This document shows positions 1 to 64,000 of a stretch of 64,000 bases of DNA, in pieces. Under the pieces are notes generated by a model, which saw only the letters and a list, made by a program, of their open reading frames with translations, searched no databases and was not told where the DNA came from. This DNA comes from an uncultured Chloroflexales bacterium (lineage in GTDB: Bacteria; Chloroflexota; Chloroflexia; Chloroflexales; Chloroflexaceae): NCBI GenBank assembly GCA_937918935.1, contig CAKZSI010000002.1, positions 1-64,000 of the forward strand, given 5' to 3'. The translations under genes and the position numbers were made by a program. Each line of letters opens with the position of its first letter. Position 1 is the first letter of the stretch.

Positions 1-1
1 C

Positions 2-127
2 TTTGCACATCTCGACTGCTTGCAGGACGAACTCGAAGCCGTGCTTGCGACCTACACTCCCGAGCGACTGCAATCACTCAGTGGCTACCCCTACCTGGTG
101 CAGACCGAGCTTGCGATGACCTCCTAG
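2..127 (+). CDS. C-terminal 41 residues of a truncated protein, possibly an IS630-type transposase
   Basis: The window opens inside a frame that ends with TAG at 125-127. The visible tail has regularly spaced leucines and ends near a GYPYL motif, a layout that resembles C-termini of IS630-family DDE transposases, where the last helix ends with a similar aromatic/proline patch. No catalytic residue lies in the visible part, so the family assignment is a guess; that a protein ends here is more likely because the codon use looks normal for the genome. A dense repeat block follows directly at 128-325. Confidence 0.4.
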   Translation, partial: FAHLDCLQDELEAVLATYTPERLQSLSGYPYLVQTELAMTS

Positions 128-154
128 GGAATTGGTATTACTACTGCTGATGGC

Positions 155-300
155 TTCCCGATGGGAGGGCTGCGCCCTCCCAGGGATACGCCGTTTGTCC
201 CTCTGGTACTGGAAACGGTATGGGGAAACCGGGTTGCCCCACGCCCCTCCCCGACGGGTCAGGGAAACCGGGTTGCCCCACGCCCCTCCCCGACGGATCG
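155..300. repeat. Intergenic repeat block: hairpin plus 39-bp tandem duplication of the palindromic repeat A
   Basis: Around 155-172 there is a GGGAGGGC-tgc-GCCCTCCC type hairpin. From 223 to 300 two nearly identical 39-bp units stand in tandem (223-261 and 262-300), each starting with GGGAAACCGGGTTGCCCC and continuing with CACGCCCCTCCCCGACGG. This is the first occurrence in the window of palindromic repeat A, which recurs in many later gaps. Confidence 0.85.
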
Positions 301-325
301 GGGAAGCCTGCGCCCTACCCGGCAA

Positions 326-3300
326 TCATTTGACGGGTTCGAGGAGGAACACGCCACGGTCACGCGTGGCAACTGCCACCTGTGCGTTGTCGGCGCGAAA
401 GGTGATGGCGAAGACGGCGCCCCCGCCAGGGTCGAGGCCGCTCAATCGCTCGCCGGTGGCCGTGTTCCAGAACTCCACCTCACCACTCAGGGCGCCAGTA
501 GCCAGCACCGAACCGTCGGGCGAGAAGGCGACGCTGAAGTACGAGCGCCGTTCCGGCCCTGCCTCCTGGCTACGCACCTCCTCGCCGTTCGAGGCCCGCC
601 AGAGCTTGAGGACGCCATCGGCGCCTGCGCTGGCGACGAGATCATCGCGGGCAGCGATGGCGATAGCCGTCACCGGGGCGCCATGGCCGCTGAAGGTCGA
701 ACGGCGCTGGCCCGTCTGCGTATCCCAGACGATCAGCAGGGGCCGGTCTGCCGGTTCGTTGGTGACCGTAACGAGCGAACTTCCGTCGCGGTTGAAGGCC
801 AGTTCGGCGACCGGCCCGCCGATGCCGCGCAGGGTGCGCAGACGCTCGAACGTGCGCGCGTCCCACAGGACCACATCGCCGCGTTCGTTGCCAGCGGCGA
901 TCAGGCGCCGGTCGCGGCTGACCACGACGCTCAGGGCGAAGCCGTCGAGTCCCTCCAGGGCGCGAGGTTCGGCGACGCCGGTCAGGGAAACGACCATCAC
1001 GTTGCCGGAGTCGTTCACTACAACCAGTTCGGTGTCGCTCAGAAAGCCGAGGTACTGGCTGGTGGAGGCGCCGCCACTGAGGGCGATGGCGCGCCCGTCT
1101 TCGAGCAGGTGCACGCGGATGGAGCCGTTGATCCCGCCGGTGGCCAGGGCCTGGCCCGAGTCCGCGTAGCTCAGGGTAGTAACGCTGCCCTGGGCGAGCA
1201 GGGCCGTCTGCAGCATCTCCTGGCTGTTCACGTCCCACAGGGCCACACTGCCGCTCATATCGCTGCTGGTGGCAATACGCCGGCCGTCGGCGCTCCAACT
1301 CAGGCCGAGGAGGCGCAGTCCCTGCCGCTGCAATACGCCGCGCTCGGCGCCCGAGGCGGGGTTCCACAGATGCACGGTGCCGTCAAGGCTGGCGCTGGCG
1401 AGCATGCGCCCGTCGGGGCTGAAACTGACGCCCCGGATGACCACCCAGCCCTCGTGTCCCTGCAACTCACGCTCGAGCTGACCGGTGCGAGCGTCGAGCA
1501 TGTAGACGCTGCCGCTGACCGAACCCACGGCCAGTTGCTTCCCATCAGGGCTGAAGGCGATGCCGGTGAGCCAGTAGGGGGCGTTTGTCGCAGGATTGGT
1601 GGGCGCGGTGTAGGCGAAGCCGTCCCGAGCCGCGCCGCTGGCCACGTCCCAGAGGCGGGCGGTACCGTCGCGGGAGGCCGAGGCCAGGCTGGAGCCGTCG
1701 GGGCTGAAGGCGAGGTTGCCCAGGAAATCGGTGTGGCCCTCAAGGGTGCGTAAGGGCCGGCCGCTGGCCACGTCCCACAGGATAATCGTCGTATCGGTGC
1801 TGCCGGAGGCGAGGAGGCGCCCGTCGGGCGAGAAGGCCAGACTGCGGATCCAGCCGCTGTGGCCGCGCAGGCGGCGTAGTTCCTGCCCGGTCGCCAGGTT
1901 CCAGATAATAATCTCGTTTTCGTCCTGTGCGCCGGAGGCGAGGAGGCGCCCGTCGGGCGAGAAGGCCAGGGCACTGATGTCGCCGCGGTGCCCGCTGAGG
2001 GTGCGCTGCGCCTCAAGGCTCTCTGGATCGCGCAGGTGGATGGTACCGCCGACGCCAACCGCGAGGGGGCCATCGCCGGGGGCGAACTGCACGGCGCCGA
2101 CCGAGGGGTCTTCAAGCTGCGCGGTCTGGGTAAAGACGGCACTCTCGGCCAGGAGCGGACCGGCTGGCGGCGCGGTAGGCGCCGCGGCGCCCTGGGCCGG
2201 GGCCCCGCCTGAGGTGGCGTTCGCGCCCCCGGCGGGCGCGGTGGCAACTGCGGCGCCGCCGGGAAAAAGCGGCAGTGAGGCGCCAGGGTTGGCCAGCAAC
2301 CAGGCCAGGGCGGCCCCGACCAGGCAGACACCCAGGGCCAGCATGGCGAGCAGGGCGACGATCGCGGCGAGACAGCCGGTACTGAGACGCGGAGCGGCGC
2401 GGGGCGGCGCGGCGGCGGGTGCGGCTTGCCAGGCGGCAACCTGACCCTGGGGCGAAACCGGCTGGCCAGGTTGCGGCGCGCCCGACCAGACCGGCGGCGG
2501 TGCAGCCGGCGGCGGTCCCACGGGCGCCAGCGGACCGGGGGCGCCACCCGCCACGGGTGTGCTCACAGGGCCGGGCGTCTGTCCGGGCGGCACGAGCTGG
2601 TAGGGCTGGACCGGCTCGCTGGCGCCCAGGGGGCGTCCGGCCATCAGACGCACGGTATCCAGCGCCCGGCGCATTTCGCGGGCCTGCTGGTAACGGTTGG
2701 CCGGTTTCATCTCCAGAGCGCGCAGCGCCAGTTGTTCAGCAAGCACCGAAATGCGCGCGTTGAGCGTGCGAGGAGCGTTCAGCGGCGTCCCCGCCTGGCG
2801 CTGCGCCGAAGTGGGTGGCGCCCAGCCGCACAACAACTGGTAGAGCACCGCGCCCATCGCGTACAGATCGCCGGAGGTGGTCAACTCGGCATGGGGGTCG
2901 TTCAACTCCGGAGCGCGGTAGGGCGACGGCTCGGCGCCGAGGGGGCGCACCAGGGGAAAGGGGGCCAGGAACAGCCCGCCGTCGAGCGAAGACCACAGAT
3001 CAGAGGGGCGCAGATCGCCGATGAGCAGTGGCGGGGTGTGCCCGTGCAACGCCTCCAGCGCGCCCAGCAGCCGGTCGAGGTAGTTGAGCACCTCGTTTTC
3101 GGGCAAAGGGCCGCCCCGGTCGCGGGCGACCCGGTCGAGATCCTGGCCGCCGGGGTCATCGGCAACCAGATAGTAGGTCAGATCCCGGGCAAAGTGGTCG
3201 CGTAGACTGAGCAGACCAGGGGCAGTAACGCCGGCCACCTGCTCGGCGAGGGCGCGCGCGTCGGCAAGGGCGCTTACGGAGGCCTGGGGCAGTTCGGCAA

Positions 3301-3418
3301 CCAGGACACGCAGCGACCCCTGCGCGTCAATGGCGCGGTAGATCACGCAATCGGGACGCTCTTCGACCACGTAGGTGATACGGTAGCGGTCATTGAGCAT
3401 GGTCTCAGGAGCGAGCAT
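326..3418 (-). CDS. Membrane-anchored pseudokinase with C-terminal WD40 beta-propellers
   Basis: 1030 aa. Residues 5-265 have the fold pattern of a Ser/Thr protein kinase, but key sites are lost: there is no glycine-rich loop, the beta-3 segment (VLVAEL, around 38-43) has no lysine, the HRD region reads GDLRPSDLW (134-142), and the DFG site reads LAPF. The APE motif (YRAPEL, 167-172) is kept. It is therefore probably a pseudokinase. A Pro/Ala-rich linker and one membrane segment (about 349-375) follow, then about 13 WD40 units (about 440-1030) with repeated FSPDG and LWD signatures, enough for two seven-blade propellers. The propellers are likely extracytoplasmic and the kinase-like part cytoplasmic. 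Start chosen at ATG 3418 because GAGGTG lies just upstream; the frame upstream of it is repeat DNA. Kinase-WD40 fusions are common in Chloroflexota and filamentous bacteria. Its ligand is unknown. Confidence 0.88.
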   Translation of the reverse strand: MLAPETMLNDRYRITYVVEERPDCVIYRAIDAQGSLRVLVAELPQASVSALADARALAEQVAGVTAPGLLSLRDHFARDLTYYLVADDPGGQDLDRVARDRGGPLPENEVLNYLDRLLGALEALHGHTPPLLIGDLRPSDLWSSLDGGLFLAPFPLVRPLGAEPSPYRAPELNDPHAELTTSGDLYAMGAVLYQLLCGWAPPTSAQRQAGTPLNAPRTLNARISVLAEQLALRALEMKPANRYQQAREMRRALDTVRLMAGRPLGASEPVQPYQLVPPGQTPGPVSTPVAGGAPGPLAPVGPPPAAPPPVWSGAPQPGQPVSPQGQVAAWQAAPAAAPPRAAPRLSTGCLAAIVALLAMLALGVCLVGAALAWLLANPGASLPLFPGGAAVATAPAGGANATSGGAPAQGAAAPTAPPAGPLLAESAVFTQTAQLEDPSVGAVQFAPGDGPLAVGVGGTIHLRDPESLEAQRTLSGHRGDISALAFSPDGRLLASGAQDENEIIIWNLATGQELRRLRGHSGWIRSLAFSPDGRLLASGSTDTTIILWDVASGRPLRTLEGHTDFLGNLAFSPDGSSLASASRDGTARLWDVASGAARDGFAYTAPTNPATNAPYWLTGIAFSPDGKQLAVGSVSGSVYMLDARTGQLERELQGHEGWVVIRGVSFSPDGRMLASASLDGTVHLWNPASGAERGVLQRQGLRLLGLSWSADGRRIATSSDMSGSVALWDVNSQEMLQTALLAQGSVTTLSYADSGQALATGGINGSIRVHLLEDGRAIALSGGASTSQYLGFLSDTELVVVNDSGNVMVVSLTGVAEPRALEGLDGFALSVVVSRDRRLIAAGNERGDVVLWDARTFERLRTLRGIGGPVAELAFNRDGSSLVTVTNEPADRPLLIVWDTQTGQRRSTFSGHGAPVTAIAIAARDDLVASAGADGVLKLWRASNGEEVRSQEAGPERRSYFSVAFSPDGSVLATGALSGEVEFWNTATGERLSGLDPGGGAVFAITFRADNAQVAVATRDRGVFLLEPVK

Positions 3419-3755
3419 GGACACCTCGGAAACGCGGTATGGCGCCTGTTTGGATAGCTCCTGTAGGAGGCTCCAGGAGGACCGGGCCCTCCCGGAAACC
3501 TTCTGGAGGAGAGTGGGGAAACCGGGTTTCCTCACATCCCTGGCTGATGAGAAGGGCCCTGCCCTCCCGAATTCTCTTCTGCTGGAGGACGGGGAAACCA
3601 GGTTTCACCCCACCCCTGCTGATGAGGAGGGCTATGCCCTCCTGGACCATTTTCTGCAGGAGGGCAGGGAAACCAGGTTTGTCACATCCCCGCGTGATAA
3701 GAAGGGCCAGGTCCTCCCGGAATGAAACCGGATACCAGGTTATGTAAACAGGCGC
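3419..3755. repeat. Gap with a tandem array of three ~75-bp units of repeat A
   Basis: No gene is seen. Palindromic cores GGGGAAACC(G/A)GGTTTC begin at about 3515, 3591 and 3667, so the period is 75-76 bp. Each unit also carries a second hairpin of the form AGGGCCCTGCCCTCC or GGAGGGCTATGCCCTCC. A related decayed piece (GATACCAGGTTATG) ends the block near 3745. The block lies upstream of the WD40 gene and downstream of it on the same strand the desaturase gene ends at 3756... that is, it separates two minus-strand genes. Confidence 0.85.
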
Positions 3756-5144
3756 TTAATCGGCAGCGATGACCTCACGGGCGGGGGCGATGGCCCCGCG
3801 GGTGACTGCGTTGGTAATCCGCTCCACGCACTGCTTTCCACTAATTGTGGCGCCCTCGATCGAAGCAAGGAAGTGCTGCCGGGTATAATCACCGGCCAGG
3901 AAGAAATTGCTCACCGGACTGGCCTGGTCGGGGCGGTACCTGTCCACCCCGGGCAGGGCCTGGTAGACTGAATTAGGGATGCGCACAATGGTGTGCTTCA
4001 GCAGCCGCGCCTCGCGGGCCACCGGATGCAGACGGACGAACTCCTGCATCACGAAGCGCACCAGTTCATCGTCGGGCAGGGTGATCAGCTTCTCGGCGGG
4101 AGCGACGACGAACTGCATGATACTCTTGCCGCCGCGGTGGTACTCTGGCGCGACCATGGCCATATCGGCGTAGACGCTGAGGTGGGTGCCCGCGCTGAAG
4201 AGCAGATTATCCACCCCGGCGATCTGCCGGTCGAAGAAGAGTTGCATGGTAATGACTGGCGCGCCCTTCAGGTGCTTGAGGTTATCGAAATACGGAAACT
4301 TGCGCCAGGAAGCGGGGAGCAGCTTGCGCAGACTGTGCACCGGCATGGCCGAGACGTAGATGTCGCCGGTGATCAGGCTGCCATCGTCCATCTGGAAGCC
4401 GGTGACGCGATTGGCGACCTCATCGTACTCGATGCCGGTCACCTTGCGCCCCAGTTCCACGCGACCACCACGGGCCTCGATCTGCGCGATCAGCGGGCGC
4501 CAGATATTCACATCGGGCGAGCCCTTGACCAGGGCCATCATCGGGGCCTGCTTCTCGTGGGCGAAGTGGAGCATGGCCGTCAGGGGCAGCTTGGCCGAAA
4601 CCTTGTCGGCGGGCAGGAAGTTGAGCGCCAGGCACATCGTGTGCATCACTTCATCGAGGGAACGCTGGCCCATCCCATGGCGCAGGTGCCAGGAAGCATA
4701 CGTCTCATCGTCCTGCTGGTCAACGTACTGTTGATCGCCGAAGATCGGGCGCAGCAGCCCCAGACCCATGCGCAGCTTATCGCCAAGGGACAGGGGCTTG
4801 AACTTCGCCACGCCAGCAAGCCCGTTGAAGGGCGGGGGCAACCAGGGCACGAAGCTGATCCCGGCCAGGCCGTGGCGCTCAGAGGCGAAGATCATCTCGG
4901 CGGGCTTCCAGTTGAAGGTATCGCCCAGACCATAGCGGTTCAGAAAATCGAGCAAATGGTGATAGGCGCCGAAGAACACGTGCAGTCCCGACTCGATCCA
5001 ATCGCCGTCGGCATCCTGCCATGCCGAAACCTTCCCGCCGGGCACATCACGCTTCTCAAGCAAGACAACTTCGTGGCCCCGTTCGACCAGCGTGCGGGCC
5101 ACAACGAACCCCGCCGGGCCGGCGCCAGCAATAATCACACGCAT
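3756..5144 (-). CDS. CrtP/CrtQ-like FAD-dependent carotenoid desaturase
   Basis: 462 aa, the usual length for plant/cyanobacterial-type phytoene desaturases. The N-terminus has the dinucleotide-binding motif GAGPAG (residues 7-12) followed by an ELLEKR-like acidic end of beta-2 (VVLLEKRD), and GGKVSAW. The C-terminus carries LAGDYTRQHFLASIEGA and GKQCVE, a signature shared with CrtP (15-cis-phytoene desaturase) and CrtQ (zeta-carotene desaturase) rather than with the bacterial CrtI type. It would oxidise a polyene in or at the membrane using FAD. ATG 5144 is chosen because it precedes the Rossmann motif by five residues and follows AAAGAG; the upstream extension is repeat sequence. No other carotenoid gene is adjacent, so the exact substrate is open. 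Confidence 0.85.
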   Translation of the reverse strand: MRVIIAGAGPAGFVVARTLVERGHEVVLLEKRDVPGGKVSAWQDADGDWIESGLHVFFGAYHHLLDFLNRYGLGDTFNWKPAEMIFASERHGLAGISFVPWLPPPFNGLAGVAKFKPLSLGDKLRMGLGLLRPIFGDQQYVDQQDDETYASWHLRHGMGQRSLDEVMHTMCLALNFLPADKVSAKLPLTAMLHFAHEKQAPMMALVKGSPDVNIWRPLIAQIEARGGRVELGRKVTGIEYDEVANRVTGFQMDDGSLITGDIYVSAMPVHSLRKLLPASWRKFPYFDNLKHLKGAPVITMQLFFDRQIAGVDNLLFSAGTHLSVYADMAMVAPEYHRGGKSIMQFVVAPAEKLITLPDDELVRFVMQEFVRLHPVAREARLLKHTIVRIPNSVYQALPGVDRYRPDQASPVSNFFLAGDYTRQHFLASIEGATISGKQCVERITNAVTRGAIAPAREVIAAD

Positions 5145-5221
5145 TGCAGGTGCTCTTTCGCATACAATATGAATCCGGACCTTTACCGTTATAGCACGGG
5201 TTGAACATATGGCGCAAGGCA

Positions 5222-5244
5222 GGGGGAGAAACCAGGTTTCCCCA
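5222..5244. repeat. Repeat A palindrome
   Basis: Core GGGGAGAAACCAGGTTTCC followed by CCAC, lying between the divergent desaturase (minus) and glycosidase-like (plus) genes. Confidence 0.75.
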
Positions 5245-5405
5245 CGTCCTTCCAACTGGCATTGGGACCGCTGGCGCCATCCCCTGGGCACAGGCGCCTG
5301 ACCCGGGAGGCTCTGTGCCTTCTCTTGACCTTGCCTCATCAAGATGGGAAGAGAAACTTTGTCCTGGGAGGGCCTGGCCCTGCCAAACCCTCTCGTGCGG
5401 AGCTT

Positions 5406-6542
5406 ATGTTCACCTCACGCTGGATTCCGCTACTCCTGGTAATCACGCTCATCCCGCTCCTGGGCCTGCAGTTCTTCGGCCCGCGGCTACCCCGGCCCCT
5501 GAACCTGCCCCCGCCACGGACGGTGGAGACCCGTAACCCGCTCATCGGCGTGCACACGCGGCTGACCGGCGTGGGCGATGAAGATTATATTCGGCGCACC
5601 CTGGAGCAGGTGCGCGAGATGGGCGCACCCTGGATCGTCGAACTGTTCCCCTGGGCCTATGTGCAGCCCCGCTCGCGCTACGGCTACGACTGGGCCGGCG
5701 CCGACATGGTCATCGCCCACGCCCGGCGGCAGGGGCTGACCGTCGTGGCCCGCCTCGACCTGGTTCCCGCGTGGGCGCGCCCTCCGCGCACCACCGACCG
5801 CTACCTGGACCCCGAGCACTACGCCGACTACGCCGCCTATGTCGCCGCCTTCGCCGAACGCTACCGGCCCCTGGGGGTGCGCCACCTCATTATCTGGAAC
5901 GAGCCGAACCTGCGCTTCGAGTGGGGCGAGCGCCCGCCCGACCCGGGGGCCTATGCCGCGTTACTCAAGGTGGTCTACCCGGCGGTCAAGGCCGCCGTTC
6001 CCGACGCGGTGGTGATCGCCGGGGCGCTATCGCCCGGCGGCGAGCTTGACGGCGGGCAGACGCGCATGGACGACATGCAGTACCTGGCCTCACTCTACGA
6101 CGCCGAGGCCGGCCCGTTTTTCGACATGTGGGCGGTGCATGCCTACGGCGGCCAGGAACCGCCCGAGGCCCCGCCGGCCCCCGAGAAGGTCAACTTCCGG
6201 CGCATCGAACTGGTGCGCGCGCTGATGGACCGCTTCGGCGACGCGGCGAAGCCGATCATCGTGACCGAGGGGGGCTACAACGACCATCCGCGCTGGCAGG
6301 CCGCCGTGCGCCCGGCGGAGCGCATCCGCTGGACGATCGCCACCTACGAGCAGGCCCGCGCCTACCCCTGGCTCACGGCGGTGGTCATGTGGCAGTTCTC
6401 GGCCCCCTACGCTACACGTTCCTACCCCGACGCCTGGAACTTCGTGGCCTCTGACGGCACGCCGCGGGCGATCTACGACGCGGTGCGCGAGTATGCGCGG
6501 GAGAGGCAGGGTGGATTGTGGATTGTAGATTGTAGATTGTAG
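5406..6542 (+). CDS. Glycoside-hydrolase-like TIM-barrel exoprotein
   Basis: 378 aa. Residues 4-22 form a hydrophobic N-terminal signal or anchor. The rest fits a clan GH-A (beta/alpha)8 barrel such as GH39/GH5-like enzymes: an NEP motif with candidate acid/base Glu166 (IIWNEPNLR) and a later strand TEGGY with candidate nucleophile Glu288. It probably cleaves a polysaccharide outside the cell; the substrate cannot be read. ATG 5406 follows GGAGCTT. The last seven codons run into a short direct repeat (GATTGTA repeated four times around 6517-6543), so the natural C-terminus may have been altered by repeat expansion. Confidence 0.8.
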   Translation: MFTSRWIPLLLVITLIPLLGLQFFGPRLPRPLNLPPPRTVETRNPLIGVHTRLTGVGDEDYIRRTLEQVREMGAPWIVELFPWAYVQPRSRYGYDWAGADMVIAHARRQGLTVVARLDLVPAWARPPRTTDRYLDPEHYADYAAYVAAFAERYRPLGVRHLIIWNEPNLRFEWGERPPDPGAYAALLKVVYPAVKAAVPDAVVIAGALSPGGELDGGQTRMDDMQYLASLYDAEAGPFFDMWAVHAYGGQEPPEAPPAPEKVNFRRIELVRALMDRFGDAAKPIIVTEGGYNDHPRWQAAVRPAERIRWTIATYEQARAYPWLTAVVMWQFSAPYATRSYPDAWNFVASDGTPRAIYDAVREYARERQGGLWIVDCRL

Positions 6543-6864
6543 ATTTTGGATTTTGGGTTAGATCGGGAGATAAGGAGGTGGTTTCAAGGCCCTGCTCGAT
6601 GAAAGGGTTGGGGAAGAGCCGCGCCTGGCGGAGCGCACCACGCCGGTGCGATCGGGCGCGACGAATGGTATAATCTCGTGTGTGAGGGCGAAATATCTTT
6701 CGCCCAACGAGAAAACCCGGTTTTCCCGGCGCGGCGTAAGCCGAAGGGGCGCGCCCATCAGGATCTCACACCTGTGGCAAACCTGCGAGGCCCGGGCTGC
6801 CTCCAACAACCGTATGACCATTTCTAAGAGGGCTTCGCCCTCTCGATCCTCCCGGGGGAAACGT
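6543..6864. other. Gap with short GATTGTA-type repeat, promoter and repeat A copy
   Basis: The gap starts with the end of a GATTGTA direct repeat (about 6514-6560), then GC-rich DNA, an extended -10 promoter (6666-6674), a repeat A copy with core GAAAACCCGGTTTTCCC near 6711-6726, and a GAGGGCTTCGCCCTC hairpin near 6829-6843 just before the TlpA gene's ribosome-binding site. No additional gene is supported. Confidence 0.7.
6666..6674 (+). promoter_or_regulatory. Extended -10 promoter candidate for the TlpA gene
   Basis: TGG-TATAAT is a full consensus -10 with the TG extension. No clear -35 is seen. It would give a leader of about 185 nt containing repeat A and the GC-rich hairpin before the ATG at 6865. 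Confidence 0.5.
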
Positions 6865-7491
6865 ATGCGCCCGATTGTCATCGTCGCGTTGATCCTGCTG
6901 GCGGCCACGATGCTGGTGGCGGGCTGTGGCGCGGAGTCAGGCAATACGAGCCGCGGGGTCGCGATTGGCCAGCCGCTGCCCCCCGCCGAGTTCACCACCG
7001 GGCGCGGCGAGCGGGTCAGCGTGGCCGATCTGCACGGCAATCCCGCGGTGATCAACTTCTGGGCCACCTGGTGCGCGCCGTGCCGCGAGGAGATCCCCGT
7101 GTTGCAGGCCGCCCACGCCGAGTATGGACAGAATGGGGTGGCCTTCCTCGCCGTCACCGATGAGTTGCCCACCACCGTGCGCCCGTTTATGGAGCAGATC
7201 GCTATGACCCTCCCGGTCTGGTACGATCCTGGCGGTCGCGCGGGGCAGCGCTACGCCATTCAGAGCATTCCCACCACCTTCTTTCTCGACGCCGACGGGC
7301 GGCTGGTGGCCCGCCATACCGGCGCGTTGACCCGCCGGCAGCTCGAGGCCTACCTGCAACAACTCACGACGGAGCGCCAGGAGCAGCAGGCGCCCCCCGC
7401 TGGCGATCCCCCGCTGCCGACGCGCATCCCTGCCCCCGGCGGCGCCGATACGGTTGGCTGGCGGCAGGTCAAACCGGCTGCCACGTGGTGA
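6865..7491 (+). CDS. TlpA/ResA-type thiol-disulfide lipoprotein
   Basis: 208 aa. A lipoprotein signal peptide ends in LVAGC with lipidated Cys21, so the protein is anchored outside the membrane. The thioredoxin fold has the active site WCAPC (Cys70, Cys73) and the cis-proline segment SIPTTFFLD typical of TlpA/ResA. Such proteins reduce disulfides outside the cytoplasm, often for cytochrome c maturation; no cytochrome gene is near, so the client is unknown. The last 35 residues are Pro/Ala rich. ATG 6865 follows GGGGGAAACGT; the frame upstream is repeat DNA. Confidence 0.9.
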   Translation: MRPIVIVALILLAATMLVAGCGAESGNTSRGVAIGQPLPPAEFTTGRGERVSVADLHGNPAVINFWATWCAPCREEIPVLQAAHAEYGQNGVAFLAVTDELPTTVRPFMEQIAMTLPVWYDPGGRAGQRYAIQSIPTTFFLDADGRLVARHTGALTRRQLEAYLQQLTTERQEQQAPPAGDPPLPTRIPAPGGADTVGWRQVKPAATW

Positions 7492-7504
7492 GGCCCATCG
7501 GGGG

Positions 7505-7588
7505 TATGGGGAAACCTGGTTTCCCCTACCCCTCCAGACGGCCACATGCACATCGAAGCAGGGTATGGGGAAATCTGGTTTCCCCATA
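7505..7588. repeat. Two repeat A palindromes in front of the aminotransferase gene
   Basis: Copies at 7505-7528 (TATGGGGAAACCTGGTTTCC...) and 7564-7588 (10-bp arms TATGGGGAAA / TTTCCCCATA). They fill almost the whole 128-bp gap. Confidence 0.85.
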
Positions 7589-7619
7589 TTCGTATCAGAA
7601 CCCAGGAGGAGACTTCCCC

Positions 7620-8828
7620 ATGTCCTCCCAACCGCAGTACCGACTGGCCCGGCGCCTGGCCCAACTCGAACCGTCGGCCACCACAGCGATGAACGCCCGC
7701 GTGCAGCAGTTGCGCGCCGAAGGCGTCAAGGTGATCTCGTTCAGTGTTGGCGAACCTGATTTCAACACCCCTGAGCCGATCAAGGTCGCCGCGATTGAGG
7801 CGATCCACAAGAACTACACCCACTATACTCCGGCCGGCGGCATCGCGGAGTTGCGCAAGGCCGTGGCTGCCCGCGTGAGCGAGGATCAGGGGATAACGTA
7901 TGGCGTCAACCAGGTGACGGTGACAACCGGGGCCAAGGAGGCCCTCTACCTGGCTTTCCAGGCCCTCTGCGACGACGGTGACGAGGCGATCATCCCCGCG
8001 CCGTACTGGGTGAGTTATGTCGAGCAGGTCAAACTGGCGGGGGCGGTTCCCGTGACACCAATGGCGAGCGAGGCCAGCGGCTTCAAGCTCACCCCCGAGC
8101 AGTTGCGGGCGGCGCTCACCCCCCGCACCCGGCTAATCGTCCTCAACTCGCCCTCAAATCCCACCGGGGCGGTGTACAGCGCCGAAGAGCTGCAGACCCT
8201 CGCCGAGGTGATCCGCAGCAGCGAGGCGCTGGTGATCACCGACGAGATCTACGACGCCATCAGCTACGTGCCCTACGCCCGGCTCCTGCGCGTGGCCCCT
8301 GACCTCGCCGGCCGCACCCTGGTGGTCAACGGCGCCTCAAAGGCCTACGCGATGACGGGCTGGCGCATCGGCTACGTGGCCGGGCCACAGCCGATCATCA
8401 CGGCGATCAAGGATATTCAGAGCCATTCCAGCACCCATACCGCCTCGATCTCGCAGTACGCGGCCCTGGCGGCCTACACACCCAACCCCGAGCTTGACGA
8501 GACCGTGCGTGAGATGGTCGCCGCGTTCCACCGGCGCCGCGATCTGATCCTGGAACTACTCGCCGAGATCCCCGGCGTCACCTGCAATGTGCCTGATGGG
8601 GCCTTCTACGTCTTCCCCAACGTCAGCGCCCTCCTGGGACAGCCGCTGAAGAACGGCATCGTGTGCGACAGCAGCGACGCCTTCAACAATTACCTGCTCG
8701 ACCATGCCCACATCGCCTGCGTGAGCGGCGAGTCGTTCGGCGCGCCGGGCTTTCTGCGGCTCTCCTACGCCACCGGCGAGGAGGAGATCGTCGAGGGTAT
8801 GCGGCGCTTCCGCGCCAGCCTGGGGTGA
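7620..8828 (+). CDS. Class I/II PLP-dependent aminotransferase (aspartate aminotransferase-like)
   Basis: 402 aa. Fold type I aminotransferase with the PLP lysine at 241 in the motif SKAYAMTGWRIGY, the substrate-carboxylate arginine in the same motif, the SPSNPTG motif with Asn180, and TDEIY with Asp208. The sequence is close to bacterial subgroup 1-gamma aspartate aminotransferases that also accept prephenate or alanine in some members. It transfers the amino group between amino acids and 2-oxoglutarate or oxaloacetate in the cytoplasm. ATG 7620 is placed by CCAGGAGGAG upstream. Confidence 0.92.
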   Translation: MSSQPQYRLARRLAQLEPSATTAMNARVQQLRAEGVKVISFSVGEPDFNTPEPIKVAAIEAIHKNYTHYTPAGGIAELRKAVAARVSEDQGITYGVNQVTVTTGAKEALYLAFQALCDDGDEAIIPAPYWVSYVEQVKLAGAVPVTPMASEASGFKLTPEQLRAALTPRTRLIVLNSPSNPTGAVYSAEELQTLAEVIRSSEALVITDEIYDAISYVPYARLLRVAPDLAGRTLVVNGASKAYAMTGWRIGYVAGPQPIITAIKDIQSHSSTHTASISQYAALAAYTPNPELDETVREMVAAFHRRRDLILELLAEIPGVTCNVPDGAFYVFPNVSALLGQPLKNGIVCDSSDAFNNYLLDHAHIACVSGESFGAPGFLRLSYATGEEEIVEGMRRFRASLG

Positions 8829-8882
8829 AGGAGGACCGACCGATCACGTTGCTCGGACCAGTCGTGTGACAACCTGATTGTA

Positions 8883-9905
8883 ATGGACAGTCTTTCGCAG
8901 GGAGGGATGCGCCCTCCCGCCGCCGCCTCGCTCGCCGCGCTGGTTCCGCGCCTGGCAGGGCGGCGCGTGCTGGTCATCGGCGATCTGACGCTCGACGAGT
9001 ACCTGTACGGGCGAGCGACGCGCCTCTCGCGCGAGGCGCCCATCCCGGTGCTGGAGTTCCTGCGGCGCGAGGTGATCCTGGGCGGGGCGGCCAATCCCGC
9101 CCGCAACGTCGTGGCCCTGGGCGGCCTCGCCACCCAGGTGGGGATCATCGGCGCGGACAGCGAGGGCGAGCAGGTGCGCACCCTGTGCGAGGCGGCGGGC
9201 ATTGACACCGCCGGCTTGATCGTCGTTCCCGAGCGCCCCACCACGCGCAAGACGCGCATCCTGGCCGATGAGGCGCCGCGCCTGCCGCAGCAGGTGGCGC
9301 GCCTTGACCGGCTGGAACGCGCCCCGCTGGGGCCGGAGGACGAGACGCGAGTGGTGGAGATGCTCCATGACCTCACACCCGGCCACGCGGCGGTGCTGTG
9401 CTCCGACTATCAACTGGGGTTGTTGACGCCACGGGTGGTGCGGGCGGTGCGGGCGCTCTGCCAGGCGCACGGGGCGCTCTTCTGCGTGGATGCCCAGGGT
9501 AACTCGCGCTACTACACCGGCGCCGACCTGTTTCGCTGTAACAACCGCGAAGCCGAGGCGGCCCTGAACCAACCACTGTGTAGCGAAGCCGACTTTCGGG
9601 TCGGGGTTGGCCGGCTCCGCGCCGAGCTTGACGCGCGGCTGATTATGGTGACCCGTGGCCCAGAGGGTTTATCACTGGAAGGTGACGGGGTAACCTACAC
9701 CCGCGTGCCGGCGTTGCAAAGCAGTGAGGTTTACGACACGACCGGAGCGGGCGACACGTTTGTGGCCGTGGCGACAATGGCGCTGGCCGCCGGCATCGCG
9801 CCGATCGAGGCGGCGCGCCTGGCCAATGCGGCCGCGGCACTGGTGGTGCGGCGCTTCGGCAACGCCGTGGTGACGCCGGAAGAGTTGCGCGATGCACTGA
9901 GGTGA
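8883..9905 (+). CDS. PfkB-family kinase similar to ADP-heptose pathway kinase domain (RfaE/HldE-1)
   Basis: 340 aa. Ribokinase/PfkB fold with the N-terminal VLVIGDLTLDEY and GGAANPARNV substrate motifs and the C-terminal DTTGAGDT anion-hole motif (285-292) with catalytic Asp291. The spacing and the GDLTLDEYLYG segment match the heptose-7-phosphate 1-kinase domain of HldE. No adenylyltransferase domain and no heptose gene is adjacent, so the sugar remains uncertain. The start is ambiguous: ATG 8883 has no good ribosome-binding site, and ATG 8907 is inside a GGGAGGGATGCGCCCTCCC hairpin repeat that supplies the first codons. Confidence 0.85.
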   Translation: MDSLSQGGMRPPAAASLAALVPRLAGRRVLVIGDLTLDEYLYGRATRLSREAPIPVLEFLRREVILGGAANPARNVVALGGLATQVGIIGADSEGEQVRTLCEAAGIDTAGLIVVPERPTTRKTRILADEAPRLPQQVARLDRLERAPLGPEDETRVVEMLHDLTPGHAAVLCSDYQLGLLTPRVVRAVRALCQAHGALFCVDAQGNSRYYTGADLFRCNNREAEAALNQPLCSEADFRVGVGRLRAELDARLIMVTRGPEGLSLEGDGVTYTRVPALQSSEVYDTTGAGDTFVAVATMALAAGIAPIEAARLANAAAALVVRRFGNAVVTPEELRDALR

Positions 9906-10009
9906 AGCCAGACCCTCGCGGGTGTGCAAGGTTATAAACGGTGCACCGCCGCTTCCCGTTGAACAACTCGCAGGCGCATCAGCTATGCGGCAATCCATAA
10001 TCAAAATGC

Positions 10010-10372
10010 TCATGACCGGGCCTTAAACGCCGCCAGGGCCTCCTGTTCGTCCTGGTAGATCTCGGCGTACTGCGCCAGGCCGACCATGCGGAAGATCTTC
10101 TGGAAATGCTGGGAGAGGCCGCTGACGGCGAGCTTCTGGTCGTTCCGAGTGACCTCGGTTACGATGCCGATCAAAATGGCGATGCCCGCGCTGTTGATGT
10201 AATCATTCTGGCGAAAGTTCAACAGCACGTTCCGCGCGCCTTTGCTGGTCACCTCACGATAGGCATTATTGATCTTCTCCTCGGCGAAGGTGGTCACATC
10301 GCCTGAGAGATCAATAATGGCCACCCCATCACGCTCACGGGTGCTGACCGTCAACTCATCTTCAAGCATCAT
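10010..10372 (-). CDS. STAS-domain anti-sigma factor antagonist
   Basis: 120 aa, a single STAS domain. The phosphorylatable serine is Ser61 in DYINSAGIAIL, as in SpoIIAA/RsbV. When unphosphorylated such proteins bind and silence a partner anti-sigma kinase, freeing a sigma factor. Here two HATPase kinases are directly upstream on the same strand, so the partners are probably encoded in this operon. Two adjacent ATG codons (10372 and 10369) follow GGGGAGGAG; the first is used. No sigma factor gene is in view. Confidence 0.9.
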   Translation of the reverse strand: MMLEDELTVSTRERDGVAIIDLSGDVTTFAEEKINNAYREVTSKGARNVLLNFRQNDYINSAGIAILIGIVTEVTRNDQKLAVSGLSQHFQKIFRMVGLAQYAEIYQDEQEALAAFKARS

Positions 10373-10483
10373 AAGGCTCCTCCCCCATGGCCTCAGCGGC
10401 GCCCGGTTGTATGACAGTGAATAGCCAGCGCTCCACAGCGATCCCGTTCGTGGCCCACGCGGCGCTCCACTGTGAGATGGGCA

Positions 10484-10945
10484 TCAGCCGTGGAGGTTAG
10501 GCCCCGGCTGGCGATGAAACGCAAAGCGAAAACGGTTCCCCGGTCCAGACCATGGCACGAAACCGGCTTCGTCACACAACTGGCTGATGAGCAGCATACC
10601 CATGCCGCGCAACGAACCCCGGCCAGCGACCTTGTCACCGATGCTGAGCGGGGTGGCGCCTGCGGTGTACCGGCTCATCCCCTGATCGAGCACCTCAACC
10701 ACCAGACGCTCATTCTCCACCTGACAGAAAATCTCCACGCGCAAGCCCGGATCGAGTGAGTTCCCATGCTCCATCGCGTTGATGCAGACCTCGCACAAAA
10801 CCGTCTTGAGATCCTCGATGCGCTCGGCGGAAATGCCGAGACGACGGGCGAACGCCGCAACCGCGTCGCGAGCGACCAGTTCATAGCCCAGCTCGCTGGG
10901 TAGAGAAAGCTCAAGACTCGTCTGAGAGCAGGCAGAAGTACTCAT
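10484..10945 (-). CDS. Anti-sigma regulatory factor, HATPase_c_2 Ser/Thr kinase (second of two)
   Basis: 153 aa. GHKL ATPase fold with N-box EVCINAMEHGN and a G-rich ATP lid near GRGSLRGMGM, as in RsbW/SpoIIAB. It should phosphorylate a STAS antagonist and hold a sigma factor or another output protein. Its ATG overlaps the TGA of the upstream kinase gene by ATGA, so the two are translationally coupled. A gap of 111 nt separates it from the STAS gene. Confidence 0.9.
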   Translation of the reverse strand: MSTSACSQTSLELSLPSELGYELVARDAVAAFARRLGISAERIEDLKTVLCEVCINAMEHGNSLDPGLRVEIFCQVENERLVVEVLDQGMSRYTAGATPLSIGDKVAGRGSLRGMGMLLISQLCDEAGFVPWSGPGNRFRFAFHRQPGPNLHG

Positions 10946-11400
10946 TGCTCGAGATGGATTACCATGCGGATCTGATTACCACCGCTCAGCGCGGTAGAAA
11001 ACTCAACTTCGTCCATAAGTTCGCGGATCAGCCAGATACCCCACCCGCCCTTATCGTCCTGTTCGAGAACCTCTTCGATGATGGGACGCCGGATTGCCCG
11101 GCTCTGGTCGAAAGGTTTACGCCCCTGGTCGGACACGTCAACAATCAACTCATCGGCGCGCGCGGTCAGCAGAACCACGACCTTCATCGCCGCGTCGTGT
11201 TCGTTGCCGTGTTCAATCGCATTGGTAACCGCCTCGCTGACCGCGGTTTTCAGTGACTCGACGCGATCGGGCTGAAACCCCATCCGGCGAGCCAGAGACG
11301 AGGCGGTATCCATCGCCACGCGCTCGTAGCCGAGCTTGCTCGGCAGACGTAGTTCGATCACTCGTTCGACTGGCTCACGCGGTGGAGTTTCGCCGCTCAT
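10942..11400 (-). CDS. Anti-sigma regulatory factor, HATPase_c_2 Ser/Thr kinase (first of two)
   Basis: 152 aa, paralogous to the next gene: shared LRLPSKLGYERVA start segment, N-box EAVTNAIEHGNEHD, DQG motif (VSDQGR) and a KGGWGIWLI lid region. Probably arose by tandem duplication. It is the first gene of a three-gene minus-strand operon (kinase, kinase, STAS). Its ATP-lid loop differs from that of its paralog, which suggests separate partners. Confidence 0.9.
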   Translation of the reverse strand: MSGETPPREPVERVIELRLPSKLGYERVAMDTASSLARRMGFQPDRVESLKTAVSEAVTNAIEHGNEHDAAMKVVVLLTARADELIVDVSDQGRKPFDQSRAIRRPIIEEVLEQDDKGGWGIWLIRELMDEVEFSTALSGGNQIRMVIHLEQ

Positions 11401-12100
11401 GCGTATAAGGTCTACTCTTGCGTGCCAACCAGGATAACTGCATCCCCGCTTGCAGCGGCGTTACCGTTTGGGGAGGTACGGAGAGCCACACCCTCTGCGA
11501 TCCGTATGCTTCCACCCGCAGTAGCGGACTCATTTCGGCTTTGCCCGTAAGTATGCCCGCCCAGGCACATAAGAGGGTTACGAGGAGGCACAGCCTTCCC
11601 GCGCCCCTCTCCATAGCAACGTAGGTGAAAACCGTGGCTCATATTCCAACGAGACTCCCACTCGGCGGGGGTTGCGGGGGCATGTGCTCCCGCGGGATTT
11701 CCCTTTCCAGTGCGGCACGGCAATACCGCATTGCACTGGAAAGTGGCTATCGGAAGGGCTTCGCCCCTCCGAACCTCCTCTCTGAGGGGAAGTCTCGGTG
11801 TAGTACTAATGTCAAATAGCGTGTGTTGTGACACGCGATCCACAGAAAATGATAACACAGGGAAGGATCATGACGCAATAGGACGAAAGTTCGAACAAAG
11901 ATCGGAGAAGGGAAACGGGCGGGGCCGATGCAACGTCCTGGGAGACAGGTCCAAACCCTATGTGGAGGTATGGATTTCTGGGGCAGACCATGAAACCAAT
12001 TTGAAGCATGGCGTACCATCCGCAAAACCTGTCAGGCGCGTCGATCGGGACTCTCGCCCCAATTGCCGCGCCTGACAGGTTTTCTGGCCCCTCCCGCAGC
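11401..12100. other. 700-bp gap with several hairpins and no supported gene
   Basis: The gap upstream of the twin-kinase operon holds a hairpin with 11-bp arms CTTTCCAGTGC / GCACTGGAAAG (11703-11743), a GAAGGGCTTCGCCCCTCC hairpin (about 11755-11772), a short GCGTGT...ACACGC palindrome near 11819-11836 and the long stem at 12024-12083. Open frames here (for example 11412-11858 minus) have repeat-derived, atypical composition and were not accepted. Confidence 0.6.
12024..12083 (-). terminator. 17-bp perfect hairpin downstream of the carboxylase gene
   Basis: Arms AAAACCTGTCAGGCGCG (12024-12040) and its exact complement (12067-12083) enclose a 26-nt loop. On the carboxylase strand the stem ends in GGTTTT, so it can serve as an intrinsic terminator 17 nt after the stop; the symmetric stem would also stop transcription from the other side. 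Confidence 0.65.
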
Positions 12101-13654
12101 TTACAGCGGAATGTTCCCATGTTTGCGCGCGGGCATGCTCTGGCGCTTGGTGCGGGCGATACGGAGAGCGCGGATCAGGGCCGGGCGCGTCTCCCTGGGT
12201 TCGATCACGGCGTCGATGTACCCGCGCTCGGCGGCGACGTAGGGATTGGCGAAGCGGTTCTGGTAATCCGCAACCAGTTCAGCCAGGCGCCGCTGCGGGT
12301 CGGCGGCCTCGGCAAGCTCTTTGCGGAAGATGATGCGAACCGCGGCGTCCACGCCCATCACGGCAATCTCGGCGGTAGGCCAGGCGAAGTTGAAATCGGC
12401 GCGGATATGTTTGGAGGCCATCACGTCGTAGGCCCCGCCGTAGGCCTTGCGGGTGATCACGGTGAGCTTGGGCACTGTGGCCTCGCAGTAGGCGTAGAGC
12501 AACTTGGCGCCGTGGCGAATGATCCCGCCATACTCCTGCTGAGTGCCCGGCAGGAAGCCCGGCACGTCCACGAAGGTCACCAGGGGGATGTTGAAGGCAT
12601 CGCAGAAGCGCACGAAGCGCGCCCCCTTGACTGAGCTGTCAATGTCCAGCGTGCCGGCAAGTTGCATCGGCTGGTTGGCGACCACGCCAACGGGATGGCC
12701 ATCGAGCCGGGCAAAGCCGATCACGATGTTGCGCGCCCAGAAGGGCTGCACCTCGAAGAACTCGCCGTGGTCCACCACGGCCTCAATCACCTTGACAATG
12801 TCGTAGGCCTTGCGCGGGTTGTCGGGGATCAGGGTCTGCAGATCTTCTTCGGTGCGTTCGGGATCGTCAGTGGGCGGGATGGAAGGCGGGTCGTCCATGT
12901 TGTTCGAGGGAATGAACGACAGCAGCGTGCGCAACTGGTCGAAGCACTCATCCTCACCATCGGCGGCGAAGTGGGCAACGCCGCTGCGGGTGTTATGGGT
13001 CATTGCCCCGCCCAGTTCTTCGAACCCCACCTCTTCCCCGGTGACCGTCTTGATCACATCCGGGCCGGTAATGAACATCTGGCTGGATCCCTTGACCATG
13101 AGGATAAAATCGGTCATGGCCGGGGAGTAGACAGCCCCGCCGGCGCAGGGGCCGGCGATGATCGAGAGCTGGGGGATCACGCCGCTGCTGATGACATTAC
13201 GGTAGAAGATCTCGGCATAGCCGCCCAGACTGACGACCCCTTCCTGAATGCGCGCGCCGCCCGAGTCGTTGATGCCGATGCAGGGCACGCCCATCCGCAG
13301 GGCCAGATCCATCACTTTGCAGATCTTCTCGGCAAAGACCTCACCCAGGCTGCCGCCGAAGATGGTGAAATCCTGGGAAAACACGCACACCGGGCGCCCA
13401 TCAATCGTGCCGTGACCGCTGACCACGCCGTCGCCAAGGGGTTTGCGTCGTTCCATACCAAAGGCGGACGTGCGATGGACGGCGAAGGCATCCAGTTCAA
13501 CGAACGATCCGGGGTCGAGCAGCCGGTCAATGCGCTCCCGCGCGGTCAACTTGCCACGTTCATGTTGCTTCTGGATGGCCTGGGGGTCGCCGGTGAGGGC
13601 CTGGTGGCGGCGACGGCGTAACTCTTCGATCTTTTCGGCGGTCGTCTGCGACAT
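12101..13654 (-). CDS. pccB: Acyl-CoA carboxylase carboxyltransferase subunit (propionyl-CoA carboxylase beta type)
   Basis: 517 aa, full length for biotin-dependent acyl-CoA carboxyltransferase beta subunits. Recognisable segments are [18 protein letters not shown] near the N-terminus, [10 protein letters not shown], the [12 protein letters not shown] oxyanion region, [13 protein letters not shown] and the C-terminal KHGNIPL. The enzyme moves CO2 from carboxybiotin to propionyl-CoA (and often acetyl-CoA). In Chloroflexia this feeds the 3-hydroxypropionate cycle or propionate use. No biotin carboxylase or carrier gene is next to it, so it must work with subunits encoded elsewhere. ATG 13654 has AAGGAG upstream. 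Confidence 0.93.
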
Positions 13655-14005
13655 AGAACTGCTCCTTGGCAGAGACTACGAACCTATGCAGATAATCAGG
13701 TTATGCGATGACGTTCCGCGGGGCGTAGTAGTTTGTAACGGGAGTTTCCTTGCATTTCCGCCCCCCTCCCGGCCTCCCCGCGTGGGGGGGAGGAGCCGGC
13801 CTCCCTCCCCCAGCGGGGAGGGTTGGGGAGGGGGCAGGTGGTTGCCGAAACCCTTCGTGCACAGACGAGAGCACTGACCGGAACGCTTGATCCACTGAGG
13901 ACACTGCGTCGTGTGGCTCGCGGCACTCGTGCCGCCATCGTTGCGGATCAACCTTTTTGAGAAACGCTCCAGGAGCCCTCCCGGACCCTCGAGTGGTTAT
14001 GGCCG
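13655..14005. repeat. Gap holding MITE-like element B1
   Basis: From 13726 (TAGTAGTTTGTAA) the element runs through a G/C-rich core of alternating pyrimidine and purine tracts that can fold on itself, to about 13850 (GGCAGGTGGTTGCCG). The core is shared with elements at 23.7 kb and 56.6 kb, and the left flank with the 56.5-kb copy. The rest of the gap has no gene. Confidence 0.7.
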
Positions 14006-14779
14006 CTATCCTCTGCGCCCCCGCGTCACCACGGCCCAGGCGAAGCCAGGCACAGCATCAACGATACGCGGCCAGCGCCCGGGCTGGCGCAGGAGGCGGT
14101 AGAACCATTCAAGACCGGCGTGGCGCATCCAGGCAGGGGCGCGCGGCACGCGCCCGGACAGATAATCGAACACGCCGCCTACGCCAATCGCCAGCGGAAC
14201 GTTCAGATAGGGCTGGTTCCGGGCGATCCAGATGTCCTGACGCGGATGCCCATAGGCGACCAGCAGAATGTGGGGTTGCGCCGCAACGATCAGTTGGCGC
14301 AGGAATGGCTCGTGGCGCGGATCAGGCGAACCGGCGAACGTTCCCGCGATGATCAGCCCTGGATAGAGTCGCTGGAGGACCAGAGCCGCAGCCTCTGCCA
14401 CGCCGGGGGCCGCGCCGAGCAGAAAGAGCCGGTAGCCGCATCGGGCGCTCAGCGCAGCAAGCCGGTGCGTCAGTTCCACCCCGGTAACGCGACCCCGCAA
14501 CGGTGTACCCAGGTAGCGCGCCGCCAGCAACAACCCTACCCCGTCGGGCGTGGCCAGATCGGCGCCCTCCAGCGCCGCGGCAAAGGCTGGATTGCGCCCC
14601 GCCTCGATCACAAACTCCGGGTTCACCGTGACAATTTGATGCCGCCCGCCGGAACGGATCAGCGCGTCGGCCAGCAGCACCGCCTCGTCTTCGATGACAT
14701 CGTCAACGCGCACCCCAAGAATACGCACCGAACGCCGTACCTCAGGGGGCGGGCTGGCGCGCGCCACTGTTGTCGCCAT
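14006..14779 (-). CDS. WecG/TagA/CpsF-family glycosyltransferase
   Basis: 257 aa, standard length. Signatures are TVNPEFV, ATPDGVGLL (the catalytic Asp region), GHPRQDIWIA and GVGGVFDYLSGRV followed by RAPAWMRHAGLEW. Family members add N-acetylmannosamine or a similar sugar to a lipid-linked acceptor on the inner membrane face during teichoic acid, enterobacterial common antigen or capsule synthesis. The acceptor here is unknown. It diverges from aspS, with a palindrome between them. The C-terminal residues (RGRRG) end in GC-rich DNA. Confidence 0.92.
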   Translation of the reverse strand: MATTVARASPPPEVRRSVRILGVRVDDVIEDEAVLLADALIRSGGRHQIVTVNPEFVIEAGRNPAFAAALEGADLATPDGVGLLLAARYLGTPLRGRVTGVELTHRLAALSARCGYRLFLLGAAPGVAEAAALVLQRLYPGLIIAGTFAGSPDPRHEPFLRQLIVAAQPHILLVAYGHPRQDIWIARNQPYLNVPLAIGVGGVFDYLSGRVPRAPAWMRHAGLEWFYRLLRQPGRWPRIVDAVPGFAWAVVTRGRRG

Positions 14780-14837
14780 GATGCACCGTCCAGTTACAAT
14801 CGCCCAGGCCCGGGCGCCCCCGAACCACCTTACGGCT

Positions 14838-14859
14838 CTTACGCTGATTATAGCGTAAG
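14838..14859. promoter_or_regulatory. Operator-like palindrome between the glycosyltransferase gene and aspS
   Basis: Perfect 8-bp arms CTTACGCT and AGCGTAAG around GATTAT. It sits 58 bp from the divergent glycosyltransferase start and 25 bp upstream of the aspS -10 box, a typical repressor-site position. The protein that binds is unknown. Confidence 0.45.
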
Positions 14860-14880
14860 AACGGCTTCAAGGCTGCGCCG

Positions 14881-14889
14881 TGTTATAAT
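14881..14889 (+). promoter_or_regulatory. Extended -10 promoter of aspS
   Basis: TGT-TATAAT is a perfect extended -10; no good -35 is seen at 16-18 bp. It predicts a leader of about 110 nt before aspS. Confidence 0.6.
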
Positions 14890-15004
14890 GCCAGGGATTG
14901 TGCGCGCCGGCCTTCGGGCTGGAGAGGTCTGAGAGGGCGGCATCCTCTCACCAAACTGCTCGTTTTGAGCACTGAATCGAGCCTTCAGACTGGCAGGAGA
15001 GCTT

Positions 15005-16768
15005 ATGTTCCGCTCGCACACCTGCGGCGAGCTGCGGCAGGAGCACGTTGGCGCCACGGTAACCATGGCGGGGTGGGTGCACCGCCGCCGCGACCATGGC
15101 GAACTGATTTTTATTGATTTGCGCGACCGCTACGGCATTACCCAGGTCGTCTTTGACAGCGCCGTCGCTGCGGCCCACCAGGTCGCCGACGAGGCGCGTT
15201 CCGAGTACGTGTTGCAGGTGCGCGGGGTGGTGCGCCCGCGGCCCCCGGAAGCCGTGAACCCCGATCTGGCCACCGGAGCGATTGAGGTAGAGGCGTTGGA
15301 AGCCACGGTGCTCAACCCGGCCCGCACCTCGCCGCTGTACATTGCCAAAGAAGGCGGTGAGGACGAGGCCCTGCGCCTCAAGTACCGCTACCTCGATCTC
15401 CGGCGCGAACGCATGCAGCGCAATATCATCCTGCGCCATCGGGTCATCAAGTTCATGCGCGATTTTCTTGATCGCGAGGGCTTCCTGGAGATCGAGACGC
15501 CCATCCTGATCAAGTCAACTCCCGAGGGCGCCCGCGACTATCTGGTGCCCTCGCGCCTGCACCCGGGCAAGTTCTACGCTCTGCCGCAGAGCCCCCAGCA
15601 ACTCAAGCAGTTGCTGATGGTGGCGGGCTTTGACAGGTACTTCCAGATTGCCCGCTGTTTCCGCGACGAAGATCAGCGTGCCGACCGGCAGCCAGAGTTT
15701 ACCCAGCTCGATCTGGAGATGAGCTTCGTCAATCAGGAGGACGTGCTGAACCTGATCGAACGGCTCTTTATCGCCCTGTGCCAGACGATCACGCCCCATA
15801 AGACCCTCCCCACGCCGTTCCGCCGCCTGACGTATGCCGAGGCGATGGAACGCTACGGCTCCGACAAGCCCGATCTGCGTTACGACCTGGAGCTGGTCAA
15901 CCTGGGTGATGTGCTTGCCAACACGCCCTTCCAGGTGTTCCAGGGGGCGCTTGAGCGCGGGGGCCAGGTCAAGGGCCTGCGGGCGCCCGGGTGCGCGGGC
16001 TTCTCGCGCAAGCAGATCGACGAGCTGGCCGAACTGGCCCGTGTGGGCGGCGCGCGTGGCCTGGCCTGGGCGGCCCTGCCCGCCGATGGCGGCGAGGTAC
16101 GCTCGTCGTTCGCAAAGAACCTGGCGCCGGGCGAACTCGAAGCGATCATCGCGCGTATGGGGGCCGGCCCCGGCGATTTGTTGCTACTCGTGGCCGATAC
16201 GCCCTCGGTCGTGGCGGCGGCCCTCGACCGGTTGCGTCGCGAACTGGCCGCGCGCCTCGGGCTGATTGACCCCAACACCCTTAGCTTCGCCTGGATCGTT
16301 GATTTCCCGATGTTCGAGTGGAACCCCGAGGAAGAACGCTGGGATGCCATGCACCACCCCTTTACCTCGCCCCGCGACGAGGACCTGCCGCTGCTCGACA
16401 GCGATCCCGGCAAGGCCCGCGCCAAAGCCTATGACCTGGTGCTCAACGGCTACGAGGTGGGCGGGGGCTCGATCCGTATCCATCGCCGCGAGGTACAACA
16501 GAAGGTCTTTGACCTGCTCGGCATCAGCCGTGAAGCGGCAATGGCCCAGTTCGGGCACATGCTCGAAGCCTTTGAGTACGGCGCCCCGCCCCACGGCGGC
16601 ATCGCGCCTGGCATCGATCGCATCGTGATGATCCTGGCCGATGAAAGCACTATTCGCGAGGTTATGGCGTTCCCCAAGACCCAGCAGGCCGTGGATCTGA
16701 TGACCAACGCCCCTTCGCCGGTGGACGAGCGGCAACTCAAGGAGTTGCATATCCAGTTGCGTCCGTAG
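15005..16768 (+). CDS. aspS: Aspartyl-tRNA synthetase
   Basis: 587 aa class II synthetase of the bacterial type, with an N-terminal OB anticodon-binding domain (about 1-110, [10 protein letters not shown]), motif 2 around [14 protein letters not shown], the GAD insertion domain (about 290-420) typical of bacterial AspRS, and motif 3 [12 protein letters not shown] near 540. It charges tRNA-Asp, or both tRNA-Asp and tRNA-Asn if the enzyme is non-discriminating. The ribosome-binding site is GGCAGGAG. It is followed by a 12-bp hairpin. Confidence 0.97.
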
Positions 16769-16819
16769 GCCTCGGCCCGCCATTCCGCTCTCCCCCAACA
16801 TGGGGCAAGCTCCAGTTCC

Positions 16820-16848
16820 AGGTTGTGGCGGCTGTACCGCCACAACCT
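16820..16848 (+). terminator. Hairpin downstream of aspS
   Basis: Perfect 12-bp arms AGGTTGTGGCGG / CCGCCACAACCT around CTGTA, 51 nt after the aspS stop. There is no T-run, so it may act as an RNA-stability hairpin. The style (GG-N-TGGCGGCTNN loop) resembles hairpins at 23510 and 31766. Confidence 0.5.
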
Positions 16849-17033
16849 CCTCCTGTCGCCCTGTCGCCCGGCGCAGCCGCCCCGAATCCCCACCGCCGGA
16901 GACGGAGGTTGCCTCGGCTCCGGGGATGATAAACGCCGGCCCCCCTGTGTGCCCAGAATACGGTATACTACAACAACCGCCAGTGATCAGCGGCGGCAAG
17001 CGTAACGGAGACCCCGTGACAGGGAGTTGATTG

Positions 17034-17993
17034 ATGGAGAAACGCATTCTGGTCGTTGATGACGACCCGAACGTACGGCACATTGTCAGCCTGGCCCTGA
17101 CCCACGACTCTCCCTACACCGTTCACGCTGTCCCCTCGGCGGAGGCGGCATTGCTCCAGATCGCGCGCCAACCGGTTGACCTGCTGTTTACCGATATTCG
17201 CATGCCGGGTATGAGCGGCCTGGAACTGGTGCAGCGGGTGCGCGAACTGGACCCGAAAACGGCGGTGATCGTCTTCACCATCGGTCCTGAAGATTTGACG
17301 CCCGAACGGGCCGCTGAATTGAAGATTGACTGCCTGCTGGAGAAGCCGGCTTCGCCGGAACGGCTGCGTCTGGCAGTTGACCTGCTGCTCGACCCGATCA
17401 AACTGCTGCCGCGCCCCTCCCAGCGTAGCGAACCGCCTCCGTCTCCCATGCCAACATCGGTGCAAACAACGCCATTGTCGCCGCAGACGGGGCCATTGGG
17501 GCAACGCCTGGCGGCAGCCAGGGCCCGGCGCCAGACAACGCCGCTACACGGCGCGCCGGTGGCCATCCGGCTCACGTCCGGCCCGGCAGGTGCAGGCAAT
17601 CGCACCTACTCCGAAGCGCAGATCGAGGCCATGCGCCAGGCACTCAAAGAACTGGCCCTTGAGCCAGATGTCCACTGTGCTGTGCTGGCTGATATGAGCG
17701 GCATCGTGCTGACCCACTGGAGCCGCCGGCGCGACATCAATGTGACGGTCATTGCCGCCCTGGCAGCGGGCAATACTATGGCGCTGGCCGAGATCGGGCG
17801 CAATCTGGGCCAGCAGCGCCCGGGCCACCTGGTGATCCAGGAGGGCCACGACCAGAGCATTCTTATGGCCACGATGGATGACCTGTTGCTGCTCGTCGCC
17901 ATTGGCCCGAACGCCTCGCTCGGCTGGGCGCGCATCGCTACCCTGCGCGCCTGTGAAGAGGTGTTGCACATTGCTCAGGGGCCGGTGGCGTAG
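17034..17993 (+). CDS. Response regulator receiver fused to a Roadblock/LC7 domain
   Basis: 319 aa. Residues 4-120 form a receiver domain with the acidic pocket Asp9-Asp11, phosphoacceptor Asp54 (FTDIRMPG), Thr82 and Lys104 (LEKPAS). A Pro/Thr-rich linker (about 125-190) leads to a C-terminal Roadblock/LC7 domain (about 200-315), with VLADMSGIVLTHW and NTMALAEIGRNLG typical of MglB-like proteins that act on small Ras-like GTPases. No histidine kinase or GTPase gene is adjacent. ATG 17034 follows GGGAG; the TTG three bases earlier is less likely. Confidence 0.9.
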   Translation: MEKRILVVDDDPNVRHIVSLALTHDSPYTVHAVPSAEAALLQIARQPVDLLFTDIRMPGMSGLELVQRVRELDPKTAVIVFTIGPEDLTPERAAELKIDCLLEKPASPERLRLAVDLLLDPIKLLPRPSQRSEPPPSPMPTSVQTTPLSPQTGPLGQRLAAARARRQTTPLHGAPVAIRLTSGPAGAGNRTYSEAQIEAMRQALKELALEPDVHCAVLADMSGIVLTHWSRRRDINVTVIAALAAGNTMALAEIGRNLGQQRPGHLVIQEGHDQSILMATMDDLLLLVAIGPNASLGWARIATLRACEEVLHIAQGPVA

Positions 17994-17994
17994 T

Positions 17995-18023
17995 TTGACA
18001 CTGCCCCCGCGCTCTGCTATAAT
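17995..18023 (+). promoter_or_regulatory. Full-consensus sigma-70 promoter of rplU
   Basis: TTGACA (17995-18000) and TATAAT (18018-18023) are both perfect and 17 bp apart. It starts right after the stop codon of the response regulator gene and predicts a leader of about 185 nt before the rplU start. Confidence 0.85.
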
Positions 18024-18214
18024 CACCAGGGTTAAGGGCGGTCTGGCCGCTCTGTTTTCATGTTGTCTGCGTATGGCTGCACGCAGGGAGGTTGCCTCGG
18101 AGGGCCATGCCCGCCCAATCTCTCCTCGAAGCGAGCCAACAATGTTTTCCTGCGAGGGTTGCGACCTCTCAGACTCTCCCCGCTGGCCGGGGGCCGGGGA
18201 TAAGGAGTACGTCC
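18024..18214 (+). promoter_or_regulatory. Long rplU leader, possible autoregulatory RNA
   Basis: The transcribed leader carries GC-rich inverted segments (for example GGCGGTCTGGCCGCT near 18037-18052 and CCGCTGGCCGGGG before the ribosome-binding site). Ribosomal protein operons often bind their own product in such leaders; I cannot match a known L21 leader structure by eye. Confidence 0.35.
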
Positions 18215-18529
18215 GTGTATGCGATTATTCGTGACCGGGGGATGCAGTATCGCGTTGAGCAGGGGCAGGTTCTGCTGCTCGATTTGATAGAAAAGGCCAC
18301 GCCCGGCAGCCAGATTGAGATTGGCGAGGTCCTGCTGGTTGGTAACGGTGATAGCGTGCAGGTCGGTTCGCCTACCCTTGCGGGGGCCAGGGTGCGCGCC
18401 GAGGTGCTTGGCGAGACGAAGGGCGAGAAGATCGTGGTGTTCCGCTATCGCAATAAGAAGCGCTATCGCCGTCGAACCGGGCACCGCCAGCGCTACACCC
18501 GGGTGCAGATCACCGAGATCCTGGCCTGA
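18215..18529 (+). CDS. rplU: Large ribosomal subunit protein bL21
   Basis: 104 aa, normal length. It starts YAIIRDRGMQYRVEQGQ, a variant of the YAVIETGGKQYRV start of bL21, and has the basic KKRYRRRTGHRQRYTRVQI stretch that binds 23S rRNA. The start is GTG 18215 with AAGGAG seven nt upstream; there is no in-frame ATG at that place. First gene of the rplU-rpmA pair that is near-universal in bacteria, but here the two are 266 nt apart. Confidence 0.96.
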   Translation: MYAIIRDRGMQYRVEQGQVLLLDLIEKATPGSQIEIGEVLLVGNGDSVQVGSPTLAGARVRAEVLGETKGEKIVVFRYRNKKRYRRRTGHRQRYTRVQITEILA

Positions 18530-18795
18530 TCGAGGTTCCCGGTACCAGGAGGGTTGGGAAGGACACGGCCCGCCCAGAAAACCGCTCTGACCCGCCCCGG
18601 TGGGCGCAATAGGTGAAAGTGCGGCCTGCGGCGCAGGAGAACACGCTGGCCCGCTCCGGCGGAGAAGTGCGCTCTCCCGGAAACAAGTTTATCACTTTAC
18701 CCTGTCGGCGCGCGGCGGAGCCGTATGCGGCCTCACGCAGAACAAAACATTACATTGGCGCGATGGCCGTCGCGCCCTGAGAGGAGATAGCGACA

Positions 18796-19080
18796 ATGGC
18801 ACACAAAAAGGGCGTTGGCAGTTCGCGCAATGGCCGCGATAGCAACCCGAAGATGCGCGGGGTCAAGGTGTACGGCGGGCAGCACGTCGTGCCCGGGAAC
18901 ATCATCGTCCGCCAGTGCGGCACCAGGATCCGCCCCGGCATGAACGTCGGCCTGGGGCGTGACTACACGATCTACGCGCTGGTCGAGGGCACGGTCAAGT
19001 TCCAACCCTACTCGCGGACCCAGAAGATGGTGAGCGTGATCCCGGCCGAGCAGCCAGGCGAAAGCGCCATCGCCGATTAA
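18796..19080 (+). CDS. rpmA: Large ribosomal subunit protein bL27
   Basis: 94 aa. It starts [17 protein letters not shown], the conserved N-terminal arm that reaches the peptidyl-transferase centre, and continues [11 protein letters not shown] and GTRIRPG. There is no Firmicutes-type N-terminal extension to be cleaved. GGAG lies 10 nt upstream. It sits after rplU with a long spacer that may hold its own promoter or leader. Confidence 0.97.
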
Positions 19081-19141
19081 CTCTACTTTAGTTACGTTGC
19101 CCCTGGCGGAGGTTGTGGGGACCGCAGGCCCCTAAAGATCC

Positions 19142-19185
19142 TTTTTTTCCTGGTGCGACTCAGCGAAGCCGCGCCGCACCAGGAA
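19142..19185. other. T-run and hairpin between rpmA and rpmE
   Basis: A run of seven T (19142-19148) overlaps the base of a hairpin with 11-bp arms TTCCTGGTGCG (19147-19157) and CGCACCAGGAA (19175-19185). The T-run could end an rpmA terminator with a weak GGGG...CCCC stem upstream, and the hairpin could be part of an rpmE leader. The order is unusual and left open. Confidence 0.45.
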
Positions 19186-19284
19186 GGGGAAAGCTCAGAG
19201 GGATGTAGCCCCTGCGAATCTCCTCGCAGCGGTAGCCGCGGCAAGTGACAACGTTAAGAGCCTATCCGAACGAGGAGCACTCTG

Positions 19285-19584
19285 GTGAAAAAGGGTATTC
19301 ATCCCCAGTACCATATGGACGGGATCGTCTGCACAACGTGCGGCACACGTTGGGCCATCGGTTCGACGCGCCGCAATCTGCGGGTCGAGATCTGCTCCAA
19401 CTGCCACCCGTTCTATACGGGCGAACAACGGATCGTGGATACCGCCGGGCAGGTTGACCGCTTTATGCGGCGGTTGAGCACCGCCCAGGCGCATCAGGCC
19501 GACGCGGAGAAGCGCCGCGAGGCGCGCAACCAGCAGCCGCAGAAGCAAAGCCTGCTTAAAGAACTGTACGGGGAAGACGCGTAG
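19285..19584 (+). CDS. rpmE: Large ribosomal subunit protein bL31, zinc-binding type
   Basis: 99 aa, longer than the usual 66-80 because of a Gln/Lys-rich C-terminal tail. The N-terminus MKKGIHPQYH and the Cys pairs VCTTCGT and CSNCHPFYTG (zinc ligands) identify the C+ form of bL31. GTG 19285 is the start, with GAGGAG upstream. The zinc-binding form is often replaced by a zinc-free paralog under zinc limitation; no paralog is in the window. Confidence 0.96.
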   Translation: MKKGIHPQYHMDGIVCTTCGTRWAIGSTRRNLRVEICSNCHPFYTGEQRIVDTAGQVDRFMRRLSTAQAHQADAEKRREARNQQPQKQSLLKELYGEDA

Positions 19585-19603
19585 TTCTTCGACCCTGGCA
19601 GTC

Positions 19604-19636
19604 AGAAGGGGGCGCCGCTGCCGGTCGCCCCCTTCT
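19604..19636 (+). terminator. Rho-independent terminator of rpmE
   Basis: Arms AGAAGGGGGCG and CGCCCCCTTCT (11 bp, perfect) around an 11-nt loop, followed by TGCTTGCT, 20 nt after the stop codon. Confidence 0.8.
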
Positions 19637-19711
19637 TGCTTGCTGACAGGGAAGCCCTCGCAGATCCTCCCGGTCTGCGTGATCCTCGCGCCTTCGTGGG
19701 GTATACTCACC

Positions 19712-19906
19712 TCAGAGGACAAACGAGGCGCCGATCATAACCGCCAGGAGAAGGCCGCCGATGATCCCAATCCGGATCAGATCCTGTTGCACATAGGCAT
19801 AGTCACGAGAATAATCCGGCGGCTCAACGGCGCGCGTGACGGCAGAACGGCGCTGCGGGCTGCGAACTGGTTGGCGGCGACGAGAACCGCGCGATTGACT
19901 GGCCAT
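19712..19906 (-). CDS. Small tail-anchored membrane protein, unknown function
   Basis: 64 aa. The first third is very basic (SRGSRRRQPVRSPQRR), followed by an aromatic acidic stretch and a single C-terminal membrane helix (IRIGIIGGLLLAVMIGASFVL region, about 44-64) that ends the protein, so it is probably tail-anchored with a cytoplasmic basic head. The start ATG 19906 has AAAGG nearby. I do not recognise the family. It converges on rpmE. Confidence 0.65.
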   Translation of the reverse strand: MASQSRGSRRRQPVRSPQRRSAVTRAVEPPDYSRDYAYVQQDLIRIGIIGGLLLAVMIGASFVL

Positions 19907-19975
19907 AGAGAACCTTTTGATTGGGCCGCTTCGCGCGGCCAGCGTTTCTGTGATGTATACAGGCCGTGAAGGATA

Positions 19976-19997
19976 GGGGGAAAACCAGTTTTCCCCG
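19976..19997. repeat. Repeat A palindrome
   Basis: Core GGGGGAAAACCAGTTTTCCCC upstream of the 64-aa gene, followed by GCGCCCCTGCCTGT and a GGGAGGGTGACGCTCTCCC hairpin, the standard repeat A plus hairpin layout. Confidence 0.8.
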
Positions 19998-20115
19998 CGC
20001 CCCTGCCTGTAGGGAGGGTGACGCTCTCCCGGGATCACTCTCTTGCACTGCACCCGTTGCGCGGCGCAGCCGCCCTGACAACTGACGTGATTATACCATT
20101 CCTTTCATCGTGTCT

Positions 20116-21246
20116 ATGAAGCGCATTGGAGTCTTTGGCGGCGGCCAGCTTGCCCAGATGCTCACCCAGGCGGCCGTCTCGCTGGGCCTGGAAACCACGA
20201 TCTTTGAGCGCGTCGCCGACAGCCCCGCGGGCCGGCTGACCCGGCGCGAGATCGTCGGCGCGTGGGACGACCCCGCCGCCCTCGCGCGTTTCGCCGCTGA
20301 GAGCGACCTGGTGACTCTCGAGAACGAGTTCGTTGACGCAGCCATCCTTGCCCGACTTGAGGCGCAAGGCATTCCTGTGACGCCTTCGCCGGCAACGGTG
20401 GCAGTGGTGCAGGACAAGCTGCTCCAGAAGGAGCGCATCGCCGCAGCCGGGGTGGCCTTGCCGCCCTTCCGTGCCGTGTCCAGACCGGAGGAAGTGATCA
20501 CGGCAGGGTCCGTCTTCGGCTGGCCGGTGGTGCTGAAAGCTCGCCGCAACGGGTACGATGGCTATGGCAACGCAACGGTGCGCCACGCCGATGACGTAGC
20601 CCCGGCGTGGGAACGCCTGACCCGTGGCGGCAGCCCGCTGCTGGTGGAGGCCTGGGCGCCCTTTGCCCGTGAACTGGCGGTGATGGTGGTGCGCGCCCAT
20701 AATGGCGAGACGCGCGCCTATCCCGTGGTCGAGACGGTGCAGCGCAACCACATCTGCCACATTGTGCGCGCGCCGGCCCCTATGCCCGCCGCTGAGGCCG
20801 CCGCAGCCACGGAACTGGCCGTGCGCGCGGTGGAAGCCGTAGATGGCGTCGGCATCTTCGGCGTGGAGTTGTTTGAACTTCCCGATGGGCGCGTGCTCTA
20901 CAATGAAATGGCCCCGCGGCCCCATAACTCCGGCCACTATACGATCGAAGGCTGCGTCACCTCGCAGTTCGAGAACCACCTGCGGGCCGTGCTGGGCTGG
21001 CCCCTGGGACCGACCGACATGCGGGCGCCAGCGGCAGTGATGGTCAATCTCCTCGGCCAGTATCATGGCCCGGTGGTTGGCGACGTACTGCGCCGGGCGC
21101 TGGCGGTGCCGGGTGCGCACGTGCATCTGTATGGCAAGCGCGAAAACCGTGTCGGCCGCAAAATGGGGCATATTACCGCCCTGGGCGCCACGCTGGCAGA
21201 GGCAGAGGCGGTGGCGCGCCACGCCGCAGCATGCGTGGATCTATGA
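20116..21246 (+). CDS. purK: N5-carboxyaminoimidazole ribonucleotide synthase
   Basis: 376 aa ATP-grasp enzyme. N-terminal GVFGGGQLAQML, the ATP-grasp core VLKARRNGYDGYGN, EAWAPFARELAVMV, and the C-terminal NEMAPRPHNSGHYTIEGC all match PurK. It makes N5-CAIR from AIR, ATP and bicarbonate in purine synthesis. ATG 20116 is used; a GTG at 20110 is in frame, and neither has a good ribosome-binding site. It is followed 115 bp later by purE, the next step, with a repeat A copy between them. Confidence 0.95.
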   Translation: MKRIGVFGGGQLAQMLTQAAVSLGLETTIFERVADSPAGRLTRREIVGAWDDPAALARFAAESDLVTLENEFVDAAILARLEAQGIPVTPSPATVAVVQDKLLQKERIAAAGVALPPFRAVSRPEEVITAGSVFGWPVVLKARRNGYDGYGNATVRHADDVAPAWERLTRGGSPLLVEAWAPFARELAVMVVRAHNGETRAYPVVETVQRNHICHIVRAPAPMPAAEAAAATELAVRAVEAVDGVGIFGVELFELPDGRVLYNEMAPRPHNSGHYTIEGCVTSQFENHLRAVLGWPLGPTDMRAPAAVMVNLLGQYHGPVVGDVLRRALAVPGAHVHLYGKRENRVGRKMGHITALGATLAEAEAVARHAAACVDL

Positions 21247-21273
21247 AGAGGGTTTCCCCGGTCGGCAGAGGCA

Positions 21274-21293
21274 TGGGGAAGCCAGGCTGCCCC
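21274..21293. repeat. Repeat A variant between purK and purE
   Basis: TGGGGAAGCCAGGCTGCCCC, a compensated variant that keeps the palindrome although both arms changed. It lies inside what is probably a single purK-purE transcript, so it would fold in the mRNA. Confidence 0.75.
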
Positions 21294-21361
21294 GAAATGC
21301 ACGTCAGTGAAGCGCGGCGCCGCCGCAAAGGCAACCTGAGGTCATATTCGCGGAGCGAGCC

Positions 21362-21901
21362 ATGACACCACTGGTCGGCATCGTGATGGGGAGTGATAGT
21401 GATTTGCCCACGCTGCAAGGCGCCATCGAGGTATGCGCAGAGTTTGGCGTGCCATGCGAGGTGCGGGTGGTCTCCGCGCATCGGACACCGCACGACATGA
21501 TCGAATATGGGCGTACTGCCCATGAGCGCGGCCTGCGGGTGATCATTGCCGGAGCGGGGGGCGCGGCGCACCTGCCGGGCATGCTCGCCGCTTGCTCGCC
21601 GCTGCCGGTGATTGGCGTGCCGGTGCCGAGCAAGGCCCTTAACGGTCTGGACTCGCTCCTCTCCATCGTACAGATGCCCGCTGGCGTGCCGGTTGCCACC
21701 GTCGCCATCGGTGGCGGGCGCAACGCCGGCCTGCTGGCGGTGCAGATTCTTGCTGCAAGCGACCCGGCTTTGCTGGCCCGAATGCTGGAGTACAAAGCGC
21801 GTCTTGCCGACGAGTCACGAGCAAAGAATCGCACCCTTAAGGCAGATCCGGATGAGGACCTTTTTCCCGGTGGTCGCCAGGGAGATACGTTGCTATTCTA
21901 G
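21362..21901 (+). CDS. purE: N5-carboxyaminoimidazole ribonucleotide mutase
   Basis: 179 aa. Motifs [21 protein letters not shown] and [11 protein letters not shown] identify class I PurE, which converts N5-CAIR to CAIR. The C-terminal 20 residues beyond the core are variable. It lies downstream of purK in the normal pair but reversed from the common purE-purK order. Confidence 0.96.
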
Positions 21902-21933
21902 TCCTGTGTCCGAGCTTCGTTGACGGGTTATTG

Positions 21934-21966
21934 GGCCGAAGCCCTGGCTGCGTCCATGCTTCGGCC
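21934..21966 (+). terminator. Hairpin (family F) after purE
   Basis: Arms GGCCGAAGC and GCTTCGGCC around CCTGGCTGCGTCCAT, 32 nt after the purE stop and preceded by TGTCCGAG. A near-identical arrangement follows the 111-aa gene at 44.7 kb. Confidence 0.6.
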
Positions 21967-22067
21967 TTACCGGGCGAGGGCCAACCCATCACCATTGCTC
22001 GGAGAAACTATCAACAGGCGGAAGCGTGGAAAAACACCCGGTTTCCTGAGGCTACACTGGAGCAACC

Positions 22068-23084
22068 ATGCGCAATTTGCTGATCACCGGCGGGGCCGGC
22101 TTTATTGGTTCCAACTTCGTCCACTACATGCTCGAGACGCACGCCGACTACCGCATTGTTGTCTTCGATAAGCTCACCTACGCGGGGCGCCGCGAGAACC
22201 TGGAACGTGTCGCGGCCAACCCGCGGTTTCATTTCGTCCAGGGTGATATCTGCGATATGCAGGCGGTACGGGCGGCGGTGCGGGAGCACAACATTGACAC
22301 CATCGTCAACTTTGCCGCCGAGACCCACGTGGATCGCTCGATCATGGCCCCGGATGCCGTGGTGACCACGAACGTGAAGGGCACATGGACGCTGCTCGAG
22401 GTGGCCCGCGAGACCGGCCTGGAGCGCTTTCACCAGATCAGCACCGATGAGGTCTACGGGGCCATCCCGGCCCCCCGGCGCTCACGCGAAGGCGATCCGT
22501 TGGAACCACGGAGTCCCTATTCGGCGAGCAAAGCTGGTGCGGAACATCTGGTCTACGCCTACTTTATCACTTACGGCCTGCCGGTAACAACGACGCGCGG
22601 TTCAAACAACATCGGCCCCTATCACTACCCGGAGAAGGCGGTTCCCCTTTTCACGACGAATGCGATTGACAATCTGCCACTGCCGATTTACGGTGATGGC
22701 TTACAGGTGCGTGACTACCAGTACGTGCTTGACCATTGTGAAGCCATTGATACGGTGCTGCACCACGGGCAACTGGGCGAGGTCTACAACGTCGGCACCG
22801 AGGTGGAAACGCCGAACATTGAAATGGCGCACAAGATCCTCGACCTGCTGGGCAAGCCGCACAGCCTGATCCAGCACGTGACCGATCGCGCCGGGCATGA
22901 CCGGCGCTACGCCCTCGACTGTTCGAAGCTCCGCGCCCTGGGTTGGCAATCGCGTCACAGTTTTGATGAGGCGTTGGAGAAGACGGTGCGCTGGTTCGTG
23001 GCCAATGAAGCCTGGTGGCGGCCCATCAAGTCGGGGGAGTATCTGGAGTATTATCGCCGGCAGTATGAGGAGCGGGGCGCGTAG
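22068..23084 (+). CDS. rmlB: dTDP-glucose 4,6-dehydratase
   Basis: 338 aa extended SDR. NAD-binding TGGAGFIGSNFV at the N-terminus, the TDEVYG catalytic Thr-Asp-Glu triad, and YSASKAG with catalytic Tyr and Lys. RGSNNIGPY(H)YPEK and the C-terminal YEER tail also match RmlB. It dehydrates dTDP-glucose to the 4-keto-6-deoxy sugar for rhamnose and other deoxysugars. The other rml genes are not adjacent. The ribosome-binding site is TGGAG. Confidence 0.94.
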   Translation: MRNLLITGGAGFIGSNFVHYMLETHADYRIVVFDKLTYAGRRENLERVAANPRFHFVQGDICDMQAVRAAVREHNIDTIVNFAAETHVDRSIMAPDAVVTTNVKGTWTLLEVARETGLERFHQISTDEVYGAIPAPRRSREGDPLEPRSPYSASKAGAEHLVYAYFITYGLPVTTTRGSNNIGPYHYPEKAVPLFTTNAIDNLPLPIYGDGLQVRDYQYVLDHCEAIDTVLHHGQLGEVYNVGTEVETPNIEMAHKILDLLGKPHSLIQHVTDRAGHDRRYALDCSKLRALGWQSRHSFDEALEKTVRWFVANEAWWRPIKSGEYLEYYRRQYEERGA

Positions 23085-23142
23085 CAAGCTGACGTGGGGG
23101 TGTGGCGCGGGGGGAAACCTTCGTCACGCGCCACTCCCAGGC

Positions 23143-23370
23143 TTACAGCCCCGTCAGGTATTCCTCCGCATCCTCGATCAAGACCTCGTAGCCGCTTTCG
23201 GTTCGGCGAAAGCGCAGGTGACGCGGAAAGACGGCCAATCCGCGGTCCATCAACTCCTGGTGAACGATGGTTTGCACCTCGCCCCAGAGTTCGGCCTCCC
23301 CGGCGTAATAACGCCGCAGCAGTGCGGCGAGTTCAGGACTGGCGCTCCAGCGGATCTGCCTGGTGCTCAT
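23143..23370 (-). CDS. Small hypothetical protein, 75 aa
   Basis: 75 aa, start ATG 23370 with CAGGAG upstream. It contains alternating charged and hydrophobic residues (ELAALLRRYYAGEAELWGEV, FPRHLRFRRTESGYEVLIEDAEEYL). The second half looks like a beta-hairpin and acidic end. I do not recognise a family. It converges on rmlB with 58 bp between stops. Confidence 0.7.
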   Translation of the reverse strand: MSTRQIRWSASPELAALLRRYYAGEAELWGEVQTIVHQELMDRGLAVFPRHLRFRRTESGYEVLIEDAEEYLTGL

Positions 23371-23854
23371 AGGGGTCTCCTGCCCGCCACGGGGTCTGTG
23401 GCTGAACGAGCGAATGGTGTAGGGCTTGAGCACGAGTATAACAGCCCGCGGCGGGCTTGCGCAAGTATGCTCTCCAGGTTGCTCGTAACGTCGGTCTCCG
23501 GCGCGAGGGTGTGGGGCGGCTACACCGCCCCACAGGTCGTTGTTGCGGTGATTCTGGCGACTGCGCTGCCAGAATCACCGAAAAAACCGGGGGCCGGGGC
23601 TTTCCTCAGGGACGTTGCATGGGCCCTATCTGAGAGGTAGGATTTTTGCAGCATGCAAAACACCGCCTGCGGAGAGGCGCGGGGAGGCGCGGCCTCCACA
23701 CAAACCCTTGTTCCGCCCCCCCTCCCAGTCTCCCCCCGTTGGGAGGAGGCGCCGGACTCCCTCCCCCAGCGGGGGAGGGTTGGGGGTGTAGCAAAAGATG
23801 TTGTTTACAGACTACTAAGTGGATGCCCGATGCGTAAACAGGAGCAAAACGGCA
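23371..23854. repeat. Gap with two strong hairpins and MITE-like element B2
   Basis: Hairpin TGTGGGGCGG/CCGCCCCACA (23510-23534) is followed by CGGTGATTCTGGC/GCCAGAATCACCG (23546-23580), then AAAAAACC. From about 23714 to 23817 runs a copy of element B, ending with the right end GTTGTTTACAGACTACTA (about 23800-23817), 37 bp before tdk. No gene is seen. Confidence 0.75.
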
Positions 23855-24436
23855 ATGACACGACCCAGTAGCGGCGGACGGATCGAGGTAATCTGCGGGT
23901 GCATGTTCAGCGGAAAGACGGAGGAACTGATCCGGCGCATGCGCCAGGTGATGATTGCCCGCCAGCCCTGCCGCATCTTTACCCCACGCCTGGATACCCG
24001 CTACAGCGCGCGGCACGTGGCCAGCCACGCCGGCGCGCGCCTGGAGGCCGTACCGGTCAGTTCGATCACCGAGGTGCTCGCCGGGGCGGATGATGTCCAG
24101 GTGATCGCGCTGGACGAACTGCACTTTCTGAGTGACGAACCGGAGGCTATCGTTACCGGGTGCCAGGCGTTAGCCGATCGGGGCTTACGGGTCATCATCG
24201 CCGGCCTGGATCAGAATTACCGGGCCGAACCGTTCCCGGCGATGATGCACCTGATGGCGATTGCCGAGCAGGTGGACAAGCTGTATGCCATTTGCGCCCG
24301 TTGCGGGGCCTATGCCACTCGTTCGCAGCGGCTGATCGACGGCAAACCGGCACCCGCCGATGCGCCAACGATCGTCGTTGGCGGCCTGGAGTTGTACGAG
24401 GCCCGCTGCCGCGCGTGCTACGAGCCAGCCCGTTAG
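23855..24436 (+). CDS. tdk: Thymidine kinase, type II
   Basis: 193 aa. P-loop [11 protein letters not shown], the DELHFL motif in place of the usual DExQF, and a zinc site formed by CARCG and CRACY near the C-terminus identify type II thymidine kinase. It makes dTMP in the thymidine salvage route. ATG 23855 has AGGAG about 10 nt upstream; the element B2 ends shortly before it. Confidence 0.94.
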
Positions 24437-24511
24437 CGGCGCTCTCCGATGGCAGAGGCCGGGGAAAGCTAATTTCTCCGGCCCCTGCTGCGCCACAGGC
24501 AGGGCTTGCGA

Positions 24512-25174
24512 TCAGGACATCCCCAGCTTGCGCTTGAGTTCGGCGAGTTCCGAGTCGACCGCGGTCTCCTTTTCGAGGTTCTCAAAGCGGGCCTCGAGCG
24601 AACCCTGCTCGAGTTTGGCCATCGCCTCGGCGCGAGCGAGCCGGTCATCCACCTTCTCCTCGAGTTGCTCGAGCTTGTCGATGGACGAAATCCGGCCCAT
24701 GCTCTGGGCAGTGCGCTGGAGGGCCTCCTGGGTCTGGGCGCGGTTCTTCTTGGCGATGATCAACTCCTTCTTGGCCCGCACCTCGGCGATGCGGGTCTCG
24801 AGTTGCACCAGGGCCTCCTGCATGGCGTTGACCTGCTCTTCCTGGGCCCGTTCTTGCGCCAGGTACTGTTCGGCGAGCTTCTGGGCCTGAACCTTGCGCG
24901 CCAGAGCAGCTTTGGCCAGTTCTTCATCACCGGCGCGCAGGGCGGCTTCGGCCTTCGATTCCCACTGGGTCACCTCGGCCTGGCTGGCAATGCGGCGCTG
25001 CTCCAGCTTCGTCTCATCGGCCATGGCCGCTGCCACGCCGGTGCGTACCTCGTACAGTTCATTGGTGAGCTGGCGCAGGTACTCGTTTGCCATCTTCTCC
25101 GGATCCTCGGCCTTGTCGAGCATCGCATTAACGTTGGCGCTGATGAGATCACTGATGCGGCTCAGGATGGACAT
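24512..25174 (-). CDS. pspA: PspA/IM30 (Vipp1-like) membrane-stress protein
   Basis: 220 aa, almost wholly alpha-helical coiled coil. The N-terminal amphipathic helix MSILSRISDLISANVNAML and the EDPEKMANEYLRQL segment are typical of the ESCRT-III-like PspA family, which builds filaments or rods on the inner membrane under stress. No psp regulator gene is near. The ribosome-binding site is AAGGAG before ATG 25174. It lacks the Vipp1 C-terminal extension, so PspA is the better name. Confidence 0.9.
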   Translation of the reverse strand: MSILSRISDLISANVNAMLDKAEDPEKMANEYLRQLTNELYEVRTGVAAAMADETKLEQRRIASQAEVTQWESKAEAALRAGDEELAKAALARKVQAQKLAEQYLAQERAQEEQVNAMQEALVQLETRIAEVRAKKELIIAKKNRAQTQEALQRTAQSMGRISSIDKLEQLEEKVDDRLARAEAMAKLEQGSLEARFENLEKETAVDSELAELKRKLGMS

Positions 25175-25534
25175 GGTCGACTCCTTCTTGCGACTAGGTC
25201 ACGTCAAAACGCCGTTGTTGGAACCTGCTGTGGACCTTCGTGCTGCGTCCGATGAGCGGGGGAAGTTTCGAGAGCGACGAACACTGCCCGAGGCTGTCTG
25301 GCCACAGGCGCAAGGCAATTATGCCGGATGCGCCACTCAGAGTACCCTGGATATTCTAGCATGCCCGGGGTACCGGACGCCAACCGGGAAGATGACAGCG
25401 CAGGGCGCATGTCATTTCGGATTGTGGATTATTGGATTGCGGTCTATGGCGTCCCGATAAGACCTCGCGATGACGCACGTGTACCGTGTTCAACGGGAAG
25501 GCGCACCTGACAGGTTGACGTTGCGTGCCCTGGA
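25175..25534. other. 360-bp gap, no gene
   Basis: Upstream of pspA and downstream of rsmG. Contains a direct repeat of the GATTGTGGATTATTGGATTG type near 25421-25441 (similar to that at 6514-6545) and a CCTGACAGGT palindrome near 25507-25516 that resembles the stem at 12 kb. No gene or RNA was recognised. Confidence 0.5.
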
Positions 25535-26251
25535 TTACAACGGACGACGGGCAGGTATGCCGACGGCACGCGGGTAGCGCGGGTCGGTGGGGGCCACTTT
25601 GCGCGCCACCACCAGGCTGCGTGGTTCGACGCCGGGTAGTTCGATGGGAATCACCTGTTCGATCGTTCCACCAAGGAGGGCAACAGTGCGCCGCGCCGCT
25701 TCGATCTCCCGTTCAGCACTGGCGCCCTTGGGCGCCAGCAACAGGCCGCCGATGCGCAGGAGCGGAAGGGCGTATTCGGCCAGCACGCGCAGGTCGGCCA
25801 CGGCGCGGGCCGTGGCCACATCGTAGCGTTCACGTTCGCCGGGATCGTGCCCGAGGGCCTCGGCCCGACCGGTTACGACGCGCACCTGTTCCAACCCCAG
25901 GACGCCGATCAGGTGCGTCAGAAAGGCGGTCTTCTTGCCCACCGATTCGAGCAGGGTCAGGGCCAGCGGAGGGTAAAGGATTTTGAGGGGCATACCGGGA
26001 AAGCCGGCGCCAGTGCCGATATCCACGAGGGTTGCGGGTGGCGGGCCCCAGAAGCGGGCAAGCGCCAGCGAGTCGAGAAAATGGCGCACGTAGATCGCCT
26101 GGCGGTTGGTGATGGCAGTGAGGTTGGTGTGCGCATTCCAGGCAAGCAGTTGATCGGCGTAGATCCCGAACTGGCGGAGTTGTTCGGGATCGAGGGGCAA
26201 CCCCCAGGCTGCGGCGGTATCGGCCAGAAGCCGTTCGGCGGGATCAGCCAC
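25535..26251 (-). CDS. rsmG: 16S rRNA (guanine-527-N7) methyltransferase
   Basis: 238 aa. SAM-binding motif VDIGTGAGFPGMPLKI, then GRAEALG and the ATARAVADL segment of RsmG/GidB. It methylates G527 of 16S rRNA. The start is GTG 26251, which overlaps the last codons of nadD by eight bases, so the two are translationally coupled. AGGAATCC upstream gives a ribosome-binding site. The open frame continues upstream inside nadD, but that part is not conserved in form. Confidence 0.95.
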   Translation of the reverse strand: MADPAERLLADTAAAWGLPLDPEQLRQFGIYADQLLAWNAHTNLTAITNRQAIYVRHFLDSLALARFWGPPPATLVDIGTGAGFPGMPLKILYPPLALTLLESVGKKTAFLTHLIGVLGLEQVRVVTGRAEALGHDPGERERYDVATARAVADLRVLAEYALPLLRIGGLLLAPKGASAEREIEAARRTVALLGGTIEQVIPIELPGVEPRSLVVARKVAPTDPRYPRAVGIPARRPL

Positions 26252-26894
26252 GGGAGGATTCCTGGCGGTACAGGCCCTGGTCGACGATATACTGGCGGAC
26301 CGCTTCGGGCACCAGGTAGCGCACCGGCCGGCCCGTGGCGACACGACGGCGGATCTCGGTGCTGGAGAGGTCGAGGCGCGGGCCGTCGAGAAGGCGATAG
26401 CGCCCGGCGGCTGCCGGCACGGCCTGTTCAAAGGCGATGGGATCGAAGGTATGCCCCGGACGTTCAACGATAGCGAGGCGGGCAAGGGTTACCAGATCGG
26501 CCACACGGCGCCAGCGGGGCAGATCGCAGGCCGCATCGGCGCCAACGATGAACCAGAGTTCAACACCGAGACCAGAGCGCGCACGCAGATGTTCGAGCGT
26601 CTCGACGGTATACGAGGGAGGCGGGCGGCGCAGTTCGAGGTCATCGGGAACAAAGGCGGGATTATCGGCGCAGGCCAGGCGGATCATCGCCAGGCGCTGG
26701 GCGGGAGTGGCGCCAGGGGGAGCGCCTTTGAGCGGCTGGAGGGCGGCGGGAACAAAGCGCACCTGCTGAAGGGCAAGGGCCCAGCGCACCTCTTCGGCAA
26801 TCGCCAGGTGAGCAATGTGGATCGGATCGAACGTGCCACCATAGACGCCCACGCGGACAGATTCAGCAGGGGCGTCTACCTGCGCAGTTCCCAC
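26244..26894 (-). CDS. nadD: Nicotinate-nucleotide adenylyltransferase
   Basis: 216 aa from GTG 26894, which lies seven nt after a perfect AGGAGG. Motif GGTFDPIHIAHL with the (H/T)xGH-type nucleotidyltransferase histidines and the C-terminal SSTEIRRRV motif identify NadD. It makes deamido-NAD from NaMN and ATP. The next gene rsmG overlaps its end, and the 81-aa upstream gene overlaps its start by 19 bp, so this is a tightly packed cluster. Confidence 0.95.
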   Translation of the reverse strand: MGTAQVDAPAESVRVGVYGGTFDPIHIAHLAIAEEVRWALALQQVRFVPAALQPLKGAPPGATPAQRLAMIRLACADNPAFVPDDLELRRPPPSYTVETLEHLRARSGLGVELWFIVGADAACDLPRWRRVADLVTLARLAIVERPGHTFDPIAFEQAVPAAAGRYRLLDGPRLDLSSTEIRRRVATGRPVRYLVPEAVRQYIVDQGLYRQESSRG

Positions 26895-27121
26895 TCGCAG
26901 GCCTCCTGGAAGAGATGCCACACAATCCAGACGACATCTTGCTGATCTTCAATCAGCAAGTCATCAACAAACGGCTCAACCAGTTGGGCGACATCGGCGC
27001 GCGCGAGCAGGTAGACGCGTGAACCAAGCGTCTCGTAGAGGTGCAGTGCCAGAGCGTCGGCAAGGTCGAACAAATCGCGTTCGGAGAGGCGCCGACTGGT
27101 GCTGAAGTGATAGCCGTTCAT
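26876..27121 (-). CDS. Small conserved-looking acidic protein, 81 aa
   Basis: 81 aa, directly upstream of and overlapping nadD. It has SRRLSERDLFDLADALALH, an acidic-hydrophobic alternation, and a Trp-rich end (VVWIVWHLFQEACEWELRR). I do not recognise the family. Translational coupling to nadD supports that it is a real gene. The start ATG 27121 has no strong ribosome-binding site visible. Confidence 0.7.
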   Translation of the reverse strand: MNGYHFSTSRRLSERDLFDLADALALHLYETLGSRVYLLARADVAQLVEPFVDDLLIEDQQDVVWIVWHLFQEACEWELRR

Positions 27122-27197
27122 AGAGGCAGCAAGATGATTCCTGACGCAGCGATGCCGATGAGCAGGTTCCGTGGATCAGGGATGGCGGCGCCGGTCA

Positions 27198-28094
27198 TCA
27201 CCACGAGCGGCGGGGGCGGAGGCGCCGGCCCTCATAGCCGGGATCATCAAAGCGCTCATCGTCGTAAGGTTGCACCGCATGGGACTCGGCCTGCTCCCCG
27301 TGGTTAGCCAGGAGGGCGCTTTCGGTAAGGCTCTCGCTGATATAGTCGAGATACCCGCGGATATCCTCATTGTCTTCCAACGAACTGAACGGAATAGTCG
27401 CGCCGCTGACCGTTTTGACCGAATCACTTATATCACGGAGCGTCTGGTCAATACCCTTCACCAGGCCGCGCATTACGCCGGCCAGTTCTTCGCGTTCCTG
27501 GATGGTCAGATTGGCGAAGCCGCGCAGGGTCTTTTCCTGAGCGCGCAGCAGCGTGGCGCGGAGGATGGCGATATCGGCCTGGGTCTGCAACTCGTAGCGG
27601 CGCACCAGATGGGCCTGGCGCACCTGTTCGAAGAGCTCCTCGCTGGTGACGGGCGTCCACAGCAATGCAGGAATGATAATGAAGCCGATAATGCCGATGA
27701 TCACCTGCTGCAAAATCAGCCCGGTTTCCGCGACGGCGGCCTGGGCGGCCCACCAGGAATACTGGATTTCGAAGGAATAGTAGAGGAGGTAGAGGGCCGC
27801 GCCGATAATAACCGTGTAGCCAACGGTTCGCGCATTGATCCGTTGCAACAACATCCCCCCCGGCGACCAGGGGATGAGGAACGAGGTCAGGCTAGGGGGG
27901 GCAAGCACGAGAATAGCGGTAAACGCCGCGGCAACGATCCAGTTGCTGGTCAACTGGCTCTGGACGCCCCACCAGTAGACCCCGGAACCGATCATGGCGA
28001 TGACGGCGAGGATGGCCAGCAGTGTCTTGGCGGAGAACTGCCAGCCGCCCCGGCGGCGTTGACCACGAATAACATCAAGGTATCTGCTGCTCAC
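27198..28094 (-). CDS. Four-helix membrane protein with cytoplasmic coiled-coil tail, unknown
   Basis: 298 aa. Hydrophobic helices at about 24-45, 52-74, 88-108 and 122-145 are followed by a long helical, charged segment (about 150-225) and an acidic, disordered tail ending in RRLRPRRSW. GTG 28094 is the start with a weak AAGGG. No enzyme motif is seen. It may be a membrane-linked scaffold or signalling partner; function is unknown. Confidence 0.75.
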   Translation of the reverse strand: MSSRYLDVIRGQRRRGGWQFSAKTLLAILAVIAMIGSGVYWWGVQSQLTSNWIVAAAFTAILVLAPPSLTSFLIPWSPGGMLLQRINARTVGYTVIIGAALYLLYYSFEIQYSWWAAQAAVAETGLILQQVIIGIIGFIIIPALLWTPVTSEELFEQVRQAHLVRRYELQTQADIAILRATLLRAQEKTLRGFANLTIQEREELAGVMRGLVKGIDQTLRDISDSVKTVSGATIPFSSLEDNEDIRGYLDYISESLTESALLANHGEQAESHAVQPYDDERFDDPGYEGRRLRPRRSW

Positions 28095-28156
28095 GTTCAG
28101 GCAACCCTTCCAGGCGAACAGCGACCCGGCCCGCCGCTCGCCAATCGAGTAGCGCG

Positions 28157-28849
28157 TCAGCGTGGATAGACATCAGGGGAAGCGAGCACATAGGTCTCGA
28201 CCCAGTCAACGTAGCCAGCGGCCTTGAGGCGTCCAACGTGCGCCGGTGAGAGGGCGGTCAGCCCGTAACTGACATTGATTCGGTACGGCACTTCGAGGGC
28301 CGGCAACCCCTGATCGCGGAGCACGAACGTCGCCTGAACCAGAAAATCGCCGCTGATGCGCCCCAGCACAAGATGCTGCTGGTTCAGCGGATCGTACCAG
28401 CGCAACTCAGCATTCCGGGTCGTATAAAGGTGCGGCGTAGCAAGCACCTGGCGATCCACCTGTTGATCGCGCCATTTCTGCTCATTCGAGCGTTCGGGTA
28501 CTGGTGCGATAACCAGCGGCGGCGCCTCAATGCCCTCGGGTCTTGATGGAGGGAGTGCCGCGACTGCTCGCGTGGTTGGCGTTGGAGCGACCGTTGCCGG
28601 ATCGGGCGCCATACTACCAGTTGTCGTTGGCGCCGCGGACGCCTCGGCAGGCTCAGACGGCGATGGTAGAGCCATAGAAGCCGCAGAAGGCGCCTGAGCG
28701 GGTCTACCTTCGTTCTGCAAGGCCTCCATGCATCCGCCGAGGGCTGCAACAGCCACGACGGTTATCACCAGGCGGACAATGCCGCCTCCACCTCCACACC
28801 AGAACTGTCTCGCGCGCGCCGAACGTGTCTCAAAAAGCGTGCGATGCAC
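28157..28849 (-). CDS. Secreted or lipoprotein of unknown function
   Basis: 230 aa from GTG 28849. A hydrophobic stretch ends in ALGGCM (Cys about 40), a lipobox, followed by a Pro/Ala/Thr-rich linker (about 48-110) and a folded domain (about 120-230) with LYTTRNAELRWYDPLN and a GRISGDFLVQATFVL strand. The start is uncertain because the region before the signal is unusually long and glycine rich (CGGGGG). Overlap in orientation suggests transcription with the downstream membrane protein gene (63 nt apart). Confidence 0.65.
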   Translation of the reverse strand: MHRTLFETRSARARQFWCGGGGGIVRLVITVVAVAALGGCMEALQNEGRPAQAPSAASMALPSPSEPAEASAAPTTTGSMAPDPATVAPTPTTRAVAALPPSRPEGIEAPPLVIAPVPERSNEQKWRDQQVDRQVLATPHLYTTRNAELRWYDPLNQQHLVLGRISGDFLVQATFVLRDQGLPALEVPYRINVSYGLTALSPAHVGRLKAAGYVDWVETYVLASPDVYPR

Positions 28850-29317
28850 GGTTGCTCACTTCGTGGCCCCATCTATGCTCATGTGCAGACAACGTTTCAC
28901 AGCGTCGTGGAAGGACTTCGCTCTTCCAGCCCCTCGCCTCAGGAAGCGAGGAGACCTGGTTTCTCCTCCCTCCCGCAAATGCTCGATATGTATTACTGCA
29001 ACGCAACTTCCAGGCGCATTCGGATACGAGAAGGCTTAAGGGGCTTCCCAGAGGTCAGAGCACGTGCCCCCCGCGAGGAGAAGTTTTGTTATGGTGCAAT
29101 CTTGTAATGGTAAAGTTAAAAACACTATCTCGGAAATAGTATCACGCTGTCGAACATGTGTCAAGATTCGGCAATCCTATAACGGGTGAATTGCCGATTC
29201 TAACAACCACGGAGTGGCGTGGGGGAGGCGCCCCCCACGCCCAGCCTTCAGGTGCTTCTGGGATGCCAAAGCTCTCCCAGATGAAATAACAGGCAGCCTG
29301 CCTGTTCCGACAGGCTC
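28850..29317. other. 468-bp gap with repeat A, hairpins and an AT-rich stretch
   Basis: A repeat A copy with core GGAGACCTGGTTTCTCC is near 28956-28977. An AT-rich stretch near 29085-29150 holds ACACTATC and GATACTAT half-sites that resemble the Nudix operator. Palindromes TCGGCAAT/ATTGCCGA (29168-29175 and 29190-29197) and GGCGTGGGGG/CCCCCACGCC (29216-29241) follow. No gene is supported. Confidence 0.6.
29288..29306 (-). terminator. Terminator of the DUF4397 gene
   Basis: AACAGGCAG-c-CTGCCTGTT, followed on the minus strand by ATTTCATC, 11 nt after the stop codon at 29318. Confidence 0.6.
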
Positions 29318-30106
29318 TTAGAGTGCGGCGCGGCGGCGCAGCAACACGGCCATGGCGATAAGCGCCGCAGCCATGCCCGCCAGCAGAGCCAGAGGGGCCG
29401 TCGCGCCTTCAGAGGTGGCGGGGAGGGTACCCGGCGCGGCGACTGGAGTGGTTACAGCAACCTGGGGGGTAATTTGAGCGACAAGGTTGGTGGCGAAGAC
29501 ACTGTAGATCTTGCCAGACTCGAGAGTCGTGCTGGCAAGATCGATCACCACGGCGCTCCCGCCGGCAGGGGTGACCTGCAGGTTGTAGACGCCGGCCGGC
29601 ACATCAAGGTAGGCGCTCGCATCAGGGAAGGCCAGGTTGGAGATCAGCGTGGCGCCATTGGCAACCTTGACGTCCACGGCAGGGGCATCGGACGAGAAGT
29701 GATATACGCGCACCCTGGCATTGCCGCTTGCGGGCGCGCTCAGGTTGTCTTGGATCACCGTGGGCTTGATCGCGGCAACCGGGCCGGTGGCGGCAACGCT
29801 GTAGGCCTTGCCCGCCTGGAAGGTCGTGGTGGCGTCGATCACTGCCGCGCTGGCGGGCTGGCCGGTCGGGGCGATCTGCAGGCGGTAGCTGCCGGGGGCA
29901 AGATCCAGGTAATCACTGGCAGTAAAAAAGGGTACATTCGTCAGCGTGCGATTGCCATTGACAAACACGTCAACCGCCGGGGCGTCGGGCGAGGCGTGGA
30001 TTACGCGCACCTTCGCCGTGCCGCTCTGGGCGAACACTGCGGGAACGAGCGCCAGCGCCAGAGCCAGCGCCGCCAGCGCACGCCAGGCCAGCTTCAGAAC
30101 ATTCAC
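29318..30106 (-). CDS. DUF4397-domain surface protein with LPxT-like C-terminal anchor
   Basis: 262 aa. Signal peptide (about 1-25, ending AVFAQSG) precedes two DUF4397 domains (about 28-120 and 128-215), each with KVRVIHASPDAPAVDVFVNG-like first strands and a YLDxxPGxYxLQ strand. The C-terminus has LPATSEG, a hydrophobic helix and RRRAAL, the layout of a sortase or exosortase-type sorting tail, although G of LPxTG is replaced. DUF4397 function is not known; members are exported. GTG 30106 follows GAGGAGG; the longer TTG frame uses the ribosome-binding site as codons. Confidence 0.85.
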   Translation of the reverse strand: MNVLKLAWRALAALALALALVPAVFAQSGTAKVRVIHASPDAPAVDVFVNGNRTLTNVPFFTASDYLDLAPGSYRLQIAPTGQPASAAVIDATTTFQAGKAYSVAATGPVAAIKPTVIQDNLSAPASGNARVRVYHFSSDAPAVDVKVANGATLISNLAFPDASAYLDVPAGVYNLQVTPAGGSAVVIDLASTTLESGKIYSVFATNLVAQITPQVAVTTPVAAPGTLPATSEGATAPLALLAGMAAALIAMAVLLRRRAAL

Positions 30107-30943
30107 AGGGCACCTCCTCAATATTCATCGGTCAGGTAACGCAGCGTGCAAATGCTTTTCCAATATTTTGCACACACTTCTCCTACGCAGCTCCGCTGCC
30201 ACTGGATGTATGCCAGGAGCAATACCTTGCACATACGCCAGGGCTCACGGCACTGCCCCTCTCCCAACCTCCCCCGCCGGGGGGAGGAGCGGCAATAGCG
30301 CTGTCTACATCGCCATAGCGATTGACCTCCCAACCTCCCCCCGCCACGGGGAGGAGCGGGGTAGCACGCGGCGGATCACGCGCCGGTGCACCGTCGGTAT
30401 GCCTCCTGATCGCTCCAACGGGGAGTGGCGCCGGAAGCCCTCTCGCAGCGGGGGAGGGTGGAGAGGAGACAACGCGCGTATGTGAACTGCATTGATGCTA
30501 GAAGCCTGTCCGGCCAACCAGGGTATCCGGTGATGCTCTAACCAGGGTATAACCAGGGTATCCGGTGATGCTCTGGAAAGGCTTTGCCCTCGTAGAGCAT
30601 CGCCTCTCGCCGGAGGGTGCGGACCCGGGTTTCCCTACCCTCCACCAACCGGCGGTTCGTAACGCATGCGTCGCCTTCGTGTATCCTCCCGGCACGGAAG
30701 GAAGGTTCCTGAGAGGGCTTTGCCCTCCGGGCCTCTCTCACGGGAGGCATCCGGACAGGCTCCAGGGATGTTCCAGGAGCGAATGGCCAGGGCATGGGCA
30801 CGTGGGAAGAGCCAGACGTAGCGCCGGCGAGCAAGCTGTCTGGCGCCAGGACTACCGGAATCAAGACTGAAGGGTGCAGGAGGGCTTTGCCCTCCTGCAC
30901 TCGCTCTTCTGGAGCATGGGGATAGGCGGGAACTCTGGTTGTG
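30107..30943. repeat. 837-bp repeat-rich gap without a gene
   Basis: It contains core pieces of element B (about 30250-30290 and 30325-30360), a 24-bp direct repeat (30516-30539 and 30551-30574, AACCAGGGTATCCGG then TGATGCTCT) with an additional partial copy between, repeat A remnants (near 30606-30640), and GAGGGCTTTGCCCTC hairpins near 30713-30732 and 30879-30899. No protein or RNA gene was found. Confidence 0.75.
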
Positions 30944-31618
30944 TTACCTGGAGCGGGGAGCGCCGAAGATCGGCGGGCGTACCTTGAGCATCAGGCCGAT
31001 GTCAACCACGATGTGGAAAAAGACTACCGTCCACAGATCGCGCGTCAGCCAGAAGCAGAGGCTCCAGCCGATCACCAGCGCCACCTCGGCGATCGGGCGT
31101 AGTTTACGGATCTGGCGCGAACGGGGCGAGTCGTCGAGGTGCGGGGGCAACAGCGGTAACCAGAAGAGGCTGTGGATCAGGCCGCCATACACGATGAAGC
31201 AGACCACGCCCAGCAGGAAGCCGGCAAAACTGGCAATCGACGGTGCGAACAGACCGATCAGCCCCGCACCGATGATCTCACCGAGGCGATAAACCACGCC
31301 AAAAGCCAGCGTCTCGGCGATGCCGTTGCCAAGCGCAAACAACACCGTCGCACCCCAGTGGATCGGTCGCCCATTGTAGCGCGCCACCAGTACGTAGAGC
31401 ACCTGGCTGAAGGCAAACGTGAGCACCAGGTAGATCGGCAGGCCGGGAACCTGTAACGTGGCCGGAACGTTCCAGGCGCCGATCCAGTCCCACAGAACCA
31501 GAACACCGACAAGGGTCGCGACCGCCCAGTAGGTCAGAACCGTGCGCCCCAGATTGAGCGATCCCTCACTGGCAGCCTTCCTGGTGGCAGCAAGGCGCTC
31601 GTTGAGCTTGAGATCCAC
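30944..31618 (-). CDS. CPBP-like intramembrane protease family protein (candidate)
   Basis: 224 aa with about six membrane helices. Three segments resemble the CPBP/Abi motifs: GIAETLAFGVVYR (glutamate plus Arg), VYGGLIHSLFW (FxxxH-like) and FHIVVDIG (H-x3-D in place of H-x3-N). Family members are Rce1-like glutamic proteases or bacteriocin-protection proteins in the membrane. The match is by motif only, so another 6-TM family is possible. GTG 31618 has GGAG eight nt upstream. A strongly AT-rich control region lies upstream. Confidence 0.55.
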   Translation of the reverse strand: MDLKLNERLAATRKAASEGSLNLGRTVLTYWAVATLVGVLVLWDWIGAWNVPATLQVPGLPIYLVLTFAFSQVLYVLVARYNGRPIHWGATVLFALGNGIAETLAFGVVYRLGEIIGAGLIGLFAPSIASFAGFLLGVVCFIVYGGLIHSLFWLPLLPPHLDDSPRSRQIRKLRPIAEVALVIGWSLCFWLTRDLWTVVFFHIVVDIGLMLKVRPPIFGAPRSR

Positions 31619-32097
31619 ACGTGGCTCCGGGTACTACGATGCGCCCAACCAACCGCTATGGGCTGAAGAGGCCCAGGCAATTATTTCTTTTTCAAAAATA
31701 ACAAGTTATTTGTTTATAAGCAATGAAAGTATACCACAAAGCGCTGTCTGGCGCAAGGGAGCAGTCGGTGGTTCTGGCGGCTACGCCGCCAGAACCACCG
31801 AGGATTATCCCCGGGTCAGTTATGTCGCCTCACACCCCGCTGCCGGAGGCAGAGGTTACATCAGCGCCGGTGCCCTGAGAAGCCGCTGTCGCGTCGGTGT
31901 GGTACCATTGGTGTCCGGCGCCCCGGCGTCCCGTCATGAAGTCGCCGGCGGGTGGAGACGCTCGCCCCACGGGCGGGGGTGCGCGTCGGTCCGGCGACGG
32001 TAGAGACGGCCCGCCGGACCCGCGACGCTGGAGACGGCTCGCCGGGCCGTCTTTGCCGCCGTGTCGTGACGTGAGTTGACCAGGAAAGGATCTGGCC
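31619..32097. other. 479-bp gap with AT-rich island and perfect hairpin
   Basis: 31676-31735 is markedly AT rich in this GC-rich DNA and holds the palindrome AAATAAC-AA-GTTATTT (31696-31711). A 16-bp hairpin CGGTGGTTCTGGCGGC/GCCGCCAGAACCACCG stands at 31766-31800. The rest to the SGNH gene is GC rich and without genes. Confidence 0.7.
31766..31800. repeat. Perfect 16-bp hairpin (family D)
   Basis: Arms 31766-31781 and 31785-31800 with loop TAC. The same design with a longer loop occurs at 23546-23580 (13-bp arms). The stem is too strong to be chance. Confidence 0.8.
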
Positions 32098-33000
32098 ATG
32101 TTTCGCAGCGTCTGGTTGGCGTCGATAGGGGCGGCGCTCGTGCTGCTCCTCGCCCCTGGGGGCGGACCGGCGCGCGCCGTGCGGCCATCGGTCCCTGCAC
32201 CGGTTGGCCCCGGTGAAGTGTACCTGGCGCTGGGTGACTCGCTCGCTACCGGGGATGAGGCGCCGGCGAACACTGCCGACGAGGGGGATCTGCCGGGCTA
32301 TCCGGTATATCTAGACCTGCTGCTCGATTATACAAGGCCAGTCTCGCTCACCCTGCTGGCCCGCAGCGGCGAGAGCACGACAAGTATGCGCGCGCCCGGG
32401 GGGCAACTGGAACAGGCGGTCGCGTTCATCGCGGCGCAGCGGGCCGCAGGCAGGGTGGTCAGCCCGGTGACGCTGAGCATTGGCGGCAACGATCTGGTCA
32501 ACACCTTCCTGGGGCGCGAGGACCCGCCACGTACCATCACCGACACTCTGCCGCTGGTGCGCGATAATCTGGGGCAGATCCTCGACACGTTGCTGGTTGC
32601 GCTGACCGAGAATGGCCGTCGCACAGGCGACTTGATCATCGTGAACTACTACAATCCTTACCCCGATCTGACCATTCGGACGACGCCGCCCTTTGTGTTC
32701 TTGCCGCCTGGCCAGGAACCAATTGTGACCGACGTGGAGGTGCCGCGTTTCAATCAGATTGTTGCCGAGGTGGCCGCAGCGCGCGATGTTCCGGTGGTGG
32801 ATGCCTTTGCGCGTTTTCGCGGGCGCGAGGCGTCCTACCTGTTTGTGCGCTTTCCCTACGATTTCAATACGGCTAATCTGCTACGCAACTTCGATTACCA
32901 TCCGCGCGCTGCGGGGCACTGGAACCTGGCCTATGGCTTCCTTGAAACGGGTGGCTACGGGCCAGCGCCACGGGCGTTTGCGCCCCTGATAGGGCGCTAG
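32098..33000 (+). CDS. Secreted SGNH/GDSL-type hydrolase
   Basis: 300 aa. Signal peptide (about 1-27, ARA end). SGNH blocks are all present: GDS with catalytic Ser48 (LGDSLATG), a Gly-bearing block II, Asn in block III (IGGNDLVNT) and the D-x2-H of block V (FDYHPRAAGH). It should hydrolyse an ester outside the cell; the substrate is unknown. AGGAAAGG stands upstream of ATG 32098. Followed by a repeat-rich gap and leuB. Confidence 0.87.
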   Translation: MFRSVWLASIGAALVLLLAPGGGPARAVRPSVPAPVGPGEVYLALGDSLATGDEAPANTADEGDLPGYPVYLDLLLDYTRPVSLTLLARSGESTTSMRAPGGQLEQAVAFIAAQRAAGRVVSPVTLSIGGNDLVNTFLGREDPPRTITDTLPLVRDNLGQILDTLLVALTENGRRTGDLIIVNYYNPYPDLTIRTTPPFVFLPPGQEPIVTDVEVPRFNQIVAEVAAARDVPVVDAFARFRGREASYLFVRFPYDFNTANLLRNFDYHPRAAGHWNLAYGFLETGGYGPAPRAFAPLIGR

Positions 33001-33080
33001 AAGTCTAACTGGATAGCCAGCGTATCTGGTTATGGTCCGCGAGGGCTTCGCTCTCGCTGTCTTCCCTGTATGCGGGGGCG

Positions 33081-33100
33081 TGGGGAAACCAGGTTTCTCC
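33081..33100. repeat. Repeat A plus element B 3-prime piece before leuB
   Basis: TGGGGAAACCAGGTTTCTCC at 33081-33100. Between 33155 and 33215 GGGAGGGTTGGGGAG and GGCAGGTGGTTGCCG match the end of element B1 at 13.8 kb. The hairpin GCGAGGGCTTCGCTCTCGC lies at about 33039-33057. Confidence 0.75.
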
Positions 33101-33250
33101 GCCTCCTCCGACCGAGAGAGGAACGCAGGTTCCTGGGAGGACAAAGCCCTTCCAGACCCCTCCCCCGGCGGGAGGGTTGGGGAGAAGGCAGGTGGTTGCC
33201 GCAAAACGTCTAGCGTGCGCGCAGTGCACGGACAACTGAGGTATGGACAG

Positions 33251-34327
33251 GTGAACTACACGATTACGGTATTACCAGGCGACGGGATCGGACCGGAGGT
33301 AACGGCGGAGGGGGTTAAGGCGCTCCGCGCGGTCGGCGCGCGCTTCGGGCACAGCTTCACGTTTCAGGAGGCGCTGATCGGCGGCGCGGCGATTGACGCG
33401 ACGGGCGTCGCCCTGCCGCCCGAAACGCTGGCTGCCTGCCGGGCCGCCAGTGCCGTGCTCCTCGGCGCAGTCGGCGGCCCCAGATGGGACGACCCGCGGG
33501 CCAGTGTGCGCCCTGAGCAGGGTCTGCTGGGCCTGCGGAAAGAACTGGGCCTGTTTGCCAACCTGCGCCCGGTGACGGTGCATCCGCTTCTTATCGAGGC
33601 TTCGCCGCTGCGTCCCGAGCGGCTCGAGGGCGTGGATCTACTGGTGGTGCGCGAATTGACCGGGGGGATCTACTTCGGGGAGAAGCGGCGCGGCCGCGCC
33701 GCTGATGGTGAATGGGCCAGCGATCTGTGCATCTACACCGAGGCCGAGATCGCCCGCGTGGTGCGTGTGGCCGCCGAACTGGCCCGCAGCCGGAACGGCA
33801 AACTGACGCTCGTGGATAAGGCCAACGTGCTGGAGACGAGCCGGCTCTGGCGCAGTGTGACCGGCGCGATCGTTCAGGGCGAGTACCCCGACCTGATCTA
33901 CGAGTGGATGCTGGTTGATGCCTGCGCCATGCATCTCTTGCGCCGGCCGGCTGATTTTGATGTGATCGTCACCGAGAACATGTTTGGCGACATTCTCACC
34001 GACGAGGCCTCGATGCTGGCCGGCTCGATGGGGATGCTGCCCTCGGCCTCGCTCGGCGCTGGAGCGATGGGCCTCTACGAACCGATTCACGGCTCGGCCC
34101 CTGACATTGCCGGCCAGGGCAAGGCCAACCCGCTGGCGACGATCCTTAGCGTGGCCCTGCTGCTCCGCCACTCCCTGGGTCTGGAGCCGGAGGCGCGGGC
34201 CGTCGAGGCGGCGGTCAGCGCAGTGATCGAAGCGGGCATTGTTACCGGTGACATCGCCCGTCCAGGCCAGGCACCGGCAAGCACCTCCGTGGTCGGTGAC
34301 GCAGTTGCCGAGCGGATTGTCGCGTGA
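33251..34327 (+). CDS. leuB: 3-isopropylmalate dehydrogenase
   Basis: 358 aa. NAD-dependent beta-decarboxylating dehydrogenase with [10 protein letters not shown] at the N-terminus, [12 protein letters not shown], the catalytic Tyr/Lys region around [13 protein letters not shown], and the metal aspartates in [12 protein letters not shown]. It makes 2-oxoisocaproate in leucine synthesis. The start is GTG 33251 with GAGG upstream; the open frame before it is repeat DNA. No other leu gene is adjacent. Confidence 0.95.
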
Positions 34328-34368
34328 GGCATGGTTCAGGGGCAGCCAGACTGACGCAGTACCCCTCC

Positions 34369-34395
34369 ACCCCTCCACTTAACTTGTGGAGGGGT
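34369..34395. terminator. Bidirectional terminator between leuB and the NHLP peptide gene
   Basis: Perfect 10-bp arms ACCCCTCCAC/GTGGAGGGGT around TTAACTT, between two convergent stop codons (34327 and 34426). Confidence 0.75.
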
Positions 34396-34425
34396 TGGAG
34401 GTGAAGCGGCGCCGAGTGGTACCTA

Positions 34426-34644
34426 TCAAATAAATCCGCGCCCGCCGGTCTTGGAGAGGCGCGGGTCAAGAGTGCCCGCGAAGGCTTGCAGGCTGGTCTG
34501 GTCGAGGGCCTCGAGGGCGTCGAGTTCTTCTTCGCTGAGATCGTAGCCCACACAGGCCGCCCGGGCATTGTCAATCAGTTGTTGGCGGAACTCGGCATCG
34601 GTCACGGCGCGACCTATTACCTGCTGAACGGCTTCGAGCGACAT
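34426..34644 (-). CDS. NHLP-clan (Os1348 / Franean1_4349-type) RiPP precursor-like peptide
   Basis: 72 aa. The N-terminal part VQQVIGRAVTDAEFRQQL and the later GYDLSEEELDALEALD block are the hallmark of the nitrile-hydratase-like-leader (NHLP) clan peptides that NCBI names Os1348 or Franean1_4349 family. The C-terminal part SLQAFAGTLDPRLSKTGGRGFI would be the core. The only Cys is Cys31 in the leader-like half, so no Cys-based thioether or thiazole is expected. It starts 18 nt after the stop of the giant cyclase gene on the same strand, with AAAGGGG as ribosome-binding site, so the two form an operon. No RiPP-modifying enzyme (YcaO, radical SAM, lanthipeptide synthetase) is visible in the window. 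It could alternatively be a non-RiPP small regulator of the same fold. Confidence 0.8.
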   Translation of the reverse strand: MSLEAVQQVIGRAVTDAEFRQQLIDNARAACVGYDLSEEELDALEALDQTSLQAFAGTLDPRLSKTGGRGFI

Positions 34645-34662
34645 GCCTGATAACCCCTTTCG

Positions 34663-37600
34663 TCATTGAGCCGCAAGGCGGCGAAGCTCACCGGTGGCCC
34701 CGATCTTTCTAAACGTCTCCCCGGCGCGCTTTCGATACTCTGCCGCGGAGGAATCGCCCGCAGCGGCGAGGGCCTCACCGTAGCGCGCTTCGACACAGGC
34801 CCGTTCGAAGGCGCTGTCGATCGCCTGGAAGGTCTCCAGGGCGGCCAGAAAATGCCCGGCAAAGGGTTCTCCCCGCACGGCGGCGATCTGGCCCTGCAGG
34901 CGCCGGGCGATGCCGTAGTCGAGCCGGCTGCCAAGGTGCGTGGCCAGGTCTGCCGCCGCGCGGGCATGCCGCTGCGCCTCGTCGAGCAGCAGGGTCCGGC
35001 TGCCACCAAACGCCAGTTCGATTCCGGCGGTGAGGGCAACCTCGGCCAGCACGTTCAGCGCCTCCACTTCGTGCTGCGGGGCATGCACCCGGCGGGCGAT
35101 GGCCAGGGCTTCTTCGGCCAGGGCGCGCGCGGCGGCAGGTTCGCCCTGGGCCAGGGTGACCCGAGCGAGCAATGTCAGGGTATTCCCTTCCTGAAAGGGG
35201 TTGCCCTGCTCACGGTAGATTGCCAGGGCCTGGCGGTAACTCGCGGCGGCGGCGGCGTAGTCGCCCTGTTGATACACGGTCATCCCCAGGGTGTCGGCGG
35301 CCTGGGCCACGCCAAGCTGGTCGCCCATCTCCTGGCACAGCGCCAGCGCGTCCCGGCAGGCGCCCAGCGCCTCTTCGTAGCGGCTGAGGCAAAAGTAAGC
35401 GTAGGCGGCGTTGAGCAGCACGCTGCTGAGGGTGTACTTCGACTGCGCCTTGCTGGCCAGGCTCTCGGCCTCGCTGTAGTGTTGCACCGCGCGAGCATAA
35501 TCACTCTGCAACTGGGCCAGGTAGCCCAGGTTGTTGTGCATGCGAGCGCAGCCGTAGAGGTCGTCAATGGCCTCGTGGGCCGCCAGGGCGCTGGTGAAGT
35601 GGTAGCGGGCCCGTTCGTAGTCGCCGCGCAAGGCAAACAGCGAGCCCATGAGGGTTTGCAGATCGGCCTCGATGCGCTCGTCTTCGGCGCTGTGGCGGTC
35701 GTTGCGGATGAGGGTCAGGCCGGTGCGGCAGATATCGAGGGCGGCGTCGAAATCACCCAGACGGCGCAGCACCTGGCCCGTATCGGCACAGACGGCTGCC
35801 AGCAGGAGTGGGGGCACGGCATTGATGCGCGCCCGGCAGAGCGCCTCGGCCTCGCGCAAGCGGTCGAGGGCCTCGACGTAGCGCCCCTGCTTCTCCAGCG
35901 CCTCGCCCCAGGAGCGCAGCACTTCAGCAGCCACGGCAGGTGGCAGGTCAACTGCGGAAGCCTGATCCGGCGCGGTGCGGCCCAGCAGGAGGGCATACTC
36001 GCGCTGTGCCTCGTCGTAGCGTCCCAGGGTACAGAGCACGTCCCCCAGGGCCTCGCGGGCCTCCCAGATCCGGGGGTCGCCAGGGGAGTCAGCGAGGATA
36101 TCGAGCGCCCAGCGGTAGTGCTGGGTCGCCTGGTCGTTGGCATAGTTGTCGCGGGCGATGTGCCCGGCAAGCAACAGGTAGGGCACGGCACGCTCGGGCG
36201 CATCGCTAAGCCGGAAGTGATGGGCCAGCAAGAAGATCGGGGCGCCACTGGCCTGGATACCGCGGCTCAGCAATGAGCCGTTGCGACCGATGGGGACGAG
36301 GTGGCGGCCCTGGTCGTCGCGGTAATGGGCGCGCACCCGCGCGAGCTCGGCGGCGTAGCGCGTCTCCAGGTGCTCGCCGATCCGACGGTGCAACTCGCGC
36401 CGCCGGGCGTAGAGCAGGCTCTGGTAAGCCACCTCGTGCAGCAGGGCGTGACGGAAGAGGTGGATGCGTTCGGGTTGCTCGCGCTCGGTCGCGGTGATCT
36501 CGGCATGGTCGAGCAGCACCAACTGGCGGATCAGCGCCTCGTGCTCGAGGGGATGGACCGACTCGACGACGCTGGCCGGGAAGCGTTGGCCAATCACAGC
36601 AGCCACACGGAGAATGGCCCGCGAAGTCTCGTCGAGGCGGTCAATGCGCGAGAGCAGCAGCCCACTCAGGCTGTCGGGGAGGGCATCGGCGGCATCGGGC
36701 CGTTCGCTGACCGCCCGCAGCAACTCTTCCAGGAAGAGCGGATTGCCCGCGGCGCGGTTCACCAGACGGTCGCGCAGAGGGGGAGCGAGGGGCTGCGGAT
36801 GGGCCAGGGCGTCGAGCAGGGCCGTGCTCGCCTCGGCGGTCAAGGGGCGGAGATCAAGCATCGCGGCAGCATCGGCGGCCCGGTCATCACCCCACGCCAG
36901 CGGGCCACGGTGGAGGCCCAGCAGCAGGATCGGCGCATCGTTCAGGTGGGTCGCCACGTATTGCCAGAGAGCGAGCGAGACCTGGTCGGCCCAATGCAGA
37001 TTGTCGAAAATCACCACCACCGGGGCCCCCGGCAGGGCATCCGGGCGGGACTGGCGAGCCGTGGCACGGAGAAGCGCCAGGATGATCGCGAAGCGCCGTG
37101 TCTGCCGCTGCTGGGGGTCGAGACTGCGAACGATGGAACCTTCCTCAACCTGGACGCGGGCGAGGTCGGCTACGAGCGACAGCCAGTCGCCGGAGGCGAT
37201 ACCGGCGGCGTCCAGCGCATCGGCGAGCTTCCGGGCGCGCGCGGCGGGATCATCGCTGGCGGTAATGGCGCAAACGGCTCGCAGAAATTCGCCCCAGGGA
37301 GCGTAGGGCGTGACACTGTTATAGGCCAGACAGCGCACGGTGAAAACGCGGGCGCCGGCGGCGCGGGCCTCGGCGGTCAGGGCGGCGACCAGGCGTGACT
37401 TGCCGATCCCGGCCTCGCCGCACACTCGCACCACCTGGCCGCCCCTGGCGGCGGCGATCCAGCGTTCGCGCAGCCAGGCAAGCTCGTGGTCACGGCCGAT
37501 CAGCGGCGCGTCGGGGTACACCGGCTCGAGGGGGTGCTCACGCTCGCCGAGCACCCGTAGAACGTCCAACGGTTCGCGCTTACCCTTCGCGGCTATCTGC

Positions 37601-39069
37601 CGCGGATTGGCGCAGACCAGGGCGCGGGCGATCAACGCCGCAGTGGTGATCGAACAACACACCTCTCCCCAGGCGGCGCCGGCCATGACGCGAGCGGCTA
37701 CGTTGACTGCGTCGCCCATAACGGTGTACTCTTTGCGTTCGGCGCTGCCAACGTTGCCGGCGAAGACGTTGCCGGTGTTCAGCCCGGCACGGAAGCGCAG
37801 CGACTGCTGGACGGATTGGACGGCGGTCTGCATCAGCAGGGCAGCGCGCGCGGCCCGCTCGGCATGATCCTCTAGCGCCAGCGGCGCCCCGAACACGGCC
37901 ATTAGCCGGATGCCTTCCTCGGCCAGATCGAGCTTGTTGACGAAGCCGCCAAAGCGCTCGACCGCCACCTGCAGCGGGCCGACGACGGCATTGACCGCCG
38001 CGGCGGCCTCCGCCGCAGCCCGGCCCTCGATCAGGCGCTCCAGCCCCGACAACTGGGCAAAGAGCACCGTAACCGGGCGCAGGTCGGCCTCAACGCGGGG
38101 GCGTCGGGGATCAGCGATGATCCGGGTCACCAGTTCAACCGGCAAGTAGGCGCCGAGTCGCTCGACCTGGGCCGCCAGATGGGCGACCATTTCCAGTGAC
38201 GGAGACGCCGCCGCGTCGAGTGGCGGCGCGGCAGGCAGCGCGACGGCCTGCGGCGCAACCCGCAGCGCCCGGACGCGCGCGAAGCCCGCGTCTAGCGGCT
38301 CGCCCTCGGCTACATCGGCCAGAGCGGCCCAGGCGCGCGGACCGACCACCACCTCGCCCGGACCGGCGCAGGCTTCGGCGCGGGCCACGGCGCTGACCGT
38401 CGCGCCCATCGCGCTGTAGCGACGTGAGCGTGACTGCCCGGCGCCCACCAGGGCGATCGCGCCCGCCTCGACGCCAATGTGCATCGTGAGCGGAAAGCGG
38501 CCCACCCCGGCCACCTCTCGTTCGAAGCCCGCCAGCTCGTGCAACAGGTCCAGCGCGGCGGAGGCGGCGATGGTGGTGGCATGCGGACCTTCGAAGAGCG
38601 CGAGCAGCGCGTCGCCGCCGAAGCCGAGCATATCCCCGCCCGCTCCGGCAATAACGCGCATCATGGTGGCAAAATAGCCGTTGAGCGTCTCGGTGACGAT
38701 TTCGGCGCCCTCATGACCCAGGGCGCCCAGGCGTTCGGCCAGGGCGGTGGAGCCGCTCACATCGGCGAAGAGCAACGCGCCTTCGACCCACTCGATCCAG
38801 GGCGGCGCACTGTCGGTGGCGAGTTCGCGGGCCAGCAAGCGCCGGGGGAGGTAGGTGGCAATGGCGTTGCGCGCCGCCAGCAGATGGGCGCAAATGGCCT
38901 GCCGGTGACGCTGGCGCGGGGTTGGGCCGAGTATGACCGCAGCGGGGCCGGGTCCCAGGTGGCGCGTCAGCAGCGCGACCAGAGGGTCCGGTTCGGCTGC
39001 TGGTAGAGGATGGTCAGGCGACTGGCGCATCAGGTTCCACGGTGTATCGGGGTCCACAGGTACTGTCAT
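34663..39069 (-). CDS. Soluble-adenylyl-cyclase-like protein: two cyclase domains, AAA/STAND ATPase, TPR array
   Basis: 1468 aa. Class III cyclase domain 1 (about 95-260) keeps both metal aspartates (Asp103 in LLFADVSGST; Asp153 in GGDALLALF). Domain 2 (about 330-505) has LFAQLSGLER, with Gln339 in place of the first Asp, and NKLDLAEEGIRLMAVFGAP, KEYTVMGDAVNVAAR. Then a STAND/AAA ATPase with Walker A GEAGIGKSRL (551-560), Walker B-like VVVIFDNLHWAD, and about 12 TPR units (about 960-1440). This is the domain order of mammalian ADCY10 and of many Chloroflexota signalling proteins. It would be cytoplasmic and could make cAMP in response to a ligand or to nucleotide binding. Start ATG 39069 is preceded by a 16-bp tandem duplication with a start-stop ATGTGA. 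It shares an operon with the NHLP peptide. Confidence 0.9.
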   Translation of the reverse strand: MTVPVDPDTPWNLMRQSPDHPLPAAEPDPLVALLTRHLGPGPAAVILGPTPRQRHRQAICAHLLAARNAIATYLPRRLLARELATDSAPPWIEWVEGALLFADVSGSTALAERLGALGHEGAEIVTETLNGYFATMMRVIAGAGGDMLGFGGDALLALFEGPHATTIAASAALDLLHELAGFEREVAGVGRFPLTMHIGVEAGAIALVGAGQSRSRRYSAMGATVSAVARAEACAGPGEVVVGPRAWAALADVAEGEPLDAGFARVRALRVAPQAVALPAAPPLDAAASPSLEMVAHLAAQVERLGAYLPVELVTRIIADPRRPRVEADLRPVTVLFAQLSGLERLIEGRAAAEAAAAVNAVVGPLQVAVERFGGFVNKLDLAEEGIRLMAVFGAPLALEDHAERAARAALLMQTAVQSVQQSLRFRAGLNTGNVFAGNVGSAERKEYTVMGDAVNVAARVMAGAAWGEVCCSITTAALIARALVCANPRQIAAKGKREPLDVLRVLGEREHPLEPVYPDAPLIGRDHELAWLRERWIAAARGGQVVRVCGEAGIGKSRLVAALTAEARAAGARVFTVRCLAYNSVTPYAPWGEFLRAVCAITASDDPAARARKLADALDAAGIASGDWLSLVADLARVQVEEGSIVRSLDPQQRQTRRFAIILALLRATARQSRPDALPGAPVVVIFDNLHWADQVSLALWQYVATHLNDAPILLLGLHRGPLAWGDDRAADAAAMLDLRPLTAEASTALLDALAHPQPLAPPLRDRLVNRAAGNPLFLEELLRAVSERPDAADALPDSLSGLLLSRIDRLDETSRAILRVAAVIGQRFPASVVESVHPLEHEALIRQLVLLDHAEITATEREQPERIHLFRHALLHEVAYQSLLYARRRELHRRIGEHLETRYAAELARVRAHYRDDQGRHLVPIGRNGSLLSRGIQASGAPIFLLAHHFRLSDAPERAVPYLLLAGHIARDNYANDQATQHYRWALDILADSPGDPRIWEAREALGDVLCTLGRYDEAQREYALLLGRTAPDQASAVDLPPAVAAEVLRSWGEALEKQGRYVEALDRLREAEALCRARINAVPPLLLAAVCADTGQVLRRLGDFDAALDICRTGLTLIRNDRHSAEDERIEADLQTLMGSLFALRGDYERARYHFTSALAAHEAIDDLYGCARMHNNLGYLAQLQSDYARAVQHYSEAESLASKAQSKYTLSSVLLNAAYAYFCLSRYEEALGACRDALALCQEMGDQLGVAQAADTLGMTVYQQGDYAAAAASYRQALAIYREQGNPFQEGNTLTLLARVTLAQGEPAAARALAEEALAIARRVHAPQHEVEALNVLAEVALTAGIELAFGGSRTLLLDEAQRHARAAADLATHLGSRLDYGIARRLQGQIAAVRGEPFAGHFLAALETFQAIDSAFERACVEARYGEALAAAGDSSAAEYRKRAGETFRKIGATGELRRLAAQ

Positions 39070-39099
39070 TATAGACCCTTCACATTATAGACCCTTCAC
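39068..39099 (-). repeat. 16-bp tandem duplication at the cyclase start, containing a start-stop codon pair
   Basis: ATTATAGACCCTTCAC occurs twice head to tail (39068-39083, 39084-39099). On the minus strand each unit has GAAGGG then TATAAT. The distal unit ends in ATG immediately followed by TGA (39085-39080), the proximal one in the real ATG. A 10-bp palindrome TTCACGTGAA overlaps 39095-39104. Confidence 0.75.
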
Positions 39100-39538
39100 G
39101 TGAAAACGGGATTGCTCAGAGCTCGATGCTTGCGAGAGGGTGGAGAAACCAGGCTCCCCAACGCCCCTGCCTGTCTGGGAGGGCTTATTTTGAGCGTTCA
39201 GCGGAAGGTGCATACCGGGCGAATGAGCGACAGGGTGTGATCGTCGCGTCTGATCGAACGATCATCAGATGACGTTTAGATGACAGAATGTTCAGATTTC
39301 AAAGGGATGATCGCGAGAGATCCGCTTCACATCCTAACTACCCCGACCCCTCCCTGATCCTTCCCCGGCGGGGGAGGCAGGGAGGAAGGTGAAACGCCGG
39401 GAGCGGCAATGGCGGCGCCACCGCTCCGGCTCGACAGGAAATCCTCGCATTCTCCTGGAACCTGCTGGAGTGGCGCTACGTCTTATCTTCAGGCTACGTG
39501 TAACCGGATCGCCTCTGTGTTTCATCAGGAGGTGTTTG
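39070..39538. other. 469-bp gap between the divergent cyclase and DUF3160 genes
   Basis: Besides the duplication at the cyclase start it holds repeat A (TGGAGAAACCAGGCTCCCC at about 39141-39160), tandem AGATGAC motifs near 39266-39285 and a pyrimidine-rich block (CCTCCCTGATCCTTCCCCGGCGG) near 39345-39380. No gene was accepted. Confidence 0.6.
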
Positions 39539-42208
39539 ATGCAGCCCTCACGCGCCTTCACCCTACTGTCGCTCGTTCTGCTCATACTCCTGCCAGCATG
39601 CGCCGGCAGGCCCGCCGGCCCGACACCTGCGGCGGGCGAGCCAACCGCCGCCCCCACCGGCGCGGTGGCGCCTACGACGGCCAGTGCGCCTACTGCGATC
39701 GCTGGCTTAACCGTTGGGGCGTTGCAGTTGCCCGCTGTTTCTCTCCCCATCGGTTTCCGCCCTGCCGAAGGGCCAGGCTTCGCACCCTTCCAGCCGCCGT
39801 CGGTGCGCGTCGAGGCTCGCGTCCAGGCCGAACCGGTGGCGGCGGACCTGAGCAATGTCATCCTGAGCGTGCCCCTCTCACCCGAACAGCGTGCCCGCGT
39901 GGCCGCCAATGGCTTCGCCGTCAGCCCCGGTGAGACGAAAGAGTTCTACGAGTTGTACGAACGGGCGCGCTACGACAACATCCCCGTCTTTGTCACCTCC
40001 GACTCGCTGCTGCACGTCTACCATCTGCTCTTCGACAAGACCCTGCGCCGTGCGGAGACGACGGCTTTCATTCCGATGCTGAAGCGCCTGGACGCCGAGT
40101 TGCTGCGTACCTCGGTGGCCCAGTACGAAGCCCTGGCCGGCACGCCCTGGGCCGACGCCGCGCGCCGGAACGCGGCCTACTTCGCCGTGGCGCTCAAACT
40201 GCTCGACCCCGCCTGGGAGGTCCCTGCCGGGCTGCGCGACCTGGCCGAGCCGGATCTGGCCGCCATCGCCGCTCACGACCGCATCGGCCCCTCGGCGGTT
40301 TTCCCCGGCTACATCAGCGGCGAAGACTGGAGCCAGTACGTGCCGCGGGGTCATTACACGAAGAACGAGGACCTGAAGCGGTACTTCCGGGCCATGATGT
40401 GGCACGGACGGATAACCTTCCGCGCCGCCGACCCGCTTGAGACGCAGCAGGCCGCGCTGCTGACTCTGGCCTACCAGCAGACCAGCGTGGACGGCCTGTC
40501 TGCCGACCAGGTCTGGGCGGGGATCTACGAGCCGACGGTCTTCTTCGTGGGCCGCAGCGACGACCTGACGCCCCGCGAGTACGGCGAGGCCCTGGCCGCG
40601 GCCTATGGCGCGGTAAGCGACCCGCGCGAACTACTCGACCCGGCGAAGTTCGCCGCCTTTCAGGCAGCAGTGCAGGAATTGCGCCCGCCGCAGATCATGG
40701 GCATGGTCGTTATCCCTGGCACAACGTTGCAGCAAGTCAAAGGACTGCGTCTGATGGGGCAACGCTTCGTGCCCGACGCGTTCGTCTTCGAGAAGCTGAC
40801 CGACCCGAACGTTCCGGAGCGTATGCTGCCCCGCTCGCTCGATTTCTTTGCTGCAATCGGCTCCGATCGCGCCCTGCTCCATCTGGAGAATCTGGGCGAC
40901 GCGGCGATGCCGAAGTACCGCGCCGACATGGACAAGTTGCGGGCCGCCTTTGCCGGCTACGATGAAGCCACCTGGACCCAGAACCTGTACTGGAGCTGGA
41001 TCCATAGCCTGCGCCCGCTGCTCGAGCCGCTCGGTGAAGGCTACCCCGCGTTTATGCGCTCGGAGGCATGGCTGGACAAGCAACTGAACACGGCCCTCGG
41101 CTCGTGGACCGAACTGAAGCGCGACACCATCCTCTACGCCAAGCAGGTATACGTTGAGCGGGGCTACGACGCCCTGCAACCGCCCGAACCCGAGCGTGCC
41201 AGAGGGTATGTCGAGCCGGTGCCGGAACTCTTCGCCCGGGTGGCCGGCCTGTCGCGCATGACCATCGAGGGCCTGGCGGCGCGGGGGCTGCTGGCAGAGG
41301 AGGACCGGGCCTTGCTTGAGGGGATGGAGCGCCTGGCGACGCGCCTGCAGACCATGGCCGAAAAGCAACTGCGCGGCGAGGCCCTGAGTGCCGAGGAGTA
41401 TGAACTGATCCGCTTCTACGGGGCAGAGATCGAGGCCCTGACCTTCGCCGCTGACGATGATGCCTTCTACCAGGGGCGCGGCGGCACCCCGGCTGGCGGC
41501 GAGGATCTGCAGGCAGCGGTGGTCGCCGATATTGCCACTAACGTCGCCGAAAACATTGTTCTTGAAAACGCCGTGGGGCGCGTCTTCGAGATCTACGTCG
41601 TGGCCCCCATCGAAGGGCGGCTGGTGCTGACGAAGGGCGGGGTCTTTTCGCACTACGAGTTCGTCCAGCCGCTGAGCGACCGTCTGACCGACGAGGCCTG
41701 GCGCGCCCGGCTCGACGCCGGCGAGGCGCCACCCCTGGCAAGCTGGACGGAGAGCTTCATGGTGGCGGGCAACGCGGCCGAACCCCTGGCGACGACCATC
41801 CGCCGCTTCAACGAGCGCCTGGTGGAGGCCGTCTGGTACACCGACGCGGAGCGGGTGGCCGAATACCTCGGCCCGGAGGAACTGGCCGACACCCGGGCAT
41901 ACATCGCCAGCCTGGAGCAGGCGGGGCAGTTTGTCGGTTCCAAACTGCTGACGCTGCAGTTCCGCTCCTTCGACTTCGTGGACGCCGACAATGCCGTGGT
42001 CACCACCCGCGAGAGCTGGAGCGATGAACTGTACCGCGGCAGCCCCTACTTCGAGGACCAGCTTCAGCAGGGAGAGCCTGTGCGGATCGGCGTGCGCGCC
42101 CCGTACACCCTTGACGTGACCTATACGCTGCGACGCGACGGGGAGCAGTGGCGCATCATGCGTATCGTGCTGGACCCGCCGGAGCCTCCGGCGTGGCAGG
42201 CATCATGA
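39539..42208 (+). CDS. DUF3160-family lipoprotein
   Basis: 889 aa. A lipoprotein signal ends in LLPACAG (Cys21). After a Thr/Ala-rich linker (about 25-75) the body has the DUF3160 landmarks YERARYDNIPVFVTSDSLLHVYH and many long helices. Function of this family is not established; it is common in Chloroflexota, spirochaetes and some archaea. The C-terminal 120 residues (YTDAERVAEYLGPEE onward, ending VTYTLRRDGEQWRIMRIV) look like an NTF2/ARC6-IMS-type scaffold domain. CAGGAGG is a strong ribosome-binding site for ATG 39539. A CapA-like lipoprotein follows at 42339. Confidence 0.85.
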   Translation: MQPSRAFTLLSLVLLILLPACAGRPAGPTPAAGEPTAAPTGAVAPTTASAPTAIAGLTVGALQLPAVSLPIGFRPAEGPGFAPFQPPSVRVEARVQAEPVAADLSNVILSVPLSPEQRARVAANGFAVSPGETKEFYELYERARYDNIPVFVTSDSLLHVYHLLFDKTLRRAETTAFIPMLKRLDAELLRTSVAQYEALAGTPWADAARRNAAYFAVALKLLDPAWEVPAGLRDLAEPDLAAIAAHDRIGPSAVFPGYISGEDWSQYVPRGHYTKNEDLKRYFRAMMWHGRITFRAADPLETQQAALLTLAYQQTSVDGLSADQVWAGIYEPTVFFVGRSDDLTPREYGEALAAAYGAVSDPRELLDPAKFAAFQAAVQELRPPQIMGMVVIPGTTLQQVKGLRLMGQRFVPDAFVFEKLTDPNVPERMLPRSLDFFAAIGSDRALLHLENLGDAAMPKYRADMDKLRAAFAGYDEATWTQNLYWSWIHSLRPLLEPLGEGYPAFMRSEAWLDKQLNTALGSWTELKRDTILYAKQVYVERGYDALQPPEPERARGYVEPVPELFARVAGLSRMTIEGLAARGLLAEEDRALLEGMERLATRLQTMAEKQLRGEALSAEEYELIRFYGAEIEALTFAADDDAFYQGRGGTPAGGEDLQAAVVADIATNVAENIVLENAVGRVFEIYVVAPIEGRLVLTKGGVFSHYEFVQPLSDRLTDEAWRARLDAGEAPPLASWTESFMVAGNAAEPLATTIRRFNERLVEAVWYTDAERVAEYLGPEELADTRAYIASLEQAGQFVGSKLLTLQFRSFDFVDADNAVVTTRESWSDELYRGSPYFEDQLQQGEPVRIGVRAPYTLDVTYTLRRDGEQWRIMRIVLDPPEPPAWQAS

Positions 42209-42338
42209 AAAGGCGGCGGCGCGACCCAGTTTAATGCTCAAACACCATACAGGTCTGGTAAACCTGTGAGGTCTGGAGAACGCACGTCGCGCACAAGACG
42301 TTGCATCTCTCTACTTCAGAATGTAAGGAGGCCATCAG

Positions 42339-44129
42339 GTGAGCGGAAGCGGCCACATCCGCATCCTGGCCCTCCCGCTGCTGGTCGGCATCCTGGCGGC
42401 GCTGGCAGGCGCGTGCGCCGCACCCGCGGCGGCGCCGCCGGACCTGCGCGGCTGGCAGACGCTCTACACCCGCCCGGGGTGGACCGGCGGCGCCACGCTT
42501 GACCTGCGGGCCGTCGGGGATGTGATGCTGGCGCGCGGGGTAGCCCGCAACGCCGAGCGCCTGGGCGCGCCGGCGCTGCTGGCAGACAGCCGCGCATTGC
42601 TGGCGGGGGATCTGACCCTGGGCAACCTGGAAAGTCCGCTCACCACGGCCAGCGCCCCCGCACGACCGGGGCCGTACCGCTTGCTGGCGCCGCCGGCGCA
42701 GGTTGCGGCGCTTGCTTCCGCCGGCTTCGACCTGCTGGGCCTGGCCAACAACCACGCCCTCGATGCCGGCCCGGAGGGCCTGACCGAGACACTCGCCACA
42801 CTGCGCGACGAGGGGATGGACGCCGCCGGGGCCGGCCAGAGCGAGGCGGCGGCGCTAGCGCCGGTGATGCTGAACGCCCGCGGGCTGCGCGTGGCGGTGC
42901 TGGCCTTCAACGACGTGCGTGATCCCGCCGACGGACGCGGAGGACTGGCCCCGCCTGATGATCGCGCCTGGCCGAACCCCGATTTTGCGGACTGTCCGCC
43001 CGGCGCGGAACGCTGCGCCCACGGGCGCGCCTGGCTCAGCACCCGGGCGCTGGAGGCGGTAACGGCGGCGCGCGCCGAAGCCGACGCGGTGGTCGTGCTG
43101 GTCCATTGGGGCGTGGAATATGCTGTCGAGCCGGGGGTGCGGCAACGGGCCTGGGCCGCGCGGCTGGTCGCTGCGGGGGCCGATCTGGTGCTTGGGTCCC
43201 ATCCCCACGTGCTCCAACCGGTTGAAAGCCTGACCTCGGCAGGGCGAGCGGGAATCGTCGCCTATTCCCTGGGCGATTTTCTCTTCGATGGTTCGGCCAA
43301 TCCGGCCCTGAGCAGCGGGGCGGTGCTGCGGGCACTGCTCGACCGTGAGGGGGTGGCCCTGCTGGCCGTAGCGCCAGTGGTCACGACGGGGGGGCGCCCA
43401 CGGCCTCCTGGGCCAGAGAGCGCAGCCTGGCGCGCGGCGCTGGAGACGCTGAGCCGATCCGCGCCTTTCTCCTCCGAGACACCAGCGACGCCTTCCCTGG
43501 CCCGGGCGACGACGCAAGCGAGCACCACCAGCGTCTGGCGCTGGGACGGGGCCAGCGGTCAGCCCGTACCAATAGCGGCCTCCCTCGCTCCTCACCCCGT
43601 GCTGATCCCGGCCGATCTGCGCGGCAATGGCGAGCCACTATGGGCCATCCTTGACGCGGCGGGGGTGTTGACATTACGCGATGGCCCCGGCCCTGACGCG
43701 CCAGTGGTGTGGCGTAACGAGCAATCGGACTGGCGGATCACCCGCGTGCTGGCCGGCGACCCTGATGACGACGGGCGCGTCGAACTGTTGCTGCTCCTCT
43801 GGCAGCCCGACGAGACGGGCCGGCTGCGTTCGCAGCCCTACTTGCTGGGCTGGCGCGGAGGACGCTTCCGGATCATCTGGGGCGGCTCGGCGCCCGCGAT
43901 ACCCATCCAGGACCTGGCGTGGGCCGACCTCGAAGGCGACGGGCGCGGCGAACTGGTGGCGCTGGAGGGCGGCGCGGCACCGGGGGACGCCGGGGAGCGC
44001 GTCTCGGTCTGGCGCTGGCACGGCTGGGGCTTTCAGCTCGAATGGCGTTCAGCGGCCGGGCAGTGGTGCCGGGTTGGGGTAGAGGACGTAGATGGCGACG
44101 GTCGTCTCGAGATCCTGGCGGCGCCCTGA
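42339..44129 (+). CDS. CapA-family metallophosphoesterase-like lipoprotein with FG-GAP-like C-terminus
   Basis: 596 aa. Lipobox LAGAC near residue 26. The CapA (poly-gamma-glutamate synthesis protein) calcineurin-like fold is shown by VGDVMLARG, LGNLESPL, GLANNHALDAG, VHWGVEYAV, GSHPHVLQPVE and SLGDFLFDG. The C-terminal 200 residues carry VLAGDPDDDGRVELLLLL and ADLEGDGRGELVAL, FG-GAP/VCBS-like calcium loops. Its real enzymatic role in PGA or another cell-wall polymer is unsure; no CapB/C genes are adjacent. GTG 42339 is chosen with AAGGAGG eight nt upstream. Confidence 0.88.
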   Translation: MSGSGHIRILALPLLVGILAALAGACAAPAAAPPDLRGWQTLYTRPGWTGGATLDLRAVGDVMLARGVARNAERLGAPALLADSRALLAGDLTLGNLESPLTTASAPARPGPYRLLAPPAQVAALASAGFDLLGLANNHALDAGPEGLTETLATLRDEGMDAAGAGQSEAAALAPVMLNARGLRVAVLAFNDVRDPADGRGGLAPPDDRAWPNPDFADCPPGAERCAHGRAWLSTRALEAVTAARAEADAVVVLVHWGVEYAVEPGVRQRAWAARLVAAGADLVLGSHPHVLQPVESLTSAGRAGIVAYSLGDFLFDGSANPALSSGAVLRALLDREGVALLAVAPVVTTGGRPRPPGPESAAWRAALETLSRSAPFSSETPATPSLARATTQASTTSVWRWDGASGQPVPIAASLAPHPVLIPADLRGNGEPLWAILDAAGVLTLRDGPGPDAPVVWRNEQSDWRITRVLAGDPDDDGRVELLLLLWQPDETGRLRSQPYLLGWRGGRFRIIWGGSAPAIPIQDLAWADLEGDGRGELVALEGGAAPGDAGERVSVWRWHGWGFQLEWRSAAGQWCRVGVEDVDGDGRLEILAAP

Positions 44130-44361
44130 GGTGAAGATTCGGGGGGAGGATAGAGCACCTACGTTGGCCCAGGGCTGATGCAGCGTCCGCCCCCGGTGGG
44201 GATTGGGGCGAGATAGCCGCCCGAATACGGTCATTTTTCGTTGGTTCTGAGCAAGCCCTGGAGACTCAGGAATAGCCCTGCGGGCTGGTCGCGCCTCATA
44301 GACATACCGCCGCTGGCGGACTATAATGAGAGTTGTCGGAAATAGTTCAGGAGGTACATAT
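44130..44361. other. Gap with promoter of the 111-aa gene
   Basis: GC-rich DNA with a sigma-70-like promoter at its end. No gene is seen on either strand. Confidence 0.5.
44299..44327 (+). promoter_or_regulatory. Sigma-70 promoter of the 111-aa gene
   Basis: TAGACA (44299-44304, one mismatch) and perfect TATAAT (44322-44327) spaced 17 bp, 35 nt before ATG 44362. Confidence 0.7.
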
Positions 44362-44697
44362 ATGACAGAGATACAAAGCCAGAACAGTGCACCGGGCCGG
44401 GGAGAGGATCTGGTGGACGCGGCCGGCGCTCTGGGGGCCAGTGTGGCGCGACTGGGGATGGCAGCGGTGAGCTGGCCGGTGTACCTGTTACCACCGCGCG
44501 CCCGCAGCGAGGCGATTGACGCCACTTCCGACCTGTTCAGAGCAGTTGGCCGGCTGCACCTTGGCGTCGCCCGGGCGGCCATTCGCGGCCTGGACATCGC
44601 GGCACGCGAAATCAATCGCGTGGTCAATGAGCAGATCGAACAGGATGAACTGAGGAGCCGGCCCGCAACGAAAGTGGAGATCGAGACGGGGAACTAG
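44362..44697 (+). CDS. Small helical protein of unknown function, 111 aa
   Basis: 111 aa from ATG 44362, with AGGAGG upstream. It is predicted mostly alpha-helical with Ala- and Arg-rich amphipathic stretches (AGALGASVARLGMAAVSW, YLLPPRARSEAIDATSDLF) and ends in a charged tail. The pattern recalls phasin or histone-like helical small proteins, but I do not recognise the family. A strong promoter and ribosome-binding site suggest good expression. A family F hairpin follows the stop. Confidence 0.75.
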   Translation: MTEIQSQNSAPGRGEDLVDAAGALGASVARLGMAAVSWPVYLLPPRARSEAIDATSDLFRAVGRLHLGVARAAIRGLDIAAREINRVVNEQIEQDELRSRPATKVEIETGN

Positions 44698-44713
44698 TGT
44701 CCGAGCACATACA

Positions 44714-44746
44714 GGCCGAAGCATTGGCGTAGGCAATGCTTCGGCC
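44714..44746 (+). terminator. Hairpin (family F) after the 111-aa gene
   Basis: Perfect 13-bp arms GGCCGAAGCATTG/CAATGCTTCGGCC around GCGTAGG, 17 nt after the stop and preceded by TGTCCGAG, as after purE. A third partial copy (GAGGCGCTGGCTACGTC) is at about 44782-44817, near the end of the convergent beta-helix gene. Confidence 0.75.
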
Positions 44747-44842
44747 CAACGAGCGCAACTCTTCAGGAGCGGGGTAAGGGCGAGGCGCTGGCTACGTCAA
44801 TGCTTCGACCCAACAACCCGGCAACGACGCTCGGACGGAGAA

Positions 44843-46429
44843 CTAGCGCGGCGGGGCGCATGAGGGTGGCGCCTGCAACCAGGGGATGAACTCGATATTC
44901 ACTCCCACTGAGTCGCCGCGCCCATCGGCGTTGCGCTCGGGGTCGTAGGGGCCGGAGGCGTCGCCCCACCAGTTATTGCGCATATCGAGGAGGATTTCGC
45001 TGGTCGCACCGCGGCCAAGCCCATAGCGCAGGTAGATCGGGATGATCGGCGGGACGTGGTCATCAATATAGTTCTGCTCGACACGCAGATCCATGGGCAG
45101 GGCGCCGTTGGGGGCCACCTGTTCGGTAGCGGTGCGGATCCCCAGACCCATGTCATCGCCGACGAGCGTATTGCAAACCACGGCGCCTCGGAGGGGGCCA
45201 TTAGTCGTCAACTGCAAATTGGGCGTGCCGCCAGTCACCAGGTTCCCCTCAACCGTCAGGTTCAGCGTTTCGAAGGTGCTGCCGTTGTTGAGGCGAACCT
45301 GGGGCGAACCGTCGGTGAGGCGGTTCCCGCCAAAGCGATTGCGGGTGAGGGTCACGAAATTCCCGCGGGCGAAACTGACCTCCAGGGCCGCGCCAAAGGG
45401 AATATCGTTCCCGAACATCTCGGTATCGCTCATCTCCAGACGGGTGTCGGTAGTGATAATGCCGCCGCCGTTATCGATAAAGCGGCTGTTTCGCACCGTC
45501 AGGTTACTGCGATCGACGGCCATCACCGTGCCGCCCACGCCCCCGCCACGCACCTCCGTATGCTCCAGCACCATCACGCTGTCCGGGCGTCCGAACAGAC
45601 CGCTCCAGCGGGCGCCGGTGTTCCCGACGAAGCGCACCGGTTGGGCCGTCGTTCCCGCGGCCAGCAACCGTCCACCATCTACATAAATGGACACCCCCGG
45701 ATCGAGGCGAACCTCCACCCCCGGCTCGATGAGCAACTCTGACCCCGGAGGGATCTGCACGTCACGCCGGAGGATGATCGGCCCCTGCGCTGCGGACCAG
45801 CGCACGCTGCCCCGCAGCACATCCGCAGGGGGCGGGGGTGGCGTGGTAGGTGTCGCCGGCGGCGCCGTAGGAACCGGGGTCGGGGTAATATCAAGCTCCA
45901 GATCGGAGGTTGGCGTAGGGGGCGGCGGCGCCGTGGGAGGCGGCTGAATCGGTGGCGGAACGGTAGGCTGGATGACCTCAGGCGCGCGCGTAGGCGGCGG
46001 GGGCGCCGTGGGCTGAATGACCGTGGGGTTGAAGGTCGGCAGAGATGGGGGAGTGCCCTCCCCAACCGGGCCAGGATACGGCTCCTCGGGCACACCCGGA
46101 CTCGCTGTCGCGACCCCCTGCTGAGCAGTGGGAACCAGAGGGGACGCCGTCGGCGCCTGACCGATCACCTCAGGGCCGGGGTAAGGCGCTTCAGCTATAG
46201 AAGTTGGGGTTGCCAGAGGAGCAACCGGCGACTGCGCCGCCTCGGTGGCGAGAGCGGGGGTGGCGGTAGCCGGGACCTGACCGATATTCGTACCAGTGTT
46301 GGGCGTAAACAGGAACGTCAGAGCAACAGCGAGAATGAGGAAGGTGAGGGCGCCGAGCAAGAGCAGCGTGTCGCGGCTGATCCGGCCCTCCGAGCCGCGC
46401 TCGGGCGTCTGCTGATCGTCCTGCGTCAC
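44843..46429 (-). CDS. Membrane-anchored right-handed beta-helix surface protein with Pro/Thr-rich stalk
   Basis: 528 aa from GTG 46429, which has GGAGGT eight nt upstream. Cytoplasmic basic head, one membrane helix (about 20-42), a Pro/Thr/Ala-rich stalk (about 45-210, many APTPTP and PPPPT runs) and a right-handed parallel beta-helix (about 215-528) with repeating NSRFIDNGGGI and NNWWGDASGPYDPE, a segment typical of CSLREA-type or pectate-lyase-fold passenger domains. Probably an extracellular carbohydrate-binding or adhesive protein; no catalytic site is recognised. Likely signal-anchor topology with the C-terminus outside. Confidence 0.82.
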   Translation of the reverse strand: MTQDDQQTPERGSEGRISRDTLLLLGALTFLILAVALTFLFTPNTGTNIGQVPATATPALATEAAQSPVAPLATPTSIAEAPYPGPEVIGQAPTASPLVPTAQQGVATASPGVPEEPYPGPVGEGTPPSLPTFNPTVIQPTAPPPPTRAPEVIQPTVPPPIQPPPTAPPPPTPTSDLELDITPTPVPTAPPATPTTPPPPPADVLRGSVRWSAAQGPIILRRDVQIPPGSELLIEPGVEVRLDPGVSIYVDGGRLLAAGTTAQPVRFVGNTGARWSGLFGRPDSVMVLEHTEVRGGGVGGTVMAVDRSNLTVRNSRFIDNGGGIITTDTRLEMSDTEMFGNDIPFGAALEVSFARGNFVTLTRNRFGGNRLTDGSPQVRLNNGSTFETLNLTVEGNLVTGGTPNLQLTTNGPLRGAVVCNTLVGDDMGLGIRTATEQVAPNGALPMDLRVEQNYIDDHVPPIIPIYLRYGLGRGATSEILLDMRNNWWGDASGPYDPERNADGRGDSVGVNIEFIPWLQAPPSCAPPR

Positions 46430-46502
46430 CGGGCAAACCTCCACGTCGCGGGTCAAAACCGCAAGCAGTGTACCACAGTCCTGGCACTCACTGCAATCAG
46501 GA

Positions 46503-46556
46503 TCAGTTTGGTGTTACTTCCGACGTATAATGAAGCAAAACCCGGGTTTTCCAGAC
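46503..46556 (+). promoter_or_regulatory. ftsH upstream region with TATAAT and repeat A variant
   Basis: A TATAAT at 46526-46531 without a clear -35 is followed by AAAACCCGGGTTTT (46537-46550), a repeat A relative, and a GGAGGGCTGCGCCCTCC hairpin around 46577-46593. The weak -35 limits confidence. Confidence 0.35.
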
Positions 46557-46634
46557 CCTGGCCCGCCGGTCGGGAGGGTCGGGGAGGGCTGCGCCCTCCT
46601 GAACAGACTCTTGTCATTTCTGATGAGGACAGCT

Positions 46635-48638
46635 ATGGCGCCACTTCCCCGCGGCACGCCCCCTACGACCCAACCGACGCCCGGACAGGGCACCAATCAG
46701 GGGCCTATGTGGCAAACCACCCGGCGCGGGAGTTTCTGGATCACCTTTCTCGTGCTCCTGGTCCTGAACTACCTGCTGATCAACTGGCTCTTTCCCGCCG
46801 AGCCGAACTATATCACCATTCCCTACACCGTCTTTAAGGAACAGGTTGCAGCCGGGAACGTGGTGGCAATCACCAGTCGGGGCGAGGACATTCAGGGCGA
46901 GTTCCGCCAGCCGGTCACGGCCAGCGAAGGCCCGCACGGGCTGGTGGTGCTGACGCCCGCGGAGGATCCGCCCCCCGCCGGGGAACGGGTCTATCGCCGG
47001 TTCGCCACGATCAAGCCGGCGCTCATTCCTGATCCGGAGTTGATCACCCTGCTGGAGACGAACGGGGTGGTGATCACTGCCGAGCCGCTTGAGCAGGCCC
47101 GTTCACCGCTGTGGACGCTGCTGCTGGCCTTTGGACCAACCTTGCTGCTGATCGGCGGTTTTCTGTGGCTCAGTTCGCGCGCGCTGCGCGGCGCGGGCGG
47201 CGCCAGCGGGGTATTCGGCCTGGGTCGGGCGCGTGCCCGCCGCTACGATCCCTACACAGCGCAGCGCGTTACCTTCGAGGACGTGGCGGGGATCGACGAG
47301 GTCGAACAGGAACTGATCGAGATCGTTGATTTTCTGAAGAATCCCGAGAAGTACGAGAAGCTGGGCGCGCGGATCCCCCGCGGGGTTCTGCTGGAAGGCC
47401 CCCCCGGCACCGGCAAGACGCTGCTGGCCCGCGCCGTGGCCGGTGAGGCCGATGTGCCCTTCTTCTCGATGAGCGGTTCGGAGTTTATCGAGATGGTGGT
47501 TGGCGTGGGGGCCAGCCGGGTGCGCGATCTGTTCCAGCAGGCGCGCGCGGCGGCGCCGGCGATCATTTTCATTGATGAGATTGACGCCATCGGGCGGCGC
47601 CGCGGCGGAGGCGAACTGGGAGGCAACGAGGAGCGCGAACAGACCCTCAACCAGATCCTCACCGAGATGGACGGCTTCGACGCCCAGACGCACGTGGTGG
47701 TGCTGGCGGCCACCAATCGCTCCGATGTGCTCGACCCGGCCCTGCTGCGTCCCGGGCGCTTCGACCGGCGTATCGTGGTGCAGCCGCCGGACAAGAACGG
47801 CCGCGCCGAGATCCTCAAGATCCACACCCGCGACGTGCCACTGGCCCCCGATGTGGATCTGCATCGGGTTGCCGAGAATGCGCCGGGAGCGACAGGCGCG
47901 GAATTGCGGAACCTGGTGAACGAGGCCTCGCTGATGGCCGCGCGCCGCGGCAGCAGCCAGGTGACCATGCGCGACTTCTCGGATGCCCTGGAGAAGATCT
48001 ACCTGGGTCTGGAGCGGCGCATTCTGCTGCACCCCGAGGAACGCGAGCGCGTGGCCTTCCACGAGGCCGGTCACGCCCTGCTGGCCCTGCTGCAGCCGGA
48101 GAGCGACCCGGTGCGCCGGGTGACAATCGTACCGCGGGCGCAGTCGCTGGGGGTCACCCTCTCGGTGCCCATCAATGACCGCTACAACTACACGGAGGAT
48201 TATCTGCGGGCGCGGATCGTGACCATCCTGGGCGGGCGGGCCGCCGAGCTGGTGGTCTACGGGAACGTCACCACCGGCGCCGAGAATGACCTGCAGCAAG
48301 TGACCAACCTGGCCCAGGCGATGGTCATGCGTTTCGGGATGAGCGACGAAGTGGGCCAGGTGCAATTGCTGGATACCAGCCGCGGCAACTACCTGGGCGC
48401 AGGGTTGTCGCAGCGGCCCTACAGCGAAGCTACGGCCCAGGTCGCCGACAGGGCTGTGCGGAAGATCGTGGACGAGAGCTACCAGAAAGCCATTCGGCTG
48501 CTCAACGAGAATCGCGACCGTCTTGATGCGCTGGCGCGGGCCTTGCTGGCCGAAGAGACCCTTGACGAGGCGCGCATCCGCGAAGTAACCGGTCTGACGG
48601 GCCACGAGCAGCACGCGCTCACTCCGGTTGCGCCGTGA
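46635..48638 (+). CDS. ftsH: ATP-dependent zinc metalloprotease FtsH
   Basis: 667 aa. Two membrane helices (about 30-52 and 154-178) flank an extracytoplasmic loop. The AAA domain has Walker A GPPGTGKT (255-262), Walker [12 protein letters not shown], and the second region of homology (RPGRFDRR). The M41 protease site is HEAGH (476-480) with a downstream Asp in the [10 protein letters not shown] segment. It degrades misfolded and regulatory membrane proteins. ATG 46635 has GAGGA upstream. The frame before it is repeat DNA. rpiA follows. Confidence 0.96.
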
Positions 48639-48811
48639 GAGGCTTTAGAGCTGGTTCACCCTACATTGGAGGCTTGCGGGGAGGCCAGGTCTCTCCGCAA
48701 CCTTCGTTCCGCCCGCAGCGGCGGAAACCTGAGCATCGCGGAGGGCGGCGCCCTCCGCATCTCTCCCCGCCAGAGGGGAGGGCAAAGCCCTCCCACGAAA
48801 GCGAGCGCGCT

Positions 48812-49558
48812 ATGAACAGCGATTCCAGGGAAGGATTGAAGCGGCGGGCCGCCGAACGGGCGGTGGAACTGATCGAACCGGGCATGGTGGTGGGTCTGGG
48901 GGTCGGCAGCACGGCTATTCACGCCGTGCGCCGCATCGCCGCGCTGTTGAAGATGGGTGAATTGCGCGATATCGTGGGGGTGGCCTGCGCCGATAGCGTG
49001 GAACGCGAGGCGCGCGACCTGGGGATTCCGCTCACCACCCTGGACGAGTGCGGAACGGTGGACCTGACCATTGACGGCGCCGATGAGGTTGATCCAGAGT
49101 TCAACCTGATCAAGGGTGGCGGCGGGGCGCTGCTCCGCGAGAAAATGGTTGCCCAGGCTTCGCGGCGCGAGGTCATTGTGGTAGACTCAAGCAAGTTGTC
49201 GCCAGCCCTGGGCAGTCGTTTCCCGCTGCCGCTGGAAGTGATCGCCTTCGGCGCCCAGGCAACGGCACGCTTCGTTGCCAGCCTCGGGGCGCAGGTGGCG
49301 TTCCGGCTGACGAGCAGCGGCGCGTTCTTCCGCACCGACCAGGGCAACTACATCCTCGATTGCGCCTTTGGCCCGATTGATGACCTGGAGCGCCTGGCGT
49401 TCGCGCTGGAACGGCGGGCGGGGATCGTTGAACACGGGCTCTTTCTCGATCTGGTTACCGATCTGATCATCGCCGGTGAAGATGGCGTCCGCCACCTGCG
49501 GGCCAACTCCTCCCCCAGGGAAGCGCCGTGCAGTAGCCGCGGGAAGCCTGCACGGTAG
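48812..49558 (+). CDS. rpiA: Ribose-5-phosphate isomerase A
   Basis: 248 aa. Motifs [32 protein letters not shown] and GNYILDC are those of type A ribose-5-phosphate isomerase. It interconverts ribose- and ribulose-5-phosphate. The C-terminal 20 residues ([16 protein letters not shown]) are not conserved in shape and are encoded by low-complexity DNA. The upstream gap contains GAGGGCGGCGCCCTC and GGGAGGGCAAAGCCCTCCC hairpins; the ribosome-binding site is weak. It lies with rpe and glk in a pentose-phosphate/glucose cluster. Confidence 0.95.
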
Positions 49559-49570
49559 AAATGGAACGCT

Positions 49571-50245
49571 ATGATCCTCGCTCCTTCGATCCTTACCGCC
49601 GACTTCTTGCGCCTCGGCGCGGAGGTGGAAGCGGCCCTGACCGCAGGGATACGCTGGCTGCACCTCGATGTGATGGACGGGCGCTTCGTGCCCAACATCA
49701 GCTTCGGGCCGCCGGTGGTGCGCGCCCTCCGCCCCCTCGCCGCGCGCTACGATGCCATCCTCGATGCCCATCTAATGATTGTGGAGCCGGAACGCTACCT
49801 GGAGACGTTTGTTGCCGCCGGCTGCGAGCGCATCACGGTCCACATTGAAGCCAGTACGCACCTGCACCGCACCGTGCAGACCATTCGGGCCCTGGGGGCG
49901 CGGCCCGGCGTGGCTCTCAACCCCGCCACCCCCCTCGGCGCACTGGAGGAGATCCTGCCCGAGGTGGATCTTGTGCTGATTATGACGGTGAACCCCGGCT
50001 TTGGAGGCCAGTCGTTTATTCCCGGCGGCCTTGACAAGGTGGCCCGGCTGCGGCAGATCCTGCGCGCCCGCCGGCTGGAGCACATTGATATCCAGGTTGA
50101 CGGCGGGGTCAATCCCGAGACCATCGGCCTGCTGCGCGACGCGGGCGCCACGGTGGCCGTGGCCGGCGCGGCGATTTTCGGGCCGGACCGCGGCATCGCC
50201 AGCGCGATTGGCGCGCTGCGGGCAGCACTCGGGGAGCAGGGCTAG
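49571..50245 (+). CDS. rpe: Ribulose-phosphate 3-epimerase
   Basis: 224 aa TIM barrel. APSILTADFLRLG, LDVMDGRFVPN, HLMIVEPERY, VNPGFGGQSF and IQVDGGVNPET are textbook Rpe motifs including the metal-binding Asp and His residues. It interconverts ribulose- and xylulose-5-phosphate. It starts 12 bp after rpiA and ends 11 bp before glk, so the three genes are one operon. Confidence 0.96.
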   Translation: MILAPSILTADFLRLGAEVEAALTAGIRWLHLDVMDGRFVPNISFGPPVVRALRPLAARYDAILDAHLMIVEPERYLETFVAAGCERITVHIEASTHLHRTVQTIRALGARPGVALNPATPLGALEEILPEVDLVLIMTVNPGFGGQSFIPGGLDKVARLRQILRARRLEHIDIQVDGGVNPETIGLLRDAGATVAVAGAAIFGPDRGIASAIGALRAALGEQG

Positions 50246-50256
50246 AGGAGAGAGGC

Positions 50257-51240
50257 ATGTTTCTTGCAGGCGACATCGGCGGCACCAAAACCGCCCTGGT
50301 GCTCGTTTCGCGCGACTCGGGGCCGCAACGCTTTCTGGCCACGGCAACCTTCCCAAGCAATCAGTATCGCAATCTGGAGGAGATTGTCAGCGCGTTTCTC
50401 GCCGCGCATCCGGCCTCTCTCGAGGGGGCCTGCTTCGGTGTGGCCGGCCCGGTGATCAATCAGCGAGCCGAGATTACCAATATGCCCTGGGTGATTGATG
50501 GGCGCGCGGTGAGTGCCCATCTCGGCGACGTGCCGGTGACGCTGATCAACGATCTGGTGGCCTTCGCCCAGTCGGTGCCCTACCTTCAGCCCGAACACCT
50601 GGAGACTCTGAATCCGGGCACCCCGGACCCCCACGGCACCATCGCCGTAATCGCCCCCGGCACGGGCCTGGGTGAGGCGTACCTGACATGGGAGTACGGG
50701 CACTATCGCGCGCACCCTTCCGAGGGCGGCCATGCCAGCTTCGCCCCCACCACGGCGCTCGAAGTCGAACTGCTCAGGTACATGCTCGAACACCACAACC
50801 ACGTGAGCTACGAACGGCTGTGTTCCGGTCTCGGCATCCCCAATCTCTACGCCTTCTTTCGCGACCGCGTCTTCCGACGGGAGACGGCGGAGATCGCCGC
50901 CGCGCTGGCGGTGGCCAGCGATCCTACGCCGGTGATCGTTGACGGCGCGCTCGATCCCGCCACCCCCTGCCCGCTCTGCACGGCCACGCTCGACTGCTTC
51001 CTGGGCATTCTCGGTTCCGAAATAGGCAACCTGGTGCTCAAGGTCTTTGCCACCGGCGGAGTATACCTGGGGGGCGGCATCCCGCCACGCATCCTCACCC
51101 AGTTACGCACCGCGCGCCTGCTCGATGCGATGCGGAACAAGGGCCGCTTCCGCAGCCTGATGGAGCGCACGCCGGTGCATGTCATCCTCGACCCCCGGGC
51201 GGCACTGGTCGGCGCCGCGGCCTATGGGCTGATTGATTGA
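50257..51240 (+). CDS. glk: Glucokinase
   Basis: 327 aa. ASKHA-fold kinase of the Glk (bacterial group A) type: GDIGGTKTAL phosphate-1 motif, FGVAGPV, LINDLVAFA with catalytic Asp, APGTGLGEAYL and SEGGHASF. It phosphorylates glucose with ATP. GAGGAGAGAGGC is the ribosome-binding site. Downstream comes a Nudix regulator behind its own promoter, with a GGGAGGGCGTGGCCCTCCC hairpin between. Confidence 0.93.
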   Translation: MFLAGDIGGTKTALVLVSRDSGPQRFLATATFPSNQYRNLEEIVSAFLAAHPASLEGACFGVAGPVINQRAEITNMPWVIDGRAVSAHLGDVPVTLINDLVAFAQSVPYLQPEHLETLNPGTPDPHGTIAVIAPGTGLGEAYLTWEYGHYRAHPSEGGHASFAPTTALEVELLRYMLEHHNHVSYERLCSGLGIPNLYAFFRDRVFRRETAEIAAALAVASDPTPVIVDGALDPATPCPLCTATLDCFLGILGSEIGNLVLKVFATGGVYLGGGIPPRILTQLRTARLLDAMRNKGRFRSLMERTPVHVILDPRAALVGAAAYGLID

Positions 51241-51300
51241 CGCAGTTTCAAGACGTTCTGGGAGGGCGTGGCCCTCCCAGACCCTGCGCCAGGCGAAGGC

Positions 51301-51329
51301 TTGACACTCCCGCCCGGATCATCTATGAT
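51301..51329 (+). promoter_or_regulatory. Near-consensus promoter of the Nudix-winged-helix gene
   Basis: TTGACA (51301-51306) and TATGAT (51324-51329) spaced 17 bp. The -10 overlaps the operator palindrome that follows. Confidence 0.8.
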
Positions 51330-51350
51330 AGTGTTGTTTATACACTATCA
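51326..51350. promoter_or_regulatory. Operator palindrome overlapping the -10 of the Nudix-winged-helix gene
   Basis: Perfect 9-bp arms TGATAGTGT and ACACTATCA separated by TGTTTAT. Its position over the -10 and start site is classic for an auto-repressor. The gene it controls encodes its own likely binding protein. Confidence 0.7.
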
Positions 51351-51362
51351 GAGGAGCGTGCC

Positions 51363-52094
51363 ATGGAAGTCGAAACGAGCCAGCACGCATACGATCCGAC
51401 GCGCTACGAACGACCCGCGGTGACCGTTGACGTGGTCATTTTTACGTTGATCAACCAGGAACTGCATGTGTTGCTGGTGCAGCGACGCCACTGGCCCTTC
51501 GAGGGGTTCTGGGCCATTCCGGGCGGGTTCATCAACATGGACGAGTCGCTGGAGGCGGCGGCGCGCCGCGAACTCGAAGAGGAGACCGGCGTGCGCGACG
51601 TGTACCTGGAGCAGTTGTACACCTTCGGCGACCCGGGGCGCGACCCGCGGATGCGCGTGATCAGCGTGGCCTATATCGCCCTGGTGCGCGCCGACGCGCA
51701 GAAGATTTCGGTGAGCGATGAGAGTACCGACGTGCGCTGGTGGCCGGTGCGCGCCCTGCCCGACCAGCTTGCCTTTGACCACGAACAGATCCTGGCCTAC
51801 GCCATCTCGCGCCTGCGCTCCAAGCTGGAGTATACGACCCTGGCCTTCCAGTTGCTGCCGGAGCTGTTTTCCATCCTCGAGTTGAAGCACATCTACGAGC
51901 AGATCCTCGGCGAGAAGCTCGACAAGGGCAATTTCTACCGTAAAATCAAGGAGTCGAACCTGCTGGAGGAGACCAATGTCGTCCGCGAGGGTCGCGGCCG
52001 CCCCACGCGCCTCTGGCGCTTCCGCCGCGACCGGACGGCTGAGAAGCAGTTCGTCTTTCGCTGGCGCGAGGATCGGATCGATCGCAATCCATGA
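51363..52094 (+). CDS. Nudix-domain transcription regulator candidate (NrtR-like, Nudix plus winged helix)
   Basis: 243 aa from ATG 51363 (AGAGGAG upstream). The N-terminal Nudix domain has a complete Nudix box GGFINMDESLEAAARREL with EEETG after it, so it could still hydrolyse a nucleotide diphosphate. The C-terminal 85 residues (LELKHIYEQILGEKLDKGNFYRK) match the winged-helix domain of NrtR/NdpR-type and sugar-responsive Nudix regulators, which sense ADP-ribose or a sugar phosphate. Located behind rpiA-rpe-glk and in front of a lytic transglycosylase gene that it overlaps by ATGA. Target genes besides itself are not visible. Confidence 0.85.
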   Translation: MEVETSQHAYDPTRYERPAVTVDVVIFTLINQELHVLLVQRRHWPFEGFWAIPGGFINMDESLEAAARRELEEETGVRDVYLEQLYTFGDPGRDPRMRVISVAYIALVRADAQKISVSDESTDVRWWPVRALPDQLAFDHEQILAYAISRLRSKLEYTTLAFQLLPELFSILELKHIYEQILGEKLDKGNFYRKIKESNLLEETNVVREGRGRPTRLWRFRRDRTAEKQFVFRWREDRIDRNP

Positions 52095-54457
52095 GTCGAA
52101 GCATAGCCATTCTGCTCGGCACACTGCTGCTCCTGTGTCTGGGCGCCTGCGAGGTGGTGACTGCCCCCTCTCCCGACACGCCCGACATCCCGGCAACCCG
52201 GAGCGCCGCGAGCGAGGCGGCGCCTCCCGCCCCGGTGCTGGCGCAGCGGGCCCTGGCGGCGCGGGCCATCGGCGATGACGCGGCGTCCGGCGCCGATCTC
52301 AGCGCCCTGCTGAGGAGCTACCCCGATGCCGCCGAGGCCCTGGCAGCCCGCTACTACCTGGCCGAGAGCTTCGCCCGCCGCGGTCGCTGGACCTCGGCGG
52401 TCGAGATGCTGCGCGCGTTTCTGGACGCGGCGCCGGAGGAGCATCCCCTGCGCCCGCCGGCGCTCTTCTGGCTTGCCCGCGGCCACGAGTCGGCTGGCGA
52501 TCACGCCGCAGCGATCGCCATGTACCAGGAGTACCGCGCCCTGGACACGCCCATCGCCCCCTACGCCGCCCTGCGCCAGGCGGCGCAGGAGCAGGTCCTG
52601 GAGCGGCGCGCCGAGGCCATCACAAGCTACCTGGTCGCCGCGCGCAGCCCCATTCCGCGGGGCGAGCGAGCGGGGGCCTTTGAAAAGGCCATCGCCCAGC
52701 TCGTGGTCGCTGGCCGCCCGGCCGAGGCCCTGGCCCTCTACCCCGAACTGCTCGACCTGGCCCGCCAGCCGGCCTACCGTGCCCGCGTGCTGGCCGAGGC
52801 TATCGCCCTGGCCGACACCCAGGGCCAGACCGAGCAGGCGCGACGGTGGCGGCTGGAACTGGTGGCGAGCGCGCCGGAAACGCCCGAGGCCGCCGCCGCG
52901 GTGGATCGCCTGCTCGCCGCCGGCTCCACAGAGGTGAGCGCCGCCGCGGCCGGGCGGATCTATATGGCCGCCGGACGCTGGACCGATGCGGTTGCGCAGC
53001 TCGAGCGCGCCATCGCCACCGAAAGCGACCTCGTCACGGCGATCGAGTTGCGCCGGTTGCGCGGGTTGGCCCTGCGAGCGGCGGGTGATATGCCGGGGGC
53101 GCTGGCCGCCCTGGCCGAAGCCGGCGCCCTCGACCCCAACAGCGAGCCGGGACGCCAGGCCCAACTCGACCGGGTGCAAACCACCGGACAGGCCGGCGAC
53201 GTCGAGGGCGCCATCCAGGGCTACCTGGAGTATGCCGCGGCCTATCCCGACGACCCGCGCGCTCCGGTGGCGCTGGATCGGGTAGTGCAACTGCGTGAGC
53301 GCCTGGGCGACACCGAAGGCGCGTTACAGGCGCGTCTCGACCTGGGGCGGCGCTACCCCGCCAGCGCCGAGGGGCGCATGGCCCTGCACCGGGCCGGCCT
53401 GGCCCTGTACGAAGCGGGGCGGGTCGAAGAGGCCCGCGCCGCCTGGCAGACCCTGGCCGACAAGAGCGAGGGGGGGTGGCGAGCGCGCGGAGCCTTCTGG
53501 GCCGCTCGCGCGGCCCGCGACCAGGGTGATGCCGCGGCTGCCGAGGCGCTTTTTGCCGCCGCAATTGCCGCTGCGCCCCACAGCTACGAGGGCGTTCGGG
53601 CGGCGGAGGAACTGGGCAGACTGCCCACCGGCGCCCTGCCCATCGGGGCGCCAATTGCCCCCGAAGAGTGGAGCGAACTGGAGACCTGGGTAACATCCTG
53701 GGCCGGCCCGCCGGCGCCACCCCCCGGCGACGAACGCGCAACGCGCGCCGCGCACCTCGAACAGGTGGGCCTGCAGACCGAGGCGACCAACGAGTGGCGC
53801 GAGGGCCTCGACGAGGCGCGTGGCCAACCCTGGGCGCTGCTGGGTCTGGCACGGGCGGCCCATCAGGGCGGGGCGACCTACCCCGCGCTGCTGGCCGCCG
53901 AAGAACTGGCCGCCCTGGCCCCCACCCCGGCGCCACTGGCCCTGCGGCGTCTGATCTTCCCCACCCCCTACGCCGACCTGGTCAGCCGCGAGGCCAGGGC
54001 GAATGGCCTCGACCCGCGCCTGCTCTACGCCCTGTTTCGCCAGGAGAGCCTCTTCAACCCGGTGGCCACCTCCTGGGTCGGGGCGCGCGGGCTGGCCCAG
54101 GTCATGCCCGAAACTGGCCAGGGCATCGCCCAGAACCTGGGGGTCAGCGATTTCACCCTCGACGACCTCTACCGGCCGGCGGTAAGCGCGCGGTTTGGCA
54201 GTTACTACCTGGCCCGGCGCCTGGCCGACATGGAGGGGAGCGTGCAGGGCGCCCTGGCGGCCTACAACGGCGGTCTGGGGAACGCGCAACGCTGGGCCGG
54301 CGGGAGTCGCGTGGCCGACCCGGATCACTTCACCGAGCAGATCGATTTTGGCGAGACACGAGGCTACGTGCGGGCCGTCTATGGCTTCTGGGGGGCCTAT
54401 CAGGAACTCTACGCGCCCCTCGATCGCGCGACGCCGGTGAGCAATGTGCTCCGCTGA
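52091..54457 (+). CDS. Lytic murein transglycosylase with TPR-like superhelix (Slt70-type lipoprotein)
   Basis: 788 aa. Lipobox LGACE (Cys about 20). The central 550 residues are Ala/Arg-rich helical pairs as in the Slt70 U-shaped domain or TPR arrays. The C-terminal SLT domain (about 630-780) has the catalytic Glu in FRQESLFNP, VGARGLAQVMPETG and AAYNGG. It cleaves the beta-1,4 bonds of peptidoglycan, acting outside the inner membrane. Its ATG overlaps the stop of the Nudix gene by four bases, so the two are co-translated. Confidence 0.9.
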   Translation: MSRSIAILLGTLLLLCLGACEVVTAPSPDTPDIPATRSAASEAAPPAPVLAQRALAARAIGDDAASGADLSALLRSYPDAAEALAARYYLAESFARRGRWTSAVEMLRAFLDAAPEEHPLRPPALFWLARGHESAGDHAAAIAMYQEYRALDTPIAPYAALRQAAQEQVLERRAEAITSYLVAARSPIPRGERAGAFEKAIAQLVVAGRPAEALALYPELLDLARQPAYRARVLAEAIALADTQGQTEQARRWRLELVASAPETPEAAAAVDRLLAAGSTEVSAAAAGRIYMAAGRWTDAVAQLERAIATESDLVTAIELRRLRGLALRAAGDMPGALAALAEAGALDPNSEPGRQAQLDRVQTTGQAGDVEGAIQGYLEYAAAYPDDPRAPVALDRVVQLRERLGDTEGALQARLDLGRRYPASAEGRMALHRAGLALYEAGRVEEARAAWQTLADKSEGGWRARGAFWAARAARDQGDAAAAEALFAAAIAAAPHSYEGVRAAEELGRLPTGALPIGAPIAPEEWSELETWVTSWAGPPAPPPGDERATRAAHLEQVGLQTEATNEWREGLDEARGQPWALLGLARAAHQGGATYPALLAAEELAALAPTPAPLALRRLIFPTPYADLVSREARANGLDPRLLYALFRQESLFNPVATSWVGARGLAQVMPETGQGIAQNLGVSDFTLDDLYRPAVSARFGSYYLARRLADMEGSVQGALAAYNGGLGNAQRWAGGSRVADPDHFTEQIDFGETRGYVRAVYGFWGAYQELYAPLDRATPVSNVLR

Positions 54458-54759
54458 GGGTGGCAAGACCGCCGCGCCGCATACGACAATGACATTGCCC
54501 CTCATAGGGGTGGCTCGAAGGGACTTTGCGCCTCCGCCAACCTCTTTCCGATGCGGCGCGGCTTCGCCGCACTGCATCGGAAAGGAAAGAACCCGCAGGC
54601 GCCTGCCGCCCTCGCACACTCCGTCGGGGCGAGGCAGGGTCCGCCGCCCCTGCACCCCCGAGGGGGCGCTGCGGGGAAATCCTGCGAGGGCCTGCGGCCC
54701 TCGCAACCCCGCCAGGGGGACGTTTCGTCGGAGTACCCGGGCGGACCGTGGAGAAGACA
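54458..54759. other. 302-bp gap with strong hairpins before argS
   Basis: A hairpin with 11-bp arms CTTTCCGATGC/GCATCGGAAAG (54544-54584) resembles the one at 11703-11743. GAGGGCCTGCGGCCCTC (about 54691-54708) and GC-rich inverted stretches follow. No gene is seen. Confidence 0.65.
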
Positions 54760-56541
54760 ATGGACTACGCACTTGAACGTTTTACCCGCGAGGTACGGGA
54801 GGCAATTGTGGCCACGGGCCGGGCGCCCGCGGAGGCCATCGAACTGGCTACGCCCAAACCGAACATTCCCGCCGACCTGGCCCTGCCCGCCTTTCGTGCA
54901 GCGAAGGCCCTGGGGGTGCCGGCGCCGCAACTCGCCGCCGCACTGGCCGCGGCGATCCGCCCCGGCCCCGACTCGCTCATCGGCGCAGTCGAGGCGGTGG
55001 GGCCGTTCCTGAACTTCAGCCTGCATCCGCAGCGCCTGGCCGCGGCGGTGGTGAGCGAGATCCAGACCCGCGGCGCGGCCTACGGCCACCACCACGTCGG
55101 GGCGGGCCGCCGCGTAGTGGTGGACTACTCGGCGCCGAATATCGCACGGCGCATGCACGTTGGTCACATCCGTTCGACCATCATCGGCCAGAGCCTGGTG
55201 CACCTCCTGCGCGCCCTGGGCTATCACGTGATCGGCGACAATCACCTGGGTGATTGGGGTACGCAGTTCGGCACGGTGATCGCCTCGATCAAACGCTACG
55301 GCCGCCCGCAGGCCGAGGGCGAGGCGGCGATGGAGCAACTGGAACTGCTCTACGCCCGCTACAACAACGAGATGAAGGCCCAGGAGCAGGAACGTGAACG
55401 GGCCATGGTCGAGGGCCGCCCGCTGCCGGTCTTCGACCCCGACCTGGAGGCCGAGGCACGCCGCTGGTCACTGGCCCTGGAGCGAGGCGATCCTGAAGCG
55501 CGCGCGATCTGGCAGTGGTGCGTCGATCTGACCCTCGCCGCCGCGCAGCGGAACTACGAGCGGCTCGGCGTGGTGTTTGACCATGCCTATGGCGAGAGTT
55601 TCTACGAGCCGATGCTGGCCGGCGTGATTGACGAGGCCCTGCGCTCCGGGGCCGCCTTCCGCGATGCCGATGGCTCGGTGGTGGCCGAGCTTGACAACCT
55701 GCCCCGCTTCATCATCCAGCGCAACGACGGCGGCACCGTCTATATGACCCGCGACATCGCAACGGTGAAGTTCCGGCTGGAAACGTTCGACCCGGTGAAG
55801 ATCATCTATGTGGTAGACGGGCGCCAGGAACTGCACTTCCGCCAACTCTTTGCCATCGTGCGGGCCATGGGCTACGCCCACAACGTCGAACTGGTGCACA
55901 TCCCCTTCGGGATCGTTACGACGCCTGATGGGCAGCCACTCTCCACGCGCAAGGGCAACATGGTCTACCTGGAGAGCCTGCTCGACGAGGCCGTGGCGCG
56001 GGCGCGGGCGGTCGTGGAGCAAAAGAACCCCGACCTGCCGGAGGCCGAGAAGGCCGCGGTGGCCGAGGCGGTCGGTGTGGGCGCGGTGATCTACAACGAC
56101 CTCTACCAGGACCCGCGGCGGAACATCAGTCTGGACTGGGAGCGCATGCTCTCAACCGAGGGCAACAGCGCCACCTATCTGCAATACTCGCATGCCCGCT
56201 GCTGCTCGATCCTGCGGCGGGCGGCCGAAGACGGCGGCGTGGGGCCGGAGGACGCCGATCCAACCTTGCTGACCCATCCGGCAGAGACGCGGCTGATCAA
56301 GCACCTGGCGCGCTTGCCCGAGGCGGTGACCGAAGCCGGCGCACGCTACGCGCCCTTCGTGATCGCCGAATGGTGTTACGCCACGGCCCGCGAGTTTGGC
56401 GTCTTCTTCGAGCAGTGCCCAGTGCTTAAGGCAGACAGCCCTGGCCTGCGGGCGGCCCGCCTGGCCCTGGTCGCGGCGACGGCCCAGGCCCTCAGGAATG
56501 GCCTGGCACTGCTGGGAATCGCCGCCCCCGAACGGATGTGA
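54760..56541 (+). CDS. argS: Arginyl-tRNA synthetase
   Basis: 593 aa class I synthetase. The N-terminal Add-1 domain (about 1-110) is followed by the HIGH-equivalent MHVGHIRST, IGDNHLGDWGTQFG and the KMSKS-equivalent LSTRKGNMV, and the helical DALR anticodon domain with NSATYLQYSHARC. ATG 54760 follows GGAGAAG; the frame upstream is repeat-like GC-rich DNA and not part of the protein. It charges tRNA-Arg. Confidence 0.95.
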   Translation: MDYALERFTREVREAIVATGRAPAEAIELATPKPNIPADLALPAFRAAKALGVPAPQLAAALAAAIRPGPDSLIGAVEAVGPFLNFSLHPQRLAAAVVSEIQTRGAAYGHHHVGAGRRVVVDYSAPNIARRMHVGHIRSTIIGQSLVHLLRALGYHVIGDNHLGDWGTQFGTVIASIKRYGRPQAEGEAAMEQLELLYARYNNEMKAQEQERERAMVEGRPLPVFDPDLEAEARRWSLALERGDPEARAIWQWCVDLTLAAAQRNYERLGVVFDHAYGESFYEPMLAGVIDEALRSGAAFRDADGSVVAELDNLPRFIIQRNDGGTVYMTRDIATVKFRLETFDPVKIIYVVDGRQELHFRQLFAIVRAMGYAHNVELVHIPFGIVTTPDGQPLSTRKGNMVYLESLLDEAVARARAVVEQKNPDLPEAEKAAVAEAVGVGAVIYNDLYQDPRRNISLDWERMLSTEGNSATYLQYSHARCCSILRRAAEDGGVGPEDADPTLLTHPAETRLIKHLARLPEAVTEAGARYAPFVIAEWCYATAREFGVFFEQCPVLKADSPGLRAARLALVAATAQALRNGLALLGIAAPERM

Positions 56542-56545
56542 GACG

Positions 56546-56690
56546 TAGTAGTGTGTACAGTGAGTTTCGTGGTATTTCCGCCCCCCTTCCAGCCTCCTCC
56601 CATTGGGGGGAGGAGCCGGCCTCCCTCCCTGCGGGGGAGGGTTGGACAGGGAGCGGGGGTGTAGCGAACGACGTTGTTTACTAGCAGTTC
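56546..56690. repeat. MITE-like element B3 between argS and the HAD gene
   Basis: Left end TAGTAGTGTGTA (56546-56557), five bases after the argS stop. The core GCCCCCCTTCCAGCCTCC...GGGGGGAGGAGCCGG is as in B1 and B2, and the right end GTTGTTTACTAG (about 56673-56684) matches B2. Confidence 0.7.
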
Positions 56691-56734
56691 ACCTCCCCTC
56701 CCGGACCTTCCCTCCGGCGGAGCCAGGAAAGGCT

Positions 56735-57595
56735 ATGATTGCGTTCACTACCATCAAGGCCGTCCTGTTCGATATGGACGGCGTGCTCTACCGGGGCAAC
56801 CAGCCCCTGGCGGGGGTGCGGGAGTTGCTGGCCTTCCTGGATGAACAGAGCGTAGGCTACGCCTGCATCACCAACAACGCCTCGATGACCCCGGCACAGT
56901 ACGAGGCCAAACTGGCGCGGATGGGTCTGCATGTTCCAGCCGGGCGGGTGATTACCTCGGCCATCGCCACGGGTCGCGCGCTGCGGGCGATGTACCCGCG
57001 CGGCACACGGGTCTACATCGTTGGCATGGAGGGCCTGCGCGAGGCGCTGTTGCACGATGGGCACTTCGTCGAGGATGACCGCGCGGCAGAGGTGGTAGTG
57101 CAGGGGGCCGATTTCGCCCTCACCTACAACACGCTGCGCACGGCGACCTTGCTGATCCGCGCCGGGGCGCACTTCGTCGCCACCAACCCCGACCGCACCT
57201 TCCCGTCCGAAGAGGGACTGATCCCCGGCGCCGGGGCGATTACTGCCGCCCTGGTGGCTGCCACCGACACGCAGCCGCTGGTGATCGGCAAGCCCGCGCC
57301 GACGATGTTTCAGGTGGCCGCCGAGACCCTTGGCGCGCCCGCCACCCTGGTGCTGGTCATTGGCGACCGGCTCGACACAGACATCGCCGGAGCTGCCGCC
57401 GCGGGCATGCCCGCCGCCCTGGTGCTGACCGGCGTCAGTTCGCGCGCCGAGGCCGAAACCGGCCCCGTGCGCCCGGCGGCGATCTACGCCGATCTCGGCG
57501 AGTTGCTTGAAGACTGGCGCGCGAAGGTTGTGCTTTCCTCCGACCGCCAGTTAGAGGAGGGTGGGGAAACCAGGATTCCCCGCTCGCACGCCTGA
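56735..57595 (+). CDS. HAD-superfamily subfamily IIA phosphatase (NagD-like)
   Basis: 286 aa. HAD motif I LFDMDGVLYRG with nucleophile Asp and acid Asp, motif II ITNNAS, motif III Lys in GKPAP, and motif IV IGDRLDTDIAGA, with a C2 cap between, as in NagD and 4-nitrophenylphosphatases. Likely substrates are nucleotide monophosphates or phosphoglycolate. ATG 56735 follows CCAGGAAAGG. The final residues GGETRIPRSHA are encoded by a repeat A copy, so the repeat supplies the stop region. Confidence 0.9.
   Translation: MIAFTTIKAVLFDMDGVLYRGNQPLAGVRELLAFLDEQSVGYACITNNASMTPAQYEAKLARMGLHVPAGRVITSAIATGRALRAMYPRGTRVYIVGMEGLREALLHDGHFVEDDRAAEVVVQGADFALTYNTLRTATLLIRAGAHFVATNPDRTFPSEEGLIPGAGAITAALVAATDTQPLVIGKPAPTMFQVAAETLGAPATLVLVIGDRLDTDIAGAAAAGMPAALVLTGVSSRAEAETGPVRPAAIYADLGELLEDWRAKVVLSSDRQLEEGGETRIPRSHA
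57561..57580. repeat. Repeat A inside the 3-prime end of the HAD gene
   Basis: GTGGGGAAACCAGGATTCCC, read as codons of the last residues. Confidence 0.8.
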
Positions 57596-57718
57596 AGGGA
57601 CGGTCCGGGAGAGCTGCGTCCCCCGGAGCGTAATCGGATCACCTGCTTATCCGCATCGCCCCCTGACGCCAGCCGGTAAGCGTCGAGAAACTGTTACGCC
57701 GGGTGTCTCGGCGCACAC

Positions 57719-57747
57719 TTGCAATCTGGCCTGGTCTGATGTATTGT
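57719..57747 (+). promoter_or_regulatory. Weak sigma-70 promoter candidate for the dodecin gene
   Basis: TTGCAA (57719-57724) and TATTGT (57742-57747) are 17 bp apart, each with two mismatches to consensus. Confidence 0.35.
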
Positions 57748-57850
57748 GAGGGATAACAACCAGGGGGCAGAGAAGGTTGTTGTGCCGTGTTCTCAAGGTC
57801 CGTCGCAGCTCAACGGCGTGTGCTGCAAGCCAGAATGAAAGGAGCGGATC

Positions 57851-58066
57851 ATGAGTGCTGAGAGCGTCTACAAGGTGGTAGAGATTGTCGGCACGAGCCC
57901 CGAGTCGTGGGAGAAAGCGGCCTCGGTGGCGATGATGACAGCAGCCCGAAGCCTGCGGGACATTCGCGTCGCCGAGGTGGTGGCGCAGGATATCCATCTC
58001 GATGGAGAGACGATCATCTATCGCACGAAGATCAAACTCTCCTTCAAGTATCACGAGGACGATTAG
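57851..58066 (+). CDS. Dodecin flavin-binding protein
   Basis: 71 aa. VYKVVEIVGTSPESWEKAASVAM and the DIRVAEVVAQDIHLD strand are typical of dodecins, which assemble into hollow dodecamers that bind flavin or riboflavin and buffer it. The Trp20 that stacks on the flavin is kept (SPESWEKA). AAAGGAG stands upstream of ATG 57851. A repeat A copy follows. Confidence 0.93.
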   Translation: MSAESVYKVVEIVGTSPESWEKAASVAMMTAARSLRDIRVAEVVAQDIHLDGETIIYRTKIKLSFKYHEDD

Positions 58067-58095
58067 AGTCTAACCTGAAAATAGTCTATTGCAGC

Positions 58096-58124
58096 GGCGT
58101 GGGGAAACTATGTTTCCCCACGCC
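58096..58124 (+). repeat. Near-perfect repeat A palindrome after dodecin
   Basis: 13-bp perfect arms GGCGTGGGGAAAC (58096-58108) and GTTTCCCCACGCC (58112-58124), loop TAT. It lies 29 nt after the dodecin stop and could act as a terminator or 3-prime stabiliser. Confidence 0.85.
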
Positions 58125-58234
58125 CGTGTTTATGAAGTGTAATCTTCCGGCCCGGGCCAGGGGGAAAGCAGGTTTTCTCGCTCCGGGTCCGAGCGGGCAA
58201 AACTGCACCAATGTGCGACTCTCTCCTGGTTGAA

Positions 58235-59239
58235 CTACGAGGAAACAAGGTTTCGTCGCCCCTTGCTGGCATACCCGGGCGCACCCGTTGGATAGGCAAG
58301 CAACCCCTCATCGGCGCCGGCTTCGCGCACGTACCAGCGGATCTCGTGCCACAGGGCGAAGCCACAGGTGGTGAAGAGGCGGCAGGCGGCCAGATTGGCC
58401 GCACCGGTGCTGAGCAGGGCGGTGTCAAGACCCGCGCCACGCATGGCATGCAACAGGCTCAGGATAAGCGCGCGCCCCAGGCCGCGTCCGCGCCGTGAAC
58501 GCTCCACACCAACAAACTCGATCCACCCCGTCGCCTGCCCCAGACACTCGCGCTCCATCGAGGCCGTCACGCCCAGGGCATAGCCGGCCAGGGCGCCATC
58601 AGACCCCACAGCGATCAGATCCAGCGCGGGTTGATAGCCCGGCGCACGCATGAGCGCCGCGCGCTCATCGAGACTCTTGGCGCCGCCAGCGAACACAATG
58701 CTGTGCAGTGCGACAACCGCGGCGACATCGTGCGCGCCGGCCACGGGCCGGATCACCATCCCCGGCGGTAGTTGCGGCTCCGCGATCGGGTCGCGCAACG
58801 AGCGCCGCATCCGCAGGGTGCGCCAGGGATCGGCCTGAAAACCGGAGCGTTCCAGCAGAGCGATGAACTGCCGATCATCACCGCGGGCGGGGACGAACAG
58901 GCAGGGACGCTCGGCCCGGCCGCGTGCGGCCCGGGCGACGCTCTGCAAACCCCAGGCAAGCATCGCAGCCGCGAGGGACTCGGTCTCCGCGCCGGGTCTG
59001 GCGCAGGCGACCAGGATACATTCGTCGAGCAGGAGTGCGGCGCCCACCGGGTCACCGTGGGCGTCTTCCCACACCTGTGCGTCAGACGTTCCCGGCTGGC
59101 GGGCGGCGAGTGCCGCCCGCAACGCATCAAGCGGCGGCCAGGGATCGCCCTGATCCACCGTCCTGGCGGCGCACCACAGGTCGAGCACGGCGTCGAGTTC
59201 GGCCGCACCGCGGTAATCGCGCTGGTGGAAGGTAATCAT
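58235..59239 (-). CDS. GNAT acetyltransferase, tandem-domain (mycothiol-synthase-like architecture)
   Basis: 334 aa with two GNAT domains. The second one has the acetyl-CoA loop RSRRGRGLGRALILSLL and GFVGVER; the first (about 1-150) is degenerate. Such tandem GNATs include MshD but the substrate here is unknown. The stop lies in a repeat A copy, so the tail SKGRRNLVSS is repeat-encoded. Direct upstream region (59240-59309) is short. Confidence 0.85.
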   Translation of the reverse strand: MITFHQRDYRGAAELDAVLDLWCAARTVDQGDPWPPLDALRAALAARQPGTSDAQVWEDAHGDPVGAALLLDECILVACARPGAETESLAAAMLAWGLQSVARAARGRAERPCLFVPARGDDRQFIALLERSGFQADPWRTLRMRRSLRDPIAEPQLPPGMVIRPVAGAHDVAAVVALHSIVFAGGAKSLDERAALMRAPGYQPALDLIAVGSDGALAGYALGVTASMERECLGQATGWIEFVGVERSRRGRGLGRALILSLLHAMRGAGLDTALLSTGAANLAACRLFTTCGFALWHEIRWYVREAGADEGLLAYPTGAPGYASKGRRNLVSS

Positions 59240-59309
59240 CGCGAATCACTCGGGTCTGGAAGGGTATGAACCACCCAGACCCTCCCACAGGAGGCGCCCG
59301 GACAGGCGC

Positions 59310-60008
59310 CTAGACCGTTTTCGGTCGCTCCGCGGCGCGTTGCAGCAAGGCCCGCACCTCCTCGTCGCTCACCTGGGGAAACTCTTCGTACCACAGGCCA
59401 ATGGCGGCAAGCGGCTCCGGGGTTTGCACAACAATCACCTCATCGACCATCGATTCGAGCAAGGCCACCGTTTCGCGCGCCGCGACCGGCGCGGCCACGA
59501 CGATGCGCGCCGGCTCCTGGGCGCGAGCAGCAACGATTGCGGCGCGCATCGTCGCGCCGGTCGCTAACCCGTCGTCTACCAGGATGACGGTCTTGCCGCG
59601 CAGATCGGGGGCCGGGCGACCCCCGCGGTACAGGCGTCCCCGGCGTTCCAGCTCCTGGCCTTCGCGGGCGGCTACCTGGGCGATGGTATCGGGGTCAATG
59701 CGCAGGCCACGCACCACATCTGTGTTGAGGACCCGGACCCCGCCTTCGGCGATGGCGCCCATGGCCAGTTCTTCCTCGCCGGGCACCCCCAACTTGCGCA
59801 CGAGCATCAGGTCGAGCGGGGCGTCCAGGGCGATCGCAAGCTCGTAACCAACAGGAACACCGCCACGGGGCAGGGCCAGTACAATCGTGTCGGGGCGATC
59901 GGCATAAGCAGTGAGCCTGGCAGCAAGAGCGCGACCGGCTGCTGTGCGATCGTGGAAACGGCGTCCCTGGCTCAGGATCCAGGAATGCAAGCGTTGGAAC
60001 CCTGCCAT
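59310..60008 (-). CDS. Phosphoribosyltransferase domain protein
   Basis: 232 aa type I PRTase. The PRPP-binding loop is VILVDDGLATGATM and the fold core VLALPRGGVPVGYELA matches the hypoxanthine/xanthine-type or ComFC-like family seen in stand-alone PRTase-like regulators and 'phosphoribosyltransferase' domain proteins. A nucleobase or an unusual acceptor may be used; no purine gene is adjacent. The ribosome-binding site is GAGAGG before ATG 60008. Confidence 0.88.
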   Translation of the reverse strand: MAGFQRLHSWILSQGRRFHDRTAAGRALAARLTAYADRPDTIVLALPRGGVPVGYELAIALDAPLDLMLVRKLGVPGEEELAMGAIAEGGVRVLNTDVVRGLRIDPDTIAQVAAREGQELERRGRLYRGGRPAPDLRGKTVILVDDGLATGATMRAAIVAARAQEPARIVVAAPVAARETVALLESMVDEVIVVQTPEPLAAIGLWYEEFPQVSDEEVRALLQRAAERPKTV

Positions 60009-60380
60009 AAAACACCTCTCTCAGCATCGGTTGAAGATCCAGCGTTGACGGCCGAATACCACCTGCTTCTGCGTTAGAAGAGGTGGAGAGAGAGCGGGTT
60101 TACCTGCACCCCTGCCTACAGTGGCGTTCGGCGCCTCAATGCCGGATGGAGGAGGGTGGGGAAATCGGATCTCTCCACACCCCTGCCCGCTGGCTGGAGG
60201 GGTATGGGGAAATCGGGTTTCCCTATGTCTCTTTTCTGCCTACCGGGACATCTTCACCGCAAGGAAAGCCCCGGGACCACTTTCGCGAGGAGTACGGCGA
60301 ACCTGGCGCCATCGGCCAGACTCGGCACGCCCCGGGTGGGCAGCGATGCGCTGAGTGTGGGGTTGCAACCAGGTGCAGGG
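60009..60380. repeat. 372-bp gap with two repeat A copies
   Basis: Copies at 60156-60180 (GTGGGGAAATCGGATC...) and 60203-60227 (TATGGGGAAATCGGGTTTCC...), spaced 47 bp, with CCCCTGCCCGCTGGCTGG between. No gene was accepted in the rest. Confidence 0.8.
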
Positions 60381-60659
60381 TCAGGGCATCAGCGCCTGAC
60401 CGGGGACCGAGGGGAAGGGTGGTGGCAACTCTTCCAGCACCCCGATACCGCCTGTCTCGGGGCTGCCGTAGACGGTAATGTCGGCCATATCGCACCCCAG
60501 ATCCTCGTGGAGCGCGATCACTGCCGCACCGCGCGTCATCACTGTGACGCGCCTGCCATCCACTGCGTAGCGGTACGCGGCCTCGGCCACATAACCCTTG
60601 GCCGCCAACGCCCTCTCGATCACCGGCAGGAGTTCGCGCAGGCACGTGTAGCGATCCAA
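60381..60659 (-). CDS. Small hypothetical protein, 92 aa
   Basis: 92 aa, start TTG 60659 with GAGAGGA upstream. It has LRELLPVIERALAAKGY and VTVMTRGAAVIALHEDLG, which look like alternating helix and strand. I do not recognise the family. The Pro-rich tail (LPPPFPSVPGQ) is atypical. An ATG is missing, so the start is uncertain. Confidence 0.6.
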   Translation of the reverse strand: MDRYTCLRELLPVIERALAAKGYVAEAAYRYAVDGRRVTVMTRGAAVIALHEDLGCDMADITVYGSPETGGIGVLEELPPPFPSVPGQALMP

Positions 60660-61019
60660 GGCTTTCCTCTCTTTACGCTATGCTAGACTGCGCCTGAGGG
60701 CGCAGACGGGTATGGTTCTCATTGACTTGCCACCCTGGTTGTGACGAGTTTTTGCGGGAAGGGCTTCGCACTCCCATCCCCTTCCCGTCCGCCTCCGTCA
60801 TGTTCGGTGAACAGCAGGTAGGCAATGAATACTGTCTGACATCCTAAGTGTAGTGGAGCAAGGGGGCGACTGCCATACGTGGTGATGCAGGTTAAAGACC
60901 CGTAATTGTACGGGGTATGATCGGGGGGAACTTCCTCCCTGGTGCGAGACGGGGGTGGGGAAACCCGGGTTCCCCACCCCCGTTGGAGTTGCGGCGAAGC
61001 CGAAAAGATAACCGCGAGG
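60660..61019. repeat. 360-bp gap with extended repeat A palindrome
   Basis: At 60950-60982 the arms CGGGGGTGGGGAA/TTCCCCACCCCCG frame ACCCGGG, an extended repeat A. It lies just beyond the stop of the YbaK gene (61020), so it may be its terminator. No gene is seen. Confidence 0.75.
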
Positions 61020-61487
61020 CTATTCGGCGAAGGTGAGCGGCGTGGCCCCAACGAGGCGGCACAGGTCGCCATAGCGCATTCGAATGGCATCCCGGTGCGT
61101 CCCTGCCGTGAAGGTGACCAGTTCATTGTCATCGAGGTGCAGGTCGCTGTAGACAGGCGTACCGAAGAGCGACCCGAAAGGCGGCAAGGCGCCCACCTCA
61201 CAGGCGGGGAAACGCTCGGCGATCTCGGCTTCACTGGCGAGACGCGCTCTGGATGCGCCCAGGGCCTGCTGGATGGCCTCGACGTTCACCATACGCGGCG
61301 CCGGGAGTAGCGCCAGCACCAGGTCATCATCAACCCGCACCACCACGGTTTTGATAAACCGGCGCCCCGGGGTGTGGGTGTCCTGCGCGGTTTCCTGGGC
61401 AGTGTAATCGACGCGATGGTGGATCAATTCAAAAGGAACCGCTGCTTGGCGCAGCTTGTCCATAACTTGATCGAGGACGCTGCTCAT
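61020..61487 (-). CDS. YbaK/EbsC-family aminoacyl-tRNA deacylase
   Basis: 155 aa. YbaK-like fold with HHRVDYTAQETAQ near the N-terminus, FIKTVVVRV(D)DD and the GALPPFGSLFGTPVY segment that forms the editing pocket. Members remove Cys or Ala from tRNA-Pro or act on other mischarged tRNAs. It may be the trans-editing partner of prolyl-tRNA synthetase. AAAGGAG lies before ATG 61487. Confidence 0.9.
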   Translation of the reverse strand: MSSVLDQVMDKLRQAAVPFELIHHRVDYTAQETAQDTHTPGRRFIKTVVVRVDDDLVLALLPAPRMVNVEAIQQALGASRARLASEAEIAERFPACEVGALPPFGSLFGTPVYSDLHLDDNELVTFTAGTHRDAIRMRYGDLCRLVGATPLTFAE

Positions 61488-61532
61488 TGGGCATCTCCTT
61501 TTTCTTTACAGTGTGGACCTGATATGAACATC

Positions 61533-61635
61533 GGGGCAACCGGGTTGCCCCACGCCCCCGCCCGCGGGGGTGTCAGAGGCGGCGCGTACTGCGCGCGCTG
61601 CCAGTAGTCCCCACGCCCCCGCCCGCGGGGTGTCA
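61533..61635. repeat. Palindrome GGGGCAACCGGGTTGCCCC and a direct duplication
   Basis: 61533-61551 is a perfect palindrome (repeat A variant). The adjacent segment CCCACGCCCCCGCCCGCGGGG then GTGTCAGA occurs twice, about 58 bp apart (around 61549 and 61606). It separates the YbaK and KTN genes. Confidence 0.75.
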
Positions 61636-61647
61636 GACGCCCCACTA

Positions 61648-62052
61648 CTACAGCATCGTCCGCGTAATGAGGTGCGCCAGCACCTCGGCCTGGTTCAGGG
61701 CCAGGTCTACACCCATTTCGGGGATGAACATCCAGGTGTTGTGGGGATTGTTCACCCGGGCGACGGCCCTGGGCACATTGAAGGCGAAGCGCGCCAGGCT
61801 GGTGATCACCAGGTTTGTGGGGTCGGCGCCGGTGACGGCGGCAACCAGATTGGCATTGTGAATGCCAGCCATCTCCAACACCCCCGGGTCGGTGCCGTTG
61901 CCGTGAACCACGGTGACGTTGGGCATGGCATGGCGCAGGGCCACGGCCGTCGCCTCGTGCATCTCGATGATGGTTACGGTATGCCCCTGTTCCAGGAGCA
62001 ATCCGGCCAGGTACGACCCTACCTGCCCGCCGCCGACAATCAGCACGCGCAT
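61648..62052 (-). CDS. KTN/TrkA-N NAD-binding domain protein, short form
   Basis: 134 aa Rossmann protein with VGGGQVGSYLAGLL and the acidic end IIEMHE, typical of the RCK-N (KTN) domain. The C-terminal RCK-C domain of full TrkA is missing. KTN domains gate potassium transporters by NAD(H) or ATP binding. It is the last gene of an operon with the longer KTN gene (12 bp away) and the P-type ATPase. AAGGAGGC is its ribosome-binding site. Confidence 0.88.
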   Translation of the reverse strand: MRVLIVGGGQVGSYLAGLLLEQGHTVTIIEMHEATAVALRHAMPNVTVVHGNGTDPGVLEMAGIHNANLVAAVTGADPTNLVITSLARFAFNVPRAVARVNNPHNTWMFIPEMGVDLALNQAEVLAHLITRTML

Positions 62053-62064
62053 GGCCCGCCTCCT

Positions 62065-62709
62065 TCACTGCCTGAGCAGGGCCACCAGATGGTCGGTGGC
62101 CGCTGCCAGCACAACCAGGTGCAGCAGATCGCCCGCTTCGAGGCGCGTGGCCGGCTGGGGCAAAAAGGTGCGTCCGCCACGACTGATAGCCGCGACCTGG
62201 ATCTCGCCGGGAACCGTAATAACACTGACGGGCCGCCCCACCAGCAAGGGAGGCACGGCGACATCGAGAATATCCACGTCGCTGCCCAGGCTCGCCACCG
62301 GCTCAAGCTCGGAGTAGCTCAAAAGCTCGGCGATCCGGCTGATGCCCCAGGTCGTGGTGCAGACGGTCTGCACGCCGAGGCGCCGGTAGATCTCGACAGC
62401 GCGCGGGTTGTAGACCCGCGCCACAACGCGCGGTACGCGGAAGACCAGGCGCGCCAGCCGGGCGGCGACGATGTTGACGTCATCGCTGGGGGTCACGGCG
62501 GTGAGGGCGTCCTGGTGATCAATGCCCGCCTCGAGCAAGATCCGCCGGTCGAGCACGTCGCCGACGAGGGTTCGCCCGCGAAAGCCCTCGGGTAAATGGG
62601 CCAGCGCCGCGGCCACCGGTTCGATCACGGTGACATGATGGCCGGCGTAGCCGAGCCGCGCGGCCAGTCCCGAGCCAATGCGGCCACAGCCAAGGATGAT
62701 GACACGCAT
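62065..62709 (-). CDS. TrkA-like KTN plus RCK-C protein
   Basis: 214 aa. RCK-N with GCGRIGSGLA and EPVAAALAHL, then an RCK-C domain (about 135-214) with PPLLVGRPV and LEAGDLLHLVV. Such proteins regulate Trk/Ktr/K+ channels. No Trk or channel gene is visible in the window; instead the P-type ATPase gene lies three bases upstream. GGGAGGTG is its ribosome-binding site. Confidence 0.9.
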   Translation of the reverse strand: MRVIILGCGRIGSGLAARLGYAGHHVTVIEPVAAALAHLPEGFRGRTLVGDVLDRRILLEAGIDHQDALTAVTPSDDVNIVAARLARLVFRVPRVVARVYNPRAVEIYRRLGVQTVCTTTWGISRIAELLSYSELEPVASLGSDVDILDVAVPPLLVGRPVSVITVPGEIQVAAISRGGRTFLPQPATRLEAGDLLHLVVLAAATDHLVALLRQ

Positions 62710-62712
62710 CGC

Positions 62713-64000
62713 TCACCTCCCAGGAAACACATTGGGCGCTGGCAGGCGTTGCTGCTGGCGCCGCCGGTAGCGACGCAGCACGGCCTTGCGCCCTTCGTCG
62801 GCGATCAGCAGCACGGGGGTACAGGCCAGGAACACCAGCCAGCTCGCCGCGGGCAATGGCGCCGTGCCGAAGACCCACTGCGGCACCGGCAAGTAGACAA
62901 TGGCGACAATCAGCGCCAGTTCCACCGCGACGCCGATCCAGATAAGACGGTTGCGGCCCGGCCCGAGGGTCAGGATCGAGGTCTCCTCGGTGCGCTGGGC
63001 GAACAGGTTGCCGATCTGGGTCGCCACGATTGCTGCCAGGGTCATGGTGGTCGCCGTCTGGTAGAGGGGGCCGCTGCCGGGCAGATCGAGCCACTGCCCG
63101 GCGTAACCGGAGCCCCAGTAGATGGTATAGAAGGCCAGCATCGCCGCGGCGCTCTGGATCAGGCCGAGAAAGCAGAGCGAGCGCAGGAGCAACCCGCGGG
63201 TGATCAGGTGCTCCTCGCGCTGGCGCGGGGGGCGATCCATGACTCCGGGTTCGGCTGGCTCGGCGCCGAGGGCCAGGGCGGGCAGCAGGTCGGTCCCCAG
63301 ATCAATCGCCAGCACCTGTATCACCGTCAACGCCAGTGGAATGCGCCCGCCACTCAAGGCGAAGAGCACGAAGGGCACGGCTTCAGGCATGTTGCTAGTG
63401 AAAATGTAGGTCACAAACTTGCGAATGTTGGCGTAGACGGCGCGTCCCTCTTCGACGGCATGGACGATGGTGGCGAAATTGTCGTCGGTGAGAATGATGT
63501 CCGCCGACTCGCGGGCCACGTCAGTGCCGGTCATCCCCATGGCCACGCCGATGTCGGCCTGTTTGAGTGCGGGCGCGTCGTTCACCCCATCGCCAGTCAC
63601 GGCCACGACCAGGCCCATACGCTGGAGCGCCGCGACGATGCGCAGCTTGTGCTCGGGAGCAACGCGGGCGAAAATCACCTCGTCACGGAGGATCTGGTCC
63701 AGATCAGCGTCGTGGAGCGTGTCCAGTTCCGCCCCCGTCACGAGGCGCGGATGGTGCCGCACCAGGTCGAGGCGCCGGGCGATGGTGGTGGCCGTCAGCC
63801 CATCATCGCCGGTGATCATCACGATGCGAATGCCCGCCCGGTGACAGTTGGCAACCGCCGCGGCCACCTCTGGCCGGGGCGGGTCATACATTGCTACCAG
63901 GCCCAAAAAGGTGAGGCCACACTCGACCGATTCGGCCTGATGTGGAGGCTGGTCTTCCGGCAACTGGCGCTGCGCCACGCCCAGCACGCGCAGCCCGCTG
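62713..64000 (-). CDS. Cation-transporting P-type ATPase, C-terminal part (window cuts the gene)
   Basis: About 429 residues are visible, running off the window end. The P- and N-domain pieces MITGDDGLTATTIA and VTGDGVNDAPALKQADIG match type II (P2A/PMR1-like) ATPases, followed by a four-to-six-helix C-terminal membrane part (NMPEAVPFVLFAL, VIQVLAIDLGTDLLPALALG). It probably pumps Ca2+ or monovalent cations. The catalytic DKTGT and the transmembrane helix M4 lie outside. The gene heads an operon with two KTN proteins. Confidence 0.9.
   Translation of the reverse strand, partial: SGLRVLGVAQRQLPEDQPPHQAESVECGLTFLGLVAMYDPPRPEVAAAVANCHRAGIRIVMITGDDGLTATTIARRLDLVRHHPRLVTGAELDTLHDADLDQILRDEVIFARVAPEHKLRIVAALQRMGLVVAVTGDGVNDAPALKQADIGVAMGMTGTDVARESADIILTDDNFATIVHAVEEGRAVYANIRKFVTYIFTSNMPEAVPFVLFALSGGRIPLALTVIQVLAIDLGTDLLPALALGAEPAEPGVMDRPPRQREEHLITRGLLLRSLCFLGLIQSAAAMLAFYTIYWGSGYAGQWLDLPGSGPLYQTATTMTLAAIVATQIGNLFAQRTEETSILTLGPGRNRLIWIGVAVELALIVAIVYLPVPQWVFGTAPLPAASWLVFLACTPVLLIADEGRKAVLRRYRRRQQQRLPAPNVFPGR

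Follow-up and report, generated by a model that had tools for sequence, protein, structure and literature searches.

The window, a stretch of 64,000 nucleotides from an uncultured Chloroflexales bacterium, carries on its minus strand a pair of adjacent genes: one encodes a protein of 1468 amino acids (34663..39069) with the architecture C1-C2 cyclase/STAND (AAA_16)/TPR, similar to soluble adenylyl cyclase, and the other a protein of 72 amino acids (34426..34644), a member of the Os1348 family within the NHLP clan. The 18-nt spacer between them (34645..34662, minus strand) contains the Shine-Dalgarno-like stretch AAAGGGG, and no terminator-like site was found on the minus strand between the two genes. 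The original prediction, which had the small gene starting 18 nt past the stop of the large one, on the same strand and behind a ribosome-binding site, was exact in coordinates, lengths, strand and gap, and the AAAGGGG stretch is ribosome-binding-like. Regarding the surroundings, the flanking genes on both sides, one of the isocitrate/isopropylmalate dehydrogenase family and one encoding a DUF3160 protein, lie on the opposite strand, so that the pair constitutes a unit of its own. Elsewhere in the window, two diverged direct repeats of 48 nt, 73% identical and 167 nt apart, occur at 30713-30927, in a stretch that is probably intergenic.

The large protein contains two class III cyclase domains (PF00211), an AAA_16 domain (5.6e-22) and TPR repeats (TPR_12, 4.4e-32). 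The first cyclase domain, C1, covers residues about 71-249 (38323..38859) and the second, C2, residues about 324-504 (37557..38100); they are followed by the AAA_16/STAND NTPase region (residues about 506-905, 36355..37554) and by a TPR alpha-solenoid (residues about 906-1468, 34666..36354), all on the minus strand. An AAA_16-type NTPase followed by a repeat arm is the layout of STAND NTPases, and the alpha-solenoid model of the arm is confident. The nearest solved relative is the mammalian soluble adenylyl cyclase (sAC; ADCY10, 4CM2 and others), to which both cyclase domains align (E 1.6e-28), with the same split of the catalytic residues between C1 and C2 and the same succession of NTPase and repeats.

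Among 25 sequences, Asp103 and Asp153 of C1, which we take to be the metal ligands, are kept in 25/25, as are Thr449, Asn456 and Arg460 of C2, and Lys379 is found in 24/25; presumably these last four are the catalytic residues contributed by C2, in which the metal Asp is lost and replaced by Gln339. The retention of the Asp pair in C1 and of Lys/Thr/Asn/Arg in C2 predicts a single complete, heterodimeric sAC/tmAC-type site, and the Lys and Thr of C2 suggest ATP as the substrate of this predicted site. With sAC as the nearest solved relative and the split active site intact, the reading of the large protein as a cyclase is strengthened. Regulation by bicarbonate as in sAC was considered and discarded: Lys95 of sAC is the bicarbonate-binding residue, and the equivalent position 149 is occupied here by G, T, N, S, A, V or H, with Lys in 0/25 sequences. 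Apart from this position, the window protein differs from ADCY10 in being encoded together with an NHLP-clan partner. As for the TOMM kinase/cyclase fusion (TIGR03903), a family also named for a RiPP precursor system, the C2-AAA part of the window protein aligns to it (E 3e-59), but the match is partial and its 200.9 bits are far below the cut-off of 705.75; unlike in that family, the kinase domain was not found here, and YcaO is absent from the genome.

The small protein matches NF038399, the profile of the Os1348 family NHLP clan proteins, with 87.7 bits (E 4.1e-25), above the curated cut-off of 40 bits, and PF14407 with 78.4 bits (E 5.1e-22), so that the clan membership originally recognised in its leader is borne out; no other Os1348-family protein was found in the source genome. 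Its model is all-helical and moderately confident (pLDDT 72), with a helical domain predicted at residues 3-64 and a disordered tail. The top PDB fold match is the Os1348 crystal structure 6LK7 (TM 0.67-0.71, Foldseek E 0.045), which is also among the two best PDB profile matches (E 1.6e-6); the small protein hence shares with Os1348/PosA of Pseudomonas sp. Os17 the profile family, the fold, the helical nature and a size of 70-85 amino acids.

Orthologues of the small protein have a fixed length of 72-74 amino acids, and those in a set of 30 count 72 residues, except for one of 73. In this set, the tail (residues 59-72) has invariant D60, R62, K65, G68 and G70, and it is conserved as the pattern S/T-K-x-G-G-x-G-F, the last residues being G-x-G-F/L. 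Mean identity is 0.59 over the last 12 residues versus 0.68-0.72 elsewhere, with pS near 0.7 throughout, which makes the tail somewhat more variable yet clearly constrained. The original prediction of a variable Ser/Lys/Gly core did not survive this comparison; it was right that the core has no Cys, but had overlooked Cys31, in the leader-like part, which is invariant in 30/30 orthologues. Since dN/dS is about 0.03-0.1 among close relatives, the small-protein gene is, by its substitution pattern, a real gene under purifying selection. When the window is compared with Roseiflexus, identity amounts to about 70-75% for the peptide and 44-53% for the cyclase, the peptide being the better conserved of the two.

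The pairing was followed in 158 genomes of the class Chloroflexia, in which the NF038399 matches were compared with the cyclase matches. The orthologue group of the cyclase consists of 42 matches, six of which run off the contig edge before the C-terminus, leaving 36 with a visible 3' end; a same-strand peptide gene stands behind 35/36 of these orthologues and behind 0/91 paralogous cyclase/AAA/TPR genes (Fisher p 1.5e-30, in a test that ignores shared ancestry). The sole exception is the orthologue of genome G059, which lacks a peptide within 2.3 kb. When 84,980 GTDB species genomes were scanned, the pair turned up in 34/36 loci encoding a clear relative, among them those of Oscillochloris, Chloroploca, Viridilinea, Chloroflexus, Roseiflexus and three MAGs labelled Anaerolineae/Anaerolineales (L077, L079, L087); its range covers Chloroflexaceae, Roseiflexaceae, another Chloroflexia lineage and Anaerolineae. 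The spacing between the two genes is 1-50 nt in 30 loci, often as TAAC-ATG in Chloroflexus, with wider spacings elsewhere, up to about 500 nt in Chloroploca Khr17. No third gene is common to all the compared pair loci, whose surroundings otherwise differ. The neighbourhood search across homologues, named beforehand as the test of a functional link to the cyclase, thus favours that link, the pair being conserved and co-directional and no other neighbour being so. A contig binned as Candidatus Gracilibacteria (L066) also has the Chloroflexales pair, with a peptide 71% identical, most likely by a binning error.

Candidatus Chloroploca offers a case of cyclase loss. In strain Khr17, the cyclase is present and the peptide intact; in two related genomes (G014 and G015), exactly the cyclase segment is gone from between the same flanking genes. 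The peptide of G014 is intact with no adjacent cyclase, and together with its flanks it is the same as in C. asiatica B7-9 (L062); that of G015 is a pseudogene, interrupted by two in-frame TAGs and shortened by a deletion of 8 codons. These two cyclase-less peptide loci are at L100 7768-7959 and L101 7849-8064. The case, which concerns one lineage, fits a peptide that loses its use after cyclase loss, and the intact copy leaves room for a role of the peptide independent of the cyclase.

Docking between the two proteins was modelled with AlphaFold on a fusion of the TPR arm with the peptide through the in-frame 18-nt spacer, its TGA being read as Trp, a device by which no read-through is claimed. 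The TPR solenoid was confident in this model and no docking signal appeared; the peptide tail had a pLDDT of 24-47, no better than in the peptide alone, and a tail so poorly placed leaves docking on the TPR arm unsupported.

Proteins of the NHLP clan are by default annotated as RiPP precursors, and genome-mining tools do likewise; to date, the nitrile-hydratase-like leader fold has mainly been known as the half of such precursors that docks the enzyme. Read in this way, residues 1-58 would be the leader and the C-terminal S/T-K-x-G-G-x-G-F tail the core, with the modifying enzyme encoded elsewhere. The family does contain a genuine RiPP precursor, Os1348/PosA of Pseudomonas Os17, modified at its C-terminus by HEXXH and MNIO-nitroreductase enzymes (PMC7726476, PMC12636437), so that a family lacking RiPP enzymes in any genome, named beforehand as part of what would speak against the link, is not what is seen. 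The gene of Os1348 adjoins those of a GNAT, a HEXXH enzyme and a SagB-type protein (PMC7726476, PMC12636437), whereas the neighbour here is a cyclase/STAND/TPR gene, GNAT, HEXXH and SagB are not conserved at the locus, and the tail length is fixed. Indeed, no gene for a maturase, a peptidase or an exporter is conserved at the pair loci; beyond these, HExxH, MNIO, LanC, YcaO and C39 peptidase are absent from all the tested Chloroflexaceae/Roseiflexaceae genomes that carry the pair, among them three Chloroflexus-like genomes and one Roseiflexus-like genome that each consist of a single contig. Graspetide ligase gave sub-threshold matches only. SPASM radical-SAM proteins are present in some genomes, with one in the source genome, a point in favour of a precursor, but they are absent from the complete Chloroflexus-like genomes G006 and G007. 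The Herpetosiphon-like G042, serving as positive control, matched LanC, YcaO, C39 and graspetide-like ligases, which shows that the searches for these four do work. The search for RiPP enzymes proposed at the outset therefore returned no YcaO or LanC and a single SPASM radical-SAM protein in the source genome, and the idea of a maturase encoded elsewhere is not upheld, as the pair-carrying genomes lack both the usual maturases and the C39 peptidase. Nor does the small protein show the conserved leader and variable core of RiPP precursors, its tail being conserved and not hypervariable; the fixed length, the constrained "core" and the missing enzymes weaken the precursor reading, which we regard as rather improbable. 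Of the original prediction, the clan, the coupling and the cyclase link have stood, and the variable core and the distant maturase have not.

The peptide might also be an output and not a regulator, namely a small folded effector acting elsewhere, whose production or activity is tied to the co-expressed signalling protein; Os1348, the founder of the family, forms a stable helical dimer and affects antibiotic activity (PMC7726476), and the peptide persists without the cyclase in Chloroploca asiatica and is better conserved than its neighbour. Its limitation to one cyclase orthologue group and its decay in the sister Chloroploca genome after cyclase loss speak against such an effector, which is unlikely though worth keeping in mind. 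In RRNPP systems (Rap-Phr, PlcR-PapR), the gene of a TPR receptor is followed by a small gene, as at this locus, and by analogy a protease could free the tail, with its conserved last residues, and the TPR arm could then sense it as a signal, either intracellular or for quorum sensing. However, the small protein, a conserved domain, has no visible signal sequence, conservation extends over all its 72 residues and not over the tail alone, the receptor would be a cyclase/STAND protein, C39 peptidase is absent, and the tail stayed undocked in the fused model, so that a parallel of this kind is improbable. Finally, tight packing and overlap of genes are generally common in bacteria, and the two genes could be neighbours by chance or be coupled without any functional relation; the counts of 35/36 versus 0/91, over several families and more than one class, rule out chance adjacency and leave this explanation with hardly any credit.

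The nearly constant pairing, the conservation of the peptide above that of the cyclase and the missing RiPP enzymes make a dedicated partner more likely than an antibiotic precursor, and we consider it an even call that the 72-amino acid protein, in its unprocessed form, is a partner (accessory subunit) dedicated to and in contact with the cyclase-STAND-TPR protein. The small protein would be made by translation coupled to that of the large one, and would bind it and set its activity state, either by holding the STAND module inactive or by serving as a bound element sensed by the TPR/NTPase part; as a result, cAMP synthesis would be gated by a cellular cue. Against this partner role count the low confidence of the peptide tail in the fused model, the G059 orthologue without a peptide, the intact peptide of C. 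asiatica with no adjacent cyclase, and the fact that evolution is faster in the TPR arm, where binding would be likeliest, than in the peptide. Were the small protein a regulatory subunit, a bacterial sAC relative would gain an input open to testing, in organisms with cultured representatives (Chloroflexus, Roseiflexus), and many orphan "precursors" would be explained as signalling adaptors. In any case, the pair defines a deeply conserved subgroup of the NHLP clan in which a recognised maturase is absent and a signalling protein of the cAMP type is the fixed partner. Family, fold and cyclase type were already known; no description of the conserved pairing, or of a signalling companion that is an Os1348/NHLP-clan protein, was found in the open-licence literature, which, given its incomplete coverage, is weak evidence of novelty.

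Other members of the family also lie near signalling genes. A second Os1348 paralogue, with a tail that ends near a Trp, immediately precedes a SpoIIE/PP2C-type phosphatase gene at 14 loci (L047 9888-11505; also L044, L045, L048, L050, L092, L102-L108 and L110), hosted by Chloroflexaceae, Herpetosiphon-like genomes and one other Chloroflexi MAG; no description of this pairing was found. This second paralogue indicates that the family tracks signalling enzymes in these bacteria. In another family of the class, one or two divergent Os1348 proteins, ending in S-x-[FW]-F-R-x-G-P, stand behind a cyclase/AAA/TPR gene; in two genomes (L046 3688-10468; L049 3567-10348, the latter on the peptide strand) this gene has a zinc ribbon and is preceded by a histidine kinase (RsbRD_N, GAF) and a response regulator. 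At four Deltaproteobacteria/Myxococcota loci (L088, L093, L094, L095), an Os1348-like peptide precedes a same-strand class III cyclase domain by 2.58-2.67 kb. It is possible, with a probability that we place somewhat short of even, that the nitrile-hydratase-like leader fold serves in Chloroflexota, and perhaps in Myxococcota, as a stand-alone protein-protein module, with clades for sAC-like cyclase/STAND/TPR proteins and for SpoIIE-type phosphatases; if so, this class of RiPP leaders would have a signalling role, or share its origin with such a module. At locus L043, a 66-amino acid Os1348-family protein (13096-13296, peptide-strand orientation) is encoded about 2.7 kb downstream of a cyclase/AAA/TPR gene whose product is 33% identical, with two genes between the cyclase and the peptide and a 650-amino acid gene after it.
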